A stretch of DNA of 64,000 nucleotides from NCBI RefSeq assembly GCF_027359355.1, contig NZ_CP114777.1:372001-436000 (forward strand), given 5' to 3'. Numbering within the stretch: position 1 is the stretch's first letter; every line of letters begins with the position of its first letter. The stretch is from Prochlorococcus marinus str. MIT 1214 (lineage in GTDB: Bacteria; Cyanobacteriota; Cyanobacteriia; PCC-6307; Cyanobiaceae). The notes beneath the pieces were generated by a model. The model saw only the letters and a list, made by a program, of their open reading frames with translations. It made no database searches and was not told where the DNA came from. Position numbers and translations under genes: made by a program. This document shows positions 1 to 64,000 of the stretch, in pieces.

Positions 1-2
1 GA

Positions 3-1925
3 TCTATTCAATGCGTATTAGAAAGATACAATGATAAATTACTTTCAAAGGTAGAATCTGATAAAACAACTGGTGAATTAAGGGCCTACCCCTTGGATGA
101 CAGGATTCCAGCAATTATTGATCTAGAAAGTGATAACGAATTTTGTAAAAAGCCAATAAATAAAGATCTTATATATGAAATAAAAATAAGTAGATATCCT
201 ATTGCTCAATTTAAAGCAAAAGGCTCAATAATTAGAGAGTTTTCAATAAACTCTGGAATTGAAGGTGATATTGATTTATTACTCTCAAAGAATAATATTT
301 CCACAAATTATGAGGAACCAAAAGTATCTCCCAAAAAAGTTGCATTAAAAGGAAGAGAAGATTTGACGTCTCAACCTGCATTATTGTTTAGAAGTTGGGA
401 ATCTGCAAAGTCTCCATCACTACCTGCATTATTTGCAGAACCTTATGAAGGTGGTAATAGAATATGGGTTCACTGTCCAACTGTTGCAGAAAGAATAAAT
501 TTAGGGAGCAAATTAGACAAATTCCTCAAAGAGAAAGGTGAAGCCATTTGCCTTGGAAATGATTGGTTTGAATTCCTTAATGACTCGCTTAAATCAGCAT
601 CACAATTTATTCTAAACGAAAAATGTGAGGCAATCTCATTAAGGATAGATATTAATAGCGAAGGGAATATTGCTGATTGGGAATTTATTCTCAGTATCAT
701 TAAACCCGTAAATATTATTACACCAAAACACCTTAACGCTATTAATAATAGAAAACCAAATTCCAAATCTGTTCCTATTGCACTTAAAACTGTTAAGGAA
801 AATCTTGAAGTAATTTACACCATCATATATTCTTCAAAATTAATTAATACCAGCAATAAAACAACTATTAAATTGGATGAAAACATACCTAAATTTGAGA
901 GATTAAGTGAATTGCAGAAAACATATCCAGGTAGAGATTTCCATGGTTGGTCAAAGACTTTTGATAGCAATGACCCTCAATCAATAGTTGATTTATACAT
1001 TAGACTTTCTAATAATATTCTTGCTAATCATTTAATTGGATATAAATTACCATTTATATATAAAGAACATGAAGAAATTGAATCATCATCTATTAATGAG
1101 TTAACCAAATCTGCTCTTACTTTAGATAATAAAGTAGCTGTAAATATTGATGGAAGTTTAACCGCACATGAGTTGATAAAAGCATTTGAATCAAGTACTG
1201 AAAAGAAAATCCTTCATAAATTAGTGAAACATATAATTCCCGGAATACATTTAAAACTTTATAAGTATAATCCGCAAGCAGAAAAAGAAGATATGAATTA
1301 TGCCATTTCAACTACTAAAATTGAATCACCGTGGTGCTGTCCATCCTTAAATTACTGGAATATTTATAATCAGTTTATAATATGCTTACTCCTATCCGAA
1401 GGTAAAAATAAATCTACAAGTCGAAGTAAGGAATTAATTGAATTAGGTAAAATGAATAGCTGGCTTGAAGTTAATTGGGAGATATTTTCACAAAAGGTAA
1501 AAGATAATATATATAATAGTTCAAATTTACGGCTAATTCAGAATTTAAATGATATCAGAAAGAAGTCAAAATCATTTAGAAATAATATTATTGCAATAGC
1601 ACAGGGTAGAGAAGCTCAGAAGATTATCGGTGAAGAAGTAACAGCAATCATCACAGGAGTTCAAAGTTATGGTTTTTTTGCTGAGATAGAAGATATAACT
1701 GCTGAAGGTTTAGTTCATGTAAGTACTCTTGGTGATGACTGGTATGAATATAGATCAAGACAAAACCTATTAGTAGGAAGGAAAAGTAAAAAGACGTATC
1801 AACTTGCCCAAAAAGTAAATGTTAGGGTATTAAAAGTTGACATCCTAAAAAATCAAATTGACTTAGAGCTTGTTAAGGAAAATCCTGCAGATTTGATAGG
1901 TAATAATGATAATGAATCTGAATGA
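3..1925 (+). CDS. RNase II/R (RNB) family protein with C-terminal S1 domain, 5' end outside the window
   Basis: The frame is open from the window edge, so the true start lies upstream and at least 640 residues are visible. The last ~95 residues (about 1618-1885) form a clear S1 RNA-binding domain (motif SYGFFAEIE then GLVHVS). The middle matches the RNB fold in pieces, for example IWVHCPTVAERI where RNase R has a VHIADV-type strand, and LPFIYKEHEE. The hallmark aspartate cluster (DARDFDDA-like) is replaced by SWESAKSPSLPALFAE, and the SPIRRY segment reads SPWCCPSLNYW. This looks like a catalytically degenerate RNB protein, comparable to the Zam-type RNase II homologues of cyanobacteria. The family call is firm; RNase activity is doubtful. 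ubiX follows after 10 bases, suggesting co-transcription. Confidence 0.8.
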   Translation, partial: SIQCVLERYNDKLLSKVESDKTTGELRAYPLDDRIPAIIDLESDNEFCKKPINKDLIYEIKISRYPIAQFKAKGSIIREFSINSGIEGDIDLLLSKNNISTNYEEPKVSPKKVALKGREDLTSQPALLFRSWESAKSPSLPALFAEPYEGGNRIWVHCPTVAERINLGSKLDKFLKEKGEAICLGNDWFEFLNDSLKSASQFILNEKCEAISLRIDINSEGNIADWEFILSIIKPVNIITPKHLNAINNRKPNSKSVPIALKTVKENLEVIYTIIYSSKLINTSNKTTIKLDENIPKFERLSELQKTYPGRDFHGWSKTFDSNDPQSIVDLYIRLSNNILANHLIGYKLPFIYKEHEEIESSSINELTKSALTLDNKVAVNIDGSLTAHELIKAFESSTEKKILHKLVKHIIPGIHLKLYKYNPQAEKEDMNYAISTTKIESPWCCPSLNYWNIYNQFIICLLLSEGKNKSTSRSKELIELGKMNSWLEVNWEIFSQKVKDNIYNSSNLRLIQNLNDIRKKSKSFRNNIIAIAQGREAQKIIGEEVTAIITGVQSYGFFAEIEDITAEGLVHVSTLGDDWYEYRSRQNLLVGRKSKKTYQLAQKVNVRVLKVDILKNQIDLELVKENPADLIGNNDNESE

Positions 1926-1935
1926 TTAACAATCA

Positions 1936-2544
1936 ATGAATAGTATTGTTATTGCTATCACAGGTGCTTCAGCCATGCAAATAGCTGAGAGATCAATACA
2001 GGTATTATTAGAAAACAATCAATCTGTGGATTTAATACTCAGCAAAGGCGCATACGAAGTTGCCAAAAGTGAACGAAATATAAATATTCCTGTTGAACCG
2101 AACTCTCAACGAGATTTTTGGAGACAAAAACTCGATACTAAATCAGGCAAATTAACTTGTTATAGATGGAATGATCAATCCGCGTCAATTGCGAGCGGGA
2201 GTCATAAAACAAGGGGTATGGTAATTGTTCCCTGTTCAATGGGAACATTAGGGAGAATTGCCTCTGGCTTCTCATTAGATTTAGTAGAAAGGTGTGCCGA
2301 TGTTCACTTAAAGGAAAATAGGCCCTTAATTATATGTCCAAGAGAATCACCGTTAAGTTTAATTCATATAGATAACTTAAAACGTTTAGCAATTGCTGGA
2401 GCATCAATTGTGCCTCCAATTCCTGCGTGGTATACAAATCCTCAAACAATTGATGACATAATTGATTTTATTGTAGTTAGATTATTTGACTCACTAGGCG
2501 AAGACTTTAATTATGTAAAAAGATGGAATGGGCCTAATAAATGA
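1936..2544 (+). CDS. ubiX: Flavin prenyltransferase UbiX family
   Basis: The 202-residue flavoprotein has the UbiX signature blocks: ITGASAMQ at the N-terminus (phosphate/FMN loop), PCSMGTLGRIASG in the middle and PRESPLSLIHI near residue 137. The family joins dimethylallyl phosphate to FMN to make prenyl-FMN, the cofactor of UbiD-type decarboxylases. In cyanobacteria this is thought to serve plastoquinone ring decarboxylation. Length is normal for the family. The stop overlaps the next start (ATGA at 2541), which indicates translational coupling to the membrane protein downstream. Assignment is confident at family level. Confidence 0.92.
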   Translation: MNSIVIAITGASAMQIAERSIQVLLENNQSVDLILSKGAYEVAKSERNINIPVEPNSQRDFWRQKLDTKSGKLTCYRWNDQSASIASGSHKTRGMVIVPCSMGTLGRIASGFSLDLVERCADVHLKENRPLIICPRESPLSLIHIDNLKRLAIAGASIVPPIPAWYTNPQTIDDIIDFIVVRLFDSLGEDFNYVKRWNGPNK

Positions 2545-3095
2545 AATTTAATTATCTCCTTAAAGCTATCCCTTTTTTATCCACATTATTATTAGTAATT
2601 ATATTAGGTACTAGCAATCAAAAAGAAGATACAAAACTCAGGATCCTTATTTGGAATACGCCATCTCTCACATTAGGTACATATCTTGCCATTTCAACAG
2701 GGACTGGTTTTATATTTTCTTACATTGTAAACACCTATTTTGCGAGCAACATTAACATGAATTTAACAAATAAAATTAAGTATAAGACTATAAATACAAT
2801 CGACGAAAATAATGATACTTTTGAATCTAGTAAAAGTACTTCATATGATAGAACCCTAATAGAGAGAGATTTTAAAGATCCTAGCCCTACTATTAAAGCA
2901 AGTTTTAGAGTAATAGGAAAAACAGAACCATATAATAATAAATTTATAAAATATACTAATAAAAATAATATTGAATATGATGAATTAAATGAGGTAGATC
3001 CTGAAAATTATGAACAGGATGAAAAAAATGAATTTAATAATCCTGTAAAGGGAATTGAATCAGACTGGAATGATTCATCATTCTCAAGCTGGTAA
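2541..3095 (+). CDS. LapA-like two-helix membrane protein with long polar tail
   Basis: The 184-residue protein begins with a hydrophobic segment (residues ~5-24). After a short NQ/T stretch it has a second one (WNTPSLTLGTYLAISTGTGF, ~38-60), a layout resembling LapA/DUF1049 proteins. The remaining 120 residues are acidic, asparagine-rich and likely disordered and cytoplasmic. It overlaps ubiX by four bases and is probably co-expressed with it. No catalytic motif is visible and the function is unknown. Confidence 0.75.
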   Translation: MKFNYLLKAIPFLSTLLLVIILGTSNQKEDTKLRILIWNTPSLTLGTYLAISTGTGFIFSYIVNTYFASNINMNLTNKIKYKTINTIDENNDTFESSKSTSYDRTLIERDFKDPSPTIKASFRVIGKTEPYNNKFIKYTNKNNIEYDELNEVDPENYEQDEKNEFNNPVKGIESDWNDSSFSSW

Positions 3096-3168
3096 ACATT
3101 AATTTAGTCAATATTTTTAATCAATAATAACTCTTCAACTTTCTAAATTAATTTGCTAATATTTTTAT

Positions 3169-3711
3169 ATGAAAAATAAAAACCACTCAGACGAAATAGA
3201 TTCGAATAAATTAACTGAATCTAAATCATCAGATTTGAAAACTCAAGCTATTGGCAATAAAATCGACACGAAGGGGCTAGCAAAACCACTATCACAACCC
3301 GAAAACCAAACTGACAATACTATCCCCCCAAAGAAAGCAGTCAAACCGCCCAAACTAGAAGATAAGCCTTTTGAAGAGTTTATAACTAAACATTTCATAC
3401 CAGGCTTAGAGGCTTCAATACAAGAGAAAGGGATCGCAGTTAAAAATATTAAATTAATTGAAGGAGAAAGACCTGTAGTAGGTGGAAACTGTTGGATGGT
3501 TTTCTGTGAAATTTCCCAACAACGTCGGTTTTGGCTTTGTTTTACTAAAGAAATTATTACTTCAGATAAGACAATATTATTAGCTGAAACTAATACTAAT
3601 CCCAGCATTGTTGAATCATTTCTAATAGATGAAAAAAAGACTACTTTACCTTTGTTAATTTCTAGAGTACTTCAAAGATTAAATGGCCAAAAATGGATAG
3701 GTGCAAATTGA
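3169..3711 (+). CDS. DUF2996 family protein
   Basis: This 180-residue soluble protein has a low-complexity, lysine/proline-rich N-terminal ~65 residues and a conserved C-terminal domain. The domain contains PFEEFITKHFIPGLEA, GGNCWMVFCEI and RRFWLCFTKE, which fit the cyanobacterial DUF2996 family. Function is unknown; the family is confined to oxygenic phototrophs as far as I know. It stands alone between the ubiX group and tldD. An ATG start at 3169 is the only good choice. Confidence 0.82.
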   Translation: MKNKNHSDEIDSNKLTESKSSDLKTQAIGNKIDTKGLAKPLSQPENQTDNTIPPKKAVKPPKLEDKPFEEFITKHFIPGLEASIQEKGIAVKNIKLIEGERPVVGGNCWMVFCEISQQRRFWLCFTKEIITSDKTILLAETNTNPSIVESFLIDEKKTTLPLLISRVLQRLNGQKWIGAN

Positions 3712-3843
3712 TTAATGTTATTTAAAATTAAGCAACTCATCATATTTTTAATTTACTTAATACAATAATAACAATATTCATTGCTTCTGAATATTCAAAT
3801 ACACAGTTAAGCCAATCAAATGCCATAATAAGAAAAAAAAAAA

Positions 3844-5289
3844 TTGACTAATTCATTACTAACTAAAGATAGTGAGAAACTTCTATTTCATACTTTTGAT
3901 GTCACATTAAAGCCTCAGATTGAAGAGTTATTATCGCTAGGTAAATCTGCTGGTGCAGATCTAGTTGAGATATTTCTTGAAAAGTCAGATAATATTTCAC
4001 TTCTAGCCGAACAAGATGACATATCAAATGTAAGCCCATCATTTGGTATTGGTGCCGGTATAAGAGTATTTGCTGGAACAAAAGATGGTTTTGTTAGCAC
4101 TAATGATTTATCCAAAGAAGGTCTTCTATTTGCTCTTAACCAAGCTTTAGGAATGCTAGGCCTGGTTATAGGCTCAAATAATAATTGCAAATTTGATGGA
4201 TTAGGGTACTTAAAAGACTATGGAGCTAAAAAGAATGAGTGGTTAGATTCTTCCCCTAATCTAAATGAATCAACTATTAAATTATTAGAAGCTACTAGAT
4301 CACTATCAGTTAAAAATAAAAACCTTCAAGTTAGAAGAGCAAGTTATTCAAGAAATTGGCAAGAAGTTTTAGTTGCTGCCACCGATGGAGTTTTTGCCAG
4401 AGACATTCGCCTTCATCAAACAGTAGGTTTAAACGTTATTGCTCAAAAAGATCACCACAGATCAACTTCAGCCAGAAGATATGGAAGTTCAGGCAATCCA
4501 GACGACCTTAGAAATTGGGATATTGAAAAAAGTTCGCTCGAATTGAATGAAAGTGCACAGAAAATGTTGTATGCAGAATATGTTGAAGCAGGTCAAATGC
4601 CTGTTGTACTCGCTAATAAATTTGGAGGAGTGATATTTCATGAAGCTTGTGGTCATCTTCTAGAGACAACTCAATTAGAAAGAGGGACATCACCTTTTCA
4701 TGATTCTATAGACAAACAAATTGCTCACAAGGCTGTTAGTGCTGTAGATGAAGGTATTTCAAACCATGCTTTTGGTTCCCTTTCGATGGATGACGAAGGA
4801 ATGGAACCTGAAAAGACTTTACTAATCGAAAATGGTATTTTGAAAAAATTTCTTTCTGATAGAGCTGGCTATTTAAGAACAGGTCATCCAAGAACTGGAA
4901 GCGGAAGGAGGCAAAATTTCTCATTTGCTGCGGCAAGTCGAATGAGAAATACATACATTAAACCTGGTAATTTCTCACCAGAAGAGTTAATAAAAAGTGT
5001 TGACAAAGGTCTTTATTGTAAATCGATGGGTGGAGGTAGTGTTGGACCAACAGGTCAATTTAATTTTTCAGTTGAGGAAGGCTATTTGATAAAGAATGGA
5101 GAACTTGATAAACCAGTCAAGGGGGCCACATTAATAGGAGAAGCAAAAGAAATTCTACCCAGAATCTCTATGTGTGCTAATGATTTAGATCTTGCAGCTG
5201 GTTTTTGTGGATCTGTCAGTGGAAGTGTAAATGTCACTGTAGGTCAACCCCATATAAAAGTTGACTCAATTACTGTAGGAGGAAGGTAA
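3844..5289 (+). CDS. tldD: TldD metalloprotease subunit
   Basis: The 481-residue protein is the zinc-carrying subunit of the TldD/TldE (PmbA) heterodimeric protease, which cleaves unfolded peptides and matures modified peptides such as microcins. The zinc motif HEACGH (HExxxH) lies near residue 266. The glycine-rich segments GIGAGIRVFAG and KSMGGGSVGPTGQFNFSV are typical of the family. The start appears to be TTG after a run of A; no ATG is nearby. The partner gene begins two bases after the stop, so the two are an operon. In the ribosomal-peptide-rich picocyanobacteria the substrate is unknown. Confidence 0.93.
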   Translation: MTNSLLTKDSEKLLFHTFDVTLKPQIEELLSLGKSAGADLVEIFLEKSDNISLLAEQDDISNVSPSFGIGAGIRVFAGTKDGFVSTNDLSKEGLLFALNQALGMLGLVIGSNNNCKFDGLGYLKDYGAKKNEWLDSSPNLNESTIKLLEATRSLSVKNKNLQVRRASYSRNWQEVLVAATDGVFARDIRLHQTVGLNVIAQKDHHRSTSARRYGSSGNPDDLRNWDIEKSSLELNESAQKMLYAEYVEAGQMPVVLANKFGGVIFHEACGHLLETTQLERGTSPFHDSIDKQIAHKAVSAVDEGISNHAFGSLSMDDEGMEPEKTLLIENGILKKFLSDRAGYLRTGHPRTGSGRRQNFSFAAASRMRNTYIKPGNFSPEELIKSVDKGLYCKSMGGGSVGPTGQFNFSVEEGYLIKNGELDKPVKGATLIGEAKEILPRISMCANDLDLAAGFCGSVSGSVNVTVGQPHIKVDSITVGGR

Positions 5290-5291
5290 AA

Positions 5292-6680
5292 ATGAACAAT
5301 TCACTTACTAATCCACAGATAGGCGAGTTAGATCCAAAATTATTGAATACTCTTTTAAAAAGATTTAGTAACGATTCAGAAATTAAAAAATGGGATATGG
5401 GTGCCTCCTCAAGTAGAGATATTTCTGTTCAAGTACAACATGGCAATGCTAAACAACTGAAAGGTTCTCAAAGAAATTCAATGACATTGAGAGTATGGAA
5501 TAAATTTAATCAAGTAGGCATAACTAGTACTTCTGACTTAACAAGTGATGGCATTCATAAAGCAATGAGAGGAGCAATTGAAGCGAGCCTTTTTGGAAAC
5601 GAAAAAGAATCTCCAGAGTTTTCTCCATTAGCTAAAACAAAATTAGATGTAATAAACTCAAAAATTTCGAATCCTCATAGTATTGATGAGTTACTGAGAA
5701 TTCTTAAATATGCTGAAAAACAACTAATAAATACGCATGAATCAATTGACTCCGTTCCATATAATGGATTGAACGAAAGTTATATGGAAAGGATATATAT
5801 TAATAGTGACGGCGCTAATAGATATATGAAAATATCGCAATCTTCTATATATTTGTATGCAAAGGCGGAGGAAAAAGACAAAAAGCCAAGAAGTGCAGGG
5901 GCTATTAAAATTAATTCTAATTTAGAAGAACTTGATATAGATTCTTGTATAAAAGAAACATCTGAAAAGTTAATTAGTCATTTAAATTATCAATCTATAG
6001 AGACGAATAAGTATCTAATTTGTTTTACTCCAGAGGCCTTTATTCAATTAATAAGTGCTTTTAGTTCAATGTTTAATGCACGATCAATTATTGATGGAGT
6101 AAGTTTGATGAATAAAGACTCAATTGGCAAACAAATTTCTGTTTCTAATCTAAATATAAGTGACGAAGGTCTTCATCCTAAAAACGTTGGAGCGTTTTGT
6201 TTTGATGGTGAAGGAACACCAACACAAAATATAAAATTGGTCTCAAACGGTATATTAACTAACCTACTTCATTCAGAGGCTACAGCAAGGAGGTTTGGTG
6301 CAACCCCAACTGGGCATGCTGGATTAGGAGCAAAGGTGTCGGTTTCCCCCGATTGGCTAGTTATAAGCAAAAGTGATTCTGAATTCGATAAAGATGAAAA
6401 CCTAAGTGTTAAAAATACACTCAAGGAATACATTTTAATTGATGAACTATCTGCGATTCACTCAGGAGTAAAAGCTAGCCAGGGTTCATTCTCCTTGCCC
6501 TTTGATGGTTGGATTGTTAATGATGGCAAGAAGACTTCAATTGAAGCAGCAACAGTTGCAGGTGACATCTTAAATGTCTTAAAAAGTATCGTTAAAATTG
6601 AAGATGATCAGACCGTTACACATCAAGGAATTAGTCCCCACGTTTGGGTTGAGAACATGTCCATAACTGGTGAAGCGTGA
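5292..6680 (+). CDS. tldE: TldE/PmbA protease partner subunit
   Basis: The 462-residue TldD paralogue lacks the HExxxH zinc motif, as expected for the TldE/PmbA half of the complex. Family features include the early [19 protein letters not shown] strand and the late segment [18 protein letters not shown]. It follows tldD directly and overlaps fmt by four bases (GTGA), so tldD-tldE-fmt form one transcription unit. TldE is thought to contribute to substrate binding in the heterodimer. Identification is confident from pairing and sequence. Confidence 0.9.
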
Positions 6681-7687
6681 AAATAGTTTTTTGGGGAACG
6701 CCTAAATATTCTGCTGAAAATTTAATAAGCATCGTTAGCTCGGGACTTGATGTAATTGCCGTCGTTACTCAACCGGATAAAAAGCGAGGTCGTGGAAACC
6801 AATTGTCTCCATCCCCAGTAAAAGAAGCTGCAATGGAGTTAGGTATACCCGTCTTTACAACAAAGTCAATAACTAAGGATCAAAATACCAAAGACATTCT
6901 CAAAAAATTGAAAGCTGATGTTTATGTAGTCGTTGCTTTTGGACAAATTCTACCGAGAGAAATATTAGACCTACCAAAGCTGGGATGCTGGAATAGTCAC
7001 GCATCTTTGTTACCTGTTTGGAGAGGAGCGGCACCAATCCAGTGGAGCATTATTAATGATGATGCAACGACAGGTATATGTATTATGTACATGGAAGAAG
7101 GGTTAGATACAGGACCCGTTATTGAACAGGAGGTAACGGTGATCAATGATTCAGATAATCTAGAGTTACTTACGAATAGACTTTCGAAAATATCCTCAAA
7201 GCTATTAGTTAAAGCACTTGAAAGGATAAGTCATACCAAATGTATTAATAAATCAACAATGCTAGATGAATTAAATGCTGTTGAACAGTCTAAATTAAAT
7301 GGTAATCCGAGTTATGCAAGGCAAATTAAAAAAGAAGATTATCTAATAAATTGGAACAAGAATGCAAGACAAATCATAAAGAAAATACAAGGGTTATATC
7401 CAAATGCATATACTCTATATAAAGGTAAAAGAATAAAAATCCTGGAAGCTACAACAAATATTAATAACGATCAATTGCTTGAAAGTCAAAGTATAGATAC
7501 TGAACCTACAGAAGATAACATACCAGGAGAAATAACTATGATCGATAAACAGGACGGCATAAAAATAATGACGAATGATTTTCCGATCCAAATTAAATGT
7601 GCTCAATTAGAAGGGAAAAAGCCAACAGATAGTTATACTTTTTCGGTTCAATGCAAACTTCGAATTAATAATATATTGGGTAACTAG
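6677..7687 (+). CDS. fmt: Methionyl-tRNA formyltransferase
   Basis: The 336-residue enzyme transfers a formyl group from 10-formyl-THF to initiator Met-tRNA. The catalytic domain starts [13 protein letters not shown] and contains the formyl-THF signature [16 protein letters not shown] (~108-123) followed by [12 protein letters not shown]. The C-terminal ~120 residues form the OB-like tRNA-binding domain ([18 protein letters not shown]). The GTG start overlaps the tldE stop. The gene converges on the TerC-family gene, and the two stop codons overlap within a CTAG palindrome at 7684-7687. Confidence 0.96.
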
Positions 7688-8400
7688 AGATAATTAATAT
7701 TATTTATTTTGCTTGAAAAGCCCCATAGAAAAAGGATTAACATAACTAAGAAGAATAAATATTCGGGAACGACTAATTGTGAGAATATTAATTGGAGGAT
7801 TAACTTTATCCCAATAATGCCAACTGCAATATAACCTGCTTTTTCCAAATTTGTATATATCTCAAGCCATTTAATAAATAACCCAGAAGTAAAACGTAAT
7901 GCAATAACTCCTATTATTGCGCCTGTTATAACCAATAGAAATTGATCACTTATAGCAACTGCTGCAGTAATACTATCGATAGAAAAAGCTAAATCAGTTA
8001 CTGATAATAGAAGGATAACTTTTACTATTGAACTTTCAGTCTTTTTATTATTATTATTTTCATTAGTGGAAATTTCATTAATGGAGATAAGCTTTGATAT
8101 TGATAGAGATATCAAATAAGTACCACCAATAAGTTTTACTGGCCAGAAATCCAGGATGAATTGTGCAGCAAGAATTACAAGTATTCTAAATATTAAAGCA
8201 ATAAATATCCCTATGTTTAGTGATCTTTTTTGAAGATCTATATTATTTAAGTTCTTTGTTATTGAGGCTAGAGCTACAGCATTATCAGCAGACAATACGA
8301 GCTCTAACGAAACAATAATTGGTAAGAGAGGGGCTAGCTCAACCCATCTATCTATACCATCAAGTAAAGGAGTTAAGGATCTGAGAGATGCTGAATCCAT
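7684..8400 (-). CDS. TerC family integral membrane protein
   Basis: The 238-residue protein has about seven membrane helices and the two TerC acidic motifs: [10 protein letters not shown] near residue 38 and [14 protein letters not shown] near 138. TerC/YkvZ-type proteins are linked to metal-ion (Mn) efflux and to membrane-protein or thylakoid insertion; which applies here cannot be read from sequence. Between the two halves lies a polar loop with a run of asparagines and lysines. It is convergent with fmt and is read away from the next gene. Confidence 0.9.
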
Positions 8401-8487
8401 TAAATTAAGAAAAAAAGAGCTATTTATTCTGCCTGTTTGGTATATGTTAACTCTAATAATTCTTATTAGGGTAAATTCAGAAGGGTT

Positions 8488-9156
8488 ATGCGAATTGATT
8501 CAAAACTTTGCCATATATCCGAGAATAAGGCTGTAGTTCAAGTTATAGGATGGCATAATGACAAAAATCTAGGAAGTGCTTTAGCCGAAGGGCCCACAGT
8601 TGAAGTTGCCGAGGACAATGCAATATCAAGACTAAAAAAAAGGTTAAAGTCAGTCACAAATAATGATACATATATAAGTTCAATTAATGAAGAAATAACT
8701 AAATCTACATTGAAAGTTCAATTACCAAATAGTAATAAAATTGAGAAAAGTAATGTCAATCATGAACCGAGTGATTGGAGCAACGAATTAACTGCAATTG
8801 ATTTAGAAATTCAACGTTTAAATTGGAGTCGAGATGATGAAATTAGTTTTCTAGAAAAAAAATTAGGATACAACAATCGAAACAAAATAACTAATTATAG
8901 TGATATTGTAAATTATTTAAACCTTTTAAAAAATGAGAACCAGCAAAAACAACATAAGGGTTTTGAAGTAAATATTAATAGTTTAATTGATGAGTCAGAT
9001 ATGATACTTAGGGATCTATCATGGGACAATATACAGGGAAGAGAATATTTACAAAAGGAGTTTAATGTTTCAACTAGGAAAGAACTTAATGAAAAACAAT
9101 TAATCTCATTTGTTGAAAAGCTTAAATCAATTAGAAGTCAGTATCTACCTCATTAA
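8488..9156 (+). CDS. Conserved picocyanobacterial protein of unknown function
   Basis: The 222-residue soluble protein is divergent from the TerC gene and lies 62 bases before mfd. The N-terminus (KAVVQVIGWHNDKNLGSALAEG) resembles a small alpha/beta domain seen in other picocyanobacterial hypotheticals. A charged linker follows, then two repeated helical units built around LNWSRDDEISFLEKKLGYNN (~111-130) and LSWDNIQGREYLQKEFNV (~180-197). Each has a W at the same place, so the C-terminal half is an internal duplication. I do not recognise a function. Confidence 0.8.
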   Translation: MRIDSKLCHISENKAVVQVIGWHNDKNLGSALAEGPTVEVAEDNAISRLKKRLKSVTNNDTYISSINEEITKSTLKVQLPNSNKIEKSNVNHEPSDWSNELTAIDLEIQRLNWSRDDEISFLEKKLGYNNRNKITNYSDIVNYLNLLKNENQQKQHKGFEVNINSLIDESDMILRDLSWDNIQGREYLQKEFNVSTRKELNEKQLISFVEKLKSIRSQYLPH

Positions 9157-9218
9157 TACTTCTCAATGCGATAAACAAAATGATATAGTAATATGAATAT
9201 ATAAAGTAACGAAGAATA

Positions 9219-12200
9219 GTGTCTTTAGAGTCAATAGCAAATTATTTAGAAAATCATCAGTTAACAAATGAGTTGATTGTAAGAACAAATAGAGAAGATA
9301 GATTAATATTAACTGGAGCATCACGTACAGCAAAAGCATTAATTACAACTTCGCTTGCTAAAAAAGGATCAAAAATATTATTAGTAATAGTACCTACATT
9401 AGAAGATGCTACCAGGTGGTTTCCTCTAGTAAATGAATGTGGATGGAGCAAGACATGTTTGTATCCAACGAGCGAAGTATCACCATATGATTCTGTACAA
9501 GTAACCTCAGAAATCATATGGGGCCAATTGCAAGTTCTTAGTGATATATTAGAGTTGAAAGAAGATGAAAATATTGCAATAATTGCTACTGAAAGGTCAT
9601 TGCAACCTCATCTCCCTCCATTTGAATATCTAAAATCAAAGTGTATTAAATTAAATGTAGGGGATGAATTAAACCTACGTGAATTATCTTTAAAATTAAG
9701 TGAATCTGGTTATATTAAGTCTAGTAATATTGATCAAGAGGGGACATGGACACGACGTGGAGATATTATTGATATCTATCCTGTTAGTAGTGAACTACCA
9801 ATTAGATTGGAGTTGTTTGGTGATAAATTAGAGAAGATTAAAGAATTTGATCCAATATCACAACGATCATTGGATCAAATTGATAACGTATGTATTACAC
9901 CGACAGGTTTTGATCCACTAATCATCGATAAGCTTTTATCAATTAAAGATAAGGATCTATCAATTTTGTTTTCGGATGATGAGTACTCTGAGTTAGTAAA
10001 TTCTAATTCTTTAGAATCAGCAAAAAAATATTTAGGTGTTGCATTTGATAAGCCTTCATCGTTGCTAGATTATTTAGATGATAGTACATTTATTGTAGTT
10101 GATGAAAGGTTACAAGGTTTATCCCATGGAAATGCATGGTATAACATAGTTAATGAAAGTTATACGGAAATTATTACAAATTCAATAGAAAAAAAATCAT
10201 TACAAGATATTTTTAAACCTAATCTTCATAATAAAATTAATAATATTTATAATTCATTAAATTCTTATCAAGGTTTCGATATAACCGATTTAGATGATAC
10301 TACAGGAAAAGAAAATGTATTTAATATTTCTAGTAAAGTTCATCAATGGCTTCCTAATCAATATGGTAAAATAAGTCTTTCACTAAAAGACTATATAAGA
10401 GATAAATTTTCTATCTGGATAATATCAGCTCAACCTAGTCGTGCAGTTTCTCTCTTAGAAGAACATGAACTTATATCTAAGTTCATACCCAATAATACTG
10501 ATCTATATGGTATTAAAAGTGTTATTGAAGACAATATACCTGTTGCTATTAAAAATACTAATGAGGGCGAAATTGAAGGGTTTTATCTTCCAGCTTGGAA
10601 AATTGCCATAATAACAGATAAGGAATTTTTTGGACAACATAATATTTCTAGTACAGGCTATATAAGAAGAAGAAAGCAGGCGCAGAGTAAAAAAATAGAT
10701 CCTAATAAAATGAAGCCTGGGGACTACGTAGTTCATAGAAATCATGGTATAGGATTATTTCAGAATATCCAAAAATTAAATATTAATGGTGAATCTAGAG
10801 ATTATCTTGTAATAAGATATATGGATGGAAAATTAAGTGTTGCTGCAGATCAACTTGGTAGTTTAGGTAGATATAGGAACTCCAATTCAAACACTCCCAC
10901 AATAAGTAAATTAGGTGGTGCAAATTGGAACAAAATAAAGGCTAAAGCAAAAAAGTCTGTTAAAAAAGTTGCTATTGATTTAATCAAGTTATATGCAGAA
11001 AGAAGTAAAGAAAAAGGATTCAAGTTTCCAAATGATGGTCCTTGGCAAAATGAATTAGAGGACTCATTTCCTTATGCATTAACAGCTGATCAAGCGACCG
11101 CTACTACTCAAGTCAAATGTGATATGGAAAGTGATAAACCTATGGATAGATTAATTTGTGGTGATGTTGGTTTCGGCAAAACAGAGGTAGCAATAAGGGC
11201 AATATTTAAAGCAATTACATCTGGGAAACAAATAGCATTGTTAGCACCAACTACAGTATTATCTCAACAACACTGGAGAACTATTTCTGACCGATTTGCA
11301 CCTTACCCTATAAAAGTATCATTACTGAATAGATTTAAAACATCTAGTGAAAGAAAACAAATCATAAGTGGCCTTAAAGAAGGAAAAATTGATGCTGTTG
11401 TTGGTACACATCAACTCTTAAATAAAAAATTAGTTTATAAGGACTTAGGGCTTCTAGTTATAGATGAAGAGCAACGCTTTGGAGTTAATCAAAAAGAGAA
11501 GATAAAAGAATTAAAAAAGAGTGTAGATGTATTAACTCTCTCTGCCACTCCCATTCCAAGGACTCTATACATGAGTCTTTCTGGTGTTCGTGAAATGAGT
11601 CTAATTACAACACCACCACCATTACGTAGGCCTATTAAAACTCATTTATCACCAATTGATAATGAAATAATTAGAAGCGCAATATCGCAAGAGATTGATA
11701 GAGGTGGCCAGATATTTTATATAGTTCCTAGAATAAAGGGGATTGAGGATGTAGCTGAAAAATTAAAAATAATGATTCCAAATGTTAAATTATTGATTGC
11801 TCACGGTCAAATGGAAGAAGGAGAATTAGAAAATGCAATGCTGGCATTTAATGCTGGAGAAGCTGATATTTTACTATGTACAACTATTGTGGAAAGTGGT
11901 TTAGATATTCCTCGAGTAAACACTATTTTAATTGAAGATTCACACAAATTTGGTTTATCTCAACTTTACCAATTGAGAGGCAGAGTAGGTCGCAGTGGTG
12001 TACAAGCGCATGCATGGTTGTTTTATCCAAGTAATGAGAAATTAAATGAGACTTCCAGGCAACGGTTAAAGGCCATAAAAGAATTTAGTGACTTGGGTAG
12101 TGGTTATCAGTTAGCTATGAGGGATATGGAAATTAGGGGCGTTGGAAATATTTTAGGTATTGAACAAAGCGGACAAATGGAATCTATAGGATTTGATTTG

Positions 12201-12737
12201 TATATGGAATTATTGCAAGAAACTATCGCTGAAATACAAGGACAAGACATTCCAACTGTTGACGATACACAAATAGATTTGCCTGTTACAGCCTTTATAC
12301 CTGGAGATTGGATTACTGATCCAGATGAAAAAATAAACGCTTATAGATTAGCTAGTCAATGTGAAGATAATGAAGCTTTAGTTCAATTTGCTAGCAATCT
12401 GATCGATAGATATGGAGCATTACCAAAGGCAGTTGAATCACTAATAGAAGTAATGAAATTAAAAATAATCGCCAAAAAGTGTGGCTTTTCGAGAATTAAA
12501 TTGTCAAAACCAAACGTTGAGCTTGAAACAATGATGGATGAGCCAGCTTTTAAGTTATTAAGAAAAGGTTTGGCAAACCATCTTCACGGAAGATTTATAT
12601 ATAAAAAAGGAGCTCGGCATTCAACTGTTACGATTAGAGGTCTTGGTATATTAGACAGCGACAAACTTTTAGATCAACTTACGGAATGGTTAAAATTAAT
12701 GAATTCTGAAATAAGCACTCAAGAAATCCAATCATAA
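9219..12737 (+). CDS. mfd: Transcription-repair coupling factor Mfd
   Basis: The 1172-residue protein displaces stalled RNA polymerase and recruits UvrA. It has the UvrB-like N-terminal region (~1-350) and the CarD-like RNA-polymerase interaction domain from about 497 (MKPGDYVVHRNHGIGLF). The translocase has Walker A GDVGFGKTE near 647, the DEEQ box (IDEEQRFGV) near 748 and QLRGRVGRSG near 920. The C-terminal UvrA-interaction domain completes it. Length fits the family. The start is GTG at 9219. The gene stands alone, with a small membrane-protein gene 17 bases downstream. Confidence 0.97.
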   Translation: MSLESIANYLENHQLTNELIVRTNREDRLILTGASRTAKALITTSLAKKGSKILLVIVPTLEDATRWFPLVNECGWSKTCLYPTSEVSPYDSVQVTSEIIWGQLQVLSDILELKEDENIAIIATERSLQPHLPPFEYLKSKCIKLNVGDELNLRELSLKLSESGYIKSSNIDQEGTWTRRGDIIDIYPVSSELPIRLELFGDKLEKIKEFDPISQRSLDQIDNVCITPTGFDPLIIDKLLSIKDKDLSILFSDDEYSELVNSNSLESAKKYLGVAFDKPSSLLDYLDDSTFIVVDERLQGLSHGNAWYNIVNESYTEIITNSIEKKSLQDIFKPNLHNKINNIYNSLNSYQGFDITDLDDTTGKENVFNISSKVHQWLPNQYGKISLSLKDYIRDKFSIWIISAQPSRAVSLLEEHELISKFIPNNTDLYGIKSVIEDNIPVAIKNTNEGEIEGFYLPAWKIAIITDKEFFGQHNISSTGYIRRRKQAQSKKIDPNKMKPGDYVVHRNHGIGLFQNIQKLNINGESRDYLVIRYMDGKLSVAADQLGSLGRYRNSNSNTPTISKLGGANWNKIKAKAKKSVKKVAIDLIKLYAERSKEKGFKFPNDGPWQNELEDSFPYALTADQATATTQVKCDMESDKPMDRLICGDVGFGKTEVAIRAIFKAITSGKQIALLAPTTVLSQQHWRTISDRFAPYPIKVSLLNRFKTSSERKQIISGLKEGKIDAVVGTHQLLNKKLVYKDLGLLVIDEEQRFGVNQKEKIKELKKSVDVLTLSATPIPRTLYMSLSGVREMSLITTPPPLRRPIKTHLSPIDNEIIRSAISQEIDRGGQIFYIVPRIKGIEDVAEKLKIMIPNVKLLIAHGQMEEGELENAMLAFNAGEADILLCTTIVESGLDIPRVNTILIEDSHKFGLSQLYQLRGRVGRSGVQAHAWLFYPSNEKLNETSRQRLKAIKEFSDLGSGYQLAMRDMEIRGVGNILGIEQSGQMESIGFDLYMELLQETIAEIQGQDIPTVDDTQIDLPVTAFIPGDWITDPDEKINAYRLASQCEDNEALVQFASNLIDRYGALPKAVESLIEVMKLKIIAKKCGFSRIKLSKPNVELETMMDEPAFKLLRKGLANHLHGRFIYKKGARHSTVTIRGLGILDSDKLLDQLTEWLKLMNSEISTQEIQS

Positions 12738-12754
12738 ATTCTAAAAGAAAAGAC

Positions 12755-13003
12755 ATGTCAATTTTTCAATTGGTTGAAGAAGACGCTTCTAGATTAAAAA
12801 ATTGCTATAGTCACCAAAATTTGGTTGTTATTACCTTGGGTGAAGTAATAGAAGTCAGTACTAACCAATATGGGCTAAGTCTTTTTAGCGGCATGATAAG
12901 TCTTTTAGCGTTAGGGATCTATACACTTTTGACAGTTGACCCAGGAAATGATGATGATGATTCCGACTCTGGAAGCGGTGGTTTGATGCAACCAGTAAAT
13001 TAA
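12755..13003 (+). CDS. Small membrane protein with acidic, glycine-rich tail
   Basis: The reading frame of up to 82 residues contains one helix (SLLALGIYTLLTV) followed by DPGNDDDDSDSGSGG and the ending LMQPVN. The helix-acidic-run-Gly-Met tail recurs in the small genes at 59222 and 61833, so the tail is the conserved part. The true start may be the internal ATG at 12893, giving 36 residues; the first 46 residues look less conserved. It probably shares a transcript with mfd. Function unknown. Confidence 0.65.
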   Translation: MSIFQLVEEDASRLKNCYSHQNLVVITLGEVIEVSTNQYGLSLFSGMISLLALGIYTLLTVDPGNDDDDSDSGSGGLMQPVN

Positions 13004-13010
13004 TCTGAAG

Positions 13011-13319
13011 TCAACCAGAAATTATTTTTGAAAGTCTTTCTCTAAAATCACCCTTAGCAATCCCCCCTTTTAATTCCCCAATAATTTTAAATTCCCCCTC
13101 AGGGTTATCAACTAATAGATAGGTCGGCCACCCCATACCTTCTTTTGTAGGATATTGTTTTAATAGTATTGGTCTATATTTTCTATAAACCATTGTATCC
13201 TGAAGTTTTACACTTATAAATTCAATACCTAATTCATTTGCAACCTTAGAGTCAAAGAAGCTCATCCTGTGACAAGTACCACAATCCTCAGAACTAAACT
13301 TAATTAGAGAATAGGGCAT
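13011..13319 (-). CDS. Thioredoxin-like protein
   Basis: The 102-residue thioredoxin-fold protein has the redox motif CGTCH (residues ~13-17) preceded by SLIKFSSED. The cis-proline region is GWPTYLLVD. It is cytoplasmic, with no signal peptide. It follows the methyltransferase gene on the same strand with a gap of about 50 bases. A role in disulfide exchange is likely from the fold; the partner is unknown. Confidence 0.85.
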   Translation of the reverse strand: MPYSLIKFSSEDCGTCHRMSFFDSKVANELGIEFISVKLQDTMVYRKYRPILLKQYPTKEGMGWPTYLLVDNPEGEFKIIGELKGGIAKGDFRERLSKIISG

Positions 13320-13371
13320 GAATAAATCCTATTGAGAACTAATTCTTATTATAGCTTTTAATAAAAATAGT

Positions 13372-14022
13372 TCAGTTATTAGACTTATTATTTCTTGCAA
13401 TAACTGAAAAGAATGGATCACTATCTGCAGAATAAAACCCAAAAACCTTTTTAACTTTTGTTTTTTCATTGAATGTTTTTTCAACCCTCCATCCATTAGC
13501 ATTAAGAACACTGATAACGTATTCAATTCTTTTTTGCTCTGATGAATAAGTCCAGATATTTGGAGCCTTGGTCCAGAATGCTCGATTAGTGAATGAGATT
13601 ATCAATAATGAATCAGACTTGATAATCCTTGATAGTTCTAATGCAACTCTTTCAGGATATTGAAGGTATTGCCATCCTGCAACAATTAATCCAATATCAA
13701 TGGAAGAATCTTCAATAGGGATATTTTGTGTCTTATTTAAATTTTGCACCCAGAAATTATCAAGTCTTTTATTAGAGATTAACTCAGCTTCATTCATTCC
13801 ATGACCAATAACTTTTTTATATCTAATATTTGATGGTAAATGGCTTACCCAACTACTCATTAAATCTAAAATCACATGGTGATCACATAAATACTCTGAG
13901 TATAAATTCGTAAGTCTTGATCTAAATGGCTCACTGAGGTGATGAACGTATCTAGGCTGTTGATAAAAGATATGATCATCAGCAATATCGATTTTCGCTC
14001 TATCATAAATAGACAGTTTCAT
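13372..14022 (-). CDS. SAM-dependent methyltransferase-like protein
   Basis: The 216-residue protein resembles class I methyltransferases. VILDLMSSWVSHLP stands where motif I (VLDLGCG) is expected, the acidic strand after it is KVIGHGMNEAEL, and SIDIGLIVAGWQYLQYPE matches the motif IV region. The glycine loop of motif I is poorly conserved, which is usual for this cyanobacterial subgroup. The substrate is unknown. It is upstream of and co-directional with the thioredoxin-like gene. Confidence 0.8.
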   Translation of the reverse strand: MKLSIYDRAKIDIADDHIFYQQPRYVHHLSEPFRSRLTNLYSEYLCDHHVILDLMSSWVSHLPSNIRYKKVIGHGMNEAELISNKRLDNFWVQNLNKTQNIPIEDSSIDIGLIVAGWQYLQYPERVALELSRIIKSDSLLIISFTNRAFWTKAPNIWTYSSEQKRIEYVISVLNANGWRVEKTFNEKTKVKKVFGFYSADSDPFFSVIARNNKSNN

Positions 14023-14171
14023 ATAAACATAGATTTATGATAATTTTAGAAGATTTTTAATTTATTGGCGAATAAAAGAAAACTTTTTTGAAAAATATAA
14101 AATATTATATAATCAATCAATAAAATCATTGATAATTATTTTTATAATATTTAGTTGCTATTAATTTCATA

Positions 14172-14780
14172 TTATTCAGTTTGCGTAAATGAGGGTTGAG
14201 AGTTATTAGTGTTCTCTCTTAACTCTATCTTATTATTTGTAGGAATAAATAATAACAGACTACTAGTAAATATAAAAATAATAAGAGCATAATAGAAATT
14301 AGAATTATTCTTAGAAACAGGTAAACTATTTCGTATAAGTTTCTTGGTAAAAGGTTTATCTTGATTTATGTTCCATCTAATATTAAATCTAGGATCATAT
14401 CTTAAGAGATCGAAACATCTTGTTAAGTCTGACAATTCAGAATCATCTAAAATAATTTCTAAAGGCGAAACCCCCTTCTTTGTGCTTTTAAGTATTAATT
14501 TGTGACTAATACCGAAAGGAGATAGTGTCACAATTTTCTTATTAGATATGAATGTTTTACGAATTCCAGAGATATATGATCTTGAATATTTAAGTATTAC
14601 TTGCATCAAATCATCAAGATGTTCCTTCTCTCCTTCTAACAGAGGTGAACCAATGATGTTCAATGTCCATGAAGATAGAATTCCTATAGTCTCTTCTGAA
14701 TCTCCGTTTGAAACATCTGGCATCCCTGATAGTTCAAGGGAAGAAGAGTCTTGATCAAATCTATAAGTTAAATTAATCAT
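14172..14780 (-). CDS. DUF4335 family protein, tail-anchored
   Basis: The 202-residue protein starts MINLTYRFDQDSSSLELSGMP, with a central SGIRKTFISNKKIVTLSPFG block and LLRYDPRFNIRWN, all typical of cyanobacterial DUF4335. One hydrophobic segment (FYYALIIFIFTSSLLLFI, ~162-179) lies near the C-terminus, suggesting membrane anchoring with a cytoplasmic domain. It follows the DUF3038 gene by 9 bases, an arrangement conserved in cyanobacteria. The biochemical function of both is unknown. Confidence 0.85.
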   Translation of the reverse strand: MINLTYRFDQDSSSLELSGMPDVSNGDSEETIGILSSWTLNIIGSPLLEGEKEHLDDLMQVILKYSRSYISGIRKTFISNKKIVTLSPFGISHKLILKSTKKGVSPLEIILDDSELSDLTRCFDLLRYDPRFNIRWNINQDKPFTKKLIRNSLPVSKNNSNFYYALIIFIFTSSLLLFIPTNNKIELRENTNNSQPSFTQTE

Positions 14781-14789
14781 TTATAAATA

Positions 14790-15386
14790 CTATGATTGAT
14801 AATACAATGATGCTTTTAATCGATTAGCCCCCGCCTTTCCACAGGATAGAGAGAGTATGACTAATAGATGTCTAAAAAATTCATTATTATCTTCGCTTAG
14901 TAAGGTGGAAATAAAACTACGTTGTATATTCATCCTTTCACGAATAAGTGACTTAAGACGTGAACTAAATAAATCCCATCTCTCTTTATTAAGTGTCTGT
15001 GATTCTTTTGAGGATAGTAATTGCCTAATAAGTGGATAAAGATTTTCGGCCATGCAAGATATAAGTTCAATAATGGAATCAATCTGTTCGGATGATAGAG
15101 ATGTAAATGAATATGTATTCCTCAATGGGTTTGAACATCTCATTTTCCAAAATTCAACTCTACTTGAGTACTGATCAGGCAATCCAATATCTTTGGCCTT
15201 CAATAATAGGGAATCCGAAGCATTGATTTGCAGTGTTTCTATAACTAATATCAAAAAATCAAGTTTCCTCGGAGTATCACCAGAGATTACGCAATTTACA
15301 AAAGTCTTAGCTGAAGAAATGTTTTTATACTTTGAGCCACTATCAAGGTATTTATTCTGCTCAGCAACATAATTGGATTTGATCAT
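14790..15386 (-). CDS. DUF3038 family protein
   Basis: The 198-residue all-helical soluble protein ends with VILSLSCGKAGANRLKASL, a typical DUF3038 C-terminus. It precedes DUF4335 and is divergent from apt (81 bases between starts). The strict pairing suggests that the two products work together, but no role is established that I know of. No transmembrane segment is seen. Confidence 0.85.
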   Translation of the reverse strand: MIKSNYVAEQNKYLDSGSKYKNISSAKTFVNCVISGDTPRKLDFLILVIETLQINASDSLLLKAKDIGLPDQYSSRVEFWKMRCSNPLRNTYSFTSLSSEQIDSIIELISCMAENLYPLIRQLLSSKESQTLNKERWDLFSSRLKSLIRERMNIQRSFISTLLSEDNNEFFRHLLVILSLSCGKAGANRLKASLYYQS

Positions 15387-15467
15387 ACTTTAAATAATGA
15401 CAGGACTTGGATGATTGGCTAGCTTTATTGTTAGTTTTATAAAACCGCACACCAATATTTGTAAAGA

Positions 15468-15986
15468 ATGGAAAACTTAAAAAAATATATAAATGAAATA
15501 AAAGATTTTCCAAAAGAAGGAATTATTTTCAAAGACATAAACCCTATATATAAAGATCCCAAGAGATGGAATGAATTAATGTTGCCTTTACAAAAGCTAA
15601 TATCTATATCTAAACCAGATTATATAGCTGGCATAGAATCTAGGGGATTTATATCTGCATCTGCTTTAGCCTTTAAACTTGAACTTGGTTTTATTCCAAT
15701 TAGAAAACCAAACAAATTACCAGGGAGAGTAATAGGTATTAATTACAAACTTGAATATGGCGAAGATAGATTAGAAATACAGCAGAATTCATTTGAAAAA
15801 GAAAGCAAAATCATCGTTATTGATGATTTGCTTGCGACAGGAGGAACTGCAAGTGCCGCAGGTAAGTTGATCACCAAGGCAGGTGGAAATTTAATCGGAT
15901 ACGCTTTTCTAGTCGAGCTAACAAAACTGAATGGTAGAAATAATTTAGATTGTAAATTATTGGTAGAAAGCCTAATAAAATATTAA
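15468..15986 (+). CDS. apt: Adenine phosphoribosyltransferase
   Basis: The 172-residue enzyme converts adenine and PRPP to AMP (purine salvage). Visible hallmarks are the N-terminal FPKEGIIFKDINPI, AGIESRGFI (flexible-loop region), RKPNKLPG and the PRPP-binding motif VIDDLLATGGTASAA (~120-134). Length is standard. It converges with the DUF2949 gene, and the two stop codons overlap by four bases. Confidence 0.96.
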   Translation: MENLKKYINEIKDFPKEGIIFKDINPIYKDPKRWNELMLPLQKLISISKPDYIAGIESRGFISASALAFKLELGFIPIRKPNKLPGRVIGINYKLEYGEDRLEIQQNSFEKESKIIVIDDLLATGGTASAAGKLITKAGGNLIGYAFLVELTKLNGRNNLDCKLLVESLIKY

Positions 15987-16192
15987 TTTTCCTTTAACCA
16001 CAAAAGTATTATCTGTAGTTGTTTGATAGTTATCAAACCATAACTCCTCATGACGATAGGTAATGGAGAATTCTCCAAAGAAGATCTTTTTACACCTAAT
16101 TCCAATGCGCTTTGACTTATGCCAAGTTTGTCAATAATAAAATTGCACAATTCGTCTGAAGGTGGATTAATAGAATTAGTAGTATATATCAT
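15983..16192 (-). CDS. DUF2949 family small protein
   Basis: The 69-residue protein matches the cyanobacterial DUF2949 pattern: a helical LCNFIIDKLGISQSALELG followed by LPIVMRSYGLITIKQLQ. No membrane segment is present. It lies directly upstream of the UbiH-like gene, with a gap of 16 bases and the same strand upstream to downstream reversed, so the monooxygenase transcript may run into it. Function is unknown. Confidence 0.85.
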   Translation of the reverse strand: MIYTTNSINPPSDELCNFIIDKLGISQSALELGVKRSSLENSPLPIVMRSYGLITIKQLQIILLWLKEN

Positions 16193-16208
16193 TTATAAAT
16201 AAGACAGC

Positions 16209-17321
16209 TTAAATTCCATTAGTCATTATATTAAGAATAAATTTTCTAGTTAATGCAGATTTTTTTAAAACAAAGAATATAAATAATCTAGGTATTAGGA
16301 AAATATTAAAATTACTCCGAGAATATCTAACCAAAATGTCTGTAAATAAAGAGATAGATATAACATCAATTAATCTAGATACTGAATATAGTAAGGGAAT
16401 AATACTATGATTATTCTTTAACAGTGGTATGGAAATCAATCTAGAAAGGCAATCAACATCTCGCCAACATAGATTCAACCCTTGTCCTCCTACAGGATGA
16501 AACTTGTGAGCTGTTTCACCTAAATAAATATATTTTCCAGAAAAAAATGAATAATTAATAAGAAAATTTATCGGAAACGATTGAGGTTCATCAATAATAG
16601 TATCTGGCTCAATACCATATGGAAGGATTGTTGATAAATAATCTAGAAACATTGACTTTGATAAGCTCATATTGTAATTACCTTTTTTTATTGATTGACT
16701 ACAAATGATTTGAAATAGATCACCACCAAGAGGTAAAACAGCAAATGGCCCTTCCGAGTTTAGGATTTCAAATGCTTCATTAGATTTAACTCCTCTTAAT
16801 AGAACCTTAGTGGTTATACACATTTGATCATAGTTAAAATTAAAAGAAGGCGTTTTAAGTTTCTTCTTAGTATTTGAAGTTGACCCATCTGCTGCTATAA
16901 TTATCTCATAATTGTTTGTATTAGGTATAACAGATGTAGGGATTTTATTAATTTTATCAATGTCAGATATAAATTCTAAAATTGCTAACATGATATTTTT
17001 ATGTTCAGCAATCCAACCTACAGCCGCGTATTTTTGGTCTATAGTTTTTAAATCATTAATAAGAAATTGAAACTTTTTATTTAATTCATAATCGATTACA
17101 TTTAAATATTGAAAAGGAACTAGATGCGATACTAAGACAGACCATAATCCAATTTTTTGCAATAACTTTCTAGATGAATGTGTTATCGCGTATGTTCGAT
17201 CTCGATTAATAAGTTCTTCGTCAGATAATCTTTCATATAGGTCTACTCTACAGCCAGCATTTGCTAATGATATTGCTGCTAATGATCCAGTTAATCCAGA
17301 ACCAATAATTGCTACATTCAT
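16209..17321 (-). CDS. UbiH/COQ6-type FAD-dependent monooxygenase
   Basis: The 370-residue flavoprotein hydroxylase has an N-terminal Rossmann motif (IIGSGLTGSLAAISLANAG), the acidic E of VDLYERL that binds ADP-ribose, and the second FAD motif GETAHKFHPVGGQGLN (~280-295). The family hydroxylates aromatic rings in quinone synthesis; in cyanobacteria the substrate is unsettled. The C-terminal ~50 residues are hydrophobic and may contact the membrane. It is followed on the same strand by the DUF2949 gene. Confidence 0.85.
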   Translation of the reverse strand: MNVAIIGSGLTGSLAAISLANAGCRVDLYERLSDEELINRDRTYAITHSSRKLLQKIGLWSVLVSHLVPFQYLNVIDYELNKKFQFLINDLKTIDQKYAAVGWIAEHKNIMLAILEFISDIDKINKIPTSVIPNTNNYEIIIAADGSTSNTKKKLKTPSFNFNYDQMCITTKVLLRGVKSNEAFEILNSEGPFAVLPLGGDLFQIICSQSIKKGNYNMSLSKSMFLDYLSTILPYGIEPDTIIDEPQSFPINFLINYSFFSGKYIYLGETAHKFHPVGGQGLNLCWRDVDCLSRLISIPLLKNNHSIIPLLYSVSRLIDVISISLFTDILVRYSRSNFNIFLIPRLFIFFVLKKSALTRKFILNIMTNGI

Positions 17322-17353
17322 AAGAACTATTATATCATTTATAAAAAAAATAT

Positions 17354-18001
17354 TTAGTTTAAAACTTTCATATTAACAAATTCTTCAAATGCTGGCCGAA
17401 GAAGAAATGGATAAGAACCAATCCACAAATTTATTTCAGGACACCACGCATCACTTATCGATTGTATCCGATCAAAATCTCTTCTATTACTAAAAACCAC
17501 ACAGTTAATTCTCATACCTTTAGTAAGTATATTGAATTTATTTTGTAATGGAAAACTTATATTACCTATAAAGCCATCTTCATCATCTATATCCAAAACG
17601 ACCCATGCTCGTTTTTTTTCTAACACCTCTAACCTCCCATCTTTATTTGCTTGTTCCTGTTGATTTTCTACCCTATCTTCAACATAAACATCAGATATAT
17701 AACCATCAACTAATGCTGAGAAAGAGAAACTTTTAAACTTATAATTTTTTCTACTAGCTTCAAGTATTGGTCCCCATAAAATATATAAAAGGAAAACTAC
17801 ACCTAATACGAGCCATAAAGAGTAAAACTGGCTTGTTATTTGACTTTGGCTTATAAGTAAAGTTATTACACCTCCAATTGATGAAATCATAAGACGTTGA
17901 AAAATCTTCTGAGGGTTGCCCAACGCTGCATTAAATTGCTTCCCTGTAGCTACAGAAGGAATTAATTTATCTATCTCATTTTGCTTAATTGGAAATAACA
18001 T
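17354..18001 (-). CDS. Conserved cyanobacterial two-helix membrane protein
   Basis: The 215-residue protein has two adjacent membrane helices (about 38-55 and 62-80) and a C-terminal soluble domain (~95-215) that includes DGYISDVYVEDRV and RAWVVLDIDDEDGFIGNISF. Homologues are sometimes labelled phosphate ABC permease, which the sequence does not support since there are only two helices and no permease motif. It lies 20 bases downstream of dapB on the same strand. Function unknown. Confidence 0.8.
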   Translation of the reverse strand: MLFPIKQNEIDKLIPSVATGKQFNAALGNPQKIFQRLMISSIGGVITLLISQSQITSQFYSLWLVLGVVFLLYILWGPILEASRKNYKFKSFSFSALVDGYISDVYVEDRVENQQEQANKDGRLEVLEKKRAWVVLDIDDEDGFIGNISFPLQNKFNILTKGMRINCVVFSNRRDFDRIQSISDAWCPEINLWIGSYPFLLRPAFEEFVNMKVLN

Positions 18002-18021
18002 ATGTATGTAATGAATGAAAA

Positions 18022-18870
18022 CTATAAGATTTCCTCTAATCCATAAACCAATTTATTGAAAGATCTGATTTTTTTAATCACTAATAGTACTCCAGGCATA
18101 TAAGCAGACCGGTCAATAGTGTTATGGGCTAACTCATAAGTCTCGCCACTGGAACCAAACATGACTTGTTGATGAGCAACAAGTCCAGGTAATCTTACAG
18201 AATGAACCCTAAGGCCACTAGGACGAGATCCACCTCGAGAACCTTGGATAGATTCTTCTTCAGTTACTAGAGGTTTATTAAAAGCTAAGCGTTGCGCCTC
18301 CATCAATTCAGCTGTTTTAATGCATGTTCCACTTGGGGCATCTGCTTTTTTATTGTGATGCATTTCAGTTAATTCAGCGAACTCATAAAAACGAGCCGCA
18401 GCTGCAGCAGCTTGCTGTAGCAAAACCATCCCCACTGAAAAGTTAGGAATAATGGCTGAACCAAGAGAGGCCTTTTCTGCAAAATTAGAAAGATCTTCTA
18501 ATTGGTCTCTTGTTATTCCCGTAGTACCAATTACAGGGTGAACTCCATAAGCAATAGAGGTGCGAGTGTGTTTATATGCGACTTTGGGATGAGTGAAATC
18601 AACTAGTACAGCACCATTATTTGAACCATCTTTAGGGACGTTCTGACTTGCAGCACACAAAGAACCTTCAAAATCACTTGATATAAATACATCAAGTGTT
18701 CCTAAGCCTAATAATGAGCCTATGTCTTGACCTTCTTTTTCCTTTTGATTATCTATTGCTCCAATAAGTTGATACTCTTTAGATGAATTAACTGCTTTAA
18801 TAACCTCAGATCCCATTCGACCTAGGGCACCTGCGACTAAAACTGGTATTGATTGATTAGCAGAACTCAT
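18022..18870 (-). CDS. dapB: 4-hydroxy-tetrahydrodipicolinate reductase
   Basis: The 282-residue enzyme of lysine/diaminopimelate synthesis has the NAD(P)H motif VAGALGRMGSEVIKAV, then VLVDFTHP and GTTGI. The catalytic/substrate block is TEMHHNKKADAPSGT (~160-175). The C-terminus has SYELAHN-like contacts (YELAHNTIDRSAYMPG). I prefer the ATG at 18870 (MSSANQ) over the upstream in-frame ATG at 18918, because family members start close to the Rossmann strand. It is divergent from chlH with a ~110-base shared promoter region. Confidence 0.95.
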   Translation of the reverse strand: MSSANQSIPVLVAGALGRMGSEVIKAVNSSKEYQLIGAIDNQKEKEGQDIGSLLGLGTLDVFISSDFEGSLCAASQNVPKDGSNNGAVLVDFTHPKVAYKHTRTSIAYGVHPVIGTTGITRDQLEDLSNFAEKASLGSAIIPNFSVGMVLLQQAAAAAARFYEFAELTEMHHNKKADAPSGTCIKTAELMEAQRLAFNKPLVTEEESIQGSRGGSRPSGLRVHSVRLPGLVAHQQVMFGSSGETYELAHNTIDRSAYMPGVLLVIKKIRSFNKLVYGLEEIL

Positions 18871-18983
18871 TGAATTACTTTTTTTACAATCATATTTGAT
18901 ATCCCTTGTAACACGCATTAACTAAATAACACACTAAAGGACCACTGAACACTAGGCTTGGTCGAATTCCGATAGATGAAAAG

Positions 18984-21900
18984 ATGTTTACACAGGTTCG
19001 CTCAGCCAATCGCAGAGTTTCACCTGTCGAGAATCACAAGCATAAAGCTGTGATGAAGGCCGTTTATGTTGTTCTTGAGCCTCAATATCAAAATGCCCTT
19101 ACACAAGCTGCAAACTCATTAAATTCTCAAAATGGTCCTATTGGAATTGAGCTTAATGGATATTTAATTGAAGAATTAAGAGATACAGCAAATTATGAAA
19201 GCTTTAAAAAAGATATAGAAAATGCTGATTTATTCGTAGCTTCATTGATTTTCATTGAAGATTTAGCGCAAAAAGTTGTTGAAGCAGTTGAACCTCATAA
19301 GGAAAATCTTAAAGCTGCAGTTGTATTCCCATCAATGCCAGAAGTGATGCGACTGAACAAATTGGGCACTTTTTCTATGGCCCAGTTAGGTCAAAGTAAA
19401 AGCATTATTGGCGACTTCATGAAGAAGAGGAAAGAAGCAGGCGGTGCTGGTTTTCAAGATTCAATGTTGAAGCTTCTAAATACTCTTCCATCAATTCTTA
19501 AGTATCTACCTGTAGACAAGGCACAAGACGCTCGTAGTTTTATGCTTAGTTTTCAATATTGGTTAGGTGGAACTCCAGATAATCTGAGAAATTTCCTACT
19601 AATGCTTGGTGACAAATACGTATTTCCAGAACTTAATATAGAAAAAGAGAATATTGAAGTTGCAGAGCCAGAAGTTTTTCCAGACTTAGGAATTTGGCAT
19701 CCTTTAGCGCCAAATATGTTTGAAGATAAAAAAGAATATCTAAATTGGACAGCTTCTAGAGATGATTTATCAAATAAGGCGAAAGAAGGACCAGTAATTG
19801 GTCTTGTACTTCAAAGAAGTCATATTGTTACTGGAGATGATGCTCACTATGTCGCTGTAATTCAAGAACTGGAATATCGGGGAGCAACAGTCATTCCAAT
19901 TTTTTGTGGTGGATTAGATTTTTCTAAGCCTGTAAATGAATTTTATTACGATCCAATAAACCCTGACAAACCAATTGTTGATGGGGTTGTCTCACTTACT
20001 GGCTTTGCACTTGTAGGAGGTCCTGCGAGGCAAGATCATCCAAAAGCAGTTGAGGCATTAAAGAAACTCAATCGACCATACATGGTTGCTCTACCTCTTG
20101 TTTTCCAAACGACTCAAGAATGGGAAGGTAGTGACCTTGGTCTTCATCCAGTTCAAGTGGCTCTTCAAATTGCAATTCCTGAATTAGATGGAGCTATTGA
20201 ACCAATCGTTTTATCAGGACGTGATGATGCCACTGGAAAAGCTCATACACTCCAAGACAGAGTAGATGCAATAGCTGAAAGAGCTATTAGATGGTCATCA
20301 CTAAGAATAAAAAAAAGAGACCAGAAGAAATTAGCGATTACTGTCTTTAGTTTTCCACCTGATAAAGGAAATGTTGGAACAGCAGCATATTTAGACGTCT
20401 TTGGCTCAATTTATAGGGTTTTAGAAGAAATGAAGCAGAAAGGTTATGACATAAAAGATATGCCTAAGAATCCAAAAGAACTAATGGAGACATTAATAAA
20501 TGACCCTGAAGCATTACAAGGTTCTCCTGAACTATCAATAGCTCATCGAATGAGCGTAAAAGAATACGAACAATTGACTCCCTATTCTGAAAGGCTAGAA
20601 GAGAACTGGGGAAAGCCACCTGGAAATTTAAATAGTGACGGTCAAAATCTTCTTATATATGGTAAAGAGTTTGGGAATGTATTTGTTGGAGTACAACCAA
20701 CCTTTGGATATGAAGGCGATCCAATGAGATTACTTTATTCCAGAAGTGCTAGTCCTCATCATGGTTTTGCAGCTTATTACACTTATTTAGAAAAAGTTTG
20801 GAAGGCAGACGCAGTTCTACATTTTGGTACCCATGGATCTCTTGAATTCATGCCTGGGAAACAAATGGGTATGAGTGAGACTTGTTATCCCGATTCATTA
20901 ATTGGAGGTCTACCTAATCTTTATTACTACGCAGCAAATAATCCTTCGGAAGCAACAATCGCAAAAAGAAGAGGATACGCATCAACAATTAGTTATTTAA
21001 CTCCTCCTGCTGAAAATGCTGGATTATATAAAGGACTAAAGGAACTTGGAGAATTAGTTGGTTCTTATCAACAGTTAAGAGAGAGCGGAAGAGGAATTCA
21101 AATTGTTAACGCAATAGTTGAAACATCAAAAAAATGCAATCTAGACGAAGATGTAAAACTTCCTGAGAAAGATGCCTCCGAATTGGATATAGATGAAAGA
21201 GATTTGGTAGTTGGAAATGTTTATAAACAATTAATGGAAATAGAAAGTCGATTATTACCTTGCGGCTTACACACTATTGGAAAACCCGCCACTGCTGAAG
21301 AAGCTATTGCAACGTTGGTAAGTATCGCATCTATAGAAAGAGAAGATGATGGAATCAGATCTTTACCAGGTTTATTAGCTGAATCAAAAGGGAAAACCAT
21401 TGAAGAAGTCTACGAAGGCAATAACAAGGGAAAATTAGAAGACGTTGAACTTAATAAATTAATTACAGAAACATCTAGAGAAGCTGTTGGTTCAATGGTT
21501 AAGTCTCTTACAGGAAGAGATGGCAGAGTAAATATGAAGAAGAATATTTGGACTCTAATTGTTGAATTTTTAAGAGGAATTGGATTCTCAATTCCTTCGC
21601 CATGGCAAGCATCAGCTAAGAAAGCAGGTTTTGAAAATGTAAATGCAAATTCACTGGATAAATTGTTTGACTATTTGAGATTTTGTTTAGAGCAAATATG
21701 TGCAGATAAAGAAATGGAGAGTTTGTTAAAAGCTTTAGATGGTGATTATGTTATTCCTGGCCCAGGTGGAGATCCAATAAGGAACCCTGGAGTATTACCA
21801 AGTGGTAAAAATATTCATGCTCTAGATCCCCAATCGATACCAACAGTAGCTGCGGTGGCTTCGGCTAAAGGTGTTGTTGACAAGCTTATTGAAAGACAAA

Positions 21901-22997
21901 AAGAGGAGCAAGGTACATGGCCTGAAACTATTGCTTGCGTACTTTGGGGTACTGATAACATAAAAACCTATGGAGAATCACTTGCTCAAATTCTATGGTT
22001 CGTAGGTGTAAAACCAAAGCCAGACTCTGTTGGAAGGGTCAATAAATTAGAGCTCTTATCTCTGGAAGAATTAGGAAGACCAAGAATCGATGTAGTAGTG
22101 AACTGTTCTGGTGTATTTAGGGATCTATTTATTAATCAAATGGCATTAATTGATCAAGCTGTAAAAATGGCGGCTGAGGCAGATGAACCACTTGACCAAA
22201 ATTTCGTAAGAAAACATGCACTTGAGCAGGCAGAAAAGGAAGGTAAAAGTATTAGGGAATCTGCAAGCAGAGTTTTCTCAAATGCGAGTGGAAGTTATAG
22301 CTCAAATGTCAACTTAGCTGTAGAGAACTCTACATGGGAAGAAGAAAATGAGTTACAAGAAATGTATCTTTCAAGGAAGACTTATGCTTTTAACGCTGAT
22401 AATCCAGGGGAAATGAATCAGAACAGGGATGTATTTGAATCTGTTATGAAGACAGCTGACGTTACTTTCCAAAACCTTGATTCTTCAGAAATATCCCTCA
22501 CAGATGTAAGTCATTATTTTGATTCTGACCCAACAAATTTAATTAAAAATCTTAGAGATGACGGTAAAGCTCCCAGCAGTTACATAGCAGATACAACTAC
22601 AGCCAATGCTCAGGTCAGATCACTAAGTGAAACTATTAGATTAGATTCTAGAACAAAATTACTTAATCCAAAATGGTACGAAGGAATGCTGAAGTCTGGA
22701 TATGAGGGAGTAAGAGAAGTATCAAACAGACTTAATTACACATTAGGATGGAGTGCAACTAGTGGACAAGTTGATAATTTCGTATATGAAGAGTCAAATG
22801 AAACTTTTATAAATGATCCAGAGATGAGGAAAAGATTAATGGATTTGAATCCTCATAGTTTTAGAAGAATAGTCGGTACATTATTGGAAGTTAATGGGAG
22901 AGGATATTGGGAAACATCCGATGAAAATATTGAACAGTTGAAAGAACTCTACCAAGAAGTAGAAGATAGAATTGAAGGAGTCAATACAGAAGATTAG
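18984..22997 (+). CDS. chlH: Magnesium chelatase subunit H
   Basis: The 1337-residue porphyrin-binding subunit of Mg-chelatase inserts Mg2+ into protoporphyrin IX together with ChlI and ChlD, the first committed step to (divinyl-)chlorophyll. Recognisable blocks are [34 protein letters not shown] (~618-631), [12 protein letters not shown] and the C-terminal [24 protein letters not shown]. Length is full. It converges on folP with seven bases between them. The start ATG at 18984 could also be the internal ATG after [18 protein letters not shown]; both keep the whole domain. Confidence 0.98.
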
Positions 22998-23004
22998 TTA
23001 AAGA

Positions 23005-23856
23005 TTAAATAATTGACTTGGTCATTATTATTACCTGAGAAATCTGTTTAATATCATGAACTCTTAAAATATCAACGCCAGCAATCACACATCGAGAGGC
23101 TACTGCAGAGGTTCCAAATATTCTTTTAGTAGGGTCAGGTTCATTAATAACTGACCCGATAAATCTTTTTCTGGAAGCTCCTATTAAAATTGGATAATTC
23201 ATAGAAACAAATTCTTCCAAATTTTGCAGCAAAGTTAAGTTTTGATCAACATTCTTTGCGAAACCAATTCCAGGATCAATAATAATTTGTTCATTTTTTA
23301 TGCCTTTAGATAATGCTATATCTATTTGATTGACTAATTCATCTTTTACATCTTTAACCACGTTTGTATATTTAGCTAATGAATCCATTGTCTTGCTATT
23401 TCCACGACTATGAGTCAAAACATAAGGACATCCTTTATCAGCAATAACACTAAAGATTTCAGGATCATGACGTCCACCACTAACGTCATTTACCCAATCC
23501 GCACCAACAGTTAATACATTCTCAGCAACAGAATGATGAAAGGTGTCTACAGAAATTGGAATATCCGGATGTAATAATTTCAATTCTTTTATTAAAGGAA
23601 CTAATCTTTTAATCTCAATTTCTGCTCCAACCTCAGATGCGCCAGGTCGTGTACTCTGTGCTCCAATATCTAGAATATGTGCTCCTTGTTTAATACATAA
23701 CGATGCATGATTTATTGCAGAGGGTAAGTCAATATAAAGACCACCATCACTAAATGAATCTTCAGTAATGTTTACTATTGCCATTAAGTGGGTTTCTCTT
23801 CCCCAATGTTTTGGCAGATAATTATTGTAAGGTTTTGAAGTTAGCAATTCTCGCAA
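23005..23856 (-). CDS. folP: Dihydropteroate synthase
   Basis: The 283-residue TIM-barrel enzyme joins p-aminobenzoate to hydroxymethyl-dihydropterin pyrophosphate. Motifs are [15 protein letters not shown] (pterin/phosphate loop), [27 protein letters not shown] and GASRKRFIG. The assigned start overlaps the end of tpiA by 35 bases; a later start at MAIVNI would remove the N-terminal strand, so the overlap is probably genuine. It runs in the tpiA operon and ends convergently with chlH. Confidence 0.95.
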
Positions 23857-24565
23857 AATTTGTAGGATCTAAAGAAGCACCTCCAACTAAGACACCATCT
23901 ATATCTGACATAGACATAATCTCATCAATATTACTTGATTTAACTGATCCTCCGTATTGAATAATCACATCGTCGTAACCAGTCCATTTCCGAATCAGTC
24001 CACAGATTCTATTGGCTTCATTTGCTTCACATGTTTTCCCGGTTCCTATAGCCCAAATTGGTTCATAAGCGACAATCAGCTTTTTTACATCAATGCCTTC
24101 AAGACCCTGATCAATTTGCCTTCTAATAACTCTTTCGGCTTCACCCAGCTCTCTTTGTTCAATAGTTTCCCCAACACAAACAATTGGAATTAATTGATGA
24201 TCTTGAGCCGATTTGGCCCTCTTATTTATTTGCGCATCACTTTCACTGAAATATTTTCGAGGCTCACTATGTCCAACAATTGCACATTTAACCGAAAGCT
24301 CGTTAAGCATGAGAGGAGAAACCTCCGCTGTATAGGCTCCACTATCCTCCCAATGAACATTTTGGCTAGATAAAGAAAGATATTCAGTTTTGCCCTTAAT
24401 AAACTCAGAAAGAGGGTATAGGGCTGTAAATGGTGGTGCAATAACAACTTCCCTATCTTTTTTTTGTATATCTTCTAATAATGGGATCAATACACGCATG
24501 TACTCAATCGCCTCAGTACAAGTCATGTTCATCTTCCAGTTCCCTGCGATGACCGGTTTACGCAC
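23822..24565 (-). CDS. tpiA: Triosephosphate isomerase
   Basis: The 247-residue enzyme interconverts DHAP and GAP for the Calvin cycle and glycolysis. Motifs are GNWKMNMT (catalytic Lys), [10 protein letters not shown] (catalytic His), [13 protein letters not shown] (catalytic Glu), [11 protein letters not shown] and [10 protein letters not shown] (phosphate loop). It lies between the S4 protein gene (9 bases) and folP (overlap), an S4-tpiA-folP operon on the minus strand. Confidence 0.97.
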
Positions 24566-24574
24566 GCTAGCTCC

Positions 24575-24793
24575 TCATTTTTCGCTTCTTGCCAACTTAC
24601 GGCCTAGAGGATCAGAATTTGGCACAATGTATGTTTCATTTGCAAAAATAATTTGATCTCCATCAATTAATTTTCTACCTCTTCTACTTTCGACTATGCC
24701 ATTTACTGATATTTTTCCTGACTTAATAATCATTTTGGCTTCTCCCCCAGTCTGAACTATCCCTACAAATTTTAGGAATTGATCTAATTTCAT
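24575..24793 (-). CDS. S4-domain RNA-binding protein (YbcJ/RlbA-like)
   Basis: The 72-residue protein is a single S4 RNA-binding domain. It has MKLDQFLKFVGIVQTGGEAK and the second half SGKISVNGIVESRRGRKL, the latter the RNA-contacting loop. It belongs to the short YbcJ-type family of unknown RNA target. It is the first gene of the operon leading to tpiA and folP, and is divergent from the ABC transporter. Confidence 0.9.
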   Translation of the reverse strand: MKLDQFLKFVGIVQTGGEAKMIIKSGKISVNGIVESRRGRKLIDGDQIIFANETYIVPNSDPLGRKLARSEK

Positions 24794-24831
24794 TTAAGTA
24801 CTTTTAAATTAAACATTGATAGTTTGATGGA

Positions 24832-26568
24832 ATGAAACAAAAAAACAAAATAAATTTCATTTACCTGATACGGAGACTTAAGGGACATTTGCCAAGCTTG
24901 CTGCTGGGTGGAATCAGTATGTTTGTATATGTAATTTGTTGGCCAATACTCGCATGGATATCAGGCAAGTTAATACCTGCGATTGGACAAGGAAATACAA
25001 AACAAGTTTTAACTGTAATTTCACAAGCCCTAATTATTTTCATAATTCAAAAAACAGCACAATATTTACAAGATAGTCTCCTGGCCAAACCCGCATTAGC
25101 ATTGAGCCAGGATCTTCGAACAACACTATTTAGAAAACTTCAAAAAAGTAATATTCTTTTCATAGAGACACTCTCATCTGGAGATATTGCTTACAGACTT
25201 ACAGAGGATGTTGATCGAGTTGGGGAAGTTATTTATAAATCTATTCAAGATACGGCACCATCGATATTTCAATTACTAGCAGTATTTGGTTATATGGTAT
25301 TTATTGACTGGAATTTATCATTTGCCACCATTATATTAGCTCCCTTGATTGCATTGTTAGTTAGTAACTTTGGAGGAAGAGTATTAAAAGCATCCGAAAA
25401 AAGTCAAAACAAAATTAGCTCTTTGGCAGGTTTGCTTTCAGAGGCTATTCAAGGACTTCCCATGGTTAAAGCATTTGCGGTAGAAGACTGGCTACAAAGC
25501 AATTTTGATAAACAAGTTAAATTACATAAAGAAGCTAAATTTAATATGCTTAAACTTGTAGCTCTTCAACATCCAATAGTGGGATTAATAGAAGTAATAG
25601 GTATTTTAAGTATCCTCGCAATTGGAACTTATAGAATTCAAACAGGTGGAATGTCTAACGAAGAATTTGGAAGTTATTTTACAGCATTAATAATGTTAAT
25701 TGATCCAATAAGTCATATAACAACAAACTACAACGAATTAAAACAAGGTCAAGCATCACTAAAAAGATTAAACGAAATAACAACTAATCCGCAGGAAATA
25801 TTGACAGGAGATAATGGTATTATTCCTGAAAAAATAGAAGGAAATATTTCATTCAATAATGTATTTTTTTCGTATAGTAATAATGTCGACGTAATAGAAG
25901 ACATAAGTTTAGATATAAATAGTGGAGAAATTCTCGCCTTAATAGGTCCTTCGGGAGCTGGTAAAAGTACAATTTTCTCACTAATATTAAAATTCATAGA
26001 ACCTAATAATGGATCTATTTTTATTGATAAATATAATTTAAAGAAATTAAATACAAATTATTTAAGAAGATTAATAGGTATAGTTCCACAAAAAACGTTT
26101 ATATTCTCTGGCACCATTGCAGAAGCGATAAGATTTGGAAGGCCAACAACCAAAGAAAACATTGTAAATGCTGCAAAAATTGCAAATGCCCACGATTTTA
26201 TTCAACAACTACCTGATGGTTATGAAACATTTATAGAAGAAAGGGGAACGAATCTTTCTGGAGGTCAACTACAAAGAATATCAATTGCAAGAGCTTTACT
26301 AGGAAATCCAACAATTTTATTATTAGATGAAGCTACTAGTGCCTTGGATGCCGAAGCGGAAGAATCCGTTCAAAAAGGTCTTAAACAAGCTATGCATAGA
26401 CGAACAGTCTTGGTAATTGCTCACAGATTATCAACAATACAAAAGGCAGATAAAATAGCTGTGCTTGATAAAGGCAAAATATGTGAAGTTGGTAACCACG
26501 ATGAGTTAATTATCAGACAAGGGAGATATAAAGAGTTTTGCGAAAAACAATTTATTAAGAGCTTTTAA
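24832..26568 (+). CDS. ABC exporter, fused permease and ATPase (MsbA/lipid A-type family)
   Basis: The 578-residue half-transporter has six membrane helices in its first ~310 residues and an ATPase domain after them. Walker A GPSGAGKST is near 371, the signature LSGGQLQR near 473, Walker B ILLLDEATSALD near 496 and the switch His in IAHRLSTI. It would act as a homodimer. The substrate cannot be told from sequence; lipid or peptide export are common in this family. The ATG is 39 bases after the divergent S4 gene. Confidence 0.93.
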   Translation: MKQKNKINFIYLIRRLKGHLPSLLLGGISMFVYVICWPILAWISGKLIPAIGQGNTKQVLTVISQALIIFIIQKTAQYLQDSLLAKPALALSQDLRTTLFRKLQKSNILFIETLSSGDIAYRLTEDVDRVGEVIYKSIQDTAPSIFQLLAVFGYMVFIDWNLSFATIILAPLIALLVSNFGGRVLKASEKSQNKISSLAGLLSEAIQGLPMVKAFAVEDWLQSNFDKQVKLHKEAKFNMLKLVALQHPIVGLIEVIGILSILAIGTYRIQTGGMSNEEFGSYFTALIMLIDPISHITTNYNELKQGQASLKRLNEITTNPQEILTGDNGIIPEKIEGNISFNNVFFSYSNNVDVIEDISLDINSGEILALIGPSGAGKSTIFSLILKFIEPNNGSIFIDKYNLKKLNTNYLRRLIGIVPQKTFIFSGTIAEAIRFGRPTTKENIVNAAKIANAHDFIQQLPDGYETFIEERGTNLSGGQLQRISIARALLGNPTILLLDEATSALDAEAEESVQKGLKQAMHRRTVLVIAHRLSTIQKADKIAVLDKGKICEVGNHDELIIRQGRYKEFCEKQFIKSF

Positions 26569-26613
26569 AGATGTAATAAATGCTATATTATACTACAATT
26601 ATATATTAATTAA

Positions 26614-26841
26614 ATGGCAAATAGCGCATCAAATGAAAGGGAAGCAGTACTAACATTTGAGGATAAAAAATACGATCTTAAAAACTTACCTAAAGAAGTG
26701 CAGGAACTCGTTAAAGGAATGCAAGTTGCAGATGCACAATTGAGGATGCATGAAGATACCCTCAAAGTACTAGCAGTAGGTCGACAACATCTTGCGATGC
26801 AATTAAAGTCAAAACTTAAAACGATAAATCCAATAAATTAA
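26614..26841 (+). CDS. DUF6447-like small protein
   Basis: The 75-residue soluble protein has the layout LTFEDKKYDLKNLPKEVQEL then a long helix (QVADAQLRMHEDTLKVLAVG), which resembles the small DUF6447 family: a beta hairpin of the form 'x-G-KxYxLxxL' plus a coiled-coil helix. No catalytic residues are visible. It stands alone 45 bases after the ABC exporter. The ~200 bases downstream hold nothing I recognise. Confidence 0.75.
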   Translation: MANSASNEREAVLTFEDKKYDLKNLPKEVQELVKGMQVADAQLRMHEDTLKVLAVGRQHLAMQLKSKLKTINPIN

Positions 26842-27038
26842 GCTATAAAATGTAAACAACTTTCAATTAAATTTAAACTAAAAACATATCTAGATTGATT
26901 AAATATTAAAACTAGTTTATTACAGCCATAATACACAAAGGATAGTAAATATACTTATAAATTATAAACAGTAAAGAATTTGAATAATCGAGCCAAAAGC
27001 TTCGAACTCATGAGAGAATCTAAAGAAAAAATAAAGAC

Positions 27039-27329
27039 ATGGGAACCAAGGGCTATTGGCTGAAGCAGGCCAAAATTGAAAGCACAGCACAATTCATTGA
27101 ATATGTAAAAACCGTGGTTCCATGGCTTAGATCAGTAGGTGGAACAATAATTGCTAAAGATGTAAATCAAAATTCAGATCTAAATGAATGGGATGGTGGT
27201 CAATTAGGCGTAGTAGTTGAATTTGAATCTAAAGCTGCTGCTCAAAAAGCATTTAACTCGTCAGAATTCCAAGAATATATTAAATATAGTGGAATTGAAA
27301 ATCAATTATCCCTATCAATAATTGGATAA
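27039..27329 (+). CDS. DUF1330 family protein
   Basis: The 96-residue protein starts GYWLKQAKIESTAQFIEY and contains GGTIIAKD and LGVVVEFESKAAAQKAFNS. This is the ferredoxin-like DUF1330 dimeric alpha/beta barrel pattern (normally GYWIx...GGRYLVRGG...VVIEFPSxEAAxAWYNSPEYQ). Its role is unknown. The gene has an AAAGAC-type weak ribosome site and stands alone. Confidence 0.8.
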   Translation: MGTKGYWLKQAKIESTAQFIEYVKTVVPWLRSVGGTIIAKDVNQNSDLNEWDGGQLGVVVEFESKAAAQKAFNSSEFQEYIKYSGIENQLSLSIIG

Positions 27330-27368
27330 CTGAATTAACATTATTCTTGATTAAATAGGATATTAATT

Positions 27369-27596
27369 ATGATTAGAGATTCTTCAAAGCTGCAAAAAGG
27401 ACAAAATTTAAGAGTAGAAATAAATGAAGTAAATGACCGAATACCACAAAATATTCTAGAAATAATTAGGAAGGAGCCCATAGTCGAACTAGTTGGATAT
27501 AAAATGGTAGATGGCAATCAATTTGGTCTAGTAGTAAAACTAAGGAATGGTGAAATAAATTGGTTTTTCGAAAATGAATTATCTGAAATAATGTAA
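27369..27596 (+). CDS. DUF2862 family small protein
   Basis: The 75-residue protein contains KGQNLRVEINEVNDRIPQNI and GYKMVDGNQFGLVVKL ending WFFENEL, the pattern of DUF2862, a cyanobacterial SH3-like family of about 70 residues. It lies 40 bases after the DUF1330 gene on the same strand and may share a transcript. No function known. Confidence 0.82.
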   Translation: MIRDSSKLQKGQNLRVEINEVNDRIPQNILEIIRKEPIVELVGYKMVDGNQFGLVVKLRNGEINWFFENELSEIM

Positions 27597-27694
27597 TTTG
27601 TACCTAAATTCAAAATCACTTATATGACTAAAAGATACATATTAAGATAACAAATGATTAATAACGTATAGTTAAATTAACTATAGAAAAGATT

Positions 27695-27835
27695 ATGCCT
27701 TACAACCAAATCACCGTTGTACTTGGTGGTCTTATGCATATTCCTGTAATAATAGTAGTTTTAAGGTTTGTTGAAAATAGATTTAACAATAGAAACTGGA
27801 CTACCGAAGAACTTAATTACAATAAAATATCCTAA
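27695..27835 (+). CDS. 46-residue single-helix membrane protein
   Basis: The short frame encodes MPYNQITVVLGGLMHIPVI followed by more hydrophobic residues, then a polar tail ending NWTTEELNYNKIS. One membrane helix (~6-24) and a basic stop-transfer RFVENRFNNR give an N-out, C-in orientation by the positive-inside rule. Codon use is like its neighbours. It may be a subunit of a membrane complex; the family is not recognised. Confidence 0.55.
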   Translation: MPYNQITVVLGGLMHIPVIIVVLRFVENRFNNRNWTTEELNYNKIS

Positions 27836-27896
27836 TACATTATCGTTAAGAAAAATTAATTATTAGACTTTAATAAATTAATTAATAAAGTAAATA

Positions 27897-28511
27897 ATGA
27901 AAACTATAGTAATCACTGGGCCATCTGGTTCTGGAAAGACGTATTTAAGTAATAAAATAACTAAATTATTTAATAATTCAATAATAATTAATACTGATTC
28001 ATATTATAGGGATAATTTATTTATTAGATTCTTATCAATATTTCTATACGATATTTATGATAGGCTTTTGAGTATCAAGAAAAATGAATTAAATAAAACA
28101 CTTAGATCTATATATAATAAAGATAGCTTAATTTCACATTATAAATATGACTTCAAGAGAAAACATTCATCTAAATCAAACATAAGCATAAACTATAAAG
28201 AAGATAATCAATTCCTGATATTAGAGGGAATATTTTCTCATAGATTAGATTTAAACTATAGTGAGACAATAAATATTATATGTGAAGACCAAAAAGAAAT
28301 TTGTTTTGAGAGAAGATTAAAAAGAGACCAAATGGAAAGAAATAGAGATAGCAGAGAAGTCTATCTAAAATTCGACAGGTCATGGTATTTATATTATTTA
28401 AATGTTAAGAAGTATTTAAACAAAAATAATGTATTGTCAATAAAACCTAGAGAAGAATTTTGTCTAAATAAATTAGTTTTTTATTTACAAAGCCAAAAAA
28501 AAAATAACTAA
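27897..28511 (+). CDS. Uridine kinase-like P-loop protein
   Basis: The 204-residue protein has Walker A GPSGSGKTYLSNK at residues 7-19, INTDSYYRDN (the Asp-Tyr-Tyr motif of uridine/phosphoribulokinases) and LILEGIFSH in place of the Walker B strand. ERRLKRDQMERNRD resembles the arginine lid. It therefore belongs to the uridine kinase/PRK superfamily. The substrate is unproven. A strong terminator hairpin overlaps the stop. Confidence 0.82.
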   Translation: MKTIVITGPSGSGKTYLSNKITKLFNNSIIINTDSYYRDNLFIRFLSIFLYDIYDRLLSIKKNELNKTLRSIYNKDSLISHYKYDFKRKHSSKSNISINYKEDNQFLILEGIFSHRLDLNYSETINIICEDQKEICFERRLKRDQMERNRDSREVYLKFDRSWYLYYLNVKKYLNKNNVLSIKPREEFCLNKLVFYLQSQKKNN

Positions 28512-28547
28512 GAAAAATAATTCAATTATATCTCTTAGTTATTTTTT
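28503..28547 (+). terminator. Intrinsic terminator after the uridine-kinase-like gene
   Basis: An 11-base perfect inverted repeat (AATAACTAAGA / TCTTAGTTATT, arms 28503-28513 and 28533-28543) is followed by a T run. The left arm contains the stop codon of the kinase gene. An A run before the left arm means that it could also work for transcripts arriving from the other side. Confidence 0.8.
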
Positions 28548-28569
28548 AAATAGTAATGTTTTTTATTGA

Positions 28570-28719
28570 CTACTTTTTCACCTCTGGAGCATTCATGCCA
28601 TCGTAGTCAGGACCAACCATTAATCCGACAATTGCAAATAATGCGATTGACGCAACTCCAACTAAAACTGCTGTTGGCGCTGGAGTACTAGTTAGTCCAG
28701 CAAATAACAAATTTCCCAT
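28570..28719 (-). CDS. 49-residue membrane protein, paralogue of the one at 29010
   Basis: The protein reads MGNLLFAGLTSTPAPTAV at the start, then one hydrophobic helix, then VGPDYDGMNAPEVKK. It is the same length as the protein at 29010-29159, and both share FAGL-STPAPTA, the helix and the GP-YDG tail. One membrane pass with a short acidic C-terminus is predicted. The family is not recognised; size and TPAPTA turn resemble small photosystem subunits, but that is only a likeness. Confidence 0.7.
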   Translation of the reverse strand: MGNLLFAGLTSTPAPTAVLVGVASIALFAIVGLMVGPDYDGMNAPEVKK

Positions 28720-28948
28720 AAAAGTTAATTAAAGCTAGTTATAAATAGCAGAAAAAGGAATAAATTAACTAATTAGTTACTGGTTTTGAATCAAAAAGGT
28801 TAAAATAGACATTTTGATACATAGATAAGAAACTATTGTTTAAATGCAAGAAAATATTCTATACATTATTATTTAGTAATCGTACACATAAGATTAAAAA
28901 AATGAATATAGTTGGAATCATTGCATGAACATGTGATTATTTTAGACC

Positions 28949-28987
28949 AAAAAAAAGTGGGTAAACATGAAAAACATATCAACCCAC
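28949..28987 (-). terminator. Intrinsic terminator of the 29010 small gene
   Basis: On the minus strand GTGGGT (complement of 28982-28987) pairs with ACCCAC (complement of 28957-28962) and is followed by eight T. It lies 20 bases after the stop of the 49-residue membrane protein gene, so this gene has its own transcript end separate from its paralogue. Confidence 0.7.
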
Positions 28988-29009
28988 CTAATTTAGCCAG
29001 ATAATCTAA

Positions 29010-29159
29010 TTATTTAGATGTATTTGGGTCATTAAATCCATCGTAATTAGGGCCAACTACTACAGCCATAATTCCGAATAAAGCCATAAACGCGATACCT
29101 ATGATTGGTGCAGTAGGAGCTGGTGTACTTAGCAGTCCAGCGAAAGTTAAAGGAAGCAT
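29010..29159 (-). CDS. 49-residue membrane protein, paralogue of the one at 28570
   Basis: The start is chosen at the ATG giving MLPLTFAGLLSTPAPTAPII, because this aligns exactly with the paralogue; longer in-frame starts at 29231 add a non-conserved hydrophobic stretch. One helix follows, then VVVGPNYDGFNDPNTSK. Like its partner it is 49 residues with one membrane pass. A terminator lies just downstream. Function unknown. Confidence 0.7.
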   Translation of the reverse strand: MLPLTFAGLLSTPAPTAPIIGIAFMALFGIMAVVVGPNYDGFNDPNTSK

Positions 29160-29321
29160 GTTCTTTAGTAAGACCCAATATAAATACCAGTCATCAGGGA
29201 ATATGACCATTGATATTTTAATTTGTAACATTTAACTCTAGCGAAAGTAAGCTATGACTGGGTTTAGAAAGAGAATCATGAAGAGATCTTAGTGAATCTC
29301 AAATTCAGGAAAGATTACCAA

Positions 29322-29417
29322 ATGCTGTTTGTCGAACTGTTTTATTTGTTCAACAAAAATGAAGAAAAATGGGAAAATAAAAAATTTAAATTAATGGCAT
29401 ATGACATTCGAAAATAA
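29322..29417 (+). CDS. Possible 31-residue small protein
   Basis: A short frame encodes MLFVELFYLFNKNEEKWENK and a basic end (KLMAYDIRK). It has a hydrophobic N-terminus and charged tail, but no clear ribosome site and no recognised relatives. It is offered as a weak candidate only. Confidence 0.25.
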   Translation: MLFVELFYLFNKNEEKWENKKFKLMAYDIRK

Positions 29418-29476
29418 TATTAGCAAAATAAAAATTTGGTAATATAAGAAAATAATAGATAATTTAGAGCGTCGAA

Positions 29477-29878
29477 GTGATTTCTAACTTACGTCCAATA
29501 ACTCCCGTCGATGAATTCGAAGAAGCTTGTATAAAAGCCAAGTTAAATAATAAAGAACAAAAGATTATTGATCATATTAGATATGTTGGTGTATTTACTC
29601 AACCATCACTCACTAAAGATCTAAAATTAGATTCTAAACCTCCAATATTATCAATCCTATGTGAAATTTGCAGAAAGATAGGTAAATACATGCCTGAGCA
29701 TTTTACACGTGTCAGAGACTGGTCAAAGGAAATTAATGAGCACAAAGTAAAATGGGATGGAGACCTGATCTGTTCACTTGCTTGGAATAAAGACGGAGAA
29801 CGATTATCACCAGAGAATGGCACTTGTTTGTACCATACATTCGCAGTACACAAAGAATTATTCCAAGGTCTAGATTAA
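29477..29878 (+). CDS. Conserved picocyanobacterial hypothetical protein
   Basis: The 133-residue soluble protein begins with GTG and contains a winged-helix-like stretch (EQKIIDHIRYVGVFTQPSLT...LSILCEICRKIGKYMPEHF) and a C-terminal WDGDLICSLAWNKDGERLSP. The first part could be a small DNA-binding fold, but I see no firm family. The gene stands alone between two minus-strand genes. Confidence 0.7.
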   Translation: MISNLRPITPVDEFEEACIKAKLNNKEQKIIDHIRYVGVFTQPSLTKDLKLDSKPPILSILCEICRKIGKYMPEHFTRVRDWSKEINEHKVKWDGDLICSLAWNKDGERLSPENGTCLYHTFAVHKELFQGLD

Positions 29879-29898
29879 ATTGCTAATTTGATTAACGG

Positions 29899-30099
29899 TT
29901 ATCCCTGACTTAGGTACTCAAATAACACGTTATTAAAACCTAACTCTTCGGCTGAATATTCAAGCATCAAATTGTCAGATTCTATCTGGGAGCGGAAGGA
30001 TCTGATTTCATCGGATTCATCCTCTGATGGAGGAATACCGTCAACAACATCAAAGATAATGTTTTGTCGAACATTTTCTGCGAGAACTTCATTTGCCAT
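29899..30099 (-). CDS. Acidic 66-residue hypothetical protein
   Basis: The protein starts MANEVLAENVRQNIIFDVVD and ends in an acidic, helical C-terminus (SDNLMLEYSAEELGF). No membrane segment or catalytic motif is present. Upstream (30.10-30.32 kb) lies a possible RNA hairpin but no gene. Confidence 0.6.
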   Translation of the reverse strand: MANEVLAENVRQNIIFDVVDGIPPSEDESDEIRSFRSQIESDNLMLEYSAEELGFNNVLFEYLSQG

Positions 30100-30322
30100 A
30101 ATGACTAAACTTAGTACTTATAAATACATAGCCAATATTTGTAATCTATAAAAGCAAATAAAACATTCCTTTACGAAAGCTCAACAAGAGGTTATCAATT
30201 ATGGGTGATTGGCAAAAGCCCCCTTAGTCACCCAATCAACTATCATTTACGAACAGCAAAGCACAACAACTTTACATAAATTCACTTATGATTTACATTC
30301 CTTAATCGATAGGCTTTGAATC

Positions 30323-31360
30323 GTGCTTGAAAAAGGAGAAATTTTCGAAAAAGGTATAGGGAAGAAGACTGTCATAGCAGTCACTATGGCTACAAGCAGG
30401 CAAGGTATGGGAGTTGTTAAAGAGCTAAGCAAAACAAATAAATATCAAATACGTGCAATCACGAGAAATTTAAAAAGCTCAAAAGCAATTGAGCTTGGAA
30501 AACTTAAGAATGTTTATCTAGTTAAAGGAGATTTAATGGATCCTGAAAGCCTCAATAGAGCTTTTGAAGGTGTAGAGGTAATATTTGGTAATACAACTCC
30601 TACAAAAGGTTGGAAATTATTTAGAGGAAGTATTGTTAGATCCTATGAAATGGCACAGGGTTTTAATCTGATAAATCAAGTTAAAATTGCATACGAAAAG
30701 GGGAAGCTGAATCATTTTATATTTAGCTCAATAAGCAAAGGAAAAGATCCACTAAAAAATGATTTAGCTCCAGGACATTTTACGAGTAAATGGGATATAG
30801 AGGAATATATCGAAAAATTAGAACTTAATATAATCACTACAACATTAAGGCCAGTTAGTTACTTTGAAAACTTCGAAAATAAAATACCCGGCTATATGAT
30901 TTCGAAGAAAATATTCCCTGGAATAGTTGGGAAAAATTTCAAGTGGCAAACGATCGCGGTAGAGGATATAGGTAAGTGGGTAAGAGGGGTACTATCAAAA
31001 CCAGACAAGTATAAGAATCAATCTATCAATATTGCCGGTGAAGAGCTGACAGGGCTTGAAATGGCGATGACTCTCCAAAGATTAGTTTCCTCAGAAGGAA
31101 TTCAAACTAACTATTTAATGATACCTAGAGCAGCAATTAAGTTCTTGGAATACGACATAGGAGTTATGGCAGATTGGATTGAAAGCTCAGGATATGGTGC
31201 AGATATGGTTAAACTGAAAATGATTCAGAAAGAATTAGATATTGTTCCTACATCTCTTAGAGACTGGTTAAATACAAAACTTAAAAATGAGAATAAGACT
31301 CGAAAGTCATGGACAAAACAATGGAAATCATCACAATGGAAACTTCAATGGGATAAGTAA
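30323..31360 (+). CDS. NmrA-like NAD(P)-binding protein
   Basis: The 345-residue protein of the atypical SDR/NmrA group has the nucleotide loop VIAVTMATSRQGMGVV (~17-32, a divergent GATGxxG), then RAITRN and VKGDLMDPESL, and HFIFSSIS in place of the active-site strand. The usual catalytic YxxxK is not obvious, as in regulatory NmrA members, so it may sense redox cofactors rather than act as an enzyme. The start is GTG at 30323. Confidence 0.8.
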   Translation: MLEKGEIFEKGIGKKTVIAVTMATSRQGMGVVKELSKTNKYQIRAITRNLKSSKAIELGKLKNVYLVKGDLMDPESLNRAFEGVEVIFGNTTPTKGWKLFRGSIVRSYEMAQGFNLINQVKIAYEKGKLNHFIFSSISKGKDPLKNDLAPGHFTSKWDIEEYIEKLELNIITTTLRPVSYFENFENKIPGYMISKKIFPGIVGKNFKWQTIAVEDIGKWVRGVLSKPDKYKNQSINIAGEELTGLEMAMTLQRLVSSEGIQTNYLMIPRAAIKFLEYDIGVMADWIESSGYGADMVKLKMIQKELDIVPTSLRDWLNTKLKNENKTRKSWTKQWKSSQWKLQWDK

Positions 31361-31390
31361 TAAAGTTTATATCATTCTATATCTATAAAC

Positions 31391-31561
31391 TTATAAACCA
31401 TTTACATCAATTGATTTTGCTATAGATCTGAGCAGTTCAACTATTTCACTGTCATCGCAAGAGGTATCTTCCTTAAGCTCTATACATAAATCTCTAATAG
31501 AAACATTAGTAGACCACCAAATTCCTGATGTTTCCGTATCATCAAAACTAAACTTCGACAT
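31391..31561 (-). CDS. 56-residue acidic small protein
   Basis: The short frame encodes MSKFSFDDTETSGIWWSTNV and a helical, acidic C-terminus with two Cys (RDLCIELKEDTSCDDSEI). The start ATG and stop fit exactly, with codon use like neighbours. Family not recognised. It lies 20 bases downstream of the membrane protein at 31582 on the same strand. Confidence 0.5.
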   Translation of the reverse strand: MSKFSFDDTETSGIWWSTNVSIRDLCIELKEDTSCDDSEIVELLRSIAKSIDVNGL

Positions 31562-31581
31562 TAGATAAATCCAATTAAAGA

Positions 31582-31788
31582 TTATGGATATTTTTGAGGA
31601 TCCGTCGACGAACTATCTAAAGATTTCAATTCATCGGGTAAATCCACATCTAAACTTTCTAATAAGTTCTTTAAAACGATTTTATTATTTATTTGATTCT
31701 TGCCAGATCTTAAATTGAAAAACAAGTAAATGAGAGAACAAATGCCAAATAATATAAAAAAGGAATATAAATAAGAACTGTTGATCAT
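31582..31788 (-). CDS. 68-residue single-helix membrane protein
   Basis: The N-terminal helix (SYLYSFFILFGICSLIYLFF, residues 5-24) is followed by a basic NLRSGKNQ and an acidic cytoplasmic tail (LLESLDVDLPDELKSLD). Nothing else is recognisable. It may be co-transcribed with the 56-residue gene downstream. The ~320 bases on its upstream side (31789-32109) show no convincing gene. Confidence 0.5.
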   Translation of the reverse strand: MINSSYLYSFFILFGICSLIYLFFNLRSGKNQINNKIVLKNLLESLDVDLPDELKSLDSSSTDPQKYP

Positions 31789-32109
31789 TCAAAAATACAA
31801 TAACTTTTTTATATTCATACCAAATCGGATAAAAATCAATAGAAGTTAAAATAATTATAAAAAAATGGTAGAACAAACACAATCATTGAACTCAAAAAGA
31901 TGGAGTAAGTATTTATAACTAGCTGGCTAGGTATTGATACGCTCAGCATGATATCCGAGAGATCCTGTAGAATTAGTTAAGCACCAAAAAATAATTAAAA
32001 AAAAAATATGTAAAATTTTAAAATTTAAGAAAATAATTCATTATTTGTATTTATATAGAAAAAGCTATCAAATAACATTAAAATATATATTTAAATTATT
32101 ATAAGATGC

Positions 32110-32277
32110 ATGATTACAAACATAAGCTATATATTTTTAATCTCAGTCCTATTAATTTTTGGTGGGTGGGCGTTTAAAGCAATGATCTCATTAGCTCAAG
32201 GGAAACGTGTCGAAATAAATCTCAAAAACCCTCTCAACTTAAAGGCAAGATGGCCGAAAGAAACTAAAGAGAAATAA
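32110..32277 (+). CDS. 55-residue single-helix membrane protein
   Basis: It encodes MITNISYIFLISVLLIFGGW, a short amphipathic AFKAMISLAQGKR segment and a basic tail (NPLNLKARWPKETKEK). One membrane pass with a C-terminal cytoplasmic tail is likely. Family not recognised. Confidence 0.5.
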   Translation: MITNISYIFLISVLLIFGGWAFKAMISLAQGKRVEINLKNPLNLKARWPKETKEK

Positions 32278-32375
32278 TAATTATCTAAGAACTAAAACAT
32301 ATAGTTTCCATTGACATATAAAGCCTTTTGTTCAATTATCATAAAGAATGTTTAATTAGTTTAATCCAAATAGAA

Positions 32376-32534
32376 ATGCTTGAATCCTTAGATCCATTTC
32401 AACAACTATTATTAGGTGTATCTAGTATTGGTTTACTTATGATAGTTTTAGTAATTTTCCTTACTGCAAGTCCTAACTTTGAAAATACAGATAGATTGAA
32501 AAAAATCCTAGATTTTTTTGAGAAAAAGAATTAA
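32376..32534 (+). CDS. 52-residue membrane protein, SPN-motif family
   Basis: The internal ATG (MLESLDPFQQLLLGV) is preferred over a TTG at 32328 because it places the helix normally. After the helix comes TASPNFENTDRLKKILDFF. The minus-strand protein at 34662 has the same layout with ITSPNMDTKGLLRVLYS, so the two are likely paralogues. Function unknown. Confidence 0.55.
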   Translation: MLESLDPFQQLLLGVSSIGLLMIVLVIFLTASPNFENTDRLKKILDFFEKKN

Positions 32535-32680
32535 ATCGTTTGTTAAAGAAGAACGTTCACTAACAAATTAAGTTATTGAAAATTAAAATTGATAAAGTAC
32601 CTAATATTTTCAAAGGATAACTTAATCAGATAAATTTCTAAAACATAAGTAAAGTTTTTAATGAATACTAAATTCTAGAG

Positions 32681-32932
32681 ATGCTAAAAGAATTAATTGA
32701 CAATAATAAATACCTGATTTGTGCAGGGTTGAGTACTCTGTCTCTCGTACTCACTTCTTTCTCAATTATTTCCGTATCTAAATCCGTTAACGAGATATCA
32801 ACGGATTTAGAACCTATTTCAGCATGGGCTGACTCACAAAATGAATGCATAACGAAAACATTTCGTATCGACGGACAAAATACACAAGGAATGCCCTCTA
32901 AGGTTTGGAGCTGTAATGGAGGAGGGCAGTAG
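32681..32932 (+). CDS. Conserved 83-residue membrane-anchored small protein
   Basis: One hydrophobic N-terminal segment (CAGLSTLSLVLTSFSIISVS) is followed by a polar domain with ISAWADSQNECITKTFRIDG and a final WSCNGGGQ. Two Cys outside the helix could pair if the domain faces the periplasm or lumen. The pattern (W-x-x-C-N-GGG-Q end) recurs in picocyanobacterial small proteins in my memory, but no function is known. A GC-rich hairpin follows the stop. Confidence 0.65.
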   Translation: MLKELIDNNKYLICAGLSTLSLVLTSFSIISVSKSVNEISTDLEPISAWADSQNECITKTFRIDGQNTQGMPSKVWSCNGGGQ

Positions 32933-32952
32933 CTTCGCTGCTTTGCCTTTAA
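32925..32952 (+). terminator. Likely intrinsic terminator
   Basis: GGCAGTAGC (from 32925) and the partly complementary GCTGCTTTGCC (to 32947) enclose a TTC loop, followed by TTTAAAG. The stem is imperfect but GC-rich in an AT-rich setting and sits at the end of the 32681 gene. Confidence 0.5.
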
Positions 32953-32955
32953 AGC

Positions 32956-33138
32956 CTAATATTCTCCCCATCTCTTTCCAATTTCATATCCCCACTTCTT
33001 TGCAAGCTCAACAACTTCTTCATGCGTGTTACAGCTAATCATTAATTTATACTTTTCAGGTGATTTATTAATTAGTTCAACCAATCTATTTAATTGATCA
33101 ATTTTGTATAGAAATCTTTCAAAATCTTGTTGTGACAT
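32956..33138 (-). CDS. Nif11-like small protein
   Basis: The 60-residue protein begins MSQQDFERFLYKIDQLNRL and ends with THEEVVELAKKWGYEIG. This is the Nif11 leader-domain pattern (SxxxLxxFLxxl..., then VxLAxxxGYxF). It lacks a Cys/Ser/Thr-rich core peptide after the domain, so it is not an obvious lanthipeptide precursor. Picocyanobacteria carry many such short Nif11 proteins of unknown role. Confidence 0.7.
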   Translation of the reverse strand: MSQQDFERFLYKIDQLNRLVELINKSPEKYKLMISCNTHEEVVELAKKWGYEIGKRWGEY

Positions 33139-33249
33139 TTTAAATTTTTACATTGAAAAAAATAAGCTATTTTACATATAGAATTAAATAATTGAAATAA
33201 TAAGAAGGAAATAGTTTAATAAGGAGTACAAAAATGCTTAGATTGATAA

Positions 33250-34467
33250 TTAAGATTGAGAATGTTTGGGTTGTTTCCAAATATATCTATCAATAGCATA
33301 TTCTTTCTTTACTGCAACACAATTTGTAGCTATGTGCCAAAGTGACCTGTGAATTGGAGTGGGATTGTATAAATATACTTTAGGAAATTTATTTTTTAAT
33401 ATTTTCGTAGCTAGTTTTGCATGATAGTGAGGTATTGTAGGTTCAATATGATGAATAGCGTGCGTAGAACCTATAGAGTGATGAAGAAAATCTAATAATC
33501 TTCCATAGGGTCTATCAATAGATAAAAATGCCCCTCTCATATAGGAAAATTGACTAGCACCAAGATGAGGAACATCAGTATCTGTGTGGTGGAGCCATGT
33601 ATAGATCACTAACCAAATGTTAACAACTATTAGAGGCCCTAGATAGAGACTAATCATTGATTTAATGCCAAAAGTTAAAGACCAAAAAGTCAATAAAAGC
33701 AACATAAACACAATCCCCCAGTCTGATATCCATACCTTTCTTGCCCATACTGATGGCCAAAGTTTGTTCGAGAAGGGTGCTTTTGGCCAGAAATGATTAC
33801 TGGTGCCATAGCGAGGTCCACCTGTTTTACCAAGAAGTAAATAAGCTGGCCATCCAAGAATCAAGTGAAGAAATAATTGATTAAATCCATAAAGAATTTT
33901 CCCAAAGAATATTGATGATTCCATTTCCTCTTCACCACCCTTTTTTTCAGATTTACCATCTCCGGAGATCACAACTGGTACATGAGTCTCGCCATCAGTT
34001 ATGTGATTGGTAAAAGCATGATGAACAGCATGTGACCTTTGCCACGAAAAATATGGAACTAGTAAAAAAGAATGAAGACAATATCCGACAATTGTTTCTA
34101 AATTACGATTATCTGAAAATGCACCATGTCCGCATTCATGAGCTAAAACCCAAAGCCCCATTGAAGTTGTACCAGAGACTAATGCATATAAAATCCAAAC
34201 TGGAATCATCTCTTTAGTAGTAGGAATAGAGAGACCTACCAAAACCACAAAGATCTGAATTACTACTGTCCGAAAAAGATAAAAAAGAGATTTATTCGTC
34301 TGACGAGTGAAACAGTGACTGGGTATCGTTTCTCTAACTTCCTTTCTAGAGGGGATATCATCCAGTGAAATTTCTAATGCTTTGCCCTTTAAACCAGAAG
34401 GAAGATAAGTCCTATTGTTTTTTTCGTTATTGACACTCTCGAAATTAGTAAGCAAACTTTTTTCCAA
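33250..34467 (-). CDS. desA: Acyl-lipid delta-12 type fatty acid desaturase
   Basis: The 405-residue integral membrane di-iron enzyme has the three histidine boxes: HECGH at 110-114, HAVHH at 146-150 and HAIHH at 336-340, with hydrophobic pairs of helices between. The family introduces double bonds into membrane lipid acyl chains; DesA-type (omega-6) fits better than delta-9 types, which have a different first box. The gene stands alone. The ~200 bases before its start are gene-free and likely hold its promoter. Confidence 0.92.
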   Translation of the reverse strand: MEKSLLTNFESVNNEKNNRTYLPSGLKGKALEISLDDIPSRKEVRETIPSHCFTRQTNKSLFYLFRTVVIQIFVVLVGLSIPTTKEMIPVWILYALVSGTTSMGLWVLAHECGHGAFSDNRNLETIVGYCLHSFLLVPYFSWQRSHAVHHAFTNHITDGETHVPVVISGDGKSEKKGGEEEMESSIFFGKILYGFNQLFLHLILGWPAYLLLGKTGGPRYGTSNHFWPKAPFSNKLWPSVWARKVWISDWGIVFMLLLLTFWSLTFGIKSMISLYLGPLIVVNIWLVIYTWLHHTDTDVPHLGASQFSYMRGAFLSIDRPYGRLLDFLHHSIGSTHAIHHIEPTIPHYHAKLATKILKNKFPKVYLYNPTPIHRSLWHIATNCVAVKKEYAIDRYIWKQPKHSQS

Positions 34468-34661
34468 TTTTTTATAACATGATTAAGGTTCATATACGAC
34501 GTTACTCTTCAATAGTGCATTGAGGCTATAGGAATTTCTAACTTTGATAAAAGATAGTTCCTGAATGGAGAATAAAATCTAATTAAAGTCTACTTATATC
34601 CACTTATTATCAATGAAAAAAGGACCAAAAAAATCATCACAAATCCTAATATGCTTGAAAT

Positions 34662-34838
34662 TTAATTATTCCTACCTTCAGGATACTCAACCGATCCATC
34701 AGCCCTCCTAACGGGTTTTGAATATAGAACTCTTAATAAACCTTTGGTATCCATATTAGGACTCGTTATAAAAAAGCTAATAAGAAAGAAACCACCAAAT
34801 ATAACTAATATTAGTACAAGGGGTAAACTTAGACCCAT
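34662..34838 (-). CDS. 58-residue membrane protein, SPN-motif family
   Basis: The start giving MGLSLPLVLILVIFGGFF is preferred to the longer frame from 34928. The helix is followed by ITSPNMDTKGLLRVLYSKPV and a polar end (YPEGRNN). It resembles the 32376 protein in helix-SPN-helix layout. Family unnamed. Confidence 0.55.
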   Translation of the reverse strand: MGLSLPLVLILVIFGGFFLISFFITSPNMDTKGLLRVLYSKPVRRADGSVEYPEGRNN

Positions 34839-34949
34839 CTCTGAAAAAGATAATAAAAAAAGATACATTTTTATTACTAATAAATATAACAATTCTAATA
34901 TTAAACGATTAAAAAAAAAGATAAACAAATGTAAATGAATACTAATTAT

Positions 34950-35642
34950 TTATAATTGAATTTTTTCGTAGGGACGCTCAACTATATCTTTGTTATCTAG
35001 AAATACATTATAAGTATTCTTATTATTTTTGAAACTTACATTTTTAAATGGTTTACCGTCAATAAAGTGCATCGCAGAACCGCCTTCAATAGAAATGCAA
35101 CTAGTTACTTTTTCTTCAAGTAGTATTTTTTTTACATAAGGAATACGTGAAGGTTCCTCATCATAATGAGGACAGCAAGTCCCGCTAATAAAATTTAAAC
35201 AAGGTAATATCCTTAATTCGTTATCCCATGAATCGGTAATTCCACTTGTAAACCAACAAATTGCTCCTGCACTTACCCCGCTCATGATTACTCCATTATT
35301 GTAAGCATCTTTAAGTAATTGACTCATTCCCCATTCATTCCAAATCGCAAGCATGCTCTTTGTATTTCCACCACCAACAAATACAATATCTTGATCCATA
35401 ATATGATTTTCTATATTGATAGTTCTATTAAAAAATTCAATGTGACTAGGAACGCACTTTAGACGAGTAAAAATCGAATAAAAACGTACTATATAGCTGT
35501 CATTATCACCAGTTGCTGTTGGTAAGAAGCAAATTTTTGGGTAATCTTTACGAGAAATACTAAGTAAATATTCTTCGATCAAGTGAGATGAATTCTTTCT
35601 CCCAAAGCCACCACCACCTATTGCGATAATATGTTTTATCAA
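34950..35642 (-). CDS. Peptidase S51 (dipeptidase E-like) protein
   Basis: The 230-residue class I glutamine-amidotransferase-like serine hydrolase has the nucleophile motif GVSAGAICWF (~119-128), an oxyanion segment VGGGNTKSML and an N-terminal IIAIGGGGFG. His/Glu partners are likely in the CCPHYDEEPSR region. Peptidase E cleaves Asp-X dipeptides; cyanophycinase is a relative but is larger. The exact substrate is unknown. It lies ~100 bases from the SDR gene, on the same strand. Confidence 0.87.
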   Translation of the reverse strand: MIKHIIAIGGGGFGRKNSSHLIEEYLLSISRKDYPKICFLPTATGDNDSYIVRFYSIFTRLKCVPSHIEFFNRTINIENHIMDQDIVFVGGGNTKSMLAIWNEWGMSQLLKDAYNNGVIMSGVSAGAICWFTSGITDSWDNELRILPCLNFISGTCCPHYDEEPSRIPYVKKILLEEKVTSCISIEGGSAMHFIDGKPFKNVSFKNNKNTYNVFLDNKDIVERPYEKIQL

Positions 35643-35744
35643 GGGTTAATAATATTACTTATTTTATATTACACCGAATAAATACATAACAGAAAAAAAT
35701 CAAAATTTTAAATAGAAAGATTTTTATTAACTAAAATATAAAAC

Positions 35745-36464
35745 TTACCATGGAATAACACTACTATCCCAAGCTAAAAACTTACCTGAATCAGATGGTT
35801 TTTGCGAGGAGATAATATTAATTAAGTATTCTGTTGATTGAGCAGGAGTAAAAAGTTTATCTTTAGGAACAGCAGATTGAAAAGGTTTTGATAATTTCGT
35901 GTCACAAGTCCCTGGATGCAAAATAGATACAATTGATAAAGGGAATTTTCGACGCCATTCAATACTGAGAGTTTTTAATAATTGATTCTGAGCAGCTTTA
36001 GAAGCCCTATAGGAATACCAACCACCAAGCCTATTATCACCAATACTACCTACTCTGGCACTTAAACTGGCATAGGAGAATGGAAATTTTGAACTGATAA
36101 ATTTTTCTATACTTTTAGCTATCAAAATGGGTGCAATAGCATTAATAGAAAAATTCTTGATAATATTAGGCCGATTGATATGTGAAAGTCTCTTTTCAGG
36201 TTTTAAATGACTTGAGTGAAGAAAACCACTGGTATTTATGACTAGACGAAGCGGCTTATTAAATAGTGAAATTTGTTTTTCAAAAGATATAAATGAATGA
36301 TCATTCTCTAAGTCTAAATAAATCGAATTTTGACTTTTTAGATTTCGCCCACATACAAAAACATCCAACTTGGGTGATATAGTTGTCAAATAATCTGACA
36401 TACATTTACCAATATCGCCAGCACCAATAATTAGAGCTACCCCATCCCAATCTCGAATTGACAT
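35745..36464 (-). CDS. Short-chain dehydrogenase/reductase
   Basis: The 239-residue SDR has the cofactor motif LIIGAGDIGKCM at the N-terminus (a variant TGxxxGIG) and the active-site YSYRASKAAQNQL (Y-x-x-x-K) near 152. LHPGTCDT follows. It resembles the C-factor/CsgA-type subgroup. The substrate is unknown. It is the upstream gene of a likely pair with the S51 peptidase. Confidence 0.87.
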   Translation of the reverse strand: MSIRDWDGVALIIGAGDIGKCMSDYLTTISPKLDVFVCGRNLKSQNSIYLDLENDHSFISFEKQISLFNKPLRLVINTSGFLHSSHLKPEKRLSHINRPNIIKNFSINAIAPILIAKSIEKFISSKFPFSYASLSARVGSIGDNRLGGWYSYRASKAAQNQLLKTLSIEWRRKFPLSIVSILHPGTCDTKLSKPFQSAVPKDKLFTPAQSTEYLINIISSQKPSDSGKFLAWDSSVIPW

Positions 36465-36594
36465 GATATTAAGAGATTAAACTCAATACTAGAGAAATCT
36501 TTTCACAATCGAGAGTTCAAAGAAACTAAATTTATCTACATAAATCATCTAATATAATAATTATTGTATATAATGATAAAAATATATTGATTTC

Positions 36595-36699
36595 ATGGAA
36601 AATGACTGGTTGTATGAATTTCAAACATATATAAAGAAATTTGCACTTCTAATATTTATGATTTTGATTATATTATTAATAATATCAGTGATATATTGA
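36595..36699 (+). CDS. 34-residue single-helix peptide
   Basis: It encodes MENDWLYEFQTYIKKFALL and then an almost purely Ile/Leu helix to the stop. Such short membrane peptides are frequent in this genome. There is no family assignment, and the start and frame are the only evidence. Confidence 0.4.
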   Translation: MENDWLYEFQTYIKKFALLIFMILIILLIISVIY

Positions 36700-36773
36700 T
36701 ATCGTAAAACAAAGGAAATCAATAGACTAATCCACCATATAAAAAATCTACAGTTATATTGGAAGAAAAAAAA

Positions 36774-37523
36774 ATGACGATAAAAGCTACTTACTATGGA
36801 GCGAATGGTTGGCTTATTGAATTGGATAAAACAAGAATTTTGATTGACCCTTGGTTAAATGGCGATTTAACGTTCCCTCCTGGAGATTGGCTAATAAAGG
36901 GGGAACTCGCTAAAGAAGTTGAGATTCCAAGAAGCATTGATTTTTTATTACTAACTCAAGGCCAGCCTGATCATGCCCATCCTCCAACACTAGAGAAAAT
37001 AAATAAAAGTATTCCTGTAATAGCTTCACAAGCAGCTAGTAATGTTGTAAGTAAAATTGGTTTTGCAGAAATAAACACACTAAAACCAGGTGAAGCTTTT
37101 AAAAAGAACAATATAAATATTCAAGCTACATCAGGTGCATCAGTTCCAAATATTGAAAATGGATACATTATTGAATCAGGCCAAGATTCAATTTATATCG
37201 AACCACACGGTTTTCTTGATAAACAAATTAAGCGTAGAAATATAGATTTATTAATAACACCAGTAATAGATTTTTCCTTACCACTAGCAGGTAAATTTAT
37301 TAAAGGTAAAACAGTACTACCTCAATTATTAAAGTTGTTTAATCCAACAACAGTTTTAGCAAGCACAACAGGGGGAGATATTACTTTTACAGGTTTAATA
37401 AATAATTTAATCAAAGTTGATGGTTCAGTTGAAGATAAGACCCTGTTGAAAGATAGTAGTGCTACTTTAATAAGTCCTGAACCATTAAAAGAATATAAAT
37501 TCGAAAAAGCTAACCAAAGCTAG
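36774..37523 (+). CDS. Metallo-beta-lactamase-fold protein (YtnP/UlaG-like)
   Basis: The 249-residue protein starts with the fold's N-terminal strand (TYYGANGWLIELDKTRILID). It then has LLLTQGQPDHAHPPTL at the metal-loop position, where the usual HxHxDH reads QxQxDH. A later SGASVP and YIEPHGF supply candidate ligands. The loss of the first two His suggests altered metal binding. The ATG at 36774 is preferred to a TTG five codons earlier. Function unknown. Confidence 0.8.
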   Translation: MTIKATYYGANGWLIELDKTRILIDPWLNGDLTFPPGDWLIKGELAKEVEIPRSIDFLLLTQGQPDHAHPPTLEKINKSIPVIASQAASNVVSKIGFAEINTLKPGEAFKKNNINIQATSGASVPNIENGYIIESGQDSIYIEPHGFLDKQIKRRNIDLLITPVIDFSLPLAGKFIKGKTVLPQLLKLFNPTTVLASTTGGDITFTGLINNLIKVDGSVEDKTLLKDSSATLISPEPLKEYKFEKANQS

Positions 37524-37528
37524 GTCCT

Positions 37529-37711
37529 CTATATATTATTTTTCTCGACTTGAGTAATATAAAATTGAGATACTTCATTTAACATTTTTATGACGACTTC
37601 GTTACTACACCTTGTTCTTTCTTGAAGTCTCATACAAGCTTCTTTAATATTTACAAAGGCATCTTCCCTCATTTCAGATAGTTGTTCTTCTGAATATTCT
37701 GCTTTACTCAT
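37529..37711 (-). CDS. 60-residue helical hypothetical protein
   Basis: The protein begins MSKAEYSEEQLSEMREDAFV and is entirely helical and charged, with CMRLQERTRCSNEVVIKMLN in the middle. It resembles other small picocyanobacterial helical proteins. No function known. It is convergent with the metallo-beta-lactamase-fold gene. Confidence 0.6.
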   Translation of the reverse strand: MSKAEYSEEQLSEMREDAFVNIKEACMRLQERTRCSNEVVIKMLNEVSQFYITQVEKNNI

Positions 37712-37770
37712 TTTGACTTATTAAATATATTAATATTAGTATACCGCTACGTCAAAGTACCAAAATCGAA

Positions 37771-38103
37771 CTAAGTATTAATTAAATCTGATAATGACTT
37801 AAATTGCTTACGATATTTGACAAGTGTTTTTAAATCTGGAAAACCTTCTGATGATAGTTTATTTATGAATGATTTCTCTAAGCCTAGTATTGACTGTGCA
37901 GAAGCCTTCTCAGCATCACTGCTAAATAAAGGCTTTGTCTTCTCATATAGCTTCTTATAAACATCTAGATCAGATTCATTATCAAAAACAGAACCGTCTT
38001 CTGCTATAAAAGATTTTTTATTAATACTTTTAAACAAATATAGTCCAAGAAATACTATTGCAACCAAGATAAAAATAGCTATAGCTATTAATGTAATATC
38101 CAT
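37771..38103 (-). CDS. 110-residue membrane-anchored hypothetical protein
   Basis: An N-terminal helix (LIAIAIFILVAIVFLGLYLF) is followed by a charged, helical domain (DLDVYKKLYEKTKPLFSS, ...FPDLKTLVKYRKQFKSLSDL). It is likely a membrane-tethered cytoplasmic helical protein. No family recognised. Confidence 0.65.
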   Translation of the reverse strand: MDITLIAIAIFILVAIVFLGLYLFKSINKKSFIAEDGSVFDNESDLDVYKKLYEKTKPLFSSDAEKASAQSILGLEKSFINKLSSEGFPDLKTLVKYRKQFKSLSDLINT

Positions 38104-38276
38104 AAAATTAGTAAGAATTTCATTTTATCTTAGTTGAAAAAGAAGGGAAATGGGAAAATATCATTATTAAATTGGATAGGATCACTTAATGCCAAATAAA
38201 AGATATGTGTAATTGATTTTTACTGACATATTAAATATATATATATATAATAATAAAGTATGAATATTTAAGTAAA

Positions 38277-38423
38277 GTGAATTTAAACTTTGTAATAGTT
38301 ATTATATTTATATTAACAATCTGTATTTTTATTTATTTAATCAACAGGCATAAGAGAAATTCTTATCTTAATGCCGGTAAAAAGTGGGATAGAATAGTTA
38401 ATGAGCTAAGAAGAAGAAAATAG
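38277..38423 (+). CDS. 48-residue single-helix membrane protein
   Basis: It starts with GTG and encodes MNLNFVIVIIFILTICIFIY followed by a basic tail (INRHKRNSYLNAGKKWDRIV...). One membrane pass with a positively charged cytoplasmic tail is likely. It is convergent with the Nif11-like gene, with five bases between the stops. Confidence 0.5.
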   Translation: MNLNFVIVIIFILTICIFIYLINRHKRNSYLNAGKKWDRIVNELRRRK

Positions 38424-38428
38424 ACTTT

Positions 38429-38644
38429 TTAATTATATTCTCCTGGTACATCATTCTTTTGTACTGTAACTCTTCCAACTTTTTTACCTGAAAATCGAAG
38501 CAATTCATCGCCTGAGAATTCATACCCTTTGCGTAAGGCAATCAGGGCAACATCATCTGCGGTTGAGGAAGAAAGAACTTCATCTTTTAAAATGTCGTCA
38601 TTCTGCATTTCCTTTAAAAATCTTCTTAAGTGATCTAATGACAT
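38429..38644 (-). CDS. Nif11-like leader-domain small protein
   Basis: The 71-residue protein reads MSLDHLRRFLKEMQNDDILK, then TADDVALIALRKGYEFSGDE, a good Nif11 match (FLxxMxxDxxLxxxV...A..A.GYxFsxxEL). It ends SGKKVGRVTVQKNDVPGEYN with no Cys and no double-glycine core, so it is not a prochlorosin precursor. It is one of two such genes in the window. Confidence 0.75.
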   Translation of the reverse strand: MSLDHLRRFLKEMQNDDILKDEVLSSSTADDVALIALRKGYEFSGDELLRFSGKKVGRVTVQKNDVPGEYN

Positions 38645-38802
38645 TTAAGAAAAGCAAATACATCAATTAGCATAAACACATTAGATTATCAATGACCTAT
38701 TTAATTAAATATTAATAAAATAACAACAAACTATAAATATTTAAATGGTGTCTTAATTAAGAATCCATATAAAATGTATAGTTAATAAGTTACTATATAA
38801 AA

Positions 38803-39039
38803 ATGAAAGCAATCCTAATTATATCTATTATACTTCTTACTTACTCTGGAACAGCTAATTCATACCCTAAAAGTCAAATGGATGACTGCGTTTCAAGTGC
38901 TTTAAGCAATCCCGCAACTAAGTCTATATCGGAAATCGCAATAAAAAACTATTGTGATTGTGCTCTTAAAGCAATCATTGATGAAAACAAAGATATTAGA
39001 GAATCAGGTTATAAGTGTGCTCAAGAAAACTTTAATTAA
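38803..39039 (+). CDS. Secreted small protein with four cysteines
   Basis: The 78-residue protein has a signal peptide (MKAILIISIILLTYSGTANS, cleavage probably after ANS). The mature helical domain has cysteines in DDC, NYCDC and YKC. The spacing suggests one or two disulfides in the periplasm. Family not recognised; similar CxC small exported proteins are common in marine picocyanobacteria. Confidence 0.7.
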   Translation: MKAILIISIILLTYSGTANSYPKSQMDDCVSSALSNPATKSISEIAIKNYCDCALKAIIDENKDIRESGYKCAQENFN

Positions 39040-39088
39040 TGCTCTTAAATATAACCAATTCTAATTATCAAATTAAAGATAAATAAAA

Positions 39089-39286
39089 CTAATCAAAATT
39101 CACATCAGATCTACCCCAATCGTTAGGCAACGCCAAAACCCAATCATCAATAGAAGTTCCTAACCATTCCTTATATTCTTGAAATATACATCTTCTTATA
39201 TTGACATCTGATGCAGCTTCCATTCGAAGTACCGCATAAGAGACAACCTTGTGAAGTGTCAACTTCAAATCAGTGTCATCACTCAT
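39089..39286 (-). CDS. 65-residue hypothetical protein
   Basis: The protein runs MSDDTDLKLTLHKVVSYAVL and ends WVLALPNDWGRSDVNFD. It has several tryptophans and a helical first half. No membrane segment or motif. Only length and codon use support it, together with a clear ATG. Confidence 0.55.
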   Translation of the reverse strand: MSDDTDLKLTLHKVVSYAVLRMEAASDVNIRRCIFQEYKEWLGTSIDDWVLALPNDWGRSDVNFD

Positions 39287-39370
39287 TATCTAATTCGAAA
39301 CTAATATCTCTACACATAGCAATAAAATAAAAAAATAAACACATAGATCTTTATAAGATCATTAATTAGA

Positions 39371-39571
39371 ATGACTTTTAATGTGGCTAGATTGAGAGTA
39401 AAGGAACTTGCAGAAGCCCTAAGCGTTGACTCTCCTGAAATAATTGCGACATGCACGATCTTAAAAATACCTGCTTCATCACCGCTATCATCATTAACAG
39501 TAGAGCAGAGCAAAGAAATAATTGACTATATTCAAAAGACAAACTTCAAGCAAAATATTGATGGGGAATAA
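39371..39571 (+). CDS. Small protein resembling an IF2 N-terminal domain
   Basis: The 66-residue protein ARLRVKELAEALSVDSPEI ... CTILKIPASSPLSSLTVEQ matches the pattern of the IF2_N domain (VRVxELAKELGVxxxELIxxLxxLG ... SSLTxEE). Such stand-alone copies would be about 60 residues. It does not include the IF2 GTPase, and a normal infB is not in this window. Its role is unknown; it may bind nucleic acid or a ribosomal partner. Confidence 0.65.
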   Translation: MTFNVARLRVKELAEALSVDSPEIIATCTILKIPASSPLSSLTVEQSKEIIDYIQKTNFKQNIDGE

Positions 39572-39692
39572 TTGTCACGAGTAAAATGACTCATAACAAA
39601 ATTGTAAAATTAAATTTTCTTGAGTAACAAAGCAAAAATATGCTCTCACAAAGTAATTAAATTACTAAAAGAAAAAAACAATAAGAATAAAT

Positions 39693-39914
39693 CTAAAGAT
39701 CATTAGCTTCTCGGAACAAAGCATCTTGATAATCTGAATCTTTTTTTAAAATTTCCATTTTAATTGGGTCAAAATGATCTATGAGTGACTTGCCAAACTC
39801 AAAAATTTCCAAATCAGATAAACCCTGATCGCGTAAACCTGCAAGAATTGAAGATATGTCTTGGAACGCATCCTTACATAGTTCTTTTTTATCTTCAGCT
39901 GTAAGAGATTGCAT
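39693..39914 (-). CDS. 73-residue helical hypothetical protein
   Basis: The sequence begins MQSLTAEDKKELCKDAFQDI and stays helical and acidic (GLRDQGLSDLEIFEFGKSLI). It resembles in style the 37529 protein. No function known. Confidence 0.55.
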   Translation of the reverse strand: MQSLTAEDKKELCKDAFQDISSILAGLRDQGLSDLEIFEFGKSLIDHFDPIKMEILKKDSDYQDALFREANDL

Positions 39915-40071
39915 ATCAGATGATTACCAACATTTAATTCAATAATACTATAAGTATGATTGAAAATGGATGATTATATAATAGGCTAGATTTATACCTA
40001 TAGAAATAAAAACGAAAAAATATTTAATGTAATTTTTACTATACTATAATAATTAAGACTAAAGAATTAAA

Positions 40072-41112
40072 TTGAATCTGATAAAAACAAATAAATTTAG
40101 AGGCTATTTAAAAGTTTGGGCAGCGCCAATATCTTTACTTATGTTCTTATTTTTATTTGGTGCTTTAGGCTATCGATTAACAGAAGGTTGGGATTGGGGA
40201 GATTGTTTATGGATGGTACTGATAACAATTACCACAATAGGTTTTGGTGAAGTTGAAGTTTTGAGTTCTGCTGGTCGGATTATCACTTTTTTAATCATCG
40301 GAGGGGGATTATTTGTAGTTCAATTAACTCTTCAAAGATTTATACAATTGTCTGAACTAGGATATTTCATAAAATTAGAGGAGCTCCAATTAAGGAGATT
40401 AATTAGAAGAATGAAAAATCATGTAATTATATGTGGGTATGGACGCACAGGTAAAGAAATTGCTGACCAATTAAAGTCTGAAAAAATATCTACTTTAATA
40501 ATAGAAAACGACTCTACAAGAAAAACCGAAGCAGAAGAAAAAGGATTCAACGTCCTATTAGCAGATGCAACTATGGACGAAACATTATTACTAGCGGGAG
40601 TAAAAAATTGTCGGAGCTTAGTGGTTACACTTCCAAATGATGCAGCGAATTTATATGTTGTTCTCAGTGCAAAAGCACTAAATGATACTTGCAGATTGAT
40701 CGCCAGGGCAGCGAACGAGGAAGCTGCTAGTAAGTTAAAACTAGCTGGAGCTGATGCGGTAGTTAGTCCGTATGTTGCGGCGGGAAGAACCATGGCTGCC
40801 TCTGCCTTAAGACCAATAGCTGTAGACTTTATTGATTTACTTGCAGGCTCAGATTGCGAAATAGAAGAATTCAAACTCACTGAGGATATTGATAAAATTG
40901 AGATTTACAGAAGTCAACATGAAACTTTTTTTGACTTCTCAAATCGAGGTGAAGCACTACTTTTAGCCACTAAAGTCTCGGGTCGGTTAATGGGCAATCC
41001 CAAAAATAAGGTATCAATCTCTCCAGGAATGATTTTGATATTCCTTGGCAGTCAAGAGCAATTAAACAGAATTAGAGTTCGCCTTGCAGAAGTTTTAGTA
41101 AAAGCAACATAG
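40072..41112 (+). CDS. Potassium channel with RCK (TrkA-N) domain
   Basis: The 346-residue protein is a two-helix channel. The first helix is at about 15-33, the pore loop at about 45-60 (TITTIGFGEVEV, a TIGFG variant of the TVGYG filter), and the second helix follows. The RCK domain starts HVIICGYGRTGKEIADQL (~119) and later has LLADATMDETLLLAGV. The gating ligand is unknown; NAD(H) or Ca are common. The likely start is TTG at 40072. Confidence 0.9.
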   Translation: MNLIKTNKFRGYLKVWAAPISLLMFLFLFGALGYRLTEGWDWGDCLWMVLITITTIGFGEVEVLSSAGRIITFLIIGGGLFVVQLTLQRFIQLSELGYFIKLEELQLRRLIRRMKNHVIICGYGRTGKEIADQLKSEKISTLIIENDSTRKTEAEEKGFNVLLADATMDETLLLAGVKNCRSLVVTLPNDAANLYVVLSAKALNDTCRLIARAANEEAASKLKLAGADAVVSPYVAAGRTMAASALRPIAVDFIDLLAGSDCEIEEFKLTEDIDKIEIYRSQHETFFDFSNRGEALLLATKVSGRLMGNPKNKVSISPGMILIFLGSQEQLNRIRVRLAEVLVKAT

Positions 41113-41212
41113 TCAATCTTTCAAAACAATCATGCGAGGGTTAACACTACAAGAAACACTTAACAACTTAAAAAAATAATGACTAGAACAAAATGAATTG
41201 ATTTTTATGTAG

Positions 41213-41464
41213 ATGCCATTACAAACAAAAGATGAGTTAGCTGCCGAAATAGGAACAAACATTGATTCATCAAAGATCAATGGGAACATATTTTCGAAAG
41301 ACTATGTAGATTTCTTGAGCGAAGCTGGTTGGAGATTAGAAAAAAAACTTCCATCAAATAGTGATAAATATTCTGACTTGCTAGAAGATACCGATTGGAA
41401 ATCAAATGAATTTGATTTTAGATCCTCAAAACATTACAGAAGAGATCTTGATGCCTTGAGTTGA
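41213..41464 (+). CDS. 83-residue acidic hypothetical protein
   Basis: The protein contains DYVDFLSEAGWRLEKKLPSN and SDLLEDTDWKSNEFDFRSS. The short segment YSDLLEDTDW recurs almost exactly in the small protein at 51292 (YSCLLEDTDWA). Soluble and acidic; family unknown. Confidence 0.6.
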   Translation: MPLQTKDELAAEIGTNIDSSKINGNIFSKDYVDFLSEAGWRLEKKLPSNSDKYSDLLEDTDWKSNEFDFRSSKHYRRDLDALS

Positions 41465-41542
41465 TACTTTCCGTATTCACTTACAGCTAAAATTTATCTA
41501 TACATCTGTATATTGATCTAAGCTCAAATTTTATCAAAATAT

Positions 41543-41671
41543 ATGGATACAGAAAATCAAGCATGGAAAGTATGGGTTTTTGTCTTTTGCCTCAACGTAG
41601 TTGCTATTGGAGGAGCTTTTTACCTTAAATCAATTGGTATTGACCTTTATGCCTTCAGGGGTACTTCCTAA
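41543..41671 (+). CDS. 42-residue single-helix membrane protein
   Basis: It encodes MDTENQAWKVWVFVFCLNVV, a hydrophobic helix and a tail LKSIGIDLYAFRGTS. The start and frame are clean. No family recognised. Confidence 0.5.
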   Translation: MDTENQAWKVWVFVFCLNVVAIGGAFYLKSIGIDLYAFRGTS

Positions 41672-41729
41672 TTTTTAGTCTGTTGGCTTTTAACAATACA
41701 AAATCAAATTTAATAGGAATTGAGATAAA

Positions 41730-41981
41730 ATGAATAAAGAAAACAAAGCAAAATGGAAAGAAAACTTAGATAATATATTAATTTATAATCTATATATTTT
41801 AATAATAGGCTCCTTATATCTAGCTTTTAGTTTTGTGTTAAGTGCTAATGGGAACTCTTATTTCTATAATGTATTTCAAAAACTTTGGTATCCAGTATTT
41901 ATTCCATCCCTAAGTTTATTCTTTACAGCCATATTGATTGAAGCTGTAATAAATTCTCTAGTTGATCGTAAGAATAAATAA
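41730..41981 (+). CDS. 83-residue two-helix membrane protein
   Basis: After a charged N-terminus (MNKENKAKWKENLDNI) come two helices (LYILIIGSLYLAFSFVLS and VFIPSLSLFFTAILIEAV) and a basic end. No known motif. It follows the 42-residue gene by about 60 bases. Confidence 0.6.
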   Translation: MNKENKAKWKENLDNILIYNLYILIIGSLYLAFSFVLSANGNSYFYNVFQKLWYPVFIPSLSLFFTAILIEAVINSLVDRKNK

Positions 41982-42070
41982 ATTCAGCCAAGGTTAAGCT
42001 TTCAACATTTATGACCAATCAATTGTTTTAAAAAATAAATGGCATAAAATAAAAAAGATTTAAATTCAAA

Positions 42071-42217
42071 ATGAGATTTAAAGTTTCTATGATTAATGAT
42101 CAAGGTAATCGCCATGAAGAGACTGTTATTGCAAATAATGAAGAGGAAGCAAAAAGGAATGTGCTGGATTTTAATCCCCATTCAACAGTATTAGAATCTA
42201 CTTGTGTCTATAAATAA
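42071..42217 (+). CDS. 48-residue small soluble protein
   Basis: It encodes MRFKVSMINDQGNRHEETVI, then ANNEEEAKRNVLDFNPHSTV. The layout beta-strand, 'EEEAKRNV' helix and 'NP-S-V' turn resembles tiny picocyanobacterial proteins in which a strand precedes an A-E-E-A helix. Function unknown. Confidence 0.6.
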   Translation: MRFKVSMINDQGNRHEETVIANNEEEAKRNVLDFNPHSTVLESTCVYK

Positions 42218-42233
42218 TTTTATATAAAAAATA

Positions 42234-42587
42234 ATGGAAGAACTTACCTATAAGGATCTGAGCAACAAAGAATTAGACACACTTAAAGATATCTATATAT
42301 CAAGTCGAGTTAACTCTATGACCGAAAGTGATCTAAGGAAATTTGTTAAGGAAATAATTATCGATCAAATAAAAGGTACTGTAGGTAATGCTGAAGAGAA
42401 GGAAGCATGGGAAGAAATAAAAGATCATTTCTCAGAAGACTTAAGTAAAAAGATTATTGAAGTGAAAGAAAAATGCAATAAAAACCCTAAAGTTGAACAA
42501 AAAAGTCAAGAAGAGATTGAATTTGACAGAAGACTTGGTCTTCTAAAGCAACAACAAGAAGACGAGTCAAACAAAGACATGTGGTAA
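42234..42587 (+). CDS. 117-residue helical, charged hypothetical protein
   Basis: It is acidic and helical throughout (MEELTYKDLSNKELDTLKDI; RKFVKEIIIDQIKGTVGNAE), with C-terminal QEEIEFDRRLGLLKQQQ. It lies 16 bases after the 48-residue gene, so the pair is likely co-transcribed. No family recognised. Confidence 0.65.
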   Translation: MEELTYKDLSNKELDTLKDIYISSRVNSMTESDLRKFVKEIIIDQIKGTVGNAEEKEAWEEIKDHFSEDLSKKIIEVKEKCNKNPKVEQKSQEEIEFDRRLGLLKQQQEDESNKDMW

Positions 42588-42644
42588 GTTTAAAGATCAT
42601 AAATGTTGTTTAATTATGATATGTACAATGATATTGAATATATA

Positions 42645-43187
42645 TTAAGAGAAAAAGATAGCGGCAAGACGAAATAAGAAAGAAAAGAAAAGAAAAATAA
42701 TTAATCTAGTGGATCTATATTTTAATTCATTCCAAAAACTTAAATATTTCCCTGAATTAACAAATAAAGAAATAAAGGCTAGTCCAAATGAAATTCGCTT
42801 AATCCAAAAAAGTGACTTATATATAACCATATTTAAGTCATTAACATACAAAGATACAATTACTACTGTAAGAAAAAAAAATAATAATAATAATAATATT
42901 GATTTTATACAAATTCCGAAAGTTAAACTTAAAGGATAATTAAGTATGTAAATTCTTTGTTTTATCTCTTTAACATGAGAATTTTCTAATCTAAAATATT
43001 CCGTTTGAGGGATTCTGAACTTTTTATAGCGATTATGGAACTCTCTTTCTAATTTCACAAAATCAGCAGTATAAAATTTAGCAACAACATTATCTGGCTT
43101 AAGTTGTCTCATCCTATTCTCAAAATTTTTTGTTATGCCAATCTTATATAAATCTCTATTCCTTATTAAGTAAAGCCAACCACTCAT
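42645..43187 (-). CDS. GIY-YIG/T5orf172-like nuclease domain with membrane anchor
   Basis: The first ~75 residues (GWLYLIRNRDLYKIGITKNF, NRMRQLKPDN, FVKLEREFHNRYKKFRI, ...EYFRL) match the T5orf172/MUG113 branch of GIY-YIG nucleases; the two strands here are LYLIRN and YKIGIT. The rest (about 85-180) holds two or three membrane helices. A nuclease tethered to the membrane is unusual. It is 40 bases downstream of the DUF2130 gene on the same strand, so the two probably form one unit. Confidence 0.8.
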   Translation of the reverse strand: MSGWLYLIRNRDLYKIGITKNFENRMRQLKPDNVVAKFYTADFVKLEREFHNRYKKFRIPQTEYFRLENSHVKEIKQRIYILNYPLSLTFGICIKSILLLLLFFFLTVVIVSLYVNDLNMVIYKSLFWIKRISFGLAFISLFVNSGKYLSFWNELKYRSTRLIIFLFFSFLFRLAAIFFS

Positions 43188-43227
43188 ATAAACTTAGACC
43201 CTTAGTTATCCAAGATTAATAAGGGAA

Positions 43228-44520
43228 TTATGCCGCATCACTTTTTCTCATTGAGCTAAATTTTTCTCTCATCGTAGGATTATTTCTAGTCAATCTTTTA
43301 ACCGAAACATCTTGAGCTTTATCATTAGCTAATCTAAGGTTTCTATCAGCGCCAAGTAATGCATCTTTGGTTTTTTGCAAGTGATTAATAGATTTATCTA
43401 TCTCCATAATTGCTGTTTCAAAACGTTTTGAAGCTAGAGAATAATTCTTACCAAAAGAATCCTTAAATAGTTCAAGGCTATTTTCAAAATTTGTGATATC
43501 AATATTCTGCTCTTTAATAGCTGCTAGTTCTGATTTATACTCAAGAGCCTTAAGTGAAGCATTCCTTAATAAAGAAATTATTGGTAAAAAGCATTGCGGA
43601 CGAACAACATACATTTTTGGATACCGATATGAAAAGTCAGCAATTCCAGAATTAAATAAGTCATTGTCAGATTCTAATAAAGAAACTAATACAGCATATT
43701 CGCAATTTTTTTCTATACGATCTTTGTTTAACTCTTTAAGAAAATCCTCATTCTTCTTCTTGCTAGAAGTGCTATCACATTCGTTTTTCATCTCAAACAT
43801 AATAGATACTATTTCGTTCCCTTCACTATCACAGTCACGGAAAATATAATCACCTTTACTACCAAAACTAGCATCATTATCTTTCTCAAAATAGGCATTT
43901 GGAAAGGCTGTAGCCCTTAGCCGATTAAATTCATTTTCGCAATGTTGCTCAAGAGACTCGCCAACCATTTTTGTGGACAATTTTGTTTTCATATCACGAA
44001 GTCTCTCAATTAAATCATCTCGATCTTTTAACTGAATCTCATATTTCATTTTTATAGATTTTTCAGATAACTCTTTTTGCAACTCAACTTTATCTAAGTT
44101 ATTTTTGAGTTTTTCATACCCTTCTTTTAATTCAGTAATTGCGGTATTTACGGCAAGTTTTTTATCAAATTCATTCTTTTCTCTTGTTTTCTCCAATAAA
44201 TACTCTAGTGAATCTCTCTCTTTTTCGAAGGTATGCTTAATCTTATTGACAGCCATGGTTTTTTCAGCCTGGGCAGAAATCAATTGAGACTGCAGGCCTT
44301 GCATTTTTTTTTCATTTACAAATGCTACCTCTTGCATTTGTAATCGAAGATTTTGAATTGCAAGATCAACGGATTTCTGTTTATCCCTTTCATGAATTTC
44401 AAGTCTTTTCTTCATTTCATCTTCAAACTCCTGATCTCTTACCTGCTTAATAATATTTGAGTAACTATCTTCATCAATTCTGATCGTACTACCACATTCA
44501 GGACATTTGATTTCATTCAT
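43228..44520 (-). CDS. DUF2130 protein: zinc ribbon, coiled coil, PD-(D/E)XK-like core
   Basis: The 430-residue protein begins [17 protein letters not shown], a half zinc ribbon. A long coiled coil follows (~20-180), then the DUF2130 core: [34 protein letters not shown] and [12 protein letters not shown]. The D of GDYIF and the E-M-K of FEMKNE, about 20 residues apart, fit a PD-(D/E)XK nuclease active site. A further helical region with a coiled coil ends the protein. The ATG at 44520 is preferred to a GTG seven codons upstream. The physiological role is unknown. Confidence 0.88.
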
Positions 44521-44666
44521 ATCTGAGCAAATGAGACACACAGGCTATTATTACTTTTTATCTTGTTTCGATTCGACAAGCAAGCATTATGTTAAACCCA
44601 AAAACCTGTATCCAAAAAGGATGAGCTTAAGACTGGATAGTTAGAGAAAGAAGAACTCGTATTAGA

Positions 44667-44900
44667 TTATTCCTTTGAACTTGGGTAGATTCCAGATAGA
44701 TCTCCTTTATTTGCCTTAATAGCCGAAGATTTCCATTTGTACCATTTTTTGTTTCTTGAATAGTCTTCCTCCTCCCAAATCTGATTTTGAAATATCAAGA
44801 TTCCACAAAGTATAAAAAAAATGAGGACACCCAAAAAGATATGCCAGTCAAGCATTATTGATGCATTTGAGTAGCGAACATAGGCAAAGAATTTCAACAT
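44667..44900 (-). CDS. 77-residue single-helix membrane protein
   Basis: The helix IFLGVLIFFILCGILIF is followed by a charged tail (NQIWEEEDYSRNKKWYKWK). The start at 44900 has an AGGGGA ribosome site five bases ahead, which supports it over the internal ATG at 44855. No family recognised. Confidence 0.6.
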   Translation of the reverse strand: MLKFFAYVRYSNASIMLDWHIFLGVLIFFILCGILIFQNQIWEEEDYSRNKKWYKWKSSAIKANKGDLSGIYPSSKE

Positions 44901-45133
44901 AATGTCCCCTATGAACGAATAAGTCCAAAAAATTTACTTGATAAATACTAAAGTACATTGAGTATAATTGAGGTTTTTTACCAACACTTCATTAAAAGGT
45001 TAAAGATGTTTGAGGAATTATATAGTTATCAACTATTAGTAAAATCTTTTTGTGTTCGAGCAATAATTTTTACTACACAATATATATTTATATACAAAAT
45101 AAAATAAGATTGAAAAGTATTAAAAGCAACAAA

Positions 45134-45301
45134 ATGTCATTACTCAACTTTGCTCTTGCTCACTCAGAGCTAGGAATAAGCCATTTTACAACAGATTTAA
45201 TTCTTGTTCTTTCATTCGCAATAGTAACAGCACTTCCTATGTCTTTATTACGACCTCAGATACAAGAAGAGAATGTAAAGAGCAATGTATTCAAAAGCTG
45301 A
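45134..45301 (+). CDS. 55-residue membrane protein
   Basis: The start at ATG 45134 (MSLLNFALAHSELGISHF) is preferred over an upstream frame at 45050 with an unlikely Tyr/Ile-rich leader. One helix (DLILVLSFAIVTALPMSLL) is followed by RPQIQEENVKSNVFKS. Function unknown. The ~290 bases downstream contain no gene I recognise. Confidence 0.6.
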   Translation: MSLLNFALAHSELGISHFTTDLILVLSFAIVTALPMSLLRPQIQEENVKSNVFKS

Positions 45302-45592
45302 AGCAATGAATCATAAGGTTAATAAATTTGAATAAATTATCAACTAAAAGCACAAGTTAATATAAATCAATATATTAATTAAATATTACTAGAGAAACTT
45401 TTGTTATTTTATATTTTTCGCTAATTTCTGTTAATATTAGAAAACCAGTAAATAGCAATTGAGTCAAACCCCAAAATTAGTTATTGTCAAATGTGATTAC
45501 TGCTTATTTTTTTAGGCTTCATCTTAAAATTTTACTTTTTTGACACGTTATCAGAGTTAGTGTATGTACAATACTTATACAATTAAGTTAAC

Positions 45593-45994
45593 ATGTCAGA
45601 TCAAAGTTTATTCATATACGATGGTGAATGCCCATTTTGCAATCACTTTGCTGAATTAATTGAAATAAAAAGCTTTCTGCCTGATTTCGAAATATTAGAT
45701 GGAAGAAAAAATCTACCCCTATTAACTCAACTCTATAACCAAGGATATGATTTAAATAAGGGTGCAATTCTAATCAACAATGAAAAGATAATGCATGGTG
45801 CTGATGCAATTAATTGGATTTGCTCTGAGATCAAAGAGCCAAGCGACTCACTTTTAGAAGTACTCAGGATTATTTTCACCTCTAACAAGATGACTAATTT
45901 ATTATTTCCATTCCTTTTATGGGGAAGAAGGTTATCACTGACATTAAAAGGAAAGTCACACCAACCAGTTAGCGAAAATAATCAATTTTTCTGA
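45593..45994 (+). CDS. DUF393 (DCC family) thiol-disulfide oxidoreductase-like protein
   Basis: The 133-residue protein starts LFIYDGECPFCNHF; the DGxCxxC motif with Cys13 and Cys16 defines the DCC family. GAILINNEKIMHGADAINW is also typical. The family resembles thioredoxin-fold oxidoreductases but has no proven partner here. It stands alone. Confidence 0.88.
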   Translation: MSDQSLFIYDGECPFCNHFAELIEIKSFLPDFEILDGRKNLPLLTQLYNQGYDLNKGAILINNEKIMHGADAINWICSEIKEPSDSLLEVLRIIFTSNKMTNLLFPFLLWGRRLSLTLKGKSHQPVSENNQFF

Positions 45995-46132
45995 ATGTGT
46001 CATACAACCTGAGTTCAAAATCGAAGTTGAGCAAATATTTTAAATTATAATAGTTTGATAATAATCTCAAAATCAACAAAGGCTGAATTTGAGATTAATA
46101 ACCAATAGGAGCAATTAGAAGAAAAATTTTTA

Positions 46133-46312
46133 TTGATTAACTTAAAGATCTCAGAAGATTATTCAAGTATTAAAAAACTAATTAATGCTTTAGATAAAAC
46201 TTGTCTCAAAACTTTGGCTGAATTTTGTCAAATACTTTCAATTTATATTCTGTTTGTAACATCAGTTGATGAGATGATAGATCCAATACCTAGGACGAGT
46301 TTAGATATGTAA
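46133..46312 (+). CDS. Possible 59-residue protein from a TTG start
   Basis: A frame LINLKISEDYSSIKKLINAL... to ...IDPIPRTSLDM is open for 59 codons after TTG. The same frame continues upstream past an in-frame TAG (46103-46105) to another TTG at about 46050. No ATG start and no recognised relatives make it weak; it could be a decayed gene. Confidence 0.25.
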   Translation: MINLKISEDYSSIKKLINALDKTCLKTLAEFCQILSIYILFVTSVDEMIDPIPRTSLDM

Positions 46313-46340
46313 AATAAGAATTAAGATATCTAAGCAAAAT

Positions 46341-46445
46341 ATGCTTATAGAAATCCTTGGGAATAGCACTTCATTACTAGTTATCTTTTTGATTGGTTTA
46401 TCAATATATTTCGGAATACAAGCTAAGACAAAAAAGATAAAATGA
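46341..46445 (+). CDS. 34-residue single-helix peptide
   Basis: It encodes MLIEILGNSTSLLVIFLIGL and a tail IYFGIQAKTKKIK. One membrane pass and a basic end. Frame and start are the only support. Confidence 0.4.
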   Translation: MLIEILGNSTSLLVIFLIGLSIYFGIQAKTKKIK

Positions 46446-46519
46446 TCTTTAGTTTTTTATGTAATTAAAAAGGAAGCTGATAACCAAGTAATGTCCCTGA
46501 AAAATAATTAAAACTTAAC

Positions 46520-46735
46520 TTATTCAAGTAAATGCTTTTTAAGTACCTCTAGACTCGGACCTCTTTCACTCTCAATATTTGAAATAGGTATCCAACTCCA
46601 ATCCACATACAGAGAAAGCATTACAGTAAAAAAGATTGACAATGGAAAAACAAGCTCAATAAAAACGTGTCTAACCACATAAACCATTAAGTCAGAAGTA
46701 TTAGTAACAATTTCTTCATAAAGCGGATCAAACAT
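46520..46735 (-). CDS. 71-residue single-helix membrane protein
   Basis: The helix FIELVFPLSIFFTVMLSLYV lies in the middle, with an acidic N-terminus (MFDPLYEEIVTNTSDL) and a C-terminal IESERGPSLEVLKKHLLE. No family recognised. Confidence 0.55.
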   Translation of the reverse strand: MFDPLYEEIVTNTSDLMVYVVRHVFIELVFPLSIFFTVMLSLYVDWSWIPISNIESERGPSLEVLKKHLLE

Positions 46736-47205
46736 GAATCATATATACAAGTAAGTCATAAGGTTAACGAAATTAGATATCAAAATGTGAATATAAAAAA
46801 TTAATTGCAAGATAAAAAAGGTTGTATACACGACGAAATAGAAGGTGCATTGGGCAAAAAAATGGAATGCTAGACAAGGATGAATCTAAAATCAAAGGAA
46901 CTTGAGAATTAAAGACCTAAGATTTTATCAAGAGAAGAATCAGCATTTGCAAAAAGGATATTACTAAAAAACTCAGTAGAAAGAATCATGAAACTAGAAA
47001 CAAACGATATTTAAAAAAGGTATATGTAATTGGTTTTTACGAAAAAAATACTGTATTTTAAGAAAACTAAAAAAAAAAAGCGTTTAAAAAGGAAGAATCC
47101 TATAAAGAAAAAATAAGAAACGAGGTGAAAAAGAGAAGAAAGATCTCACTCGGTAAATAAAATATAAACAAATAATCAGACAAACTTAACTAGGAGAATT
47201 TAGTA
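46736..47205. other. Gene-free stretch between small membrane protein and cyAbrB
   Basis: About 470 bases, A-rich on the plus strand, without a coding frame that I would defend on either strand. The longest open stretch (KILSREESAFAKRIL...) has no start codon. No strong hairpin is visible apart from the cyAbrB terminator at its right edge. Decayed coding DNA or an unrecognised RNA are both possible. Confidence 0.4.
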
Positions 47206-47241
47206 AATAAAAAAGCCAAGAGGCAGATATGCTTCTCGGCT
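47206..47241 (-). terminator. Intrinsic terminator of the cyAbrB gene
   Basis: On the minus strand AGCCGAGAAGCA and TGCCTCTTGGCT (arms 47230-47241 and 47214-47225) pair with two G-U/mismatch positions and are followed by TTTTTTA. It lies 35 bases after the cyAbrB stop. Confidence 0.8.
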
Positions 47242-47274
47242 AAATCTAAATATTATGAATCAGTTTAGGAGTGA

Positions 47275-47631
47275 TTAACCTTCTCCTTCTGGAACCAAAC
47301 GAAAACCTTTACGTCCCATCTTAATCTCAAAATTATCTCCGGGTTTGAGATCTAAAAGAGCTGTATAGGCCTTTCCTATCAACAGGTTTCCATTTCCTTG
47401 AACGGTAGCCACATAGCTAAGCTTCCTTCCACCTTTACCAATACCACCAGCACTTTCTGCCGCTAGGTTTACACCTTTAGCCTCTAAAAGCGCTTCGTAA
47501 AAGGCAGTGTAGTTAAGACGCTCTCCGCCTCCTTTCTTTGTGGATACATATCCACAAGCTTTAACAAGATCAGATTTTGAGACATCTCCCAAGTCTTTGA
47601 CCTTGGCTAATAAATCCTTACCAGTGAGCAT
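47275..47631 (-). CDS. cyAbrB family transcription regulator
   Basis: The 118-residue protein is the cyanobacterial AbrB type. Its N-terminal half is MLTGKDLLAKVKDLGDVSKS...KACGYVSTKKGG. The C-terminal AbrB-like DNA-binding half has GKGGRKLSYVATVQGNGNLL and LDLKPGDNFEIKMGRKGFRL. In Synechocystis cyAbrB proteins tune carbon/nitrogen balance and hydrogenase expression. It is monocistronic with its own terminator, and is more GC-rich than its surroundings, as expected for a conserved, well-expressed gene. Confidence 0.93.
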   Translation of the reverse strand: MLTGKDLLAKVKDLGDVSKSDLVKACGYVSTKKGGGERLNYTAFYEALLEAKGVNLAAESAGGIGKGGRKLSYVATVQGNGNLLIGKAYTALLDLKPGDNFEIKMGRKGFRLVPEGEG

Positions 47632-47639
47632 GATAAATA

Positions 47640-48249
47640 AATGGTTGTACTTATAATACTAACTTATAATTAACAAACTTACAATATTTATATTAGTCCT
47701 AGACATTAAAGCTAAAAGTTATGGGAACAGAAGCATCTAGATTAAACTCAGTATTTCAAGGTTCGAGGCTAAATTAATCAGAGATGAATGCATAGATTTA
47801 TAGGAAAGATCCTTTTTGGCATGTCGTAAAATAAATGATTCGGAACATCATTTCTCTTTTAGAAAACCCTCAATCGCCAGCAATAGCAGTATTATTTTAT
47901 AAAATAAGGAGAAATGTATAGAAGCTTATAGACAGCTATGAGCAAAATGAAAAGTTCATACAATCAAATTGATCAATATATAAAGGTTTCCACTTGAGTA
48001 TTTGTTAAAGCATGAATCAGAATAAAATTACTTATTACAACAAAAAATGAATCTCTCTAAAATAGTCCTGATTTGTATTGAATCTATATTCAACCTTTCG
48101 CATTTACTGAGTTATTTGGAACTCTATTAAATTTCTAGTATCAAAAAGAAATAATTACTTTGAACCTTTCCTTGAGATTTATTCTTCTTCATAAATCAGA
48201 CGAAGAACTATAGAACGTAATTTACAAAGATCACAGGAAATAAAATCTT
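47640..48249. other. Gene-poor stretch upstream of cyAbrB
   Basis: About 600 bases with only very short open frames (27 codons at most). It includes the cyAbrB promoter next to 47640. No tRNA-like fold or terminator was found by eye. Confidence 0.4.
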
Positions 48250-48561
48250 CTAGAAATAAATACAGATACTTTGTTGAATATTCGTCTTAAATTTGCGTTC
48301 AAATACAGCACCATTACTTATCATCACTGATAATACTTGCTTACTCTCATCATTCATTGTCGTAACAGCTTGGACTTGACTTAATGTCTCCGTTGCTTTA
48401 ATTAAGCATCTATTCCAGCTTGAGCCCTGATTGGAGATAGGGAATAATAGAATAGATAGTGTAGTAAAACCAACAGTTAGAAGTCCTAGATAAAGTCCAG
48501 AGATATAATCATTGATTTTGTCTAAAAAGACATATCGATAAGTTTTATTTAAACAGATGAG
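48250..48561 (-). pseudogene. Open frame of 103 codons lacking a usual start codon
   Basis: On the minus strand the frame is open from 48561 to TAG at 48250. It reads like a real protein: a helix GLYLGLLTVGFTTLSILLFP, then SNQGSSWNRCLIKATETLSQ and SNGAVFERKF. The N-terminal hydrophobic part and the WNRC and NGAV motifs look conserved-type, yet no ATG, GTG or TTG occurs before the ATG in TTMNDE, which is past the helix. Either the start is a rare codon (ATT/ATC), or the start was lost by mutation. Confidence 0.45.
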
Positions 48562-48690
48562 TCAATACCTCTACATAAAATTTCCAACTAAACAGTATTG
48601 TCAGTTGAAAGGATAAAAATTTAAATATCCGATTAACCCTAGTGAAAATTGATGATATTGCTAAAGACGTATAAATTAAGATGTTCAATT

Positions 48691-48861
48691 TTAATCAGCC
48701 CACTTACCAATTGCAAATTCAAGAAATCGATCAACATCATCATTAGGGCAACCAGTCTTGCTTTTTAATTCCTTACATGCGTCAGAAATTTTTTCAAAAC
48801 AAATTTTGACATCCCCATTTGCATCGATTGCTTGAAATATTTGCTTGTCAGTAAAGGTCAT
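48691..48861 (-). CDS. 56-residue small soluble protein, paralogue of 56275
   Basis: It encodes MTFTDKQIFQAIDANGDVKI, then KISDACKELKSKTGCPNDDV and FAIGKWAD. The protein at 56275-56445 has the same length and the same features (A-K-L-K ... CPN ... W-D end). It is acidic, helical, with two Cys. Role unknown. Confidence 0.6.
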   Translation of the reverse strand: MTFTDKQIFQAIDANGDVKICFEKISDACKELKSKTGCPNDDVDRFLEFAIGKWAD

Positions 48862-48996
48862 ATGAGGAAGAGGAGCAACTAGTCAAAGCGTATTTTCCTT
48901 GGGCTATTTTCGCAATCTAAATAAGAAAAACAAAATCTATACTTGGTAAAAGAAAAAGTAATTTTAATATCAATGCTCTAAAAGTTAATCAAATAG

Positions 48997-49629
48997 TTAT
49001 TTAGTTAAAGCCAAAGCCCAATTAGGTGATGATGGGCTAACACCCAAAATGTTCTTAGTCAATGAGGAATTGCATTTAGCGACAATCCCATTGGTAGGAA
49101 GATTTGAAAACAATTCATTCTTGATCCATTGAGAATGCCATCTTTTAACCTGCTTAGGATCATCAGTTCTTAGAGTCACAGGAACATCAAATCCCCAGGA
49201 TTGAAGTTGGGTCAAATCTGACAACTCGTCACTGTTTGAGCAGAAAATTTGGAATGCTTTAAAAAAAAGATAGGAACTGTTATCAATTTTCGAAGATGAG
49301 TTCGATAGCAATTGCTGTATTGAAATCTTGGAATTAGATGAAGGTGAATATAAAACACCCTCCAACTCAACTTCAACTTTTAGAGAGTCATCAATCCTCA
49401 AAGGTATAGCATTGATATTCCTAATATTTTCAATAATCTCACTGTCTTGACGAGAGTAGGCATCTACTAATTGGCCATATTTATATCTAAGTGCTACTGC
49501 ACAACCAACAATTTTCGGTTGTACAACCATGGTTGATCCCTCTGGTAATTTTGCACACCAGCTAGAGAAACAATCCTTATCAAGTCCAAGTAATCTCATA
49601 TATATATCAATAGGAAAATATGGAGTCAA
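48997..49629 (-). CDS. Degenerate stand-alone LigA adenylation-domain homologue (copy A)
   Basis: The 210-residue protein aligns with the nucleotidyltransferase core of NAD+-dependent DNA ligase. VVQPKIVGCAVALRYKYGQL corresponds to the active-site KxDG region (Lys39; the Asp is Val). NIRNINAIPLRI matches the LigA 'VRTIRSIPLRL' stretch, and VEVELEGVLY fits motif III (ExRGEV). LPTNGIVAKCNS fits motif IV with DG changed to NG, and PNWALALTK fits motif V. The N-terminal Ia (NAD-binding) domain, OB, zinc, HhH and BRCT domains are absent. A second copy is at 53676. Adenylation activity is doubtful. Confidence 0.75.
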   Translation of the reverse strand: MTPYFPIDIYMRLLGLDKDCFSSWCAKLPEGSTMVVQPKIVGCAVALRYKYGQLVDAYSRQDSEIIENIRNINAIPLRIDDSLKVEVELEGVLYSPSSNSKISIQQLLSNSSSKIDNSSYLFFKAFQIFCSNSDELSDLTQLQSWGFDVPVTLRTDDPKQVKRWHSQWIKNELFSNLPTNGIVAKCNSSLTKNILGVSPSSPNWALALTK

Positions 49630-49906
49630 GTCGCCTCAATAACTTCTTTTCTTAAGGAATCAATGAAAACTCGTTTAATGTTATCAACATCTGAAAAGCA
49701 AAACGGAAACGGAAAAGTAATTAATCTAAATTAAAAATACTATGCTTATATTCCTAAGAAGAAATTAACCTCGCAGTCATTGAATTTAATAGCTGGAATA
49801 AAATGAATAAAGCATCAACAAATAAATCTCTTTTAAACAAAAGCAGTATTTATTCTCATGTCTACAAAATTTTTATACCATAACTTGAAAAAATAGATCT
49901 TTTCGA

Positions 49907-50161
49907 ATGACACTACCAGAGAAATATCCGGAAAATATTCCATGGGATTTAACAACTATCGATCAAAGTAAATATAAATCAATTCAATGGATGCTATCCA
50001 AGGCAGATATTGTTTATACATTTACAAGGAGTCGTATAGACGATAAATATGTATACATACAAAAGAATGATGGTAAAAGTAAGGCATATAAAGAATATGA
50101 GGCTAGATTTACTTACCAAAGATTGTTTGATGAAGGATATTCGTTGGCTGCCATTTCCTGA
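49907..50161 (+). CDS. 84-residue protein, tandem paralogue pair member 1
   Basis: It starts MTLPEKYPENIPWDLTTIDQ and ends ARFTYQRLFDEGYSLAAIS. The next gene (50229) has the same length, the EKYPE-PWDL start and the AR-TYQ-L-D-G end. The middle is polar with beta character (KYVYIQKNDG). Soluble; no recognised family. Confidence 0.7.
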   Translation: MTLPEKYPENIPWDLTTIDQSKYKSIQWMLSKADIVYTFTRSRIDDKYVYIQKNDGKSKAYKEYEARFTYQRLFDEGYSLAAIS

Positions 50162-50228
50162 TTAAAAAATTATTTCTTGACGTTCAAGAGCATAAGTGTA
50201 GGCTTAAAGCTATATTCACTTTTAATAC

Positions 50229-50483
50229 ATGCCAAGGGTAAAAAGAGAGAAGTATCCAGAGAAGGCTCCATGGGATTTAGGACCATTATCTGAGCATAAA
50301 TCTCAGGAAAATTGGAGGTTAGTACGAGGATCAGAAATTGTTATTTTTGCGAGGAAAGGTGAAGACAATCACTATTTCATTATGCAAAGAGACGATAAAG
50401 AACCGATAGAGATCCTTGCATTTCAAGCAAGACTCACATATCAACAACTTTTAGACAAAGGTTTCAAACTTGAAGTCTCTTAA
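50229..50483 (+). CDS. 84-residue protein, tandem paralogue pair member 2
   Basis: It reads MPRVKREKYPEKAPWDLGPL and ends ARLTYQQLLDKGFKLEVS, with HYFIMQRDDKEPIEILAFQ between. It is the duplicate of the 49907 gene 68 bases away on the same strand. The conserved ends, divergent middle and strict length suggest a functional small fold. Function unknown. Confidence 0.7.
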   Translation: MPRVKREKYPEKAPWDLGPLSEHKSQENWRLVRGSEIVIFARKGEDNHYFIMQRDDKEPIEILAFQARLTYQQLLDKGFKLEVS

Positions 50484-50522
50484 ATTTATTGTTAAAAAAT
50501 TATTAACTACATAATAATTCAT

Positions 50523-50750
50523 ATGACTGAATTAGAGGAACTAGAAGAGATAGTTGGAAATCTAGAAAGCATAGAGCCATTTGGAATTGAACCAGACTTC
50601 AGTTCATTAGGTTTAGAGCCAGCAGATGTCTTAGGATTTCAATCAGACGATGAAATGGAAAATGCAATTATACCTCTAACATTGGACGTTAATCATAGTC
50701 AATTTCTACTACTTGATATTCAAAAAATCAATGAGTCTCAAACAAGATAA
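50523..50750 (+). CDS. 75-residue acidic protein
   Basis: Strongly acidic and Leu-rich (MTELEELEEIVGNLESIEPF), with PFGIEPDFSSLGLEPADVLG in the middle. It follows the tandem pair by 40 bases on the same strand and may share their transcript. No family recognised. Confidence 0.55.
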   Translation: MTELEELEEIVGNLESIEPFGIEPDFSSLGLEPADVLGFQSDDEMENAIIPLTLDVNHSQFLLLDIQKINESQTR

Positions 50751-50765
50751 AATTCGACTAATTTT

Positions 50766-50912
50766 CTAGAGCTGTCTTTCTTCAATAAACTCATTGTCAT
50801 AGTCAACTACTGGACCAGACCAAAGAGACCAAAAGAAGATAATAAAGACAGGGCAAAATATACAACCAATAAAAGGGGAAAGGTATTTTAACCAATTAAT
50901 TTTACATTTCAC
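50766..50912 (-). CDS. 48-residue membrane protein from a GTG start
   Basis: The frame (GTG start) gives MKCKINWLKYLSPFIGCIFC, a helix (PVFIIFFWSLW) and a tail SGPVVDYDNEFIEERQL. The GP-x-x-DYD tail recalls the 28570/29010 small proteins. The start codon is uncertain since no ATG fits. Confidence 0.4.
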   Translation of the reverse strand: MKCKINWLKYLSPFIGCIFCPVFIIFFWSLWSGPVVDYDNEFIEERQL

Positions 50913-51143
50913 ATAAAAAAATAGCAACAATTTAATGTCGATAAAAATATATCACTATTCCCAATGTTATAGGACAATTAAAAGTTTTTTGAATAAAAAC
51001 TAAACTTAGAATTGCAAAAACTAGTAAGAGTTTAGTTTAAATTAAATATACGAGCCTAAAATTAAATTGAAGTATAAAGGTTAGTAAGATAGTTAATTTA
51101 AAAATTTATTTTAGATAGAGAAATAGAGGATAAAAACAGGACA

Positions 51144-51272
51144 TTAAGTTTCAGTCTGATTCTTATGGAGTCTATAGAAACATTGCTTGCACATAATTAA
51201 TCCTTTCCTTCTCCACCAAGTTTCATCTGACGTTTTTTTGCATAATTCACAACGAAATGATCTAATCTCCAT
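51144..51272 (-). CDS. 42-residue zinc-ribbon small protein
   Basis: It encodes MEIRSFRCELCKKTSDETWW and RKGLIMCKQCFYRLHKNQTE. Two Cx2C knuckles (C8/C11 and C28/C31) about 17 apart make a compact zinc ribbon, basic overall. It may bind nucleic acid or a protein. It lies ~20 bases downstream of the 51292 gene in the same direction as the hli operon. Confidence 0.65.
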   Translation of the reverse strand: MEIRSFRCELCKKTSDETWWRRKGLIMCKQCFYRLHKNQTET

Positions 51273-51291
51273 TATTAGATCATAACAATAC

Positions 51292-51402
51292 CTATGCCCA
51301 GTCGGTATCTTCTAAGAGACATGAATAATCTGAACTGTCAAAGAAAGTATCTTCATTTAGAAGATCGTCGACTTCTGCACGAAGCCAATAACTTAAAGCC
51401 AT
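51292..51402 (-). CDS. 36-residue acidic small protein
   Basis: It encodes MALSYWLRAEVDDLLNEDTF followed by FDSSDYSCLLEDTDWA. The C-terminal LLEDTDW matches a stretch in the 41213 protein. It lies 19 bases downstream of the last hli gene and could belong to that transcript. Confidence 0.55.
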   Translation of the reverse strand: MALSYWLRAEVDDLLNEDTFFDSSDYSCLLEDTDWA

Positions 51403-51421
51403 TGTGATAAAAAAATAGTAA

Positions 51422-51541
51422 TTAAACAAAACCTGGAATGATCCAGCCTGTGAATCCGTAATTAACTACAGCCGCAAGAAGGCCAATCATCGCAAGACGA
51501 GCGTTCATTATTTCAGCTGTCTTCCAAAAGTTGTCTCCCAT
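51422..51541 (-). CDS. hli: High-light-inducible protein, 39 residues (fifth gene of the hli operon)
   Basis: It encodes MGDNFWKTAEIMNARLAMIG, a hydrophobic segment and TGWIIPGFV. The AEIMNARLAMIG segment is the single-helix Chl-binding CAB/ELIP/HLIP motif, with E, N and R ligand positions kept. HLIPs bind (divinyl-)chlorophyll and carotenoid and protect photosystem assembly under light stress. Its ATG overlaps the stop of the previous gene by one base (TAATG). Confidence 0.9.
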   Translation of the reverse strand: MGDNFWKTAEIMNARLAMIGLLAAVVNYGFTGWIIPGFV

Positions 51542-51687
51542 TAAACAAATCCTGGAATAATTTGACCAGTTGTTGCATATGCTCCAATAAGCGCAATACA
51601 ACCAAAAAGTGCTGCATAACCATTCAGTCTTTCAGCTGTAACTTTTTCTGGATCGATGTTTCTCGAGGTGCTGTTTTGATTAGACAT
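51541..51687 (-). CDS. hli: High-light-inducible protein, 48 residues (fourth gene)
   Basis: It reads MSNQNSTSRNIDPEKVTAER, then LNGYAALFGCIALIGAYATT and GQIIPGFV. The ERLNGYAALFG segment is the HLIP Chl-binding motif, though the usual GRxAM reads GYAAL, so one ligand side is changed. The conserved GQIIPG end is present. Both ends overlap neighbours by one base. Confidence 0.88.
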   Translation of the reverse strand: MSNQNSTSRNIDPEKVTAERLNGYAALFGCIALIGAYATTGQIIPGFV

Positions 51688-51833
51688 TACACAACACCTG
51701 GAATGATTTGACCGGTTGTTAGATATGCACCAATTAGTGCCCAGCATCCAACAAATGCTGCGTAGCCATTGAGTCTTTCAGCAATTACTTTGCCTTCTTC
51801 GACTCTTGGAGTTTCTGTAGTTTGGTTTTTCAT
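51687..51833 (-). CDS. hli: High-light-inducible protein, 48 residues (third gene)
   Basis: It reads MKNQTTETPRVEEGKVIAER, then LNGYAAFVGCWALIGAYLTT and GQIIPGVV. It is a close paralogue of the fourth gene: same length, same NGYAA variant and same end. The tandem duplication seems recent compared with the first and second genes. Confidence 0.88.
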   Translation of the reverse strand: MKNQTTETPRVEEGKVIAERLNGYAAFVGCWALIGAYLTTGQIIPGVV

Positions 51834-51952
51834 TAAACGACACCTGGGATGAGTTGACCGGTTGATAGGTAGATACCTGTTAGTAGAACGAATGCCATCA
51901 TGGCTGGTCTGCCGATGCTTCTTTCTAGGATTGTTTTGTTAGATGGTTGCAT
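51833..51952 (-). CDS. hli: High-light-inducible protein, 39 residues (second gene)
   Basis: It reads MQPSNKTILERSIGRPAMMA, a hydrophobic stretch and STGQLIPGVV. The ERSIGRPAMM segment is a clear HLIP motif (E...GRxAM). It is translationally linked to the next gene by TAATG and lies 20 bases after the first. Confidence 0.9.
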   Translation of the reverse strand: MQPSNKTILERSIGRPAMMAFVLLTGIYLSTGQLIPGVV

Positions 51953-51972
51953 TGTTATGGATAGTTATTGGT

Positions 51973-52080
51973 TTAGAAAATTCCAGGAATGATTTGACCT
52001 GTTGTTGCGTATGCCCCGAAGGCTGCTACGAAGCCAAGCATTGCTGCCCAACCATTAAACTTTTCTGCTTCTGGAGTCAT
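51973..52080 (-). CDS. hli: High-light-inducible protein, 35 residues (first gene of the operon)
   Basis: It encodes MTPEAEKFNGWAAMLGFVAA and GAYATTGQIIPGIF, the short HLIP type. It differs by only three residues from the second-cluster copy at 61381, pointing to duplication or gene conversion. A perfect HLR1 element lies 18 bases before its ATG. It is the promoter-proximal gene of five. Confidence 0.92.
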   Translation of the reverse strand: MTPEAEKFNGWAAMLGFVAAFGAYATTGQIIPGIF

Positions 52081-52097
52081 GAGGTTTCAAAAATGTG

Positions 52098-52115
52098 TAT
52101 GTAAATAAATGTAAA
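52098..52115 (-). promoter_or_regulatory. HLR1 element (RpaB-type site) of the hli operon
   Basis: Read on the minus strand the site is TTTACATT-TA-TTTACATA, an exact fit to the HLR1 consensus (G/T)TTACA(T/A)(T/A)-N2-(G/T)TTACA(T/A)(T/A). Further upstream (52128-52135) another TTTACATA half-site occurs. RpaB binding at HLR1 controls light-stress genes in cyanobacteria. The site lies very close to the start codon, so the transcription start cannot be placed with confidence. Confidence 0.75.
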
Positions 52116-52329
52116 CTAAGTATTAACTTATGTAAAGACGTCAAAGTACGGCTTGCCTCATAAATGCGGAATACAGTTGCAACGGATACATAAAAGTAAG
52201 TTATGACAATAACTTTGAGAACATAAATTTTAAACTAACAAAACAATATTCAAAAATATACATTCAGAAGCAACGGAAAAGTGTGACACTAGTGTCACTG
52301 ATTTAAAAAGAATAATTTTTTTTTCGAAT

Positions 52330-52602
52330 TCAATTATAAAAAAAGTCTATTTCTTTGGTTTTCAATCCATCCCAGCCAGCTTTAATCAGACGTGAATTAA
52401 GAGTGTCTTGGTCAAAATGTTTCGCTCCAGTTTTAACAATACGGTTTCGCATTGATTTCTTAACACCACTTCTTTTTCGCGCATTTTCTTTATCCATGAC
52501 CTCTCTATAGAGTTCTAGCATCTCTAAAGGAATAGGAGTTCCATCAAGATCTAATCCAGCTTGGATAGCTTTATCAATTGCATCTGGGCCAGAATAATCC
52601 AC
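52330..52602 (-). CDS. Conserved 90-residue picocyanobacterial protein
   Basis: It reads MDYSGPDAIDKAIQAGLDLD and later EVMDKENARKRSGVKKSMRN, with a C-terminal SRLIKAGWDGLKTKEIDFFY. Basic, helical, no membrane segment; possibly nucleic-acid binding by charge. No function known. The gene-free ~250 bases between its start and the hli operon hold the hli promoter. Confidence 0.65.
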   Translation of the reverse strand: MDYSGPDAIDKAIQAGLDLDGTPIPLEMLELYREVMDKENARKRSGVKKSMRNRIVKTGAKHFDQDTLNSRLIKAGWDGLKTKEIDFFYN

Positions 52603-52688
52603 AATAAAAAAGCATTTAATATCTATTTTCCTATCGTAGCTAACTGGGATATGTATTTATCTAGTAAAAGAAAAAAGTTATGGGAATA

Positions 52689-53321
52689 TTAATTCAAGCG
52701 ATATACAATTGAAAGGTTATTAGCGGGCATTTCTATAGTTTTCTCATGCTTAAACCCATTCCTAATTGCAATGTTATTAACATCCTCTAAATGGCGAAGA
52801 CCCCAAAGAGGGTTTTCTAATTTTAATGATTGATCAAAATACAAGTTGCTTTTAGATGTTTGTATTTTATTTCTTATGAAAGGTCCATAGAGAATCAAAA
52901 AATTATTCTGATCTAAATAATTTTTTGATTCTTCAAACAAAGCTTTTGTACAAGTCCATGGGGAGATATGAATCATGTTTATACATACAATTCCTTTAAT
53001 TAGAGATTTAATCTGTTCAGTTATTGGCCAAGGACGAATTTCTACATCAAGATCAAGTGGTTCAGGCATTTTTGAAAAAAGCTCCTCATGCTTAATCCAT
53101 GAATTAATACTTTTTCTATGTACGAATTCAGGATCACTAGTTTGCCAGATAATTGATGGGAATATTTTCTGGAAGAATACTCCGTGTTCTCCACTACCAC
53201 TAGCTATTTCTAAAACCAAGCTATTAGGAGAAATATAATTACTCAAGACTGCGGCAATGGACTCACGATTTCTCGTTGTTGCAGGGAAATTGAGTCGATT
53301 GTCTTGATTTATATTTTCCAT
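52689..53321 (-). CDS. DUF938 SAM-dependent methyltransferase-like protein
   Basis: The 210-residue protein has FPATTRNRESIAAVL then the SAM loop VLEIASGSGEHGVFF (~36-50), SIIWQTSDPE and IVCINMIHISPWTCTKAL, all matching the DUF938 family of class I methyltransferases. The substrate is unknown. Its start overlaps the end of the zinc-ribbon gene by 13 bases, so the two are coupled. Confidence 0.88.
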   Translation of the reverse strand: MENINQDNRLNFPATTRNRESIAAVLSNYISPNSLVLEIASGSGEHGVFFQKIFPSIIWQTSDPEFVHRKSINSWIKHEELFSKMPEPLDLDVEIRPWPITEQIKSLIKGIVCINMIHISPWTCTKALFEESKNYLDQNNFLILYGPFIRNKIQTSKSNLYFDQSLKLENPLWGLRHLEDVNNIAIRNGFKHEKTIEMPANNLSIVYRLN

Positions 53322-53584
53322 GTTTTTTCAACAGTTAATAGGGCTAATGATTCAGGATTACTTGGATATTTTTCATTGGTGAAATCTTTAAAAACAAAAA
53401 TAATCATTATTAGTAAAGGAGCTAGAAATGCGGATGCAGCAACTATTCCAATAATTCGTCTTGAATTTAATAAAGGTTTTTTTACTAATGGGTCTCCGCA
53501 GAGACCACAAATGAAAAGACCATCACTCCTGGTTTTATGAAATTGATAACGAGAAGAGCAGAAAGGGCAATAATATCTACTCAT
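53309..53584 (-). CDS. Zinc-ribbon membrane protein
   Basis: The 91-residue protein has two CxxC knuckles (YYCPFCSS and LFICGLCGDPL) in the first 35 residues and one helix (IIGIVAASAFLAPLLIMIIF). The internal ATG at 53584 is chosen because the zinc ribbon begins there. The soluble end after the helix may face the lumen or periplasm. It overlaps the DUF938 gene. Confidence 0.75.
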   Translation of the reverse strand: MSRYYCPFCSSRYQFHKTRSDGLFICGLCGDPLVKKPLLNSRRIIGIVAASAFLAPLLIMIIFVFKDFTNEKYPSNPESLALLTVEKTWKI

Positions 53585-53675
53585 TTCAGATCTTACAAAA
53601 AAATTTATCAACATTAAATATGCCTAGCTAAGATTAATAAAAACAAACTAAGTTGATTAAATCTAGGCCTGAAGG

Positions 53676-54362
53676 ATGAGGAAAGAGACTGATGGATCAG
53701 ATCACCTTATAAGAAATCTTGAGAGAATCTCTAAAGAAAATTCTATCTTTAATTACAAATCTGGAAGAAAAGCCTTATTAACATTAGGACAAGGAAATAT
53801 TCATGAATGGTTGGAATCACTTCTTCCCAATACGAGAATAATTTTAGAGCCGAAAATCATTGGATCAGGAATTGGAATTCAATATTTCAATGGAAAAGTA
53901 AATAAGGCAATAAATGAAAATAATCAAGACATAACAGAAAGCGTAAGATCTTTAAAAAATATACCTAACACAATACCGATTAAAAGCAAAATAGAAATCC
54001 GAGGAGTCCTATACGACGATGAAAATACATCAAATAATAATTTTGAAACTGAATTTAGAAAAATTGAAAATTTTAAACCGCAGTTAATAAGGACTAGATT
54101 CTGTGCTTTTCAAATATTTCACTGCAATATCAATCATTTTCAATCACTTCAAGAATTGAAAAATCTAAATTTTGAAATTCCTCAAACCCAATTCACAAAC
54201 TTTATTTCAGATATAGAAATCTATCTTCAATGTTGGAAAGAGGGTAAATTATTTAAACGCTATCCAACAAACGGAATAGTATTAAAAGTCAATTCAAGAA
54301 AATTGCAAAAGTATCTTGGAGAAAATAATCTATCAATACATTGGGCCTACGCAATGTATTAA
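53676..54362 (+). CDS. Degenerate stand-alone LigA adenylation-domain homologue (copy B)
   Basis: The 228-residue protein is a paralogue of the 48997 gene. ILEPKIIGSGIGIQYFNGKV holds the KxDG position as KIIG (Lys60). VRSLKNIPNTIP and KIEIRGVLY (motif III) follow. The end YPTNGIVLKVNSRKLQKYLG fits LigA motif IV (DGVVVK with D to N) and 'LGxTxxAPRWA', here NLSIHWAYAMY. Only the nucleotidyltransferase core is present. The catalytic Asp of KxDG and motif IV Asp are lost in both copies. It shares a TAATG junction with the small gene downstream. Confidence 0.78.
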   Translation: MRKETDGSDHLIRNLERISKENSIFNYKSGRKALLTLGQGNIHEWLESLLPNTRIILEPKIIGSGIGIQYFNGKVNKAINENNQDITESVRSLKNIPNTIPIKSKIEIRGVLYDDENTSNNNFETEFRKIENFKPQLIRTRFCAFQIFHCNINHFQSLQELKNLNFEIPQTQFTNFISDIEIYLQCWKEGKLFKRYPTNGIVLKVNSRKLQKYLGENNLSIHWAYAMY

Positions 54363-54508
54363 TGATTTTTACTACGCCACATCAAGCATCACATATCATG
54401 GGAGGAGTAGACATCCTTTCCCCAATGGGATTGACCATCCTAGCCATAGGAATACTATTTACAGTAGGCGTTCCATTAACAATGATTTTAAAAGGAAAGA
54501 AAGAGTAA
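54362..54508 (+). CDS. 48-residue single-helix membrane protein
   Basis: It encodes MIFTTPHQASHIMGGVDILS, then PMGLTILAIGILFTVGVPLT and a basic MILKGKKE. The ATG shares a base with the preceding stop (TAATG). It has the style of a small photosystem or cytochrome subunit, but no family is recognised. Confidence 0.6.
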   Translation: MIFTTPHQASHIMGGVDILSPMGLTILAIGILFTVGVPLTMILKGKKE

Positions 54509-54621
54509 ATTATTTTCTCTTACTATTTTATCGGTTAACAAATTGTGAGTAACTAAACAAACAACTACAAAATAGGGATTTAGATTAAAATCATAAAAAG
54601 TAAATTTAATACAAGAAATAT

Positions 54622-55059
54622 ATGGATAAAAACATTCAAATCTTAGTTCCTAATTTAAAAAATTTAATAATCTCTGTCAAACCTCAGAATCTTCGTTTCC
54701 TTATCGTGTTTCTTTCAGGAATACTCTTGCTACCATTACAACAAAGCAAATCTGAAGAAATTTTTCTAAAATGTATTGGTAAATATGAAATAAATAGAGG
54801 TGCTCTAATCAAACCAGATTGGGAAACGAGCTATCTAACAATTAATTTGGATGGATTAATATCTACCATTGACGAAAAAGGAATAAAAAAAGAAGGCAGG
54901 ACTTTGATTAGACGTAATTCATACACCATTACTGACAGAGATAATAGAAATAGGGTTAAAAATATCTACAAAATAAATGGAACCCATGGTACATATACAG
55001 TTGAATCCCCTCAAAGTAATAGAACATTGATAGGTACTTGTCAAAAAGGAAGAGGTTAA
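54622..55059 (+). CDS. 145-residue exported hypothetical protein
   Basis: An N-terminal basic stretch and a helix (FLIVFLSGILLLPLQQSKS, ~26-44) act as a signal anchor. The rest is beta-rich (SYLTINLDGLISTIDE, TYTVESPQSNRTLIGTCQKG), with Cys in FLKCIGK and GTCQK that may pair. Function unknown. Confidence 0.65.
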   Translation: MDKNIQILVPNLKNLIISVKPQNLRFLIVFLSGILLLPLQQSKSEEIFLKCIGKYEINRGALIKPDWETSYLTINLDGLISTIDEKGIKKEGRTLIRRNSYTITDRDNRNRVKNIYKINGTHGTYTVESPQSNRTLIGTCQKGRG

Positions 55060-55113
55060 GAAGATTTATTTACAAAATAAAAAAAATACTAATTTAAGTA
55101 TTTTATAAATCCA

Positions 55114-55254
55114 TTATTTATCACTTGTTTTATTTTTATCAAGACCTTGAGCTCTGCGGTTTTTTGCTATACCACCAACTCCCAGCATTAAAAAAATTAT
55201 GTAGAAAGATACAGTAGAAATAAATGTGATTATGGCTATCGTAGCAAAGTTCAT
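55114..55254 (-). CDS. 46-residue single-helix membrane protein
   Basis: It encodes MNFATIAIITFISTVSFYII, then FLMLGVGGIAKNRRAQGLDK and a basic end. One membrane pass with a basic cytoplasmic tail. No family recognised. Confidence 0.5.
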   Translation of the reverse strand: MNFATIAIITFISTVSFYIIFLMLGVGGIAKNRRAQGLDKNKTSDK

Positions 55255-55312
55255 TTAAAAACATTGATTTGACTAGATTTCTTACTCTAACAGGAGGTAT
55301 AGATACAAACAC

Positions 55313-55399
55313 TTAGGTAAAGACAACAGTTAAACCGCTGATAAAAATAGAGAATGTAATGATGAAAAATGGAAGAACCTTAATTTTGTTGTTATCCAT
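55313..55399 (-). CDS. Possible 28-residue membrane peptide
   Basis: A short frame encodes MDNNKIKVLPFFIITFSIFI and ends GLTVVFT. A polar start and one hydrophobic helix are present; no other support. Confidence 0.3.
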   Translation of the reverse strand: MDNNKIKVLPFFIITFSIFISGLTVVFT

Positions 55400-55583
55400 A
55401 AATCAGAAAAATTTTTCTGAATGTTAATAAATTCACAGATAAGAAGAGTTAAATATCTGGGTAAAAACATGCGTAATAACCGATCTACGAAAAATTTTGT
55501 GATTTTAATCTATTAGTTAAGAAGACATAAAGTAAAAAGTTTTGAAGCTAGAATTTCAAAAATCCTTTCATTCTTCTTTTCAT

Positions 55584-55874
55584 ATGTGGGTTAGCATAGA
55601 TCTTTGCTTGGTACCAATAGGAGTAGGTGTTTCATTATCTCCATACATAAAGGAATGTTTATCGATTATTGAAGAAAATAAGCTGGAGTATGAACTGGGT
55701 CCAAATGGTACTGCAATTGAAGGGGAGTGGGATAAAGTTTTTGAATGCGTAAAGAGTTGCCATGAGGTGGTTCATAGCAAAGGTGCACCACGTGTTTATA
55801 CAACATTAAAAGTCAATACACGTACAGATAAGAAGCAATTATTTAAAGAGAAAGTGCAAAGTATAAGAGCCTGA
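55584..55874 (+). CDS. MTH1187/YkoF-type thiamine-binding family protein
   Basis: The 96-residue protein (start at MWVSIDLCLVPIGVG) has VSLSPYIKECLSIIEENKLE, GPNGTAIEGEWDKVFECVK and TTLKVNTRTDK, the signature of the MTH1187/UPF0045 family. Relatives bind thiamine or thiazole; the actual ligand here is unproven. The upstream in-frame TTG at 55542 adds a non-conserved leader and is rejected. Confidence 0.88.
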   Translation: MWVSIDLCLVPIGVGVSLSPYIKECLSIIEENKLEYELGPNGTAIEGEWDKVFECVKSCHEVVHSKGAPRVYTTLKVNTRTDKKQLFKEKVQSIRA

Positions 55875-55998
55875 TAGCAAAAGAATTTAAAAGCATTGAG
55901 CAAAAGATTAAAAACCAAAAACAAAAGAAAGATCACAACAATTACCCATGCATATTTAGAGAAGTAGTGATATAAAAAGGATACCAGCACGGTAATTA

Positions 55999-56100
55999 AT
56001 GACTATCTTTGCTCGCCTAAGCAGATCAGAAGTTATTCACGGAAGAGCCGCTATGTTTATCGTTGGTCTCTGGTTATTAACAAACTATCTAATTCTCTAA
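55999..56100 (+). CDS. hli: Short HLIP-like protein
   Basis: The 33-residue protein MTIFARLSRSEVIHGRAAMF continues as a hydrophobic helix to NYLIL. SEVIHGRAAM matches the HLIP helix (E...NGRxAM, with Asn replaced by His). It lacks the GQIIPG end of the other copies and is a separate subtype. It is followed by a 46-residue gene two bases later, likely an operon. Confidence 0.75.
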   Translation: MTIFARLSRSEVIHGRAAMFIVGLWLLTNYLIL

Positions 56101-56102
56101 GA

Positions 56103-56243
56103 ATGCCTAACCCTATTAAAACATGGTTTTTTGAATTAATCGAAGATGCAATAGGCAGTAAAGCTATGAAGCAATTTGAAAAAGAAGAAGAAGACAAAAA
56201 GAAACCAGAATCAAATAGAAACCCAAAACAAGATTATAAGTAA
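56103..56243 (+). CDS. 46-residue charged protein downstream of the HLIP-like gene
   Basis: It encodes MPNPIKTWFFELIEDAIGSK and a very charged tail (EKEEEDKKKPESN...). The start ATG is two bases after the HLIP-like stop, so translation is probably coupled. Soluble helical protein, no family recognised. Confidence 0.6.
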   Translation: MPNPIKTWFFELIEDAIGSKAMKQFEKEEEDKKKPESNRNPKQDYK

Positions 56244-56274
56244 AAAAATCCTAAATTTTTAGATGGCTAGATAA

Positions 56275-56445
56275 TCAATCCCACTCAGCAGCGACGGCTC
56301 TTAACCCACTAGCAATGATCTCGTTGGGACAATCAGTATCTTCTTTCAAGGCCTTGGCTGCAAGATGAACGTTCTCCCAAAATACTGATACTGCTCCTTT
56401 TTTTTGATCATCAGAGAATTTAAATTCCTCAAAAGCTTTTGGCAT
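56275..56445 (-). CDS. 56-residue small soluble protein, paralogue of 48691
   Basis: It encodes MPKAFEEFKFSDDQKKGAVS, then HLAAKALKEDTDCPNEIIAS and AVAAEWD. The CPN motif, length and final WD match the 48691 protein. Helical and acidic. No function known. Confidence 0.6.
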   Translation of the reverse strand: MPKAFEEFKFSDDQKKGAVSVFWENVHLAAKALKEDTDCPNEIIASGLRAVAAEWD

Positions 56446-56698
56446 TTTTCTATTTTTTTATGTTCTAGCAAATTATTCATTCATTAACTTTTATTTTGAC
56501 AGCTTCAATGTAATTATCTTTTTTATTGTCTAAAAAAAATTCTCTCTGGAAATAAAAAATCTCAAAGTCAATAGAGAAAAAACCAACACTTTCTACAAAA
56601 TCTATATATGTCGCAAAAAAAAATGATTCATTAGAAACATATTTTTTCAAATGTAGGAAAAAAAATTTTTTAACAACAAAACAGTAATAAATGGAAAC

Positions 56699-56839
56699 CT
56701 AATAATCTGAAGAAGTCAAATAACTATCACCCATTAAAGTACCTGTACCTAAGTCATAAACATTATCGAGATCAGATAGGAGTTCTCTTAATTCTTCTCC
56801 ACTGATTCTTTTAATTTCTTGGTAAGTTTCTTTAGACAT
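56699..56839 (-). CDS. 46-residue acidic small protein
   Basis: It encodes MSKETYQEIKRISGEELREL followed by a short acidic, Gly/Thr-rich end (YDLGTGTLMGDSYLTSSDY). Soluble. No family recognised; frame and codon use only. Confidence 0.5.
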   Translation of the reverse strand: MSKETYQEIKRISGEELRELLSDLDNVYDLGTGTLMGDSYLTSSDY

Positions 56840-57083
56840 TAATAAAGTTAAAAATCAGATGCAAATTTAACCACTCACAATTGGCCTCAGAGACCGTAAA
56901 TACCGATAGGGGTAATTGCCTTTCGATATACTGAATTAAAAAAATGATAGAGAAATTTATCCTACATAAATTTACTAATCAAAACGATAACCAAAATATG
57001 GATGAGTCAATGAATTAGACATTAAGTACATATTCCTACACGGCTGACAGTGGTTTGTTCTTATATTTTTTGAACTTCTCAGG

Positions 57084-57127
57084 ACAACCTTCTTTTTATA
57101 CTGAGCTTTAGAAGGTTGTTTCTTTGA
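57084..57127 (+). terminator. Hairpin with U-rich tail
   Basis: A perfect 10-base inverted repeat ACAACCTTCT / AGAAGGTTGT (arms 57084-57093 and 57110-57119) is followed by TTCTTTG. It looks like an intrinsic terminator for a plus-strand transcript or the first hairpin of the RNA-like region that follows. Confidence 0.6.
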
Positions 57128-57134
57128 ATAAAAA

Positions 57135-57322
57135 ACGTCAGTGCTCCTCCCCAGAAGCCAATCAATTGATGACCAAAACAATTGATTGCCTGACGTACAT
57201 TTATCCTAAATTTTCCTTTTCTTCAATGGTTCTGTAGGACCGTACGTCTTGGGTAGGGAAACCGTAGAAATAATAATCACATTTAATTAGACATTTAAAA
57301 AGGGCCTCAGGGGGCCCTTTTT
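57135..57322 (+). ncRNA. Candidate structured small RNA with nested hairpins and terminator
   Basis: The ~190-base stretch has no convincing coding frame but dense, nested complementarity. An outer stem ACGTCAG/CTGACGT (57135-57141 with 57190-57196) encloses a perfect 10-base stem CAATCAATTG/CAATTGATTG (57159-57168 with 57179-57188). The 5' strand carries GCTCCTCCCC unpaired. A second nested hairpin joins GACGTAC/GTACGTC (57192-57198 with 57242-57248) and TCCTA/TAGGA inside it. The two outer stems share bases and are mutually exclusive. GGGTAGGGAAACC follows, then the terminator at 57297. The CU-rich loop resembles anti-Shine-Dalgarno loops of cyanobacterial sRNAs such as Yfr1, but it is not Yfr1. 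Confidence 0.5.
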
Positions 57323-57323
57323 C
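57297..57323 (+). terminator. Strong intrinsic terminator
   Basis: A perfect 10-base stem AAAAAGGGCC / GGCCCTTTTT (57297-57306 and 57313-57322) has a six-base loop and A and T runs on both sides, so it could act in both directions. It is the strongest terminator in the window. No protein gene ends here, which suggests that it terminates a non-coding RNA. Confidence 0.85.
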
Positions 57324-57450
57324 TTTACCGATTCTTTGGAAGCTTCTGGATATTGGTGGCCTGGGGCCAAGTGTCTAGTAGAAAGGCTTTTTTTCTCCGT
57401 TAGGGCACCTAAACGATGCAGAGGAGTTTCGACTGAATTGACGCACCTAA

Positions 57451-57630
57451 ATCATTGATCCTTGTCGCATCAGACGAATAGCCTACTTATTCATTGAGAA
57501 TGTTGGAGCAGGAACCAGAATTCAGTTCGCTTCTCTTAAATACTCAGGTGGAGTGTCGACCATCAATGGTGCCTCTGAGCTCAACAAACGTATCTTTGCT
57601 CTATTCGCACCTCAACGCAATCAGCCTTAA
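57451..57630 (+). pseudogene. Open frame without start, possibly a gene remnant
   Basis: After a TAA at 57448 the frame is open for 59 codons to TAA at 57628. Its second half reads like protein (NVGAGTRIQFASLKYSGGVS, then TINGASELNKRIFALFAPQR) and is visibly richer in G and C than the neighbouring DNA. No ATG, GTG or TTG start lies ahead of that part. It may be the end of a decayed or transferred gene. I do not recognise the family. Confidence 0.35.
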
Positions 57631-57710
57631 TGCCCATTGCATTTCCACTTAACCTGATCAAAAATAGTAAGTTTGGGGTCTATAATTTTTTCTCATATCA
57701 AGTCGCAGAT

Positions 57711-58016
57711 ATGTCGAGAGATAAAACAAGTAAACAAGAACAAATAAGCATTTTTGGAGAAATAGCTAAAGGATGTACAACTGATCCTCAAAAAATTAAA
57801 TTTTTCAATTCATCTAAGGAAGCATTCTTCATTGATGCAGTTTTAGAATCGCTCTAGGTTAATGAAAATATTCCTAAAGATTTAGACGACGGATTTAACG
57901 TTTACGCAAATATGAAAAAACCAAATGAAACGCAGCTTAAAGAATTGAAAAGTCTAAATTGGTACGAATACCCAAAAAACCTTAAAATATTTTTTGATTT
58001 TTGCATCATAAATTGA
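57711..58016 (+). pseudogene. Small gene interrupted by an in-frame TAG
   Basis: From ATG 57711 the frame encodes MSRDKTSKQEQISIFGEIAK ... EAFFIDAVLESL and stops at TAG (57855-57857). The same frame then continues for 52 codons without a stop (NENIPKDLDDGFNVYANMKK ... LKSLNWYEYPKNLKIFFDF) to TGA at 58016. Both parts have protein-like, helical, evenly charged sequence. The likely intact product is about 100 residues. This is either a recent nonsense mutation, stop readthrough, or a sequencing error. The ~275 bases after it hold only tiny frames. Confidence 0.55.
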
Positions 58017-58292
58017 GATGCATATTCAAAATACTTCCACTATTGAAAGTAAGCGTAGTGATTTTCTAATACGATCCGTTTAGGGAGGGAACATGACAAG
58101 TTCTTGGATTGGCTTACGGAAATTCCTCTAACACGAAATTATTAATGGCTCGCGATAATGTATTAGATAATTTAGATAAAAAATCATGTGTTACGAGAAC
58201 TGCAGAACCTTGTCTCTAGTCTTGAGGATCCACATTGATTTGGTATAAATAAAGAATTAAATCAAAAGATGAGTCTCAATAAAATCTGAACA

Positions 58293-58562
58293 ATGATTAG
58301 AAATCTGTTTTTCATAATTCTCGGAGCATTTAGCGGACTTTGGTTAATATGGCCTCAAATCATTACAACCAAAGGTTGGGAATGCACAAAAGATGTTATT
58401 GCTTCATCCAATGAAGAATTAACGGATATTGAATCATTAGTTGAATCATTGCCCAACAGAATCAAATTAGGCTTAGCTCTTTCCCCTAAAACCTTGCTAA
58501 AGAGAGAGGACCTTACTCGCATTGAGAAGCTTAGAATTGTTGGAGATGCTTGCTTTAGATAA
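58293..58562 (+). CDS. 89-residue exported or membrane-anchored hypothetical protein
   Basis: An N-terminal helix (FFIILGAFSGLWLIWPQIIT) may be a signal anchor. The rest is helical and polar (KDVIASSNEELTDIESLVES, LALSPKTLLKREDLTRIEKL), with Cys in WECTKD and GDACFR that could form a disulfide. Family unnamed. It is convergent with the terminal-oxidase gene. Confidence 0.65.
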   Translation: MIRNLFFIILGAFSGLWLIWPQIITTKGWECTKDVIASSNEELTDIESLVESLPNRIKLGLALSPKTLLKREDLTRIEKLRIVGDACFR

Positions 58563-58608
58563 TGAAATAACCACAAAGAAATATGAATACCAACAAAGTG
58601 TTGGCGTA

Positions 58609-59112
58609 TTAACTAATCAAAGCGATTGCTTCTTTTAATTCTTTCGCATGATTGATCTCATCTTGAGCAATTTCACGTATCCTCTGATCGTTTGGATTAA
58701 CGGTTAGATACTTTGCATAAGTTTCATACGCATGCTCTTCAATTTTTATATTGATATCGTATGCATTGGATGGAGATAGCAAGTAATAAAAAACCATTAC
58801 CCAGTAATAGAAGAGCACTAAATGCCTAGCAAGAAATCGATCAACCCAATATCTATTGCCGCTTCGTGATTCCATCTCTTCTAAATGCTCCGTCTCATTG
58901 ATTGCTTGGTAAAAATGAGCCTTCATGAGCTTGTTGCTTAAAGGAGTCTTTAGGCCAAGCGATTCTTGTAAATGCAAAACTGATAAGAATGCAAAATAAG
59001 GTGCTCTAGCGATTACCTCAAGAACCCAAAAACGTTGAATCGGTCTACCTTCGTAGATCCGATCAAGAATACTTACACTAAAATCTAAAACAAATGAATT
59101 AAAACCTTTCAT
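58609..59112 (-). CDS. ptox: Plastoquinol terminal oxidase (AOX/PTOX family)
   Basis: The 167-residue protein carries the complete di-iron set of alternative oxidases: Glu32 in LEVIARAPYF, Glu73 and His76 in NETEH, Glu125/126 in KIEEHAYETY, and Glu152 and His155 in DEINH. Two hydrophobic stretches (~35-45 and 97-112) place it on the membrane surface. PTOX oxidises plastoquinol with O2 and relieves over-reduction, useful in iron-poor or high-light water. The length is short, as in picocyanobacteria. The gene stands alone. Confidence 0.93.
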   Translation of the reverse strand: MKGFNSFVLDFSVSILDRIYEGRPIQRFWVLEVIARAPYFAFLSVLHLQESLGLKTPLSNKLMKAHFYQAINETEHLEEMESRSGNRYWVDRFLARHLVLFYYWVMVFYYLLSPSNAYDINIKIEEHAYETYAKYLTVNPNDQRIREIAQDEINHAKELKEAIALIS

Positions 59113-59221
59113 AATTCCTTATCTCACCATTTAAGTATAAATACTTAACAAAAGAAGTTGGGTAATAACTTATTTATTTAATTATCGATAGCTGAATATG
59201 GAAGTGGACTAAAGATTAAAT

Positions 59222-59398
59222 CTACCTTGCTCGAACAGGTTGGTAAGTAGGAATCATCTTTCCTCCACCGAAATCGTCATCATCATCTGGAAACGCTCTT
59301 GAAATTAGTTCTACGAGAACTAGAGCAGCCATAGGATAGAAACACCATAAAACAGCTTTCCAGATGGGGAAAGAGTCAACTAGCTGAAGCTCAGACAT
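59222..59398 (-). CDS. 58-residue membrane protein with Asp-run and Gly-Met tail
   Basis: It encodes MSELQLVDSFPIWKAVLWCF, one helix (YPMAALVLVELI), then RAFPDDDDDFGGGKMIPTYQ. The acidic run plus GGG-M-P end is shared with the 12755 and 61833 proteins. A lumenal or cytoplasmic tail tether is possible. Function unknown. Confidence 0.65.
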   Translation of the reverse strand: MSELQLVDSFPIWKAVLWCFYPMAALVLVELISRAFPDDDDDFGGGKMIPTYQPVRAR

Positions 59399-59610
59399 GT
59401 ATCAGAAAATTGTTTGCATAAACCTAACTGATCTAAAAATATTTAGTGTTACGGTTAGCACGAAGTGAATGTTTATCTAATCGAAACTTGTGTAAAAAAA
59501 TTACTTCAAGCTGTCTAAGTTTTCCACAGCCGCAGAGTCACTAAATAACTCCAAGATCTTAATAAAAAGCAATTCCAATAAAAAAGACCCTAGGTATGGT
59601 GTCCTTCGGG

Positions 59611-59784
59611 CCTGGGTGATGGGGATCTTATTTTTAACTGTTTTTCATCCAAATTGCAACCCCTACCATATCTGGTGTTAGAAAGATTAAAAAAACAGAA
59701 AAAAAGGCCCATATCTGGAATTATTAGCTTGCGTAATATGTACACAGCGAGTAGTATTTTCAAATTACTGGGTGATGGGGATCT
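59611..59784 (+). repeat. 17-base direct repeat, two copies 157 bases apart
   Basis: CTGGGTGATGGGGATCT occurs at 59611-59627 and 59768-59784, with no mismatch. In such AT-rich DNA an exact GC-rich 17-mer repeated within 160 bases is not expected by chance. The first copy also serves as the 3' strand of the UUCG hairpin. Confidence 0.75.
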
Positions 59785-59797
59785 CTCAGTATCTTCT

Positions 59798-59820
59798 CCC
59801 TCAAATTTGAGGGTTTTTTT
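59798..59820 (+). terminator. Perfect intrinsic terminator
   Basis: CCCTCAAATTTGAGGG is a perfect palindrome-like stem (59798-59813) followed by seven T (59814-59820). No plus-strand protein gene ends before it within 1 kb, which supports a non-coding transcript. Confidence 0.85.
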
Positions 59821-59915
59821 ATGCCAAGAATTTTTGCACATAATTCCCAAGATGGATTAAGGCAAAATTAGTAAAAAACTGCTCTGATCCTTATTTTTTT
59901 CACAAAATCGAGAAG

Positions 59916-60128
59916 ATGGAACAAGTAACTGATGCAATTGGTAATCCGACAACACTCTTAGTAGAGAGAATTTTTTGGTTGGGGTTAGGAGCATTTTTAG
60001 GACTGGCAATAATTACTTCTTTACTAAGAGGATTAAAAGAAGGAAAAAACAAAACGACACCAGTTTCACCTGATCAATTAGAAAATCTTGCAAAAAAAGC
60101 GATCCAACAAAACAGTGATAGCAATTGA
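59916..60128 (+). CDS. 70-residue single-helix membrane protein
   Basis: It encodes MEQVTDAIGNPTTLLVERIF, a helix WLGLGAFLGLAIITSLL, a basic RGLKEGKNK and a polar tail (SPDQLENLAKKAIQQNSDSN). The C-terminal helix could be a cytoplasmic interaction tail. Function unknown. Confidence 0.6.
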   Translation: MEQVTDAIGNPTTLLVERIFWLGLGAFLGLAIITSLLRGLKEGKNKTTPVSPDQLENLAKKAIQQNSDSN

Positions 60129-60256
60129 TATTGGTTATCAGATATTTTTATAGCCACAAACAAATTTACTTATAGTCGTTGGGGCGAGAACCGTACAATC
60201 AGCTACCACTTATTAGATGATGAGCATATATGCTTAATACATATTTCACAAAAACA

Positions 60257-60337
60257 ATGAAATTAGTTCCTTACATATTCATGGCTGTTGCAATCTTCTC
60301 AGAAGTTTCAACAATTGCTACGACCCCTATTATCTAA
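60257..60337 (+). CDS. Possible 26-residue membrane peptide
   Basis: A short frame encodes MKLVPYIFMAVAIFSEVSTI and ends ATTPII. One hydrophobic stretch; no further support. Confidence 0.3.
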   Translation: MKLVPYIFMAVAIFSEVSTIATTPII

Positions 60338-60365
60338 ATGATTCTGATTAATTAAGTATTCAGAC

Positions 60366-60395
60366 CTAACACGTTCGGGTGAATGCCGACGTTAG
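60366..60395 (+). other. RNA hairpin upstream of the 60420 gene
   Basis: CTAAC-ac-GTtCGG and CCGAC-GTTAG (60366-60395) can form a hairpin with a short loop, 24 bases before the ATG of the exported protein. It would sit in the 5' leader, where it might affect translation. There is no T run, so it is not a terminator. Confidence 0.45.
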
Positions 60396-60419
60396 ATTGT
60401 ACATAACTGATTTATATCC

Positions 60420-60680
60420 ATGTTCAAAAAGATTTTTAGAACTGTTAGCTTTTTAGCTTTGTCTGTTTTTATATTTTCAACAACTGTTTTTTCAGGAATC
60501 AACCCTGTAGTTGCCGCTCAAATGGCATCTGATATGAACGAAGACAACTCTATGGGTATTGTGATCGAAGAATCAAGTGATGCCTTGAATGGCTCGAAAA
60601 CTAGTTCTGCGCCAGACCTTGGAGATGATCAAGCATTTCCTTTTATTCCAGGTTTTGGTAAAAATTCAGGTAAAGACTGA
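60420..60680 (+). CDS. 86-residue exported protein
   Basis: A signal peptide (FKKIFRTVSFLALSVFIFST, cleaved probably after VVAA) is followed by an acidic, Ser/Asp-rich short domain (MASDMNEDNSMGIVIEES) ending PFIPGFGKNSGKD. No motif known. A hairpin lies in the leader. Confidence 0.65.
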   Translation: MFKKIFRTVSFLALSVFIFSTTVFSGINPVVAAQMASDMNEDNSMGIVIEESSDALNGSKTSSAPDLGDDQAFPFIPGFGKNSGKD

Positions 60681-60782
60681 TCAATTATTTGTTTAAAAGT
60701 ATTGATTTATAATAGATTACTAATTTTTTCAAAAGTTAGTAAAAATCCACAGCTATAAGTGATCATTAGATAAGCGATTTTC

Positions 60783-60887
60783 ATGGAAAAATGGGAATCA
60801 AAAATAATTATTTTTATCATGTTTGCAGTGCTTGCGATTTGGTCAATCGCGCCATTGATAAGGATGATCAGTGATCGTATTTCCTAA
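60783..60887 (+). CDS. 34-residue single-helix peptide
   Basis: It encodes MEKWESKIIIFIMFAVLAIW, then SIAPLIRMISDRIS. A charged start, one helix and a basic end. Frame and start only. Confidence 0.4.
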   Translation: MEKWESKIIIFIMFAVLAIWSIAPLIRMISDRIS

Positions 60888-61015
60888 GAATGACTTTGCT
60901 TGGACAATCTGATATCGTTGAAGGAAATGCTCCTAAGATGATTACTTTTAGCATTTTTTGCTTGTAAATTTCTTATTTTGAAAAAACAGAAATATGTATT
61001 AAATGCATGGTGAAA

Positions 61016-61047
61016 CATAAAAAATCTAGAGACAAACCTCTAGATTT
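61016..61047 (-). terminator. Intrinsic terminator of the second hli unit
   Basis: A perfect 10-base stem AAATCTAGAG / CTCTAGATTT (61022-61031 and 61038-61047) is followed on the minus strand by TTTTTTATG. It lies ~30 bases after the stop of the 98-residue HLIP gene. Confidence 0.8.
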
Positions 61048-61075
61048 ATATGAAGATTGATTTGTCTAAAGCTAT

Positions 61076-61372
61076 TTAAAAAATGCCAGGAATAATTTGT
61101 CCAGTAGTGATATAAGCGCCTAGTAAAGCAATCATTCCGATCATTGCCCAACGACCATTCGTCTTTTCCGCTTCTTCGGGATAGCTGGAATAGTTTTCAA
61201 CTAATTGAGTTTGTACTTGGGTAGCAAACATGTTTTGCTTGCCATATTCAGTAATGATCTGGTTAGAAGCAGAACTGTAAGCAGGGATTCCTGTTGGATC
61301 AACAGATTGACCTTCTGATTGATTATCAATTGGAACTATTGATTGATCAGAAACTGGGTTACTAGAAGTCAT
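61076..61372 (-). CDS. hli: High-light-inducible protein with long N-terminal extension, 98 residues
   Basis: The last 40 residues are the HLIP (EAEKTNGRWAMIGMIALLGA, then YITTGQIIPGIF) with E, N and R ligand positions intact. The first ~55 residues are polar, Ser/Gln-rich and likely disordered, unlike the other short copies. The ATG at 61372 is preferred to a longer frame. It follows the 35-residue copy by eight bases. Confidence 0.9.
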   Translation of the reverse strand: MTSSNPVSDQSIVPIDNQSEGQSVDPTGIPAYSSASNQIITEYGKQNMFATQVQTQLVENYSSYPEEAEKTNGRWAMIGMIALLGAYITTGQIIPGIF

Positions 61373-61380
61373 ATAAGAAC

Positions 61381-61488
61381 CTAAAAAATACCTGGAATGA
61401 TTTGACCTGTTGTTGCGTAAGCACCGAAAGCAGCAATAAAGCCGATCATTGCCATCCAACCATTAAACTTTTCTGCTTCTGGAGTCAC
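61381..61488 (-). CDS. hli: High-light-inducible protein, 35 residues, GTG start
   Basis: It begins with GTG: (M)TPEAEKFNGWMAMIGFIAAF and GAYATTGQIIPGIF. It differs at three positions from the first gene of the other hli operon. The longer in-frame stretch up to 61626 is not conserved and is rejected. An HLR1-like element lies 27 bases ahead of the start. Confidence 0.9.
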   Translation of the reverse strand: MTPEAEKFNGWMAMIGFIAAFGAYATTGQIIPGIF

Positions 61489-61514
61489 GAGATTAAACTC
61501 AAATAATGGCAATG

Positions 61515-61543
61515 AATGTAAAGGAAAAGTAAAGGAATGTAAA
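61515..61543 (-). promoter_or_regulatory. HLR1-like triple half-site of the second hli unit
   Basis: Minus-strand TTTACATT (61536-61543), then CC, TTTACTTT, TCC and TTTACATT. The first pair fits the HLR1 spacing with one mismatch (TTTACTTT), and a third half-site follows after three bases. Position relative to the start codon is like that of the site at 52098, so both hli units are likely RpaB targets. Confidence 0.65.
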
Positions 61544-61653
61544 GGGGTCACCCGTACACAGCAAAAGTTATCAGGGTTATTAGCTGAAGCAATATTTTTT
61601 ATCCACGGTCTAAATAATAATTCCACTAACTTTGTTGAACTTAATTCAACTAG

Positions 61654-61830
61654 ATGTATTTAATACCAGGTGTAGTTCTTTTCTTTGGAGCCATTGGAAC
61701 TGTGGCTTTACTTGGTTGGGATACTTTCCAAAATCGTAAGCCAATTACTAAAGCTGAAATGCAGCAGTCTCGTGGAACTAGAGCAGCTAAGCCACAACAA
61801 AAGAGAAGAGGGTTATTTAACAGAGGATAA
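61654..61830 (+). CDS. 58-residue single-helix membrane protein
   Basis: It encodes MYLIPGVVLFFGAIGTVALL, then GWDTFQNRKPITKAEMQQSR and a basic, Arg/Gln/Gly-rich end. The strongly basic tail may bind membrane lipids or RNA. It ends two bases before the next gene, so the two are one unit. Confidence 0.65.
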   Translation: MYLIPGVVLFFGAIGTVALLGWDTFQNRKPITKAEMQQSRGTRAAKPQQKRRGLFNRG

Positions 61831-61832
61831 TT

Positions 61833-62009
61833 ATGGGTGAAATTCAAACATACGCTTCAAACTCAGGAGATTTTAGTTTCCTTTTCGTTCTAATAATTGT
61901 TGGGACTTTTCTTCTTTATGAGGTTGGAAAGGCAATATTGGATAACAACGATGATGATGACATGGATGGAGGAATGACGATGCGTGTAGCAGATGGAGCA
62001 CAAGCCTGA
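61833..62009 (+). CDS. 58-residue membrane protein with Asp-run and Gly-Met tail
   Basis: It encodes MGEIQTYASNSGDFSFLFVL, a helix, then LDNNDDDDMDGGMTMRVADG. It shares the acidic run and Gly-Met tail with the 59222 and 12755 proteins and also the length of the former. It is the second gene of the pair with 61654. Confidence 0.65.
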   Translation: MGEIQTYASNSGDFSFLFVLIIVGTFLLYEVGKAILDNNDDDDMDGGMTMRVADGAQA

Positions 62010-62117
62010 ATTGACTACCAAAATAATATGTACTTATTGACTACATAAACATGTCGACTTTAAACAGGTTTAAGGGGGAATTGAATATATAATTAGTCAT
62101 CTAGTTAATTAAAAATT

Positions 62118-62255
62118 TTGAGCGAAGAAAATATCAAAAGAAAAATAGATGCTTTATTAAAAGAACTTCAGGAGAAAACAGGTGTTTCGGATGAGGAGAT
62201 GCTCGAATTTAAAAAAATAATGGAACTAGCAGATTTTTCACAAGACCAAGAATAA
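62118..62255 (+). CDS. 45-residue helical protein from a TTG start
   Basis: From TTG the frame gives (M)SEENIKRKIDALLKELQEK, TGVSDEEMLEFKKIMELA and DFSQDQE. It is a charged helical hairpin of the kind common in this genome. No ATG alternative exists, so the start is uncertain. Confidence 0.45.
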   Translation: MSEENIKRKIDALLKELQEKTGVSDEEMLEFKKIMELADFSQDQE

Positions 62256-62479
62256 TTTATGTATAAGTCGGGATGAATGAAGGTTTAGCGAGATGCGAGT
62301 TTTGACCAAATAAATAGTACCAACACGTTAAACAATGCATATCCAACAGCAATTTGCAGTTGGTAAAAATATCCAACAATCGAAGAGGATCCCAAAATGA
62401 TCAAACTAGTAATAAAAATATCTCTTGAAAAATTCACCTAAAAATATCAAGCACTATAAATATTGGATTGAAAATAAAA

Positions 62480-62638
62480 TCATGAAAGTCTTATTTGATT
62501 TTCAATCGAATAAGCATTGCTTGTGCAGGCCTCATTGCCTGTAACTTGAGAAACAGCAATAACGAGAAGGCTTAGAGAACCAACTGCTAAAGAAATTGTT
62601 CTAATAGCACTGGCTTTCTTAGAGATTTTCTTGCTCAT
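62480..62638 (-). CDS. 52-residue membrane protein
   Basis: From ATG 62638 it reads MSKKISKKASAIRTISLAVG, then SLSLLVIAVSQVTGNEACTS and a polar end. The longer frame from 62698 is less likely. One helix with a basic N-terminus suggests N-in, C-out. Confidence 0.5.
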   Translation of the reverse strand: MSKKISKKASAIRTISLAVGSLSLLVIAVSQVTGNEACTSNAYSIENQIRLS

Positions 62639-62788
62639 ATCAAAAAATCTTGATGTAATAAGAATATGATAACTATCCAAGCATAAAAGAGTATCCATTG
62701 ATACCTAGTAGAAATAATTACCTAAAAATTATTAGAACAATTCTGAATAGAGCTAAATCAATTGGAAACTAGATTTAAATTAATTGCT

Positions 62789-63121
62789 TTATTTACAAGC
62801 TTGCGATGGTTGTTGCGAGCTTTCTTTTAACAGTTCAATCCAATCTTGCAAAGAAATTAATGAGTCAATATTCAATTGGTAATAAACCCATCTACCAGTT
62901 TGCCTATCGGTAATCAAACCTGCGTCTTTTAAAACTTTTAAATGAAAAGATATTTTCGATTGCGCCAAGCCAATTTCATTAATCAAATCACAAACACATC
63001 GCTCTCCTCCTGAAAGAGACTCAATGATTTTCAATCGCAATGGATCAGATAAAGCTTTTAGCAATTTCCTGGCCATTGCATTTTCAAGAACTACTTCGCT
63101 ATTTATCGCTGTGGCCATCAC
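62789..63121 (-). CDS. arsR: ArsR/SmtB family transcription repressor
   Basis: The 110-residue winged-helix protein has LLKALSDPLRLKIIESL, then GGERCVCDLINEIGLAQSKI (the metal-binding CVC at Cys42/Cys44) and SFHLKVLKDAGLITD (recognition helix). A third Cys at 109 near the C-terminus could complete an As(III) trigonal site. It is divergent from the GAPDH gene, with an ArsR-type palindrome in between, so it likely represses that promoter and perhaps its own. Confidence 0.9.
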   Translation of the reverse strand: MMATAINSEVVLENAMARKLLKALSDPLRLKIIESLSGGERCVCDLINEIGLAQSKISFHLKVLKDAGLITDRQTGRWVYYQLNIDSLISLQDWIELLKESSQQPSQACK

Positions 63122-63189
63122 AGAAGGAAAAATATAATCACATGATAAAACAAACCTCAGAAAAGGCTTGCATCGACGAACCTCTATAC

Positions 63190-63205
63190 ATCAATATAAA
63201 TTGAT
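63190..63205. promoter_or_regulatory. ArsR-type operator
   Basis: ATCAA-TATAAA-TTGAT is a perfect 5-base inverted repeat with a 6-base spacer, the classical ArsR operator core. It lies 68 bases before arsR and 51 bases before the GAPDH gene, so a bound repressor could block both promoters. Confidence 0.7.
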
Positions 63206-63256
63206 ATGAGGAATCTTATCCTTTATTGATTCACTCAATCAACTCAATTACAGGTT

Positions 63257-64000
63257 ATGCGAATCGGTATTAATGGTTTCGGTCGAATAGGAAGACTTGT
63301 TCTAAGAGCGCTCTGGGGTAGGGAAAATATCGAGATTACACATATCAACGATCCATTGGGTGATGCAAAGGGAGCTGCGCATTTAGTTGAATTTGATTCA
63401 GTGCATGGTCGTTGGAACAAAGCGATAAGCAACGACCAAAACAACCTGAGTATTGAAGATCAACCAATATCTTTTTCAAAGGAAAGCGATTTTATAAAAG
63501 TCCCATGGAAGGTAAAAGGAATAGAACTAATTCTCGAATGTTCAGGAAAATTCAAAACCCCTCAAACATTAAATCCATATTTCGATACTCTTGGAATGAA
63601 AAGAGTTGTCGTTGCATGTCCTGTTAAAGGTGAAATACAGGGAGAGGATGCTCTAAATATCGTCTACGGTATTAATCATGATTTATATGAGCCCAATAAA
63701 CATCGCTTAGTAACAGCAGCATCCTGCACAACTAATTGCTTAGCTCCAGTCGTTAAGGTCGTTAATCAAAGCTTTGGTATTAAGCATGGAAGCATCACTA
63801 CACTCCATGACCTAACAAATACTCAGGTAAACGTTGATTCATTTAAGCCAGACTTAAGAAGAGCCAGAAGCGGATCACAAAGCTTAATTCCAACAACGAC
63901 AGGATCAGCAAAAGCGATAGGGATGATATTCCCTGAATTACAAGGAAAATTAAATGGTCATGCAGTTCGAGTTCCTCTCCTCAATGGATCTTTAACTGAT
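63257..64000 (+). CDS. gap1: Glyceraldehyde-3-phosphate dehydrogenase, 3' end outside the window
   Basis: The frame is open from ATG 63257 to the window edge (248 codons). It has the NAD Rossmann motif [17 protein letters not shown] and the catalytic [10 protein letters not shown] (Cys near residue 156), then [13 protein letters not shown]. Its place next to arsR, with an operator, suggests that it is the arsenic-type GAPDH (making 1-arseno-3-phosphoglycerate for ArsJ) rather than the Calvin-cycle Gap2. The following gene is outside the window. Confidence 0.93.

Follow-up and report, generated by a model that had tools for sequence, protein, structure and literature searches.

The left RNA of the region described here is read as a clade-specific small RNA gene, encoded on the plus strand and sharing a terminator with a convergent, Yfr103-like RNA containing a micro-ORF, the two lying within a 661-bp converted module found at two loci; we put the probability of this reading at roughly 60%. 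The region belongs to a window of 64,000 nucleotides (G000:C1:372001-436000) from a genome of 1.93 Mb. Its most interesting content is the convergent neighbor and not the left RNA. The left RNA would be transcribed from its own -10-like element and would end at a hairpin that works both ways, such that the minus-strand RNA, in which a Shine-Dalgarno site precedes a predicted ORF of ~8-14 codons, would end there too. Both genes would constitute one module, its two loci separated by ~10.6 kb and homogenized by gene conversion. Relevant coordinates are provided in Table 1.

Table 1. Features of the block and of related loci (positions are those of the window unless a locus is named).
Feature	Position	Strand	Details
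661-bp block	57022-57682		second copy at G000:C1:439599-440259, ~10.6 kb downstream, beyond the window
TATATT, -10-like element of the left RNA	57062-57067	+	putative, from sequence; predicted start near 57075
Left RNA	57075-57322	+	~248 nt; the element of the original prediction; fold z score, conservation, covariation
Hairpin H1, conserved loop ...UACUGAGCUUU	57084-57119	+	96.1% of alignment cells paired
Stem A	57135-57196	+	paired in 98.7% of cells, never with changes on both sides
C-rich patch CTCCTCCCC	57144-57152	+	becomes runs of C in other genomes
Hairpin H2, arms CAATCAATTG/CAATTGATTG	57159-57188	+	two pairs with two-sided changes
Stem B	57192-57248	+	96.1% of cells paired; no two-sided change; excludes stem A
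Terminator hairpin with A-run and T-run	57297-57322	both directions	repeat and fold data; probably common to both RNAs
Convergent structured RNA, very probably Yfr103	57297-57655	-	~360 nt; R1 model, alifold
Micro-ORF MVDTPPEYLREAN*	57522-57563	-	predicted, 13 codons; conservation of start and Shine-Dalgarno site
GAGG, Shine-Dalgarno-like site of the micro-ORF	57572-57575	-	sequence match
-10-like site of the minus-strand RNA	57661-57669	-	TACTAT at 57669-57664, or TATTTT at 57666-57661 if the register of other copies is followed
55-aa Cys-rich protein gene with leader	L039 3579-3972; L050 3274-3628	-	two genomes of the genus

Concerted evolution of a duplicated block

A self-BLAST search revealed that the two copies of the block form a direct repeat with 99.5% identity over 661 bp (three mismatches). 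The stretch singled out in the original prediction, 57084-57323, corresponds to the left part of this block and is doubled in relatives as well. That prediction was right to flag an RNA at this place; it described a smaller element and contains neither the duplication nor the convergent RNA nor the micro-ORF. Matches were observed in 30 of the 41 genomes of the genus; those of G009 and G030 are partial only, leaving 28 genomes with a full or near-full block, from which 44 copies were taken. The genus is placed in the low-light NATL group of Prochlorococcus on the assumption that G002 is NATL2A. When a sample of 251 genomes from the family was searched with the left RNA at an E-value of 0.01, 23 genomes gave matches. 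Sixteen of these belong to the genus (15 full, one partial), and the seven matches outside of it span at most 47 nt each. The 47-nt match in G057 lies in an apparent coding frame and was set aside as chance.

Both copies could be placed in 14 genomes, one copy having window-like flanks and the other scoring 0 against them. The distance between the copies within a genome has a median of 0 and a maximum of 4.8% (G001), versus a median of 5.7% between genomes, and in the tree 13 of the 14 within-genome pairs are sisters. G002 and G007, which are not part of this set of 14, also contain both copies, with identities of 97.4%, and 99.8% over 594 bp, respectively. The block copies show concerted evolution, most simply explained by gene conversion, and the module would represent a clean case in which a streamlined genome holds two RNA genes identical through conversion.

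A phage origin for the block was considered and rejected on the basis of a phage collection, which gave no match to the block, and of viral contigs, which gave none to a 21-base pattern from the left RNA. The viral contigs did yield six matches to the pattern for the core of the convergent RNA, but these were read as chance because the two conserved blocks never occur together in them and the peptide is missing. No match to the core was found in plasmids.

An alternative-oxidase protein and a high-light-inducible-like ORF are encoded near the first copy (58609-59112 and 61076-61626, both on the minus strand). The second designation is our own, with Pfam matches below the cut-off or absent; a photoprotection context is possible. 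In a 228-aa ORF on the plus strand (53676-54362), the adenylation domain of an NAD-dependent DNA ligase is present only in part.

The left RNA

Perfect 10-base arms were located at 57084-57093/57110-57119, 57159-57168/57179-57188, and 57297-57306/57313-57322. Two 7-base stems accompany them, namely stem A (ACGTCAG at 57135-57141 with CTGACGT at 57190-57196) and stem B (GACGTAC at 57192-57198 with GTACGTC at 57242-57248). All five are positioned exactly as originally predicted. Stems A and B are mutually exclusive because both require 57192-57196. The plus strand of the 240-nt stretch from 57084 to 57323 folds with an energy of -63.8 kcal/mol, as compared to -48.4 kcal/mol (sd 3.8) for 200 shuffled sequences (z score of -4.1), and not one of the 200 reaches the energy of the native sequence. 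The minus strand scores similarly (z score of -4.4), and thus folding alone does not give the strand of the RNA.

Conservation and covariation were assessed with an alignment of 33 distinct sequences. Near-invariant are the TATATT element, with only two of the 33 sequences lacking one T, the loop of hairpin H1, and the flank of the C-rich patch. In L028, as in the leader paralogs described below, the stem of H1 is rebuilt with different bases while the loop is kept. In hairpin H2, one base pair shows two-sided changes in 4 of 33 sequences and another in 7 of 32 scored. The H2 loop (57166-57182, alignment A2) occurs in two dissimilar versions, GATGACCA... and ATCGCCCTTGG..., with the stem retained. 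No ORF with a Shine-Dalgarno site is conserved among the 33 aligned sequences, and a small ORF within the left RNA was dropped as a candidate for that reason. Frames without such a site are open, beginning with TTG (18 codons in 28 of 33, 37 codons in 20 of 33) or ATG (22 codons in 24 of 33). The originally proposed structured RNA on the plus strand is thus supported by a conserved -10-like element, by two hairpins with compensatory changes, and by the lack of a conserved ORF bearing a Shine-Dalgarno site.

It could be argued that 57084-57296 simply constitutes the 3' surroundings of the minus-strand RNA, with no gene of its own and only the terminator being of importance. Indeed, what other clades have in common with the stretch is a hairpin adjoining that RNA, whereas the rest of the left RNA was not found outside of the genus in the family sample. 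The near-invariance of the -10-like element, H1, and the C-rich flank, together with their recurrence in leader paralogs that have no second RNA, makes such an explanation improbable.

These paralogs are partial, diverged copies of 57054-57161 located elsewhere in four genomes of the genus, G002, G006, G030, and G037. The 5' part of the left RNA is 80% identical to the leader in G006 over 110 aligned columns and 85% identical to that in G002 over 72. The counterpart of TATATT is TACTAT in three of the four and TACTAC in the fourth. In both G002 and G006 the paralog lies upstream of, and on the same strand as, an ORF for a 55-aa Cys-rich protein. When read by eye, G030 has an altered start codon and G037 shows no ORF. 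The best Pfam match for the protein was ZZ with an E-value of 0.0047, which is below the cut-off. The protein is found in 32 of 201 family genomes and is absent from that of the window. The leader part found no match at 23 loci in other genera that have the protein gene, and hence copying may have proceeded in either direction. The arrangement of the leader paralogs supports a plus-strand assignment of the left RNA as well as a modular history.

The same data may be read differently, however, with the left RNA as the orphan leader of an mRNA for the small Cys-rich protein. The leader would have been copied to a site beside the second RNA gene, its ORF would have been lost, the shared terminator would stand in place of that ORF, and the remnant would be kept mainly through gene conversion of its neighbor. 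The identities to the two leaders, the altered start codon and missing ORF in G030 and G037, and the lack of the protein gene in the window's genome would all fit such a history. We nevertheless regard it as rather unlikely, given that the leader part is unmatched at the 23 loci in other genera and that the pairing of H1 and H2 is kept in most of the 33 sequences, which would not be expected for a passive relic.

For the left RNA as a gene in its own right, two conformations are energetically available. When the 33 sequences were folded, stem A had a probability above 0.5 in 13 and stem B in 19, and the median energy gap of 0.9 kcal/mol favors stem B. In a prefix fold of the window transcript, extending to 57215, stem A forms. 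The switch-like layout originally proposed is therefore borne out with respect to two near-isoenergetic states, but no compensatory changes maintain either stem, an outcome that the original prediction itself named as counting against it. RNAalifold gave a covariation term of +0.12 for alignment A2, and thus no gain. As read by eye, two of the four leader paralogs have an intact stem A, another has it with a single mismatch, and in the last it is broken, whereas none of them shows stem B. Switching is possible, but a need for both states is not shown by evolution.

The C-rich patch had been described as single-stranded and CU-rich. This holds in the stem A state for CCCC and for two single bases, with the remainder being paired. 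There, as judged from the prefix fold, the patch lies within the stem A loop as a weak local hairpin of two plus three pairs, and in the minimum-energy fold of the window sequence it pairs with ~57251-57258. The repeats, folds, copies, homogenization, hairpin covariation, convergent RNA, and ORF conservation are established computationally, and we infer transcription, strand use, targets, and switching of the left RNA to be as follows. The molecule would be an sRNA that acts in trans and has two folds of nearly equal energy. Stem A would form first during transcription, thereby placing the patch in a weak and easily opened hairpin. Once opened, the patch could meet purine-rich ribosome-binding sites, and stem B with its accompanying pairing would hide it. 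A trans-acting role is possible; the drift of the patch toward plain runs of C, poor for a specific seed, speaks against it. A riboswitch, the other role first suggested, is unsupported in the strict sense because, within the block, the terminator is followed by the convergent RNA and not by a plus-strand gene. Only the leader paralogs of G002 and G006 occupy the position expected for a riboswitch-type leader.

With respect to known RNAs, the 64-kb window contains no match to the Rfam 15 families at the gathering cut-off. From 56600 to 58100, only four sub-threshold Rfam matches were observed, with E-values up to 1, and these were taken as chance. The accessible part of PMC7368042 reports Yfr106, Yfr107, and Yfr108 as sRNAs of NATL2A, a strain of the low-light clade, seen on a northern blot, and the left RNA could be one of the three. 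It also resembles Yfr6/Yfr14, which the available portions of PMC2518516 and PMC1242208 describe as a long structured sRNA with a 5' part common to mRNA leaders. A relationship to Yfr6 was rejected, however, given that BLAST comparisons with SS120 yfr6 at its published coordinates gave E-values of 0.65 for the left RNA, 0.035 for the block, and 0.074 for the G006 leader, none of which is significant. No match to yfr6 was found in the 64-kb window.

A convergent RNA on the minus strand

The remainder of the block, 57335-57655, was detected by DNA searches in 179 of the 251 family genomes. With the R1 model, built on a plus-strand alignment and hence antisense to the RNA as now read, this number rose to 222 of 251, representing 55 of 59 genera. 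When 242 genomes sampled across the class were searched, 29 matched, and all 29 belong to the same family. As many as 10 copies are present in one genome (G103, R1 model). Three Yfr103-like copies in G114 (C1:2268037, 2268487, and 2268937) form a tandem array with a spacing of exactly 450 bp.

The copies used to define the strand are loci fetched in this analysis, not a random sample, and exclude the diverged high-light form; among the 145 with full flanks, 65 have a terminator-like hairpin 3' of the core versus one past the other end. Following removal of copies more than 85% identical, the corresponding numbers are 26 and 1 of 80. Under the strict definition used, more than half of the copies have no terminator. 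Among 115 alignable copies, 70 have a -10-like site, which is no excess over shuffled sequences (64.6, sd 5.9); in 47 of the 70, however, the site precedes the GCAATG hairpin by 25-26 nt. The alifold consensus for 82 sequences scores -79.3 on the minus strand versus -73.9 on the plus strand, with 20 shuffles of each at about -12. On the basis of the 3' hairpins, the -10 spacing, the slightly better consensus fold, and the micro-ORF described below, the core most likely lies on the minus strand.

Given that the conserved core is located directly downstream of the left RNA as read on the plus strand, it was thought at first that the left RNA might be a leader or attenuator controlling that core through termination at the hairpin. 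The micro-ORF with its Shine-Dalgarno site, the terminators, and the consensus fold all place the core on the minus strand; this idea was dropped, and it is now considered highly improbable.

From the minus-strand placement of the core, it follows that the hairpin most likely terminates the convergent RNA as well as the left RNA. The original statement that no gene ends at this terminator is correct for the plus strand, but on the minus strand the conserved RNA most likely does so. A simple terminator scan did not list 57297-57323, yet the hairpin is present in the fold; in our view, it was missed because the T-run is part of the stem. A terminator-type hairpin within ~90 nt of the core end was also observed in the AT-rich loci compared. 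Direct pairing between the left RNA and the minus-strand RNA was rejected, with 48 of 200 shuffled sequences giving energies as low. The left RNA would be a clade-specific partner to be examined for a regulatory link with the convergent RNA.

Identity and coding potential of the convergent RNA

The genome designated G245, which we take to be Synechococcus CC9605, contains exactly seven pattern matches and seven model matches for the convergent RNA. With seven copies in this presumed CC9605 genome, the RNA is therefore very probably Yfr103. Copy numbers in G050, G002, and G268, presumably SS120, NATL2A, and CC9902, are one, two, and four, respectively, and G050 displays a yfr6-like sequence at the place published for SS120. 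G117, assumed to be MIT9211, also has a copy. The left RNA is a neighbor of Yfr103 and not Yfr103 itself.

According to PMC5069720, Synechococcus CC9605 has seven Yfr103 paralogs with lengths of 290-328 nt, and the RNA is treated as non-coding and of enigmatic function. It is called there the most abundant ncRNA of picocyanobacteria, its seven paralogs accounting for 55.2% of the CC9605 mdRNA-Seq reads in one sea sample. Homologs are listed for SS120, NATL1A/2A, and MIT9303/9313, and the RNA is assigned to marine Synechococcus and low-light Prochlorococcus; MIT9211 is absent from this list in the part of the paper available (PMC5069720). ORFs in G245 that we read as phycoerythrin-like lie at 420-430 kb, and a start site of the CC9605 phycobilisome cluster is given at 425184 (PMC5069720, available part). 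The convergent RNA resembles Yfr103 as there described in being ~300 nt or more in length, structured, and multicopy, with seven copies in the putative CC9605 genome. It differs in its conserved micro-ORF, in its ~360 nt to the terminator, and in its weak high-light homologs, which do not appear in the list of that paper (PMC5069720, available part). The core measures ~300 nt, and the distance from predicted start to terminator, ~360 nt in the window, is greater in Synechococcus. The longer predicted transcript and the copy in G117 weigh against an identity with Yfr103, which we nevertheless regard as very probable. For Yfr103 an imperfect palindrome is given at -29 to -58; in a single G245 copy (L090), one of ~30 nt was noted by eye at roughly that place, upstream with respect to the minus strand.

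On the minus strand of the window, GAGG is followed after eight bases by ATG GTC GAC ACT CCA CCT GAG ... TGA (57563-57522). Of 132 distinct copies, which like those above come from loci fetched in this analysis and do not include the diverged high-light form, seven have no anchor motif. In the remaining 125, an in-frame start within 30 nt is found in 122 (ATG in 113, TTG in nine) and is missing in three, and a Shine-Dalgarno match of at least four bases is found in 121. Two control frames have starts in only 10 and 7 of the 125. In a check with 147 copies, 139 were anchored, 136 had the start, and 134 had the Shine-Dalgarno match, with 10 and 8 starts in the other frames. For 80 non-redundant copies (85% identity or less), the values were 75, 72, and 71, with 8 and 6 in the other frames.

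Codon variation was examined in 133 copies, 129 of them anchored. The T codon is ACT in 71, ACG in 32, ACC in 17, and ACA in three. The first P codon is CCA in 115, CCC in 11, and CCG in three, and the second is CCT in 105, CCC in 13, CCG in three, and CCA in three. As can be seen, the changes fall mainly on third positions and are synonymous. The encoded peptides are of the type M-(T)-x-D-T-P-P-E and mostly contain 8-14 residues; a few outliers have 7 or 24-41, and the C-terminal parts vary freely. These comparisons provide strong evidence that selection acts on the coding frame. The convergent RNA would thus not be purely non-coding, and a peptide of ~8-14 residues is probably translated.

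Few photosynthetic cells are as numerous as those of Prochlorococcus and marine Synechococcus. With a ribosome-binding site and a micro-ORF that are both conserved, the enigmatic Yfr103 ncRNA would become a testable dual-function RNA or tiny mRNA. We lean slightly toward the view that Yfr103 is translated and dual-functional, that its ORF for M-(T)-x-D-T-P-P-E... is among the shortest conserved in bacteria, and that in one clade it is locked by conversion to a two-state RNA with a common terminator. Yfr103 might, for example, engage ribosomes, with the short proline-proline peptide stalling or buffering them. In the literature on micropeptides and on abundant picocyanobacterial RNAs, with subscription sources largely outside of the coverage, no report of an ORF in Yfr103 was found.

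The peptide of RNAIII contains 26 aa and SgrT contains 43 aa, both longer than the product of this micro-ORF, and to our knowledge multicopy homogenized genes are not a feature of dual-function sRNAs of the SgrS/RNAIII type. Like SgrS and RNAIII (PMC2518516, PMC5126843), the convergent RNA combines the structure of an sRNA with a Shine-Dalgarno site and a short ORF.

A diverged homolog, in which GGAGG precedes MIDSLPEISE*, occurs at three loci (L231-L233), that of G133 being positioned at G133:C1:957013-957157. The genomes involved, G133, G154, and G271, are presumed to be high-light Prochlorococcus strains.
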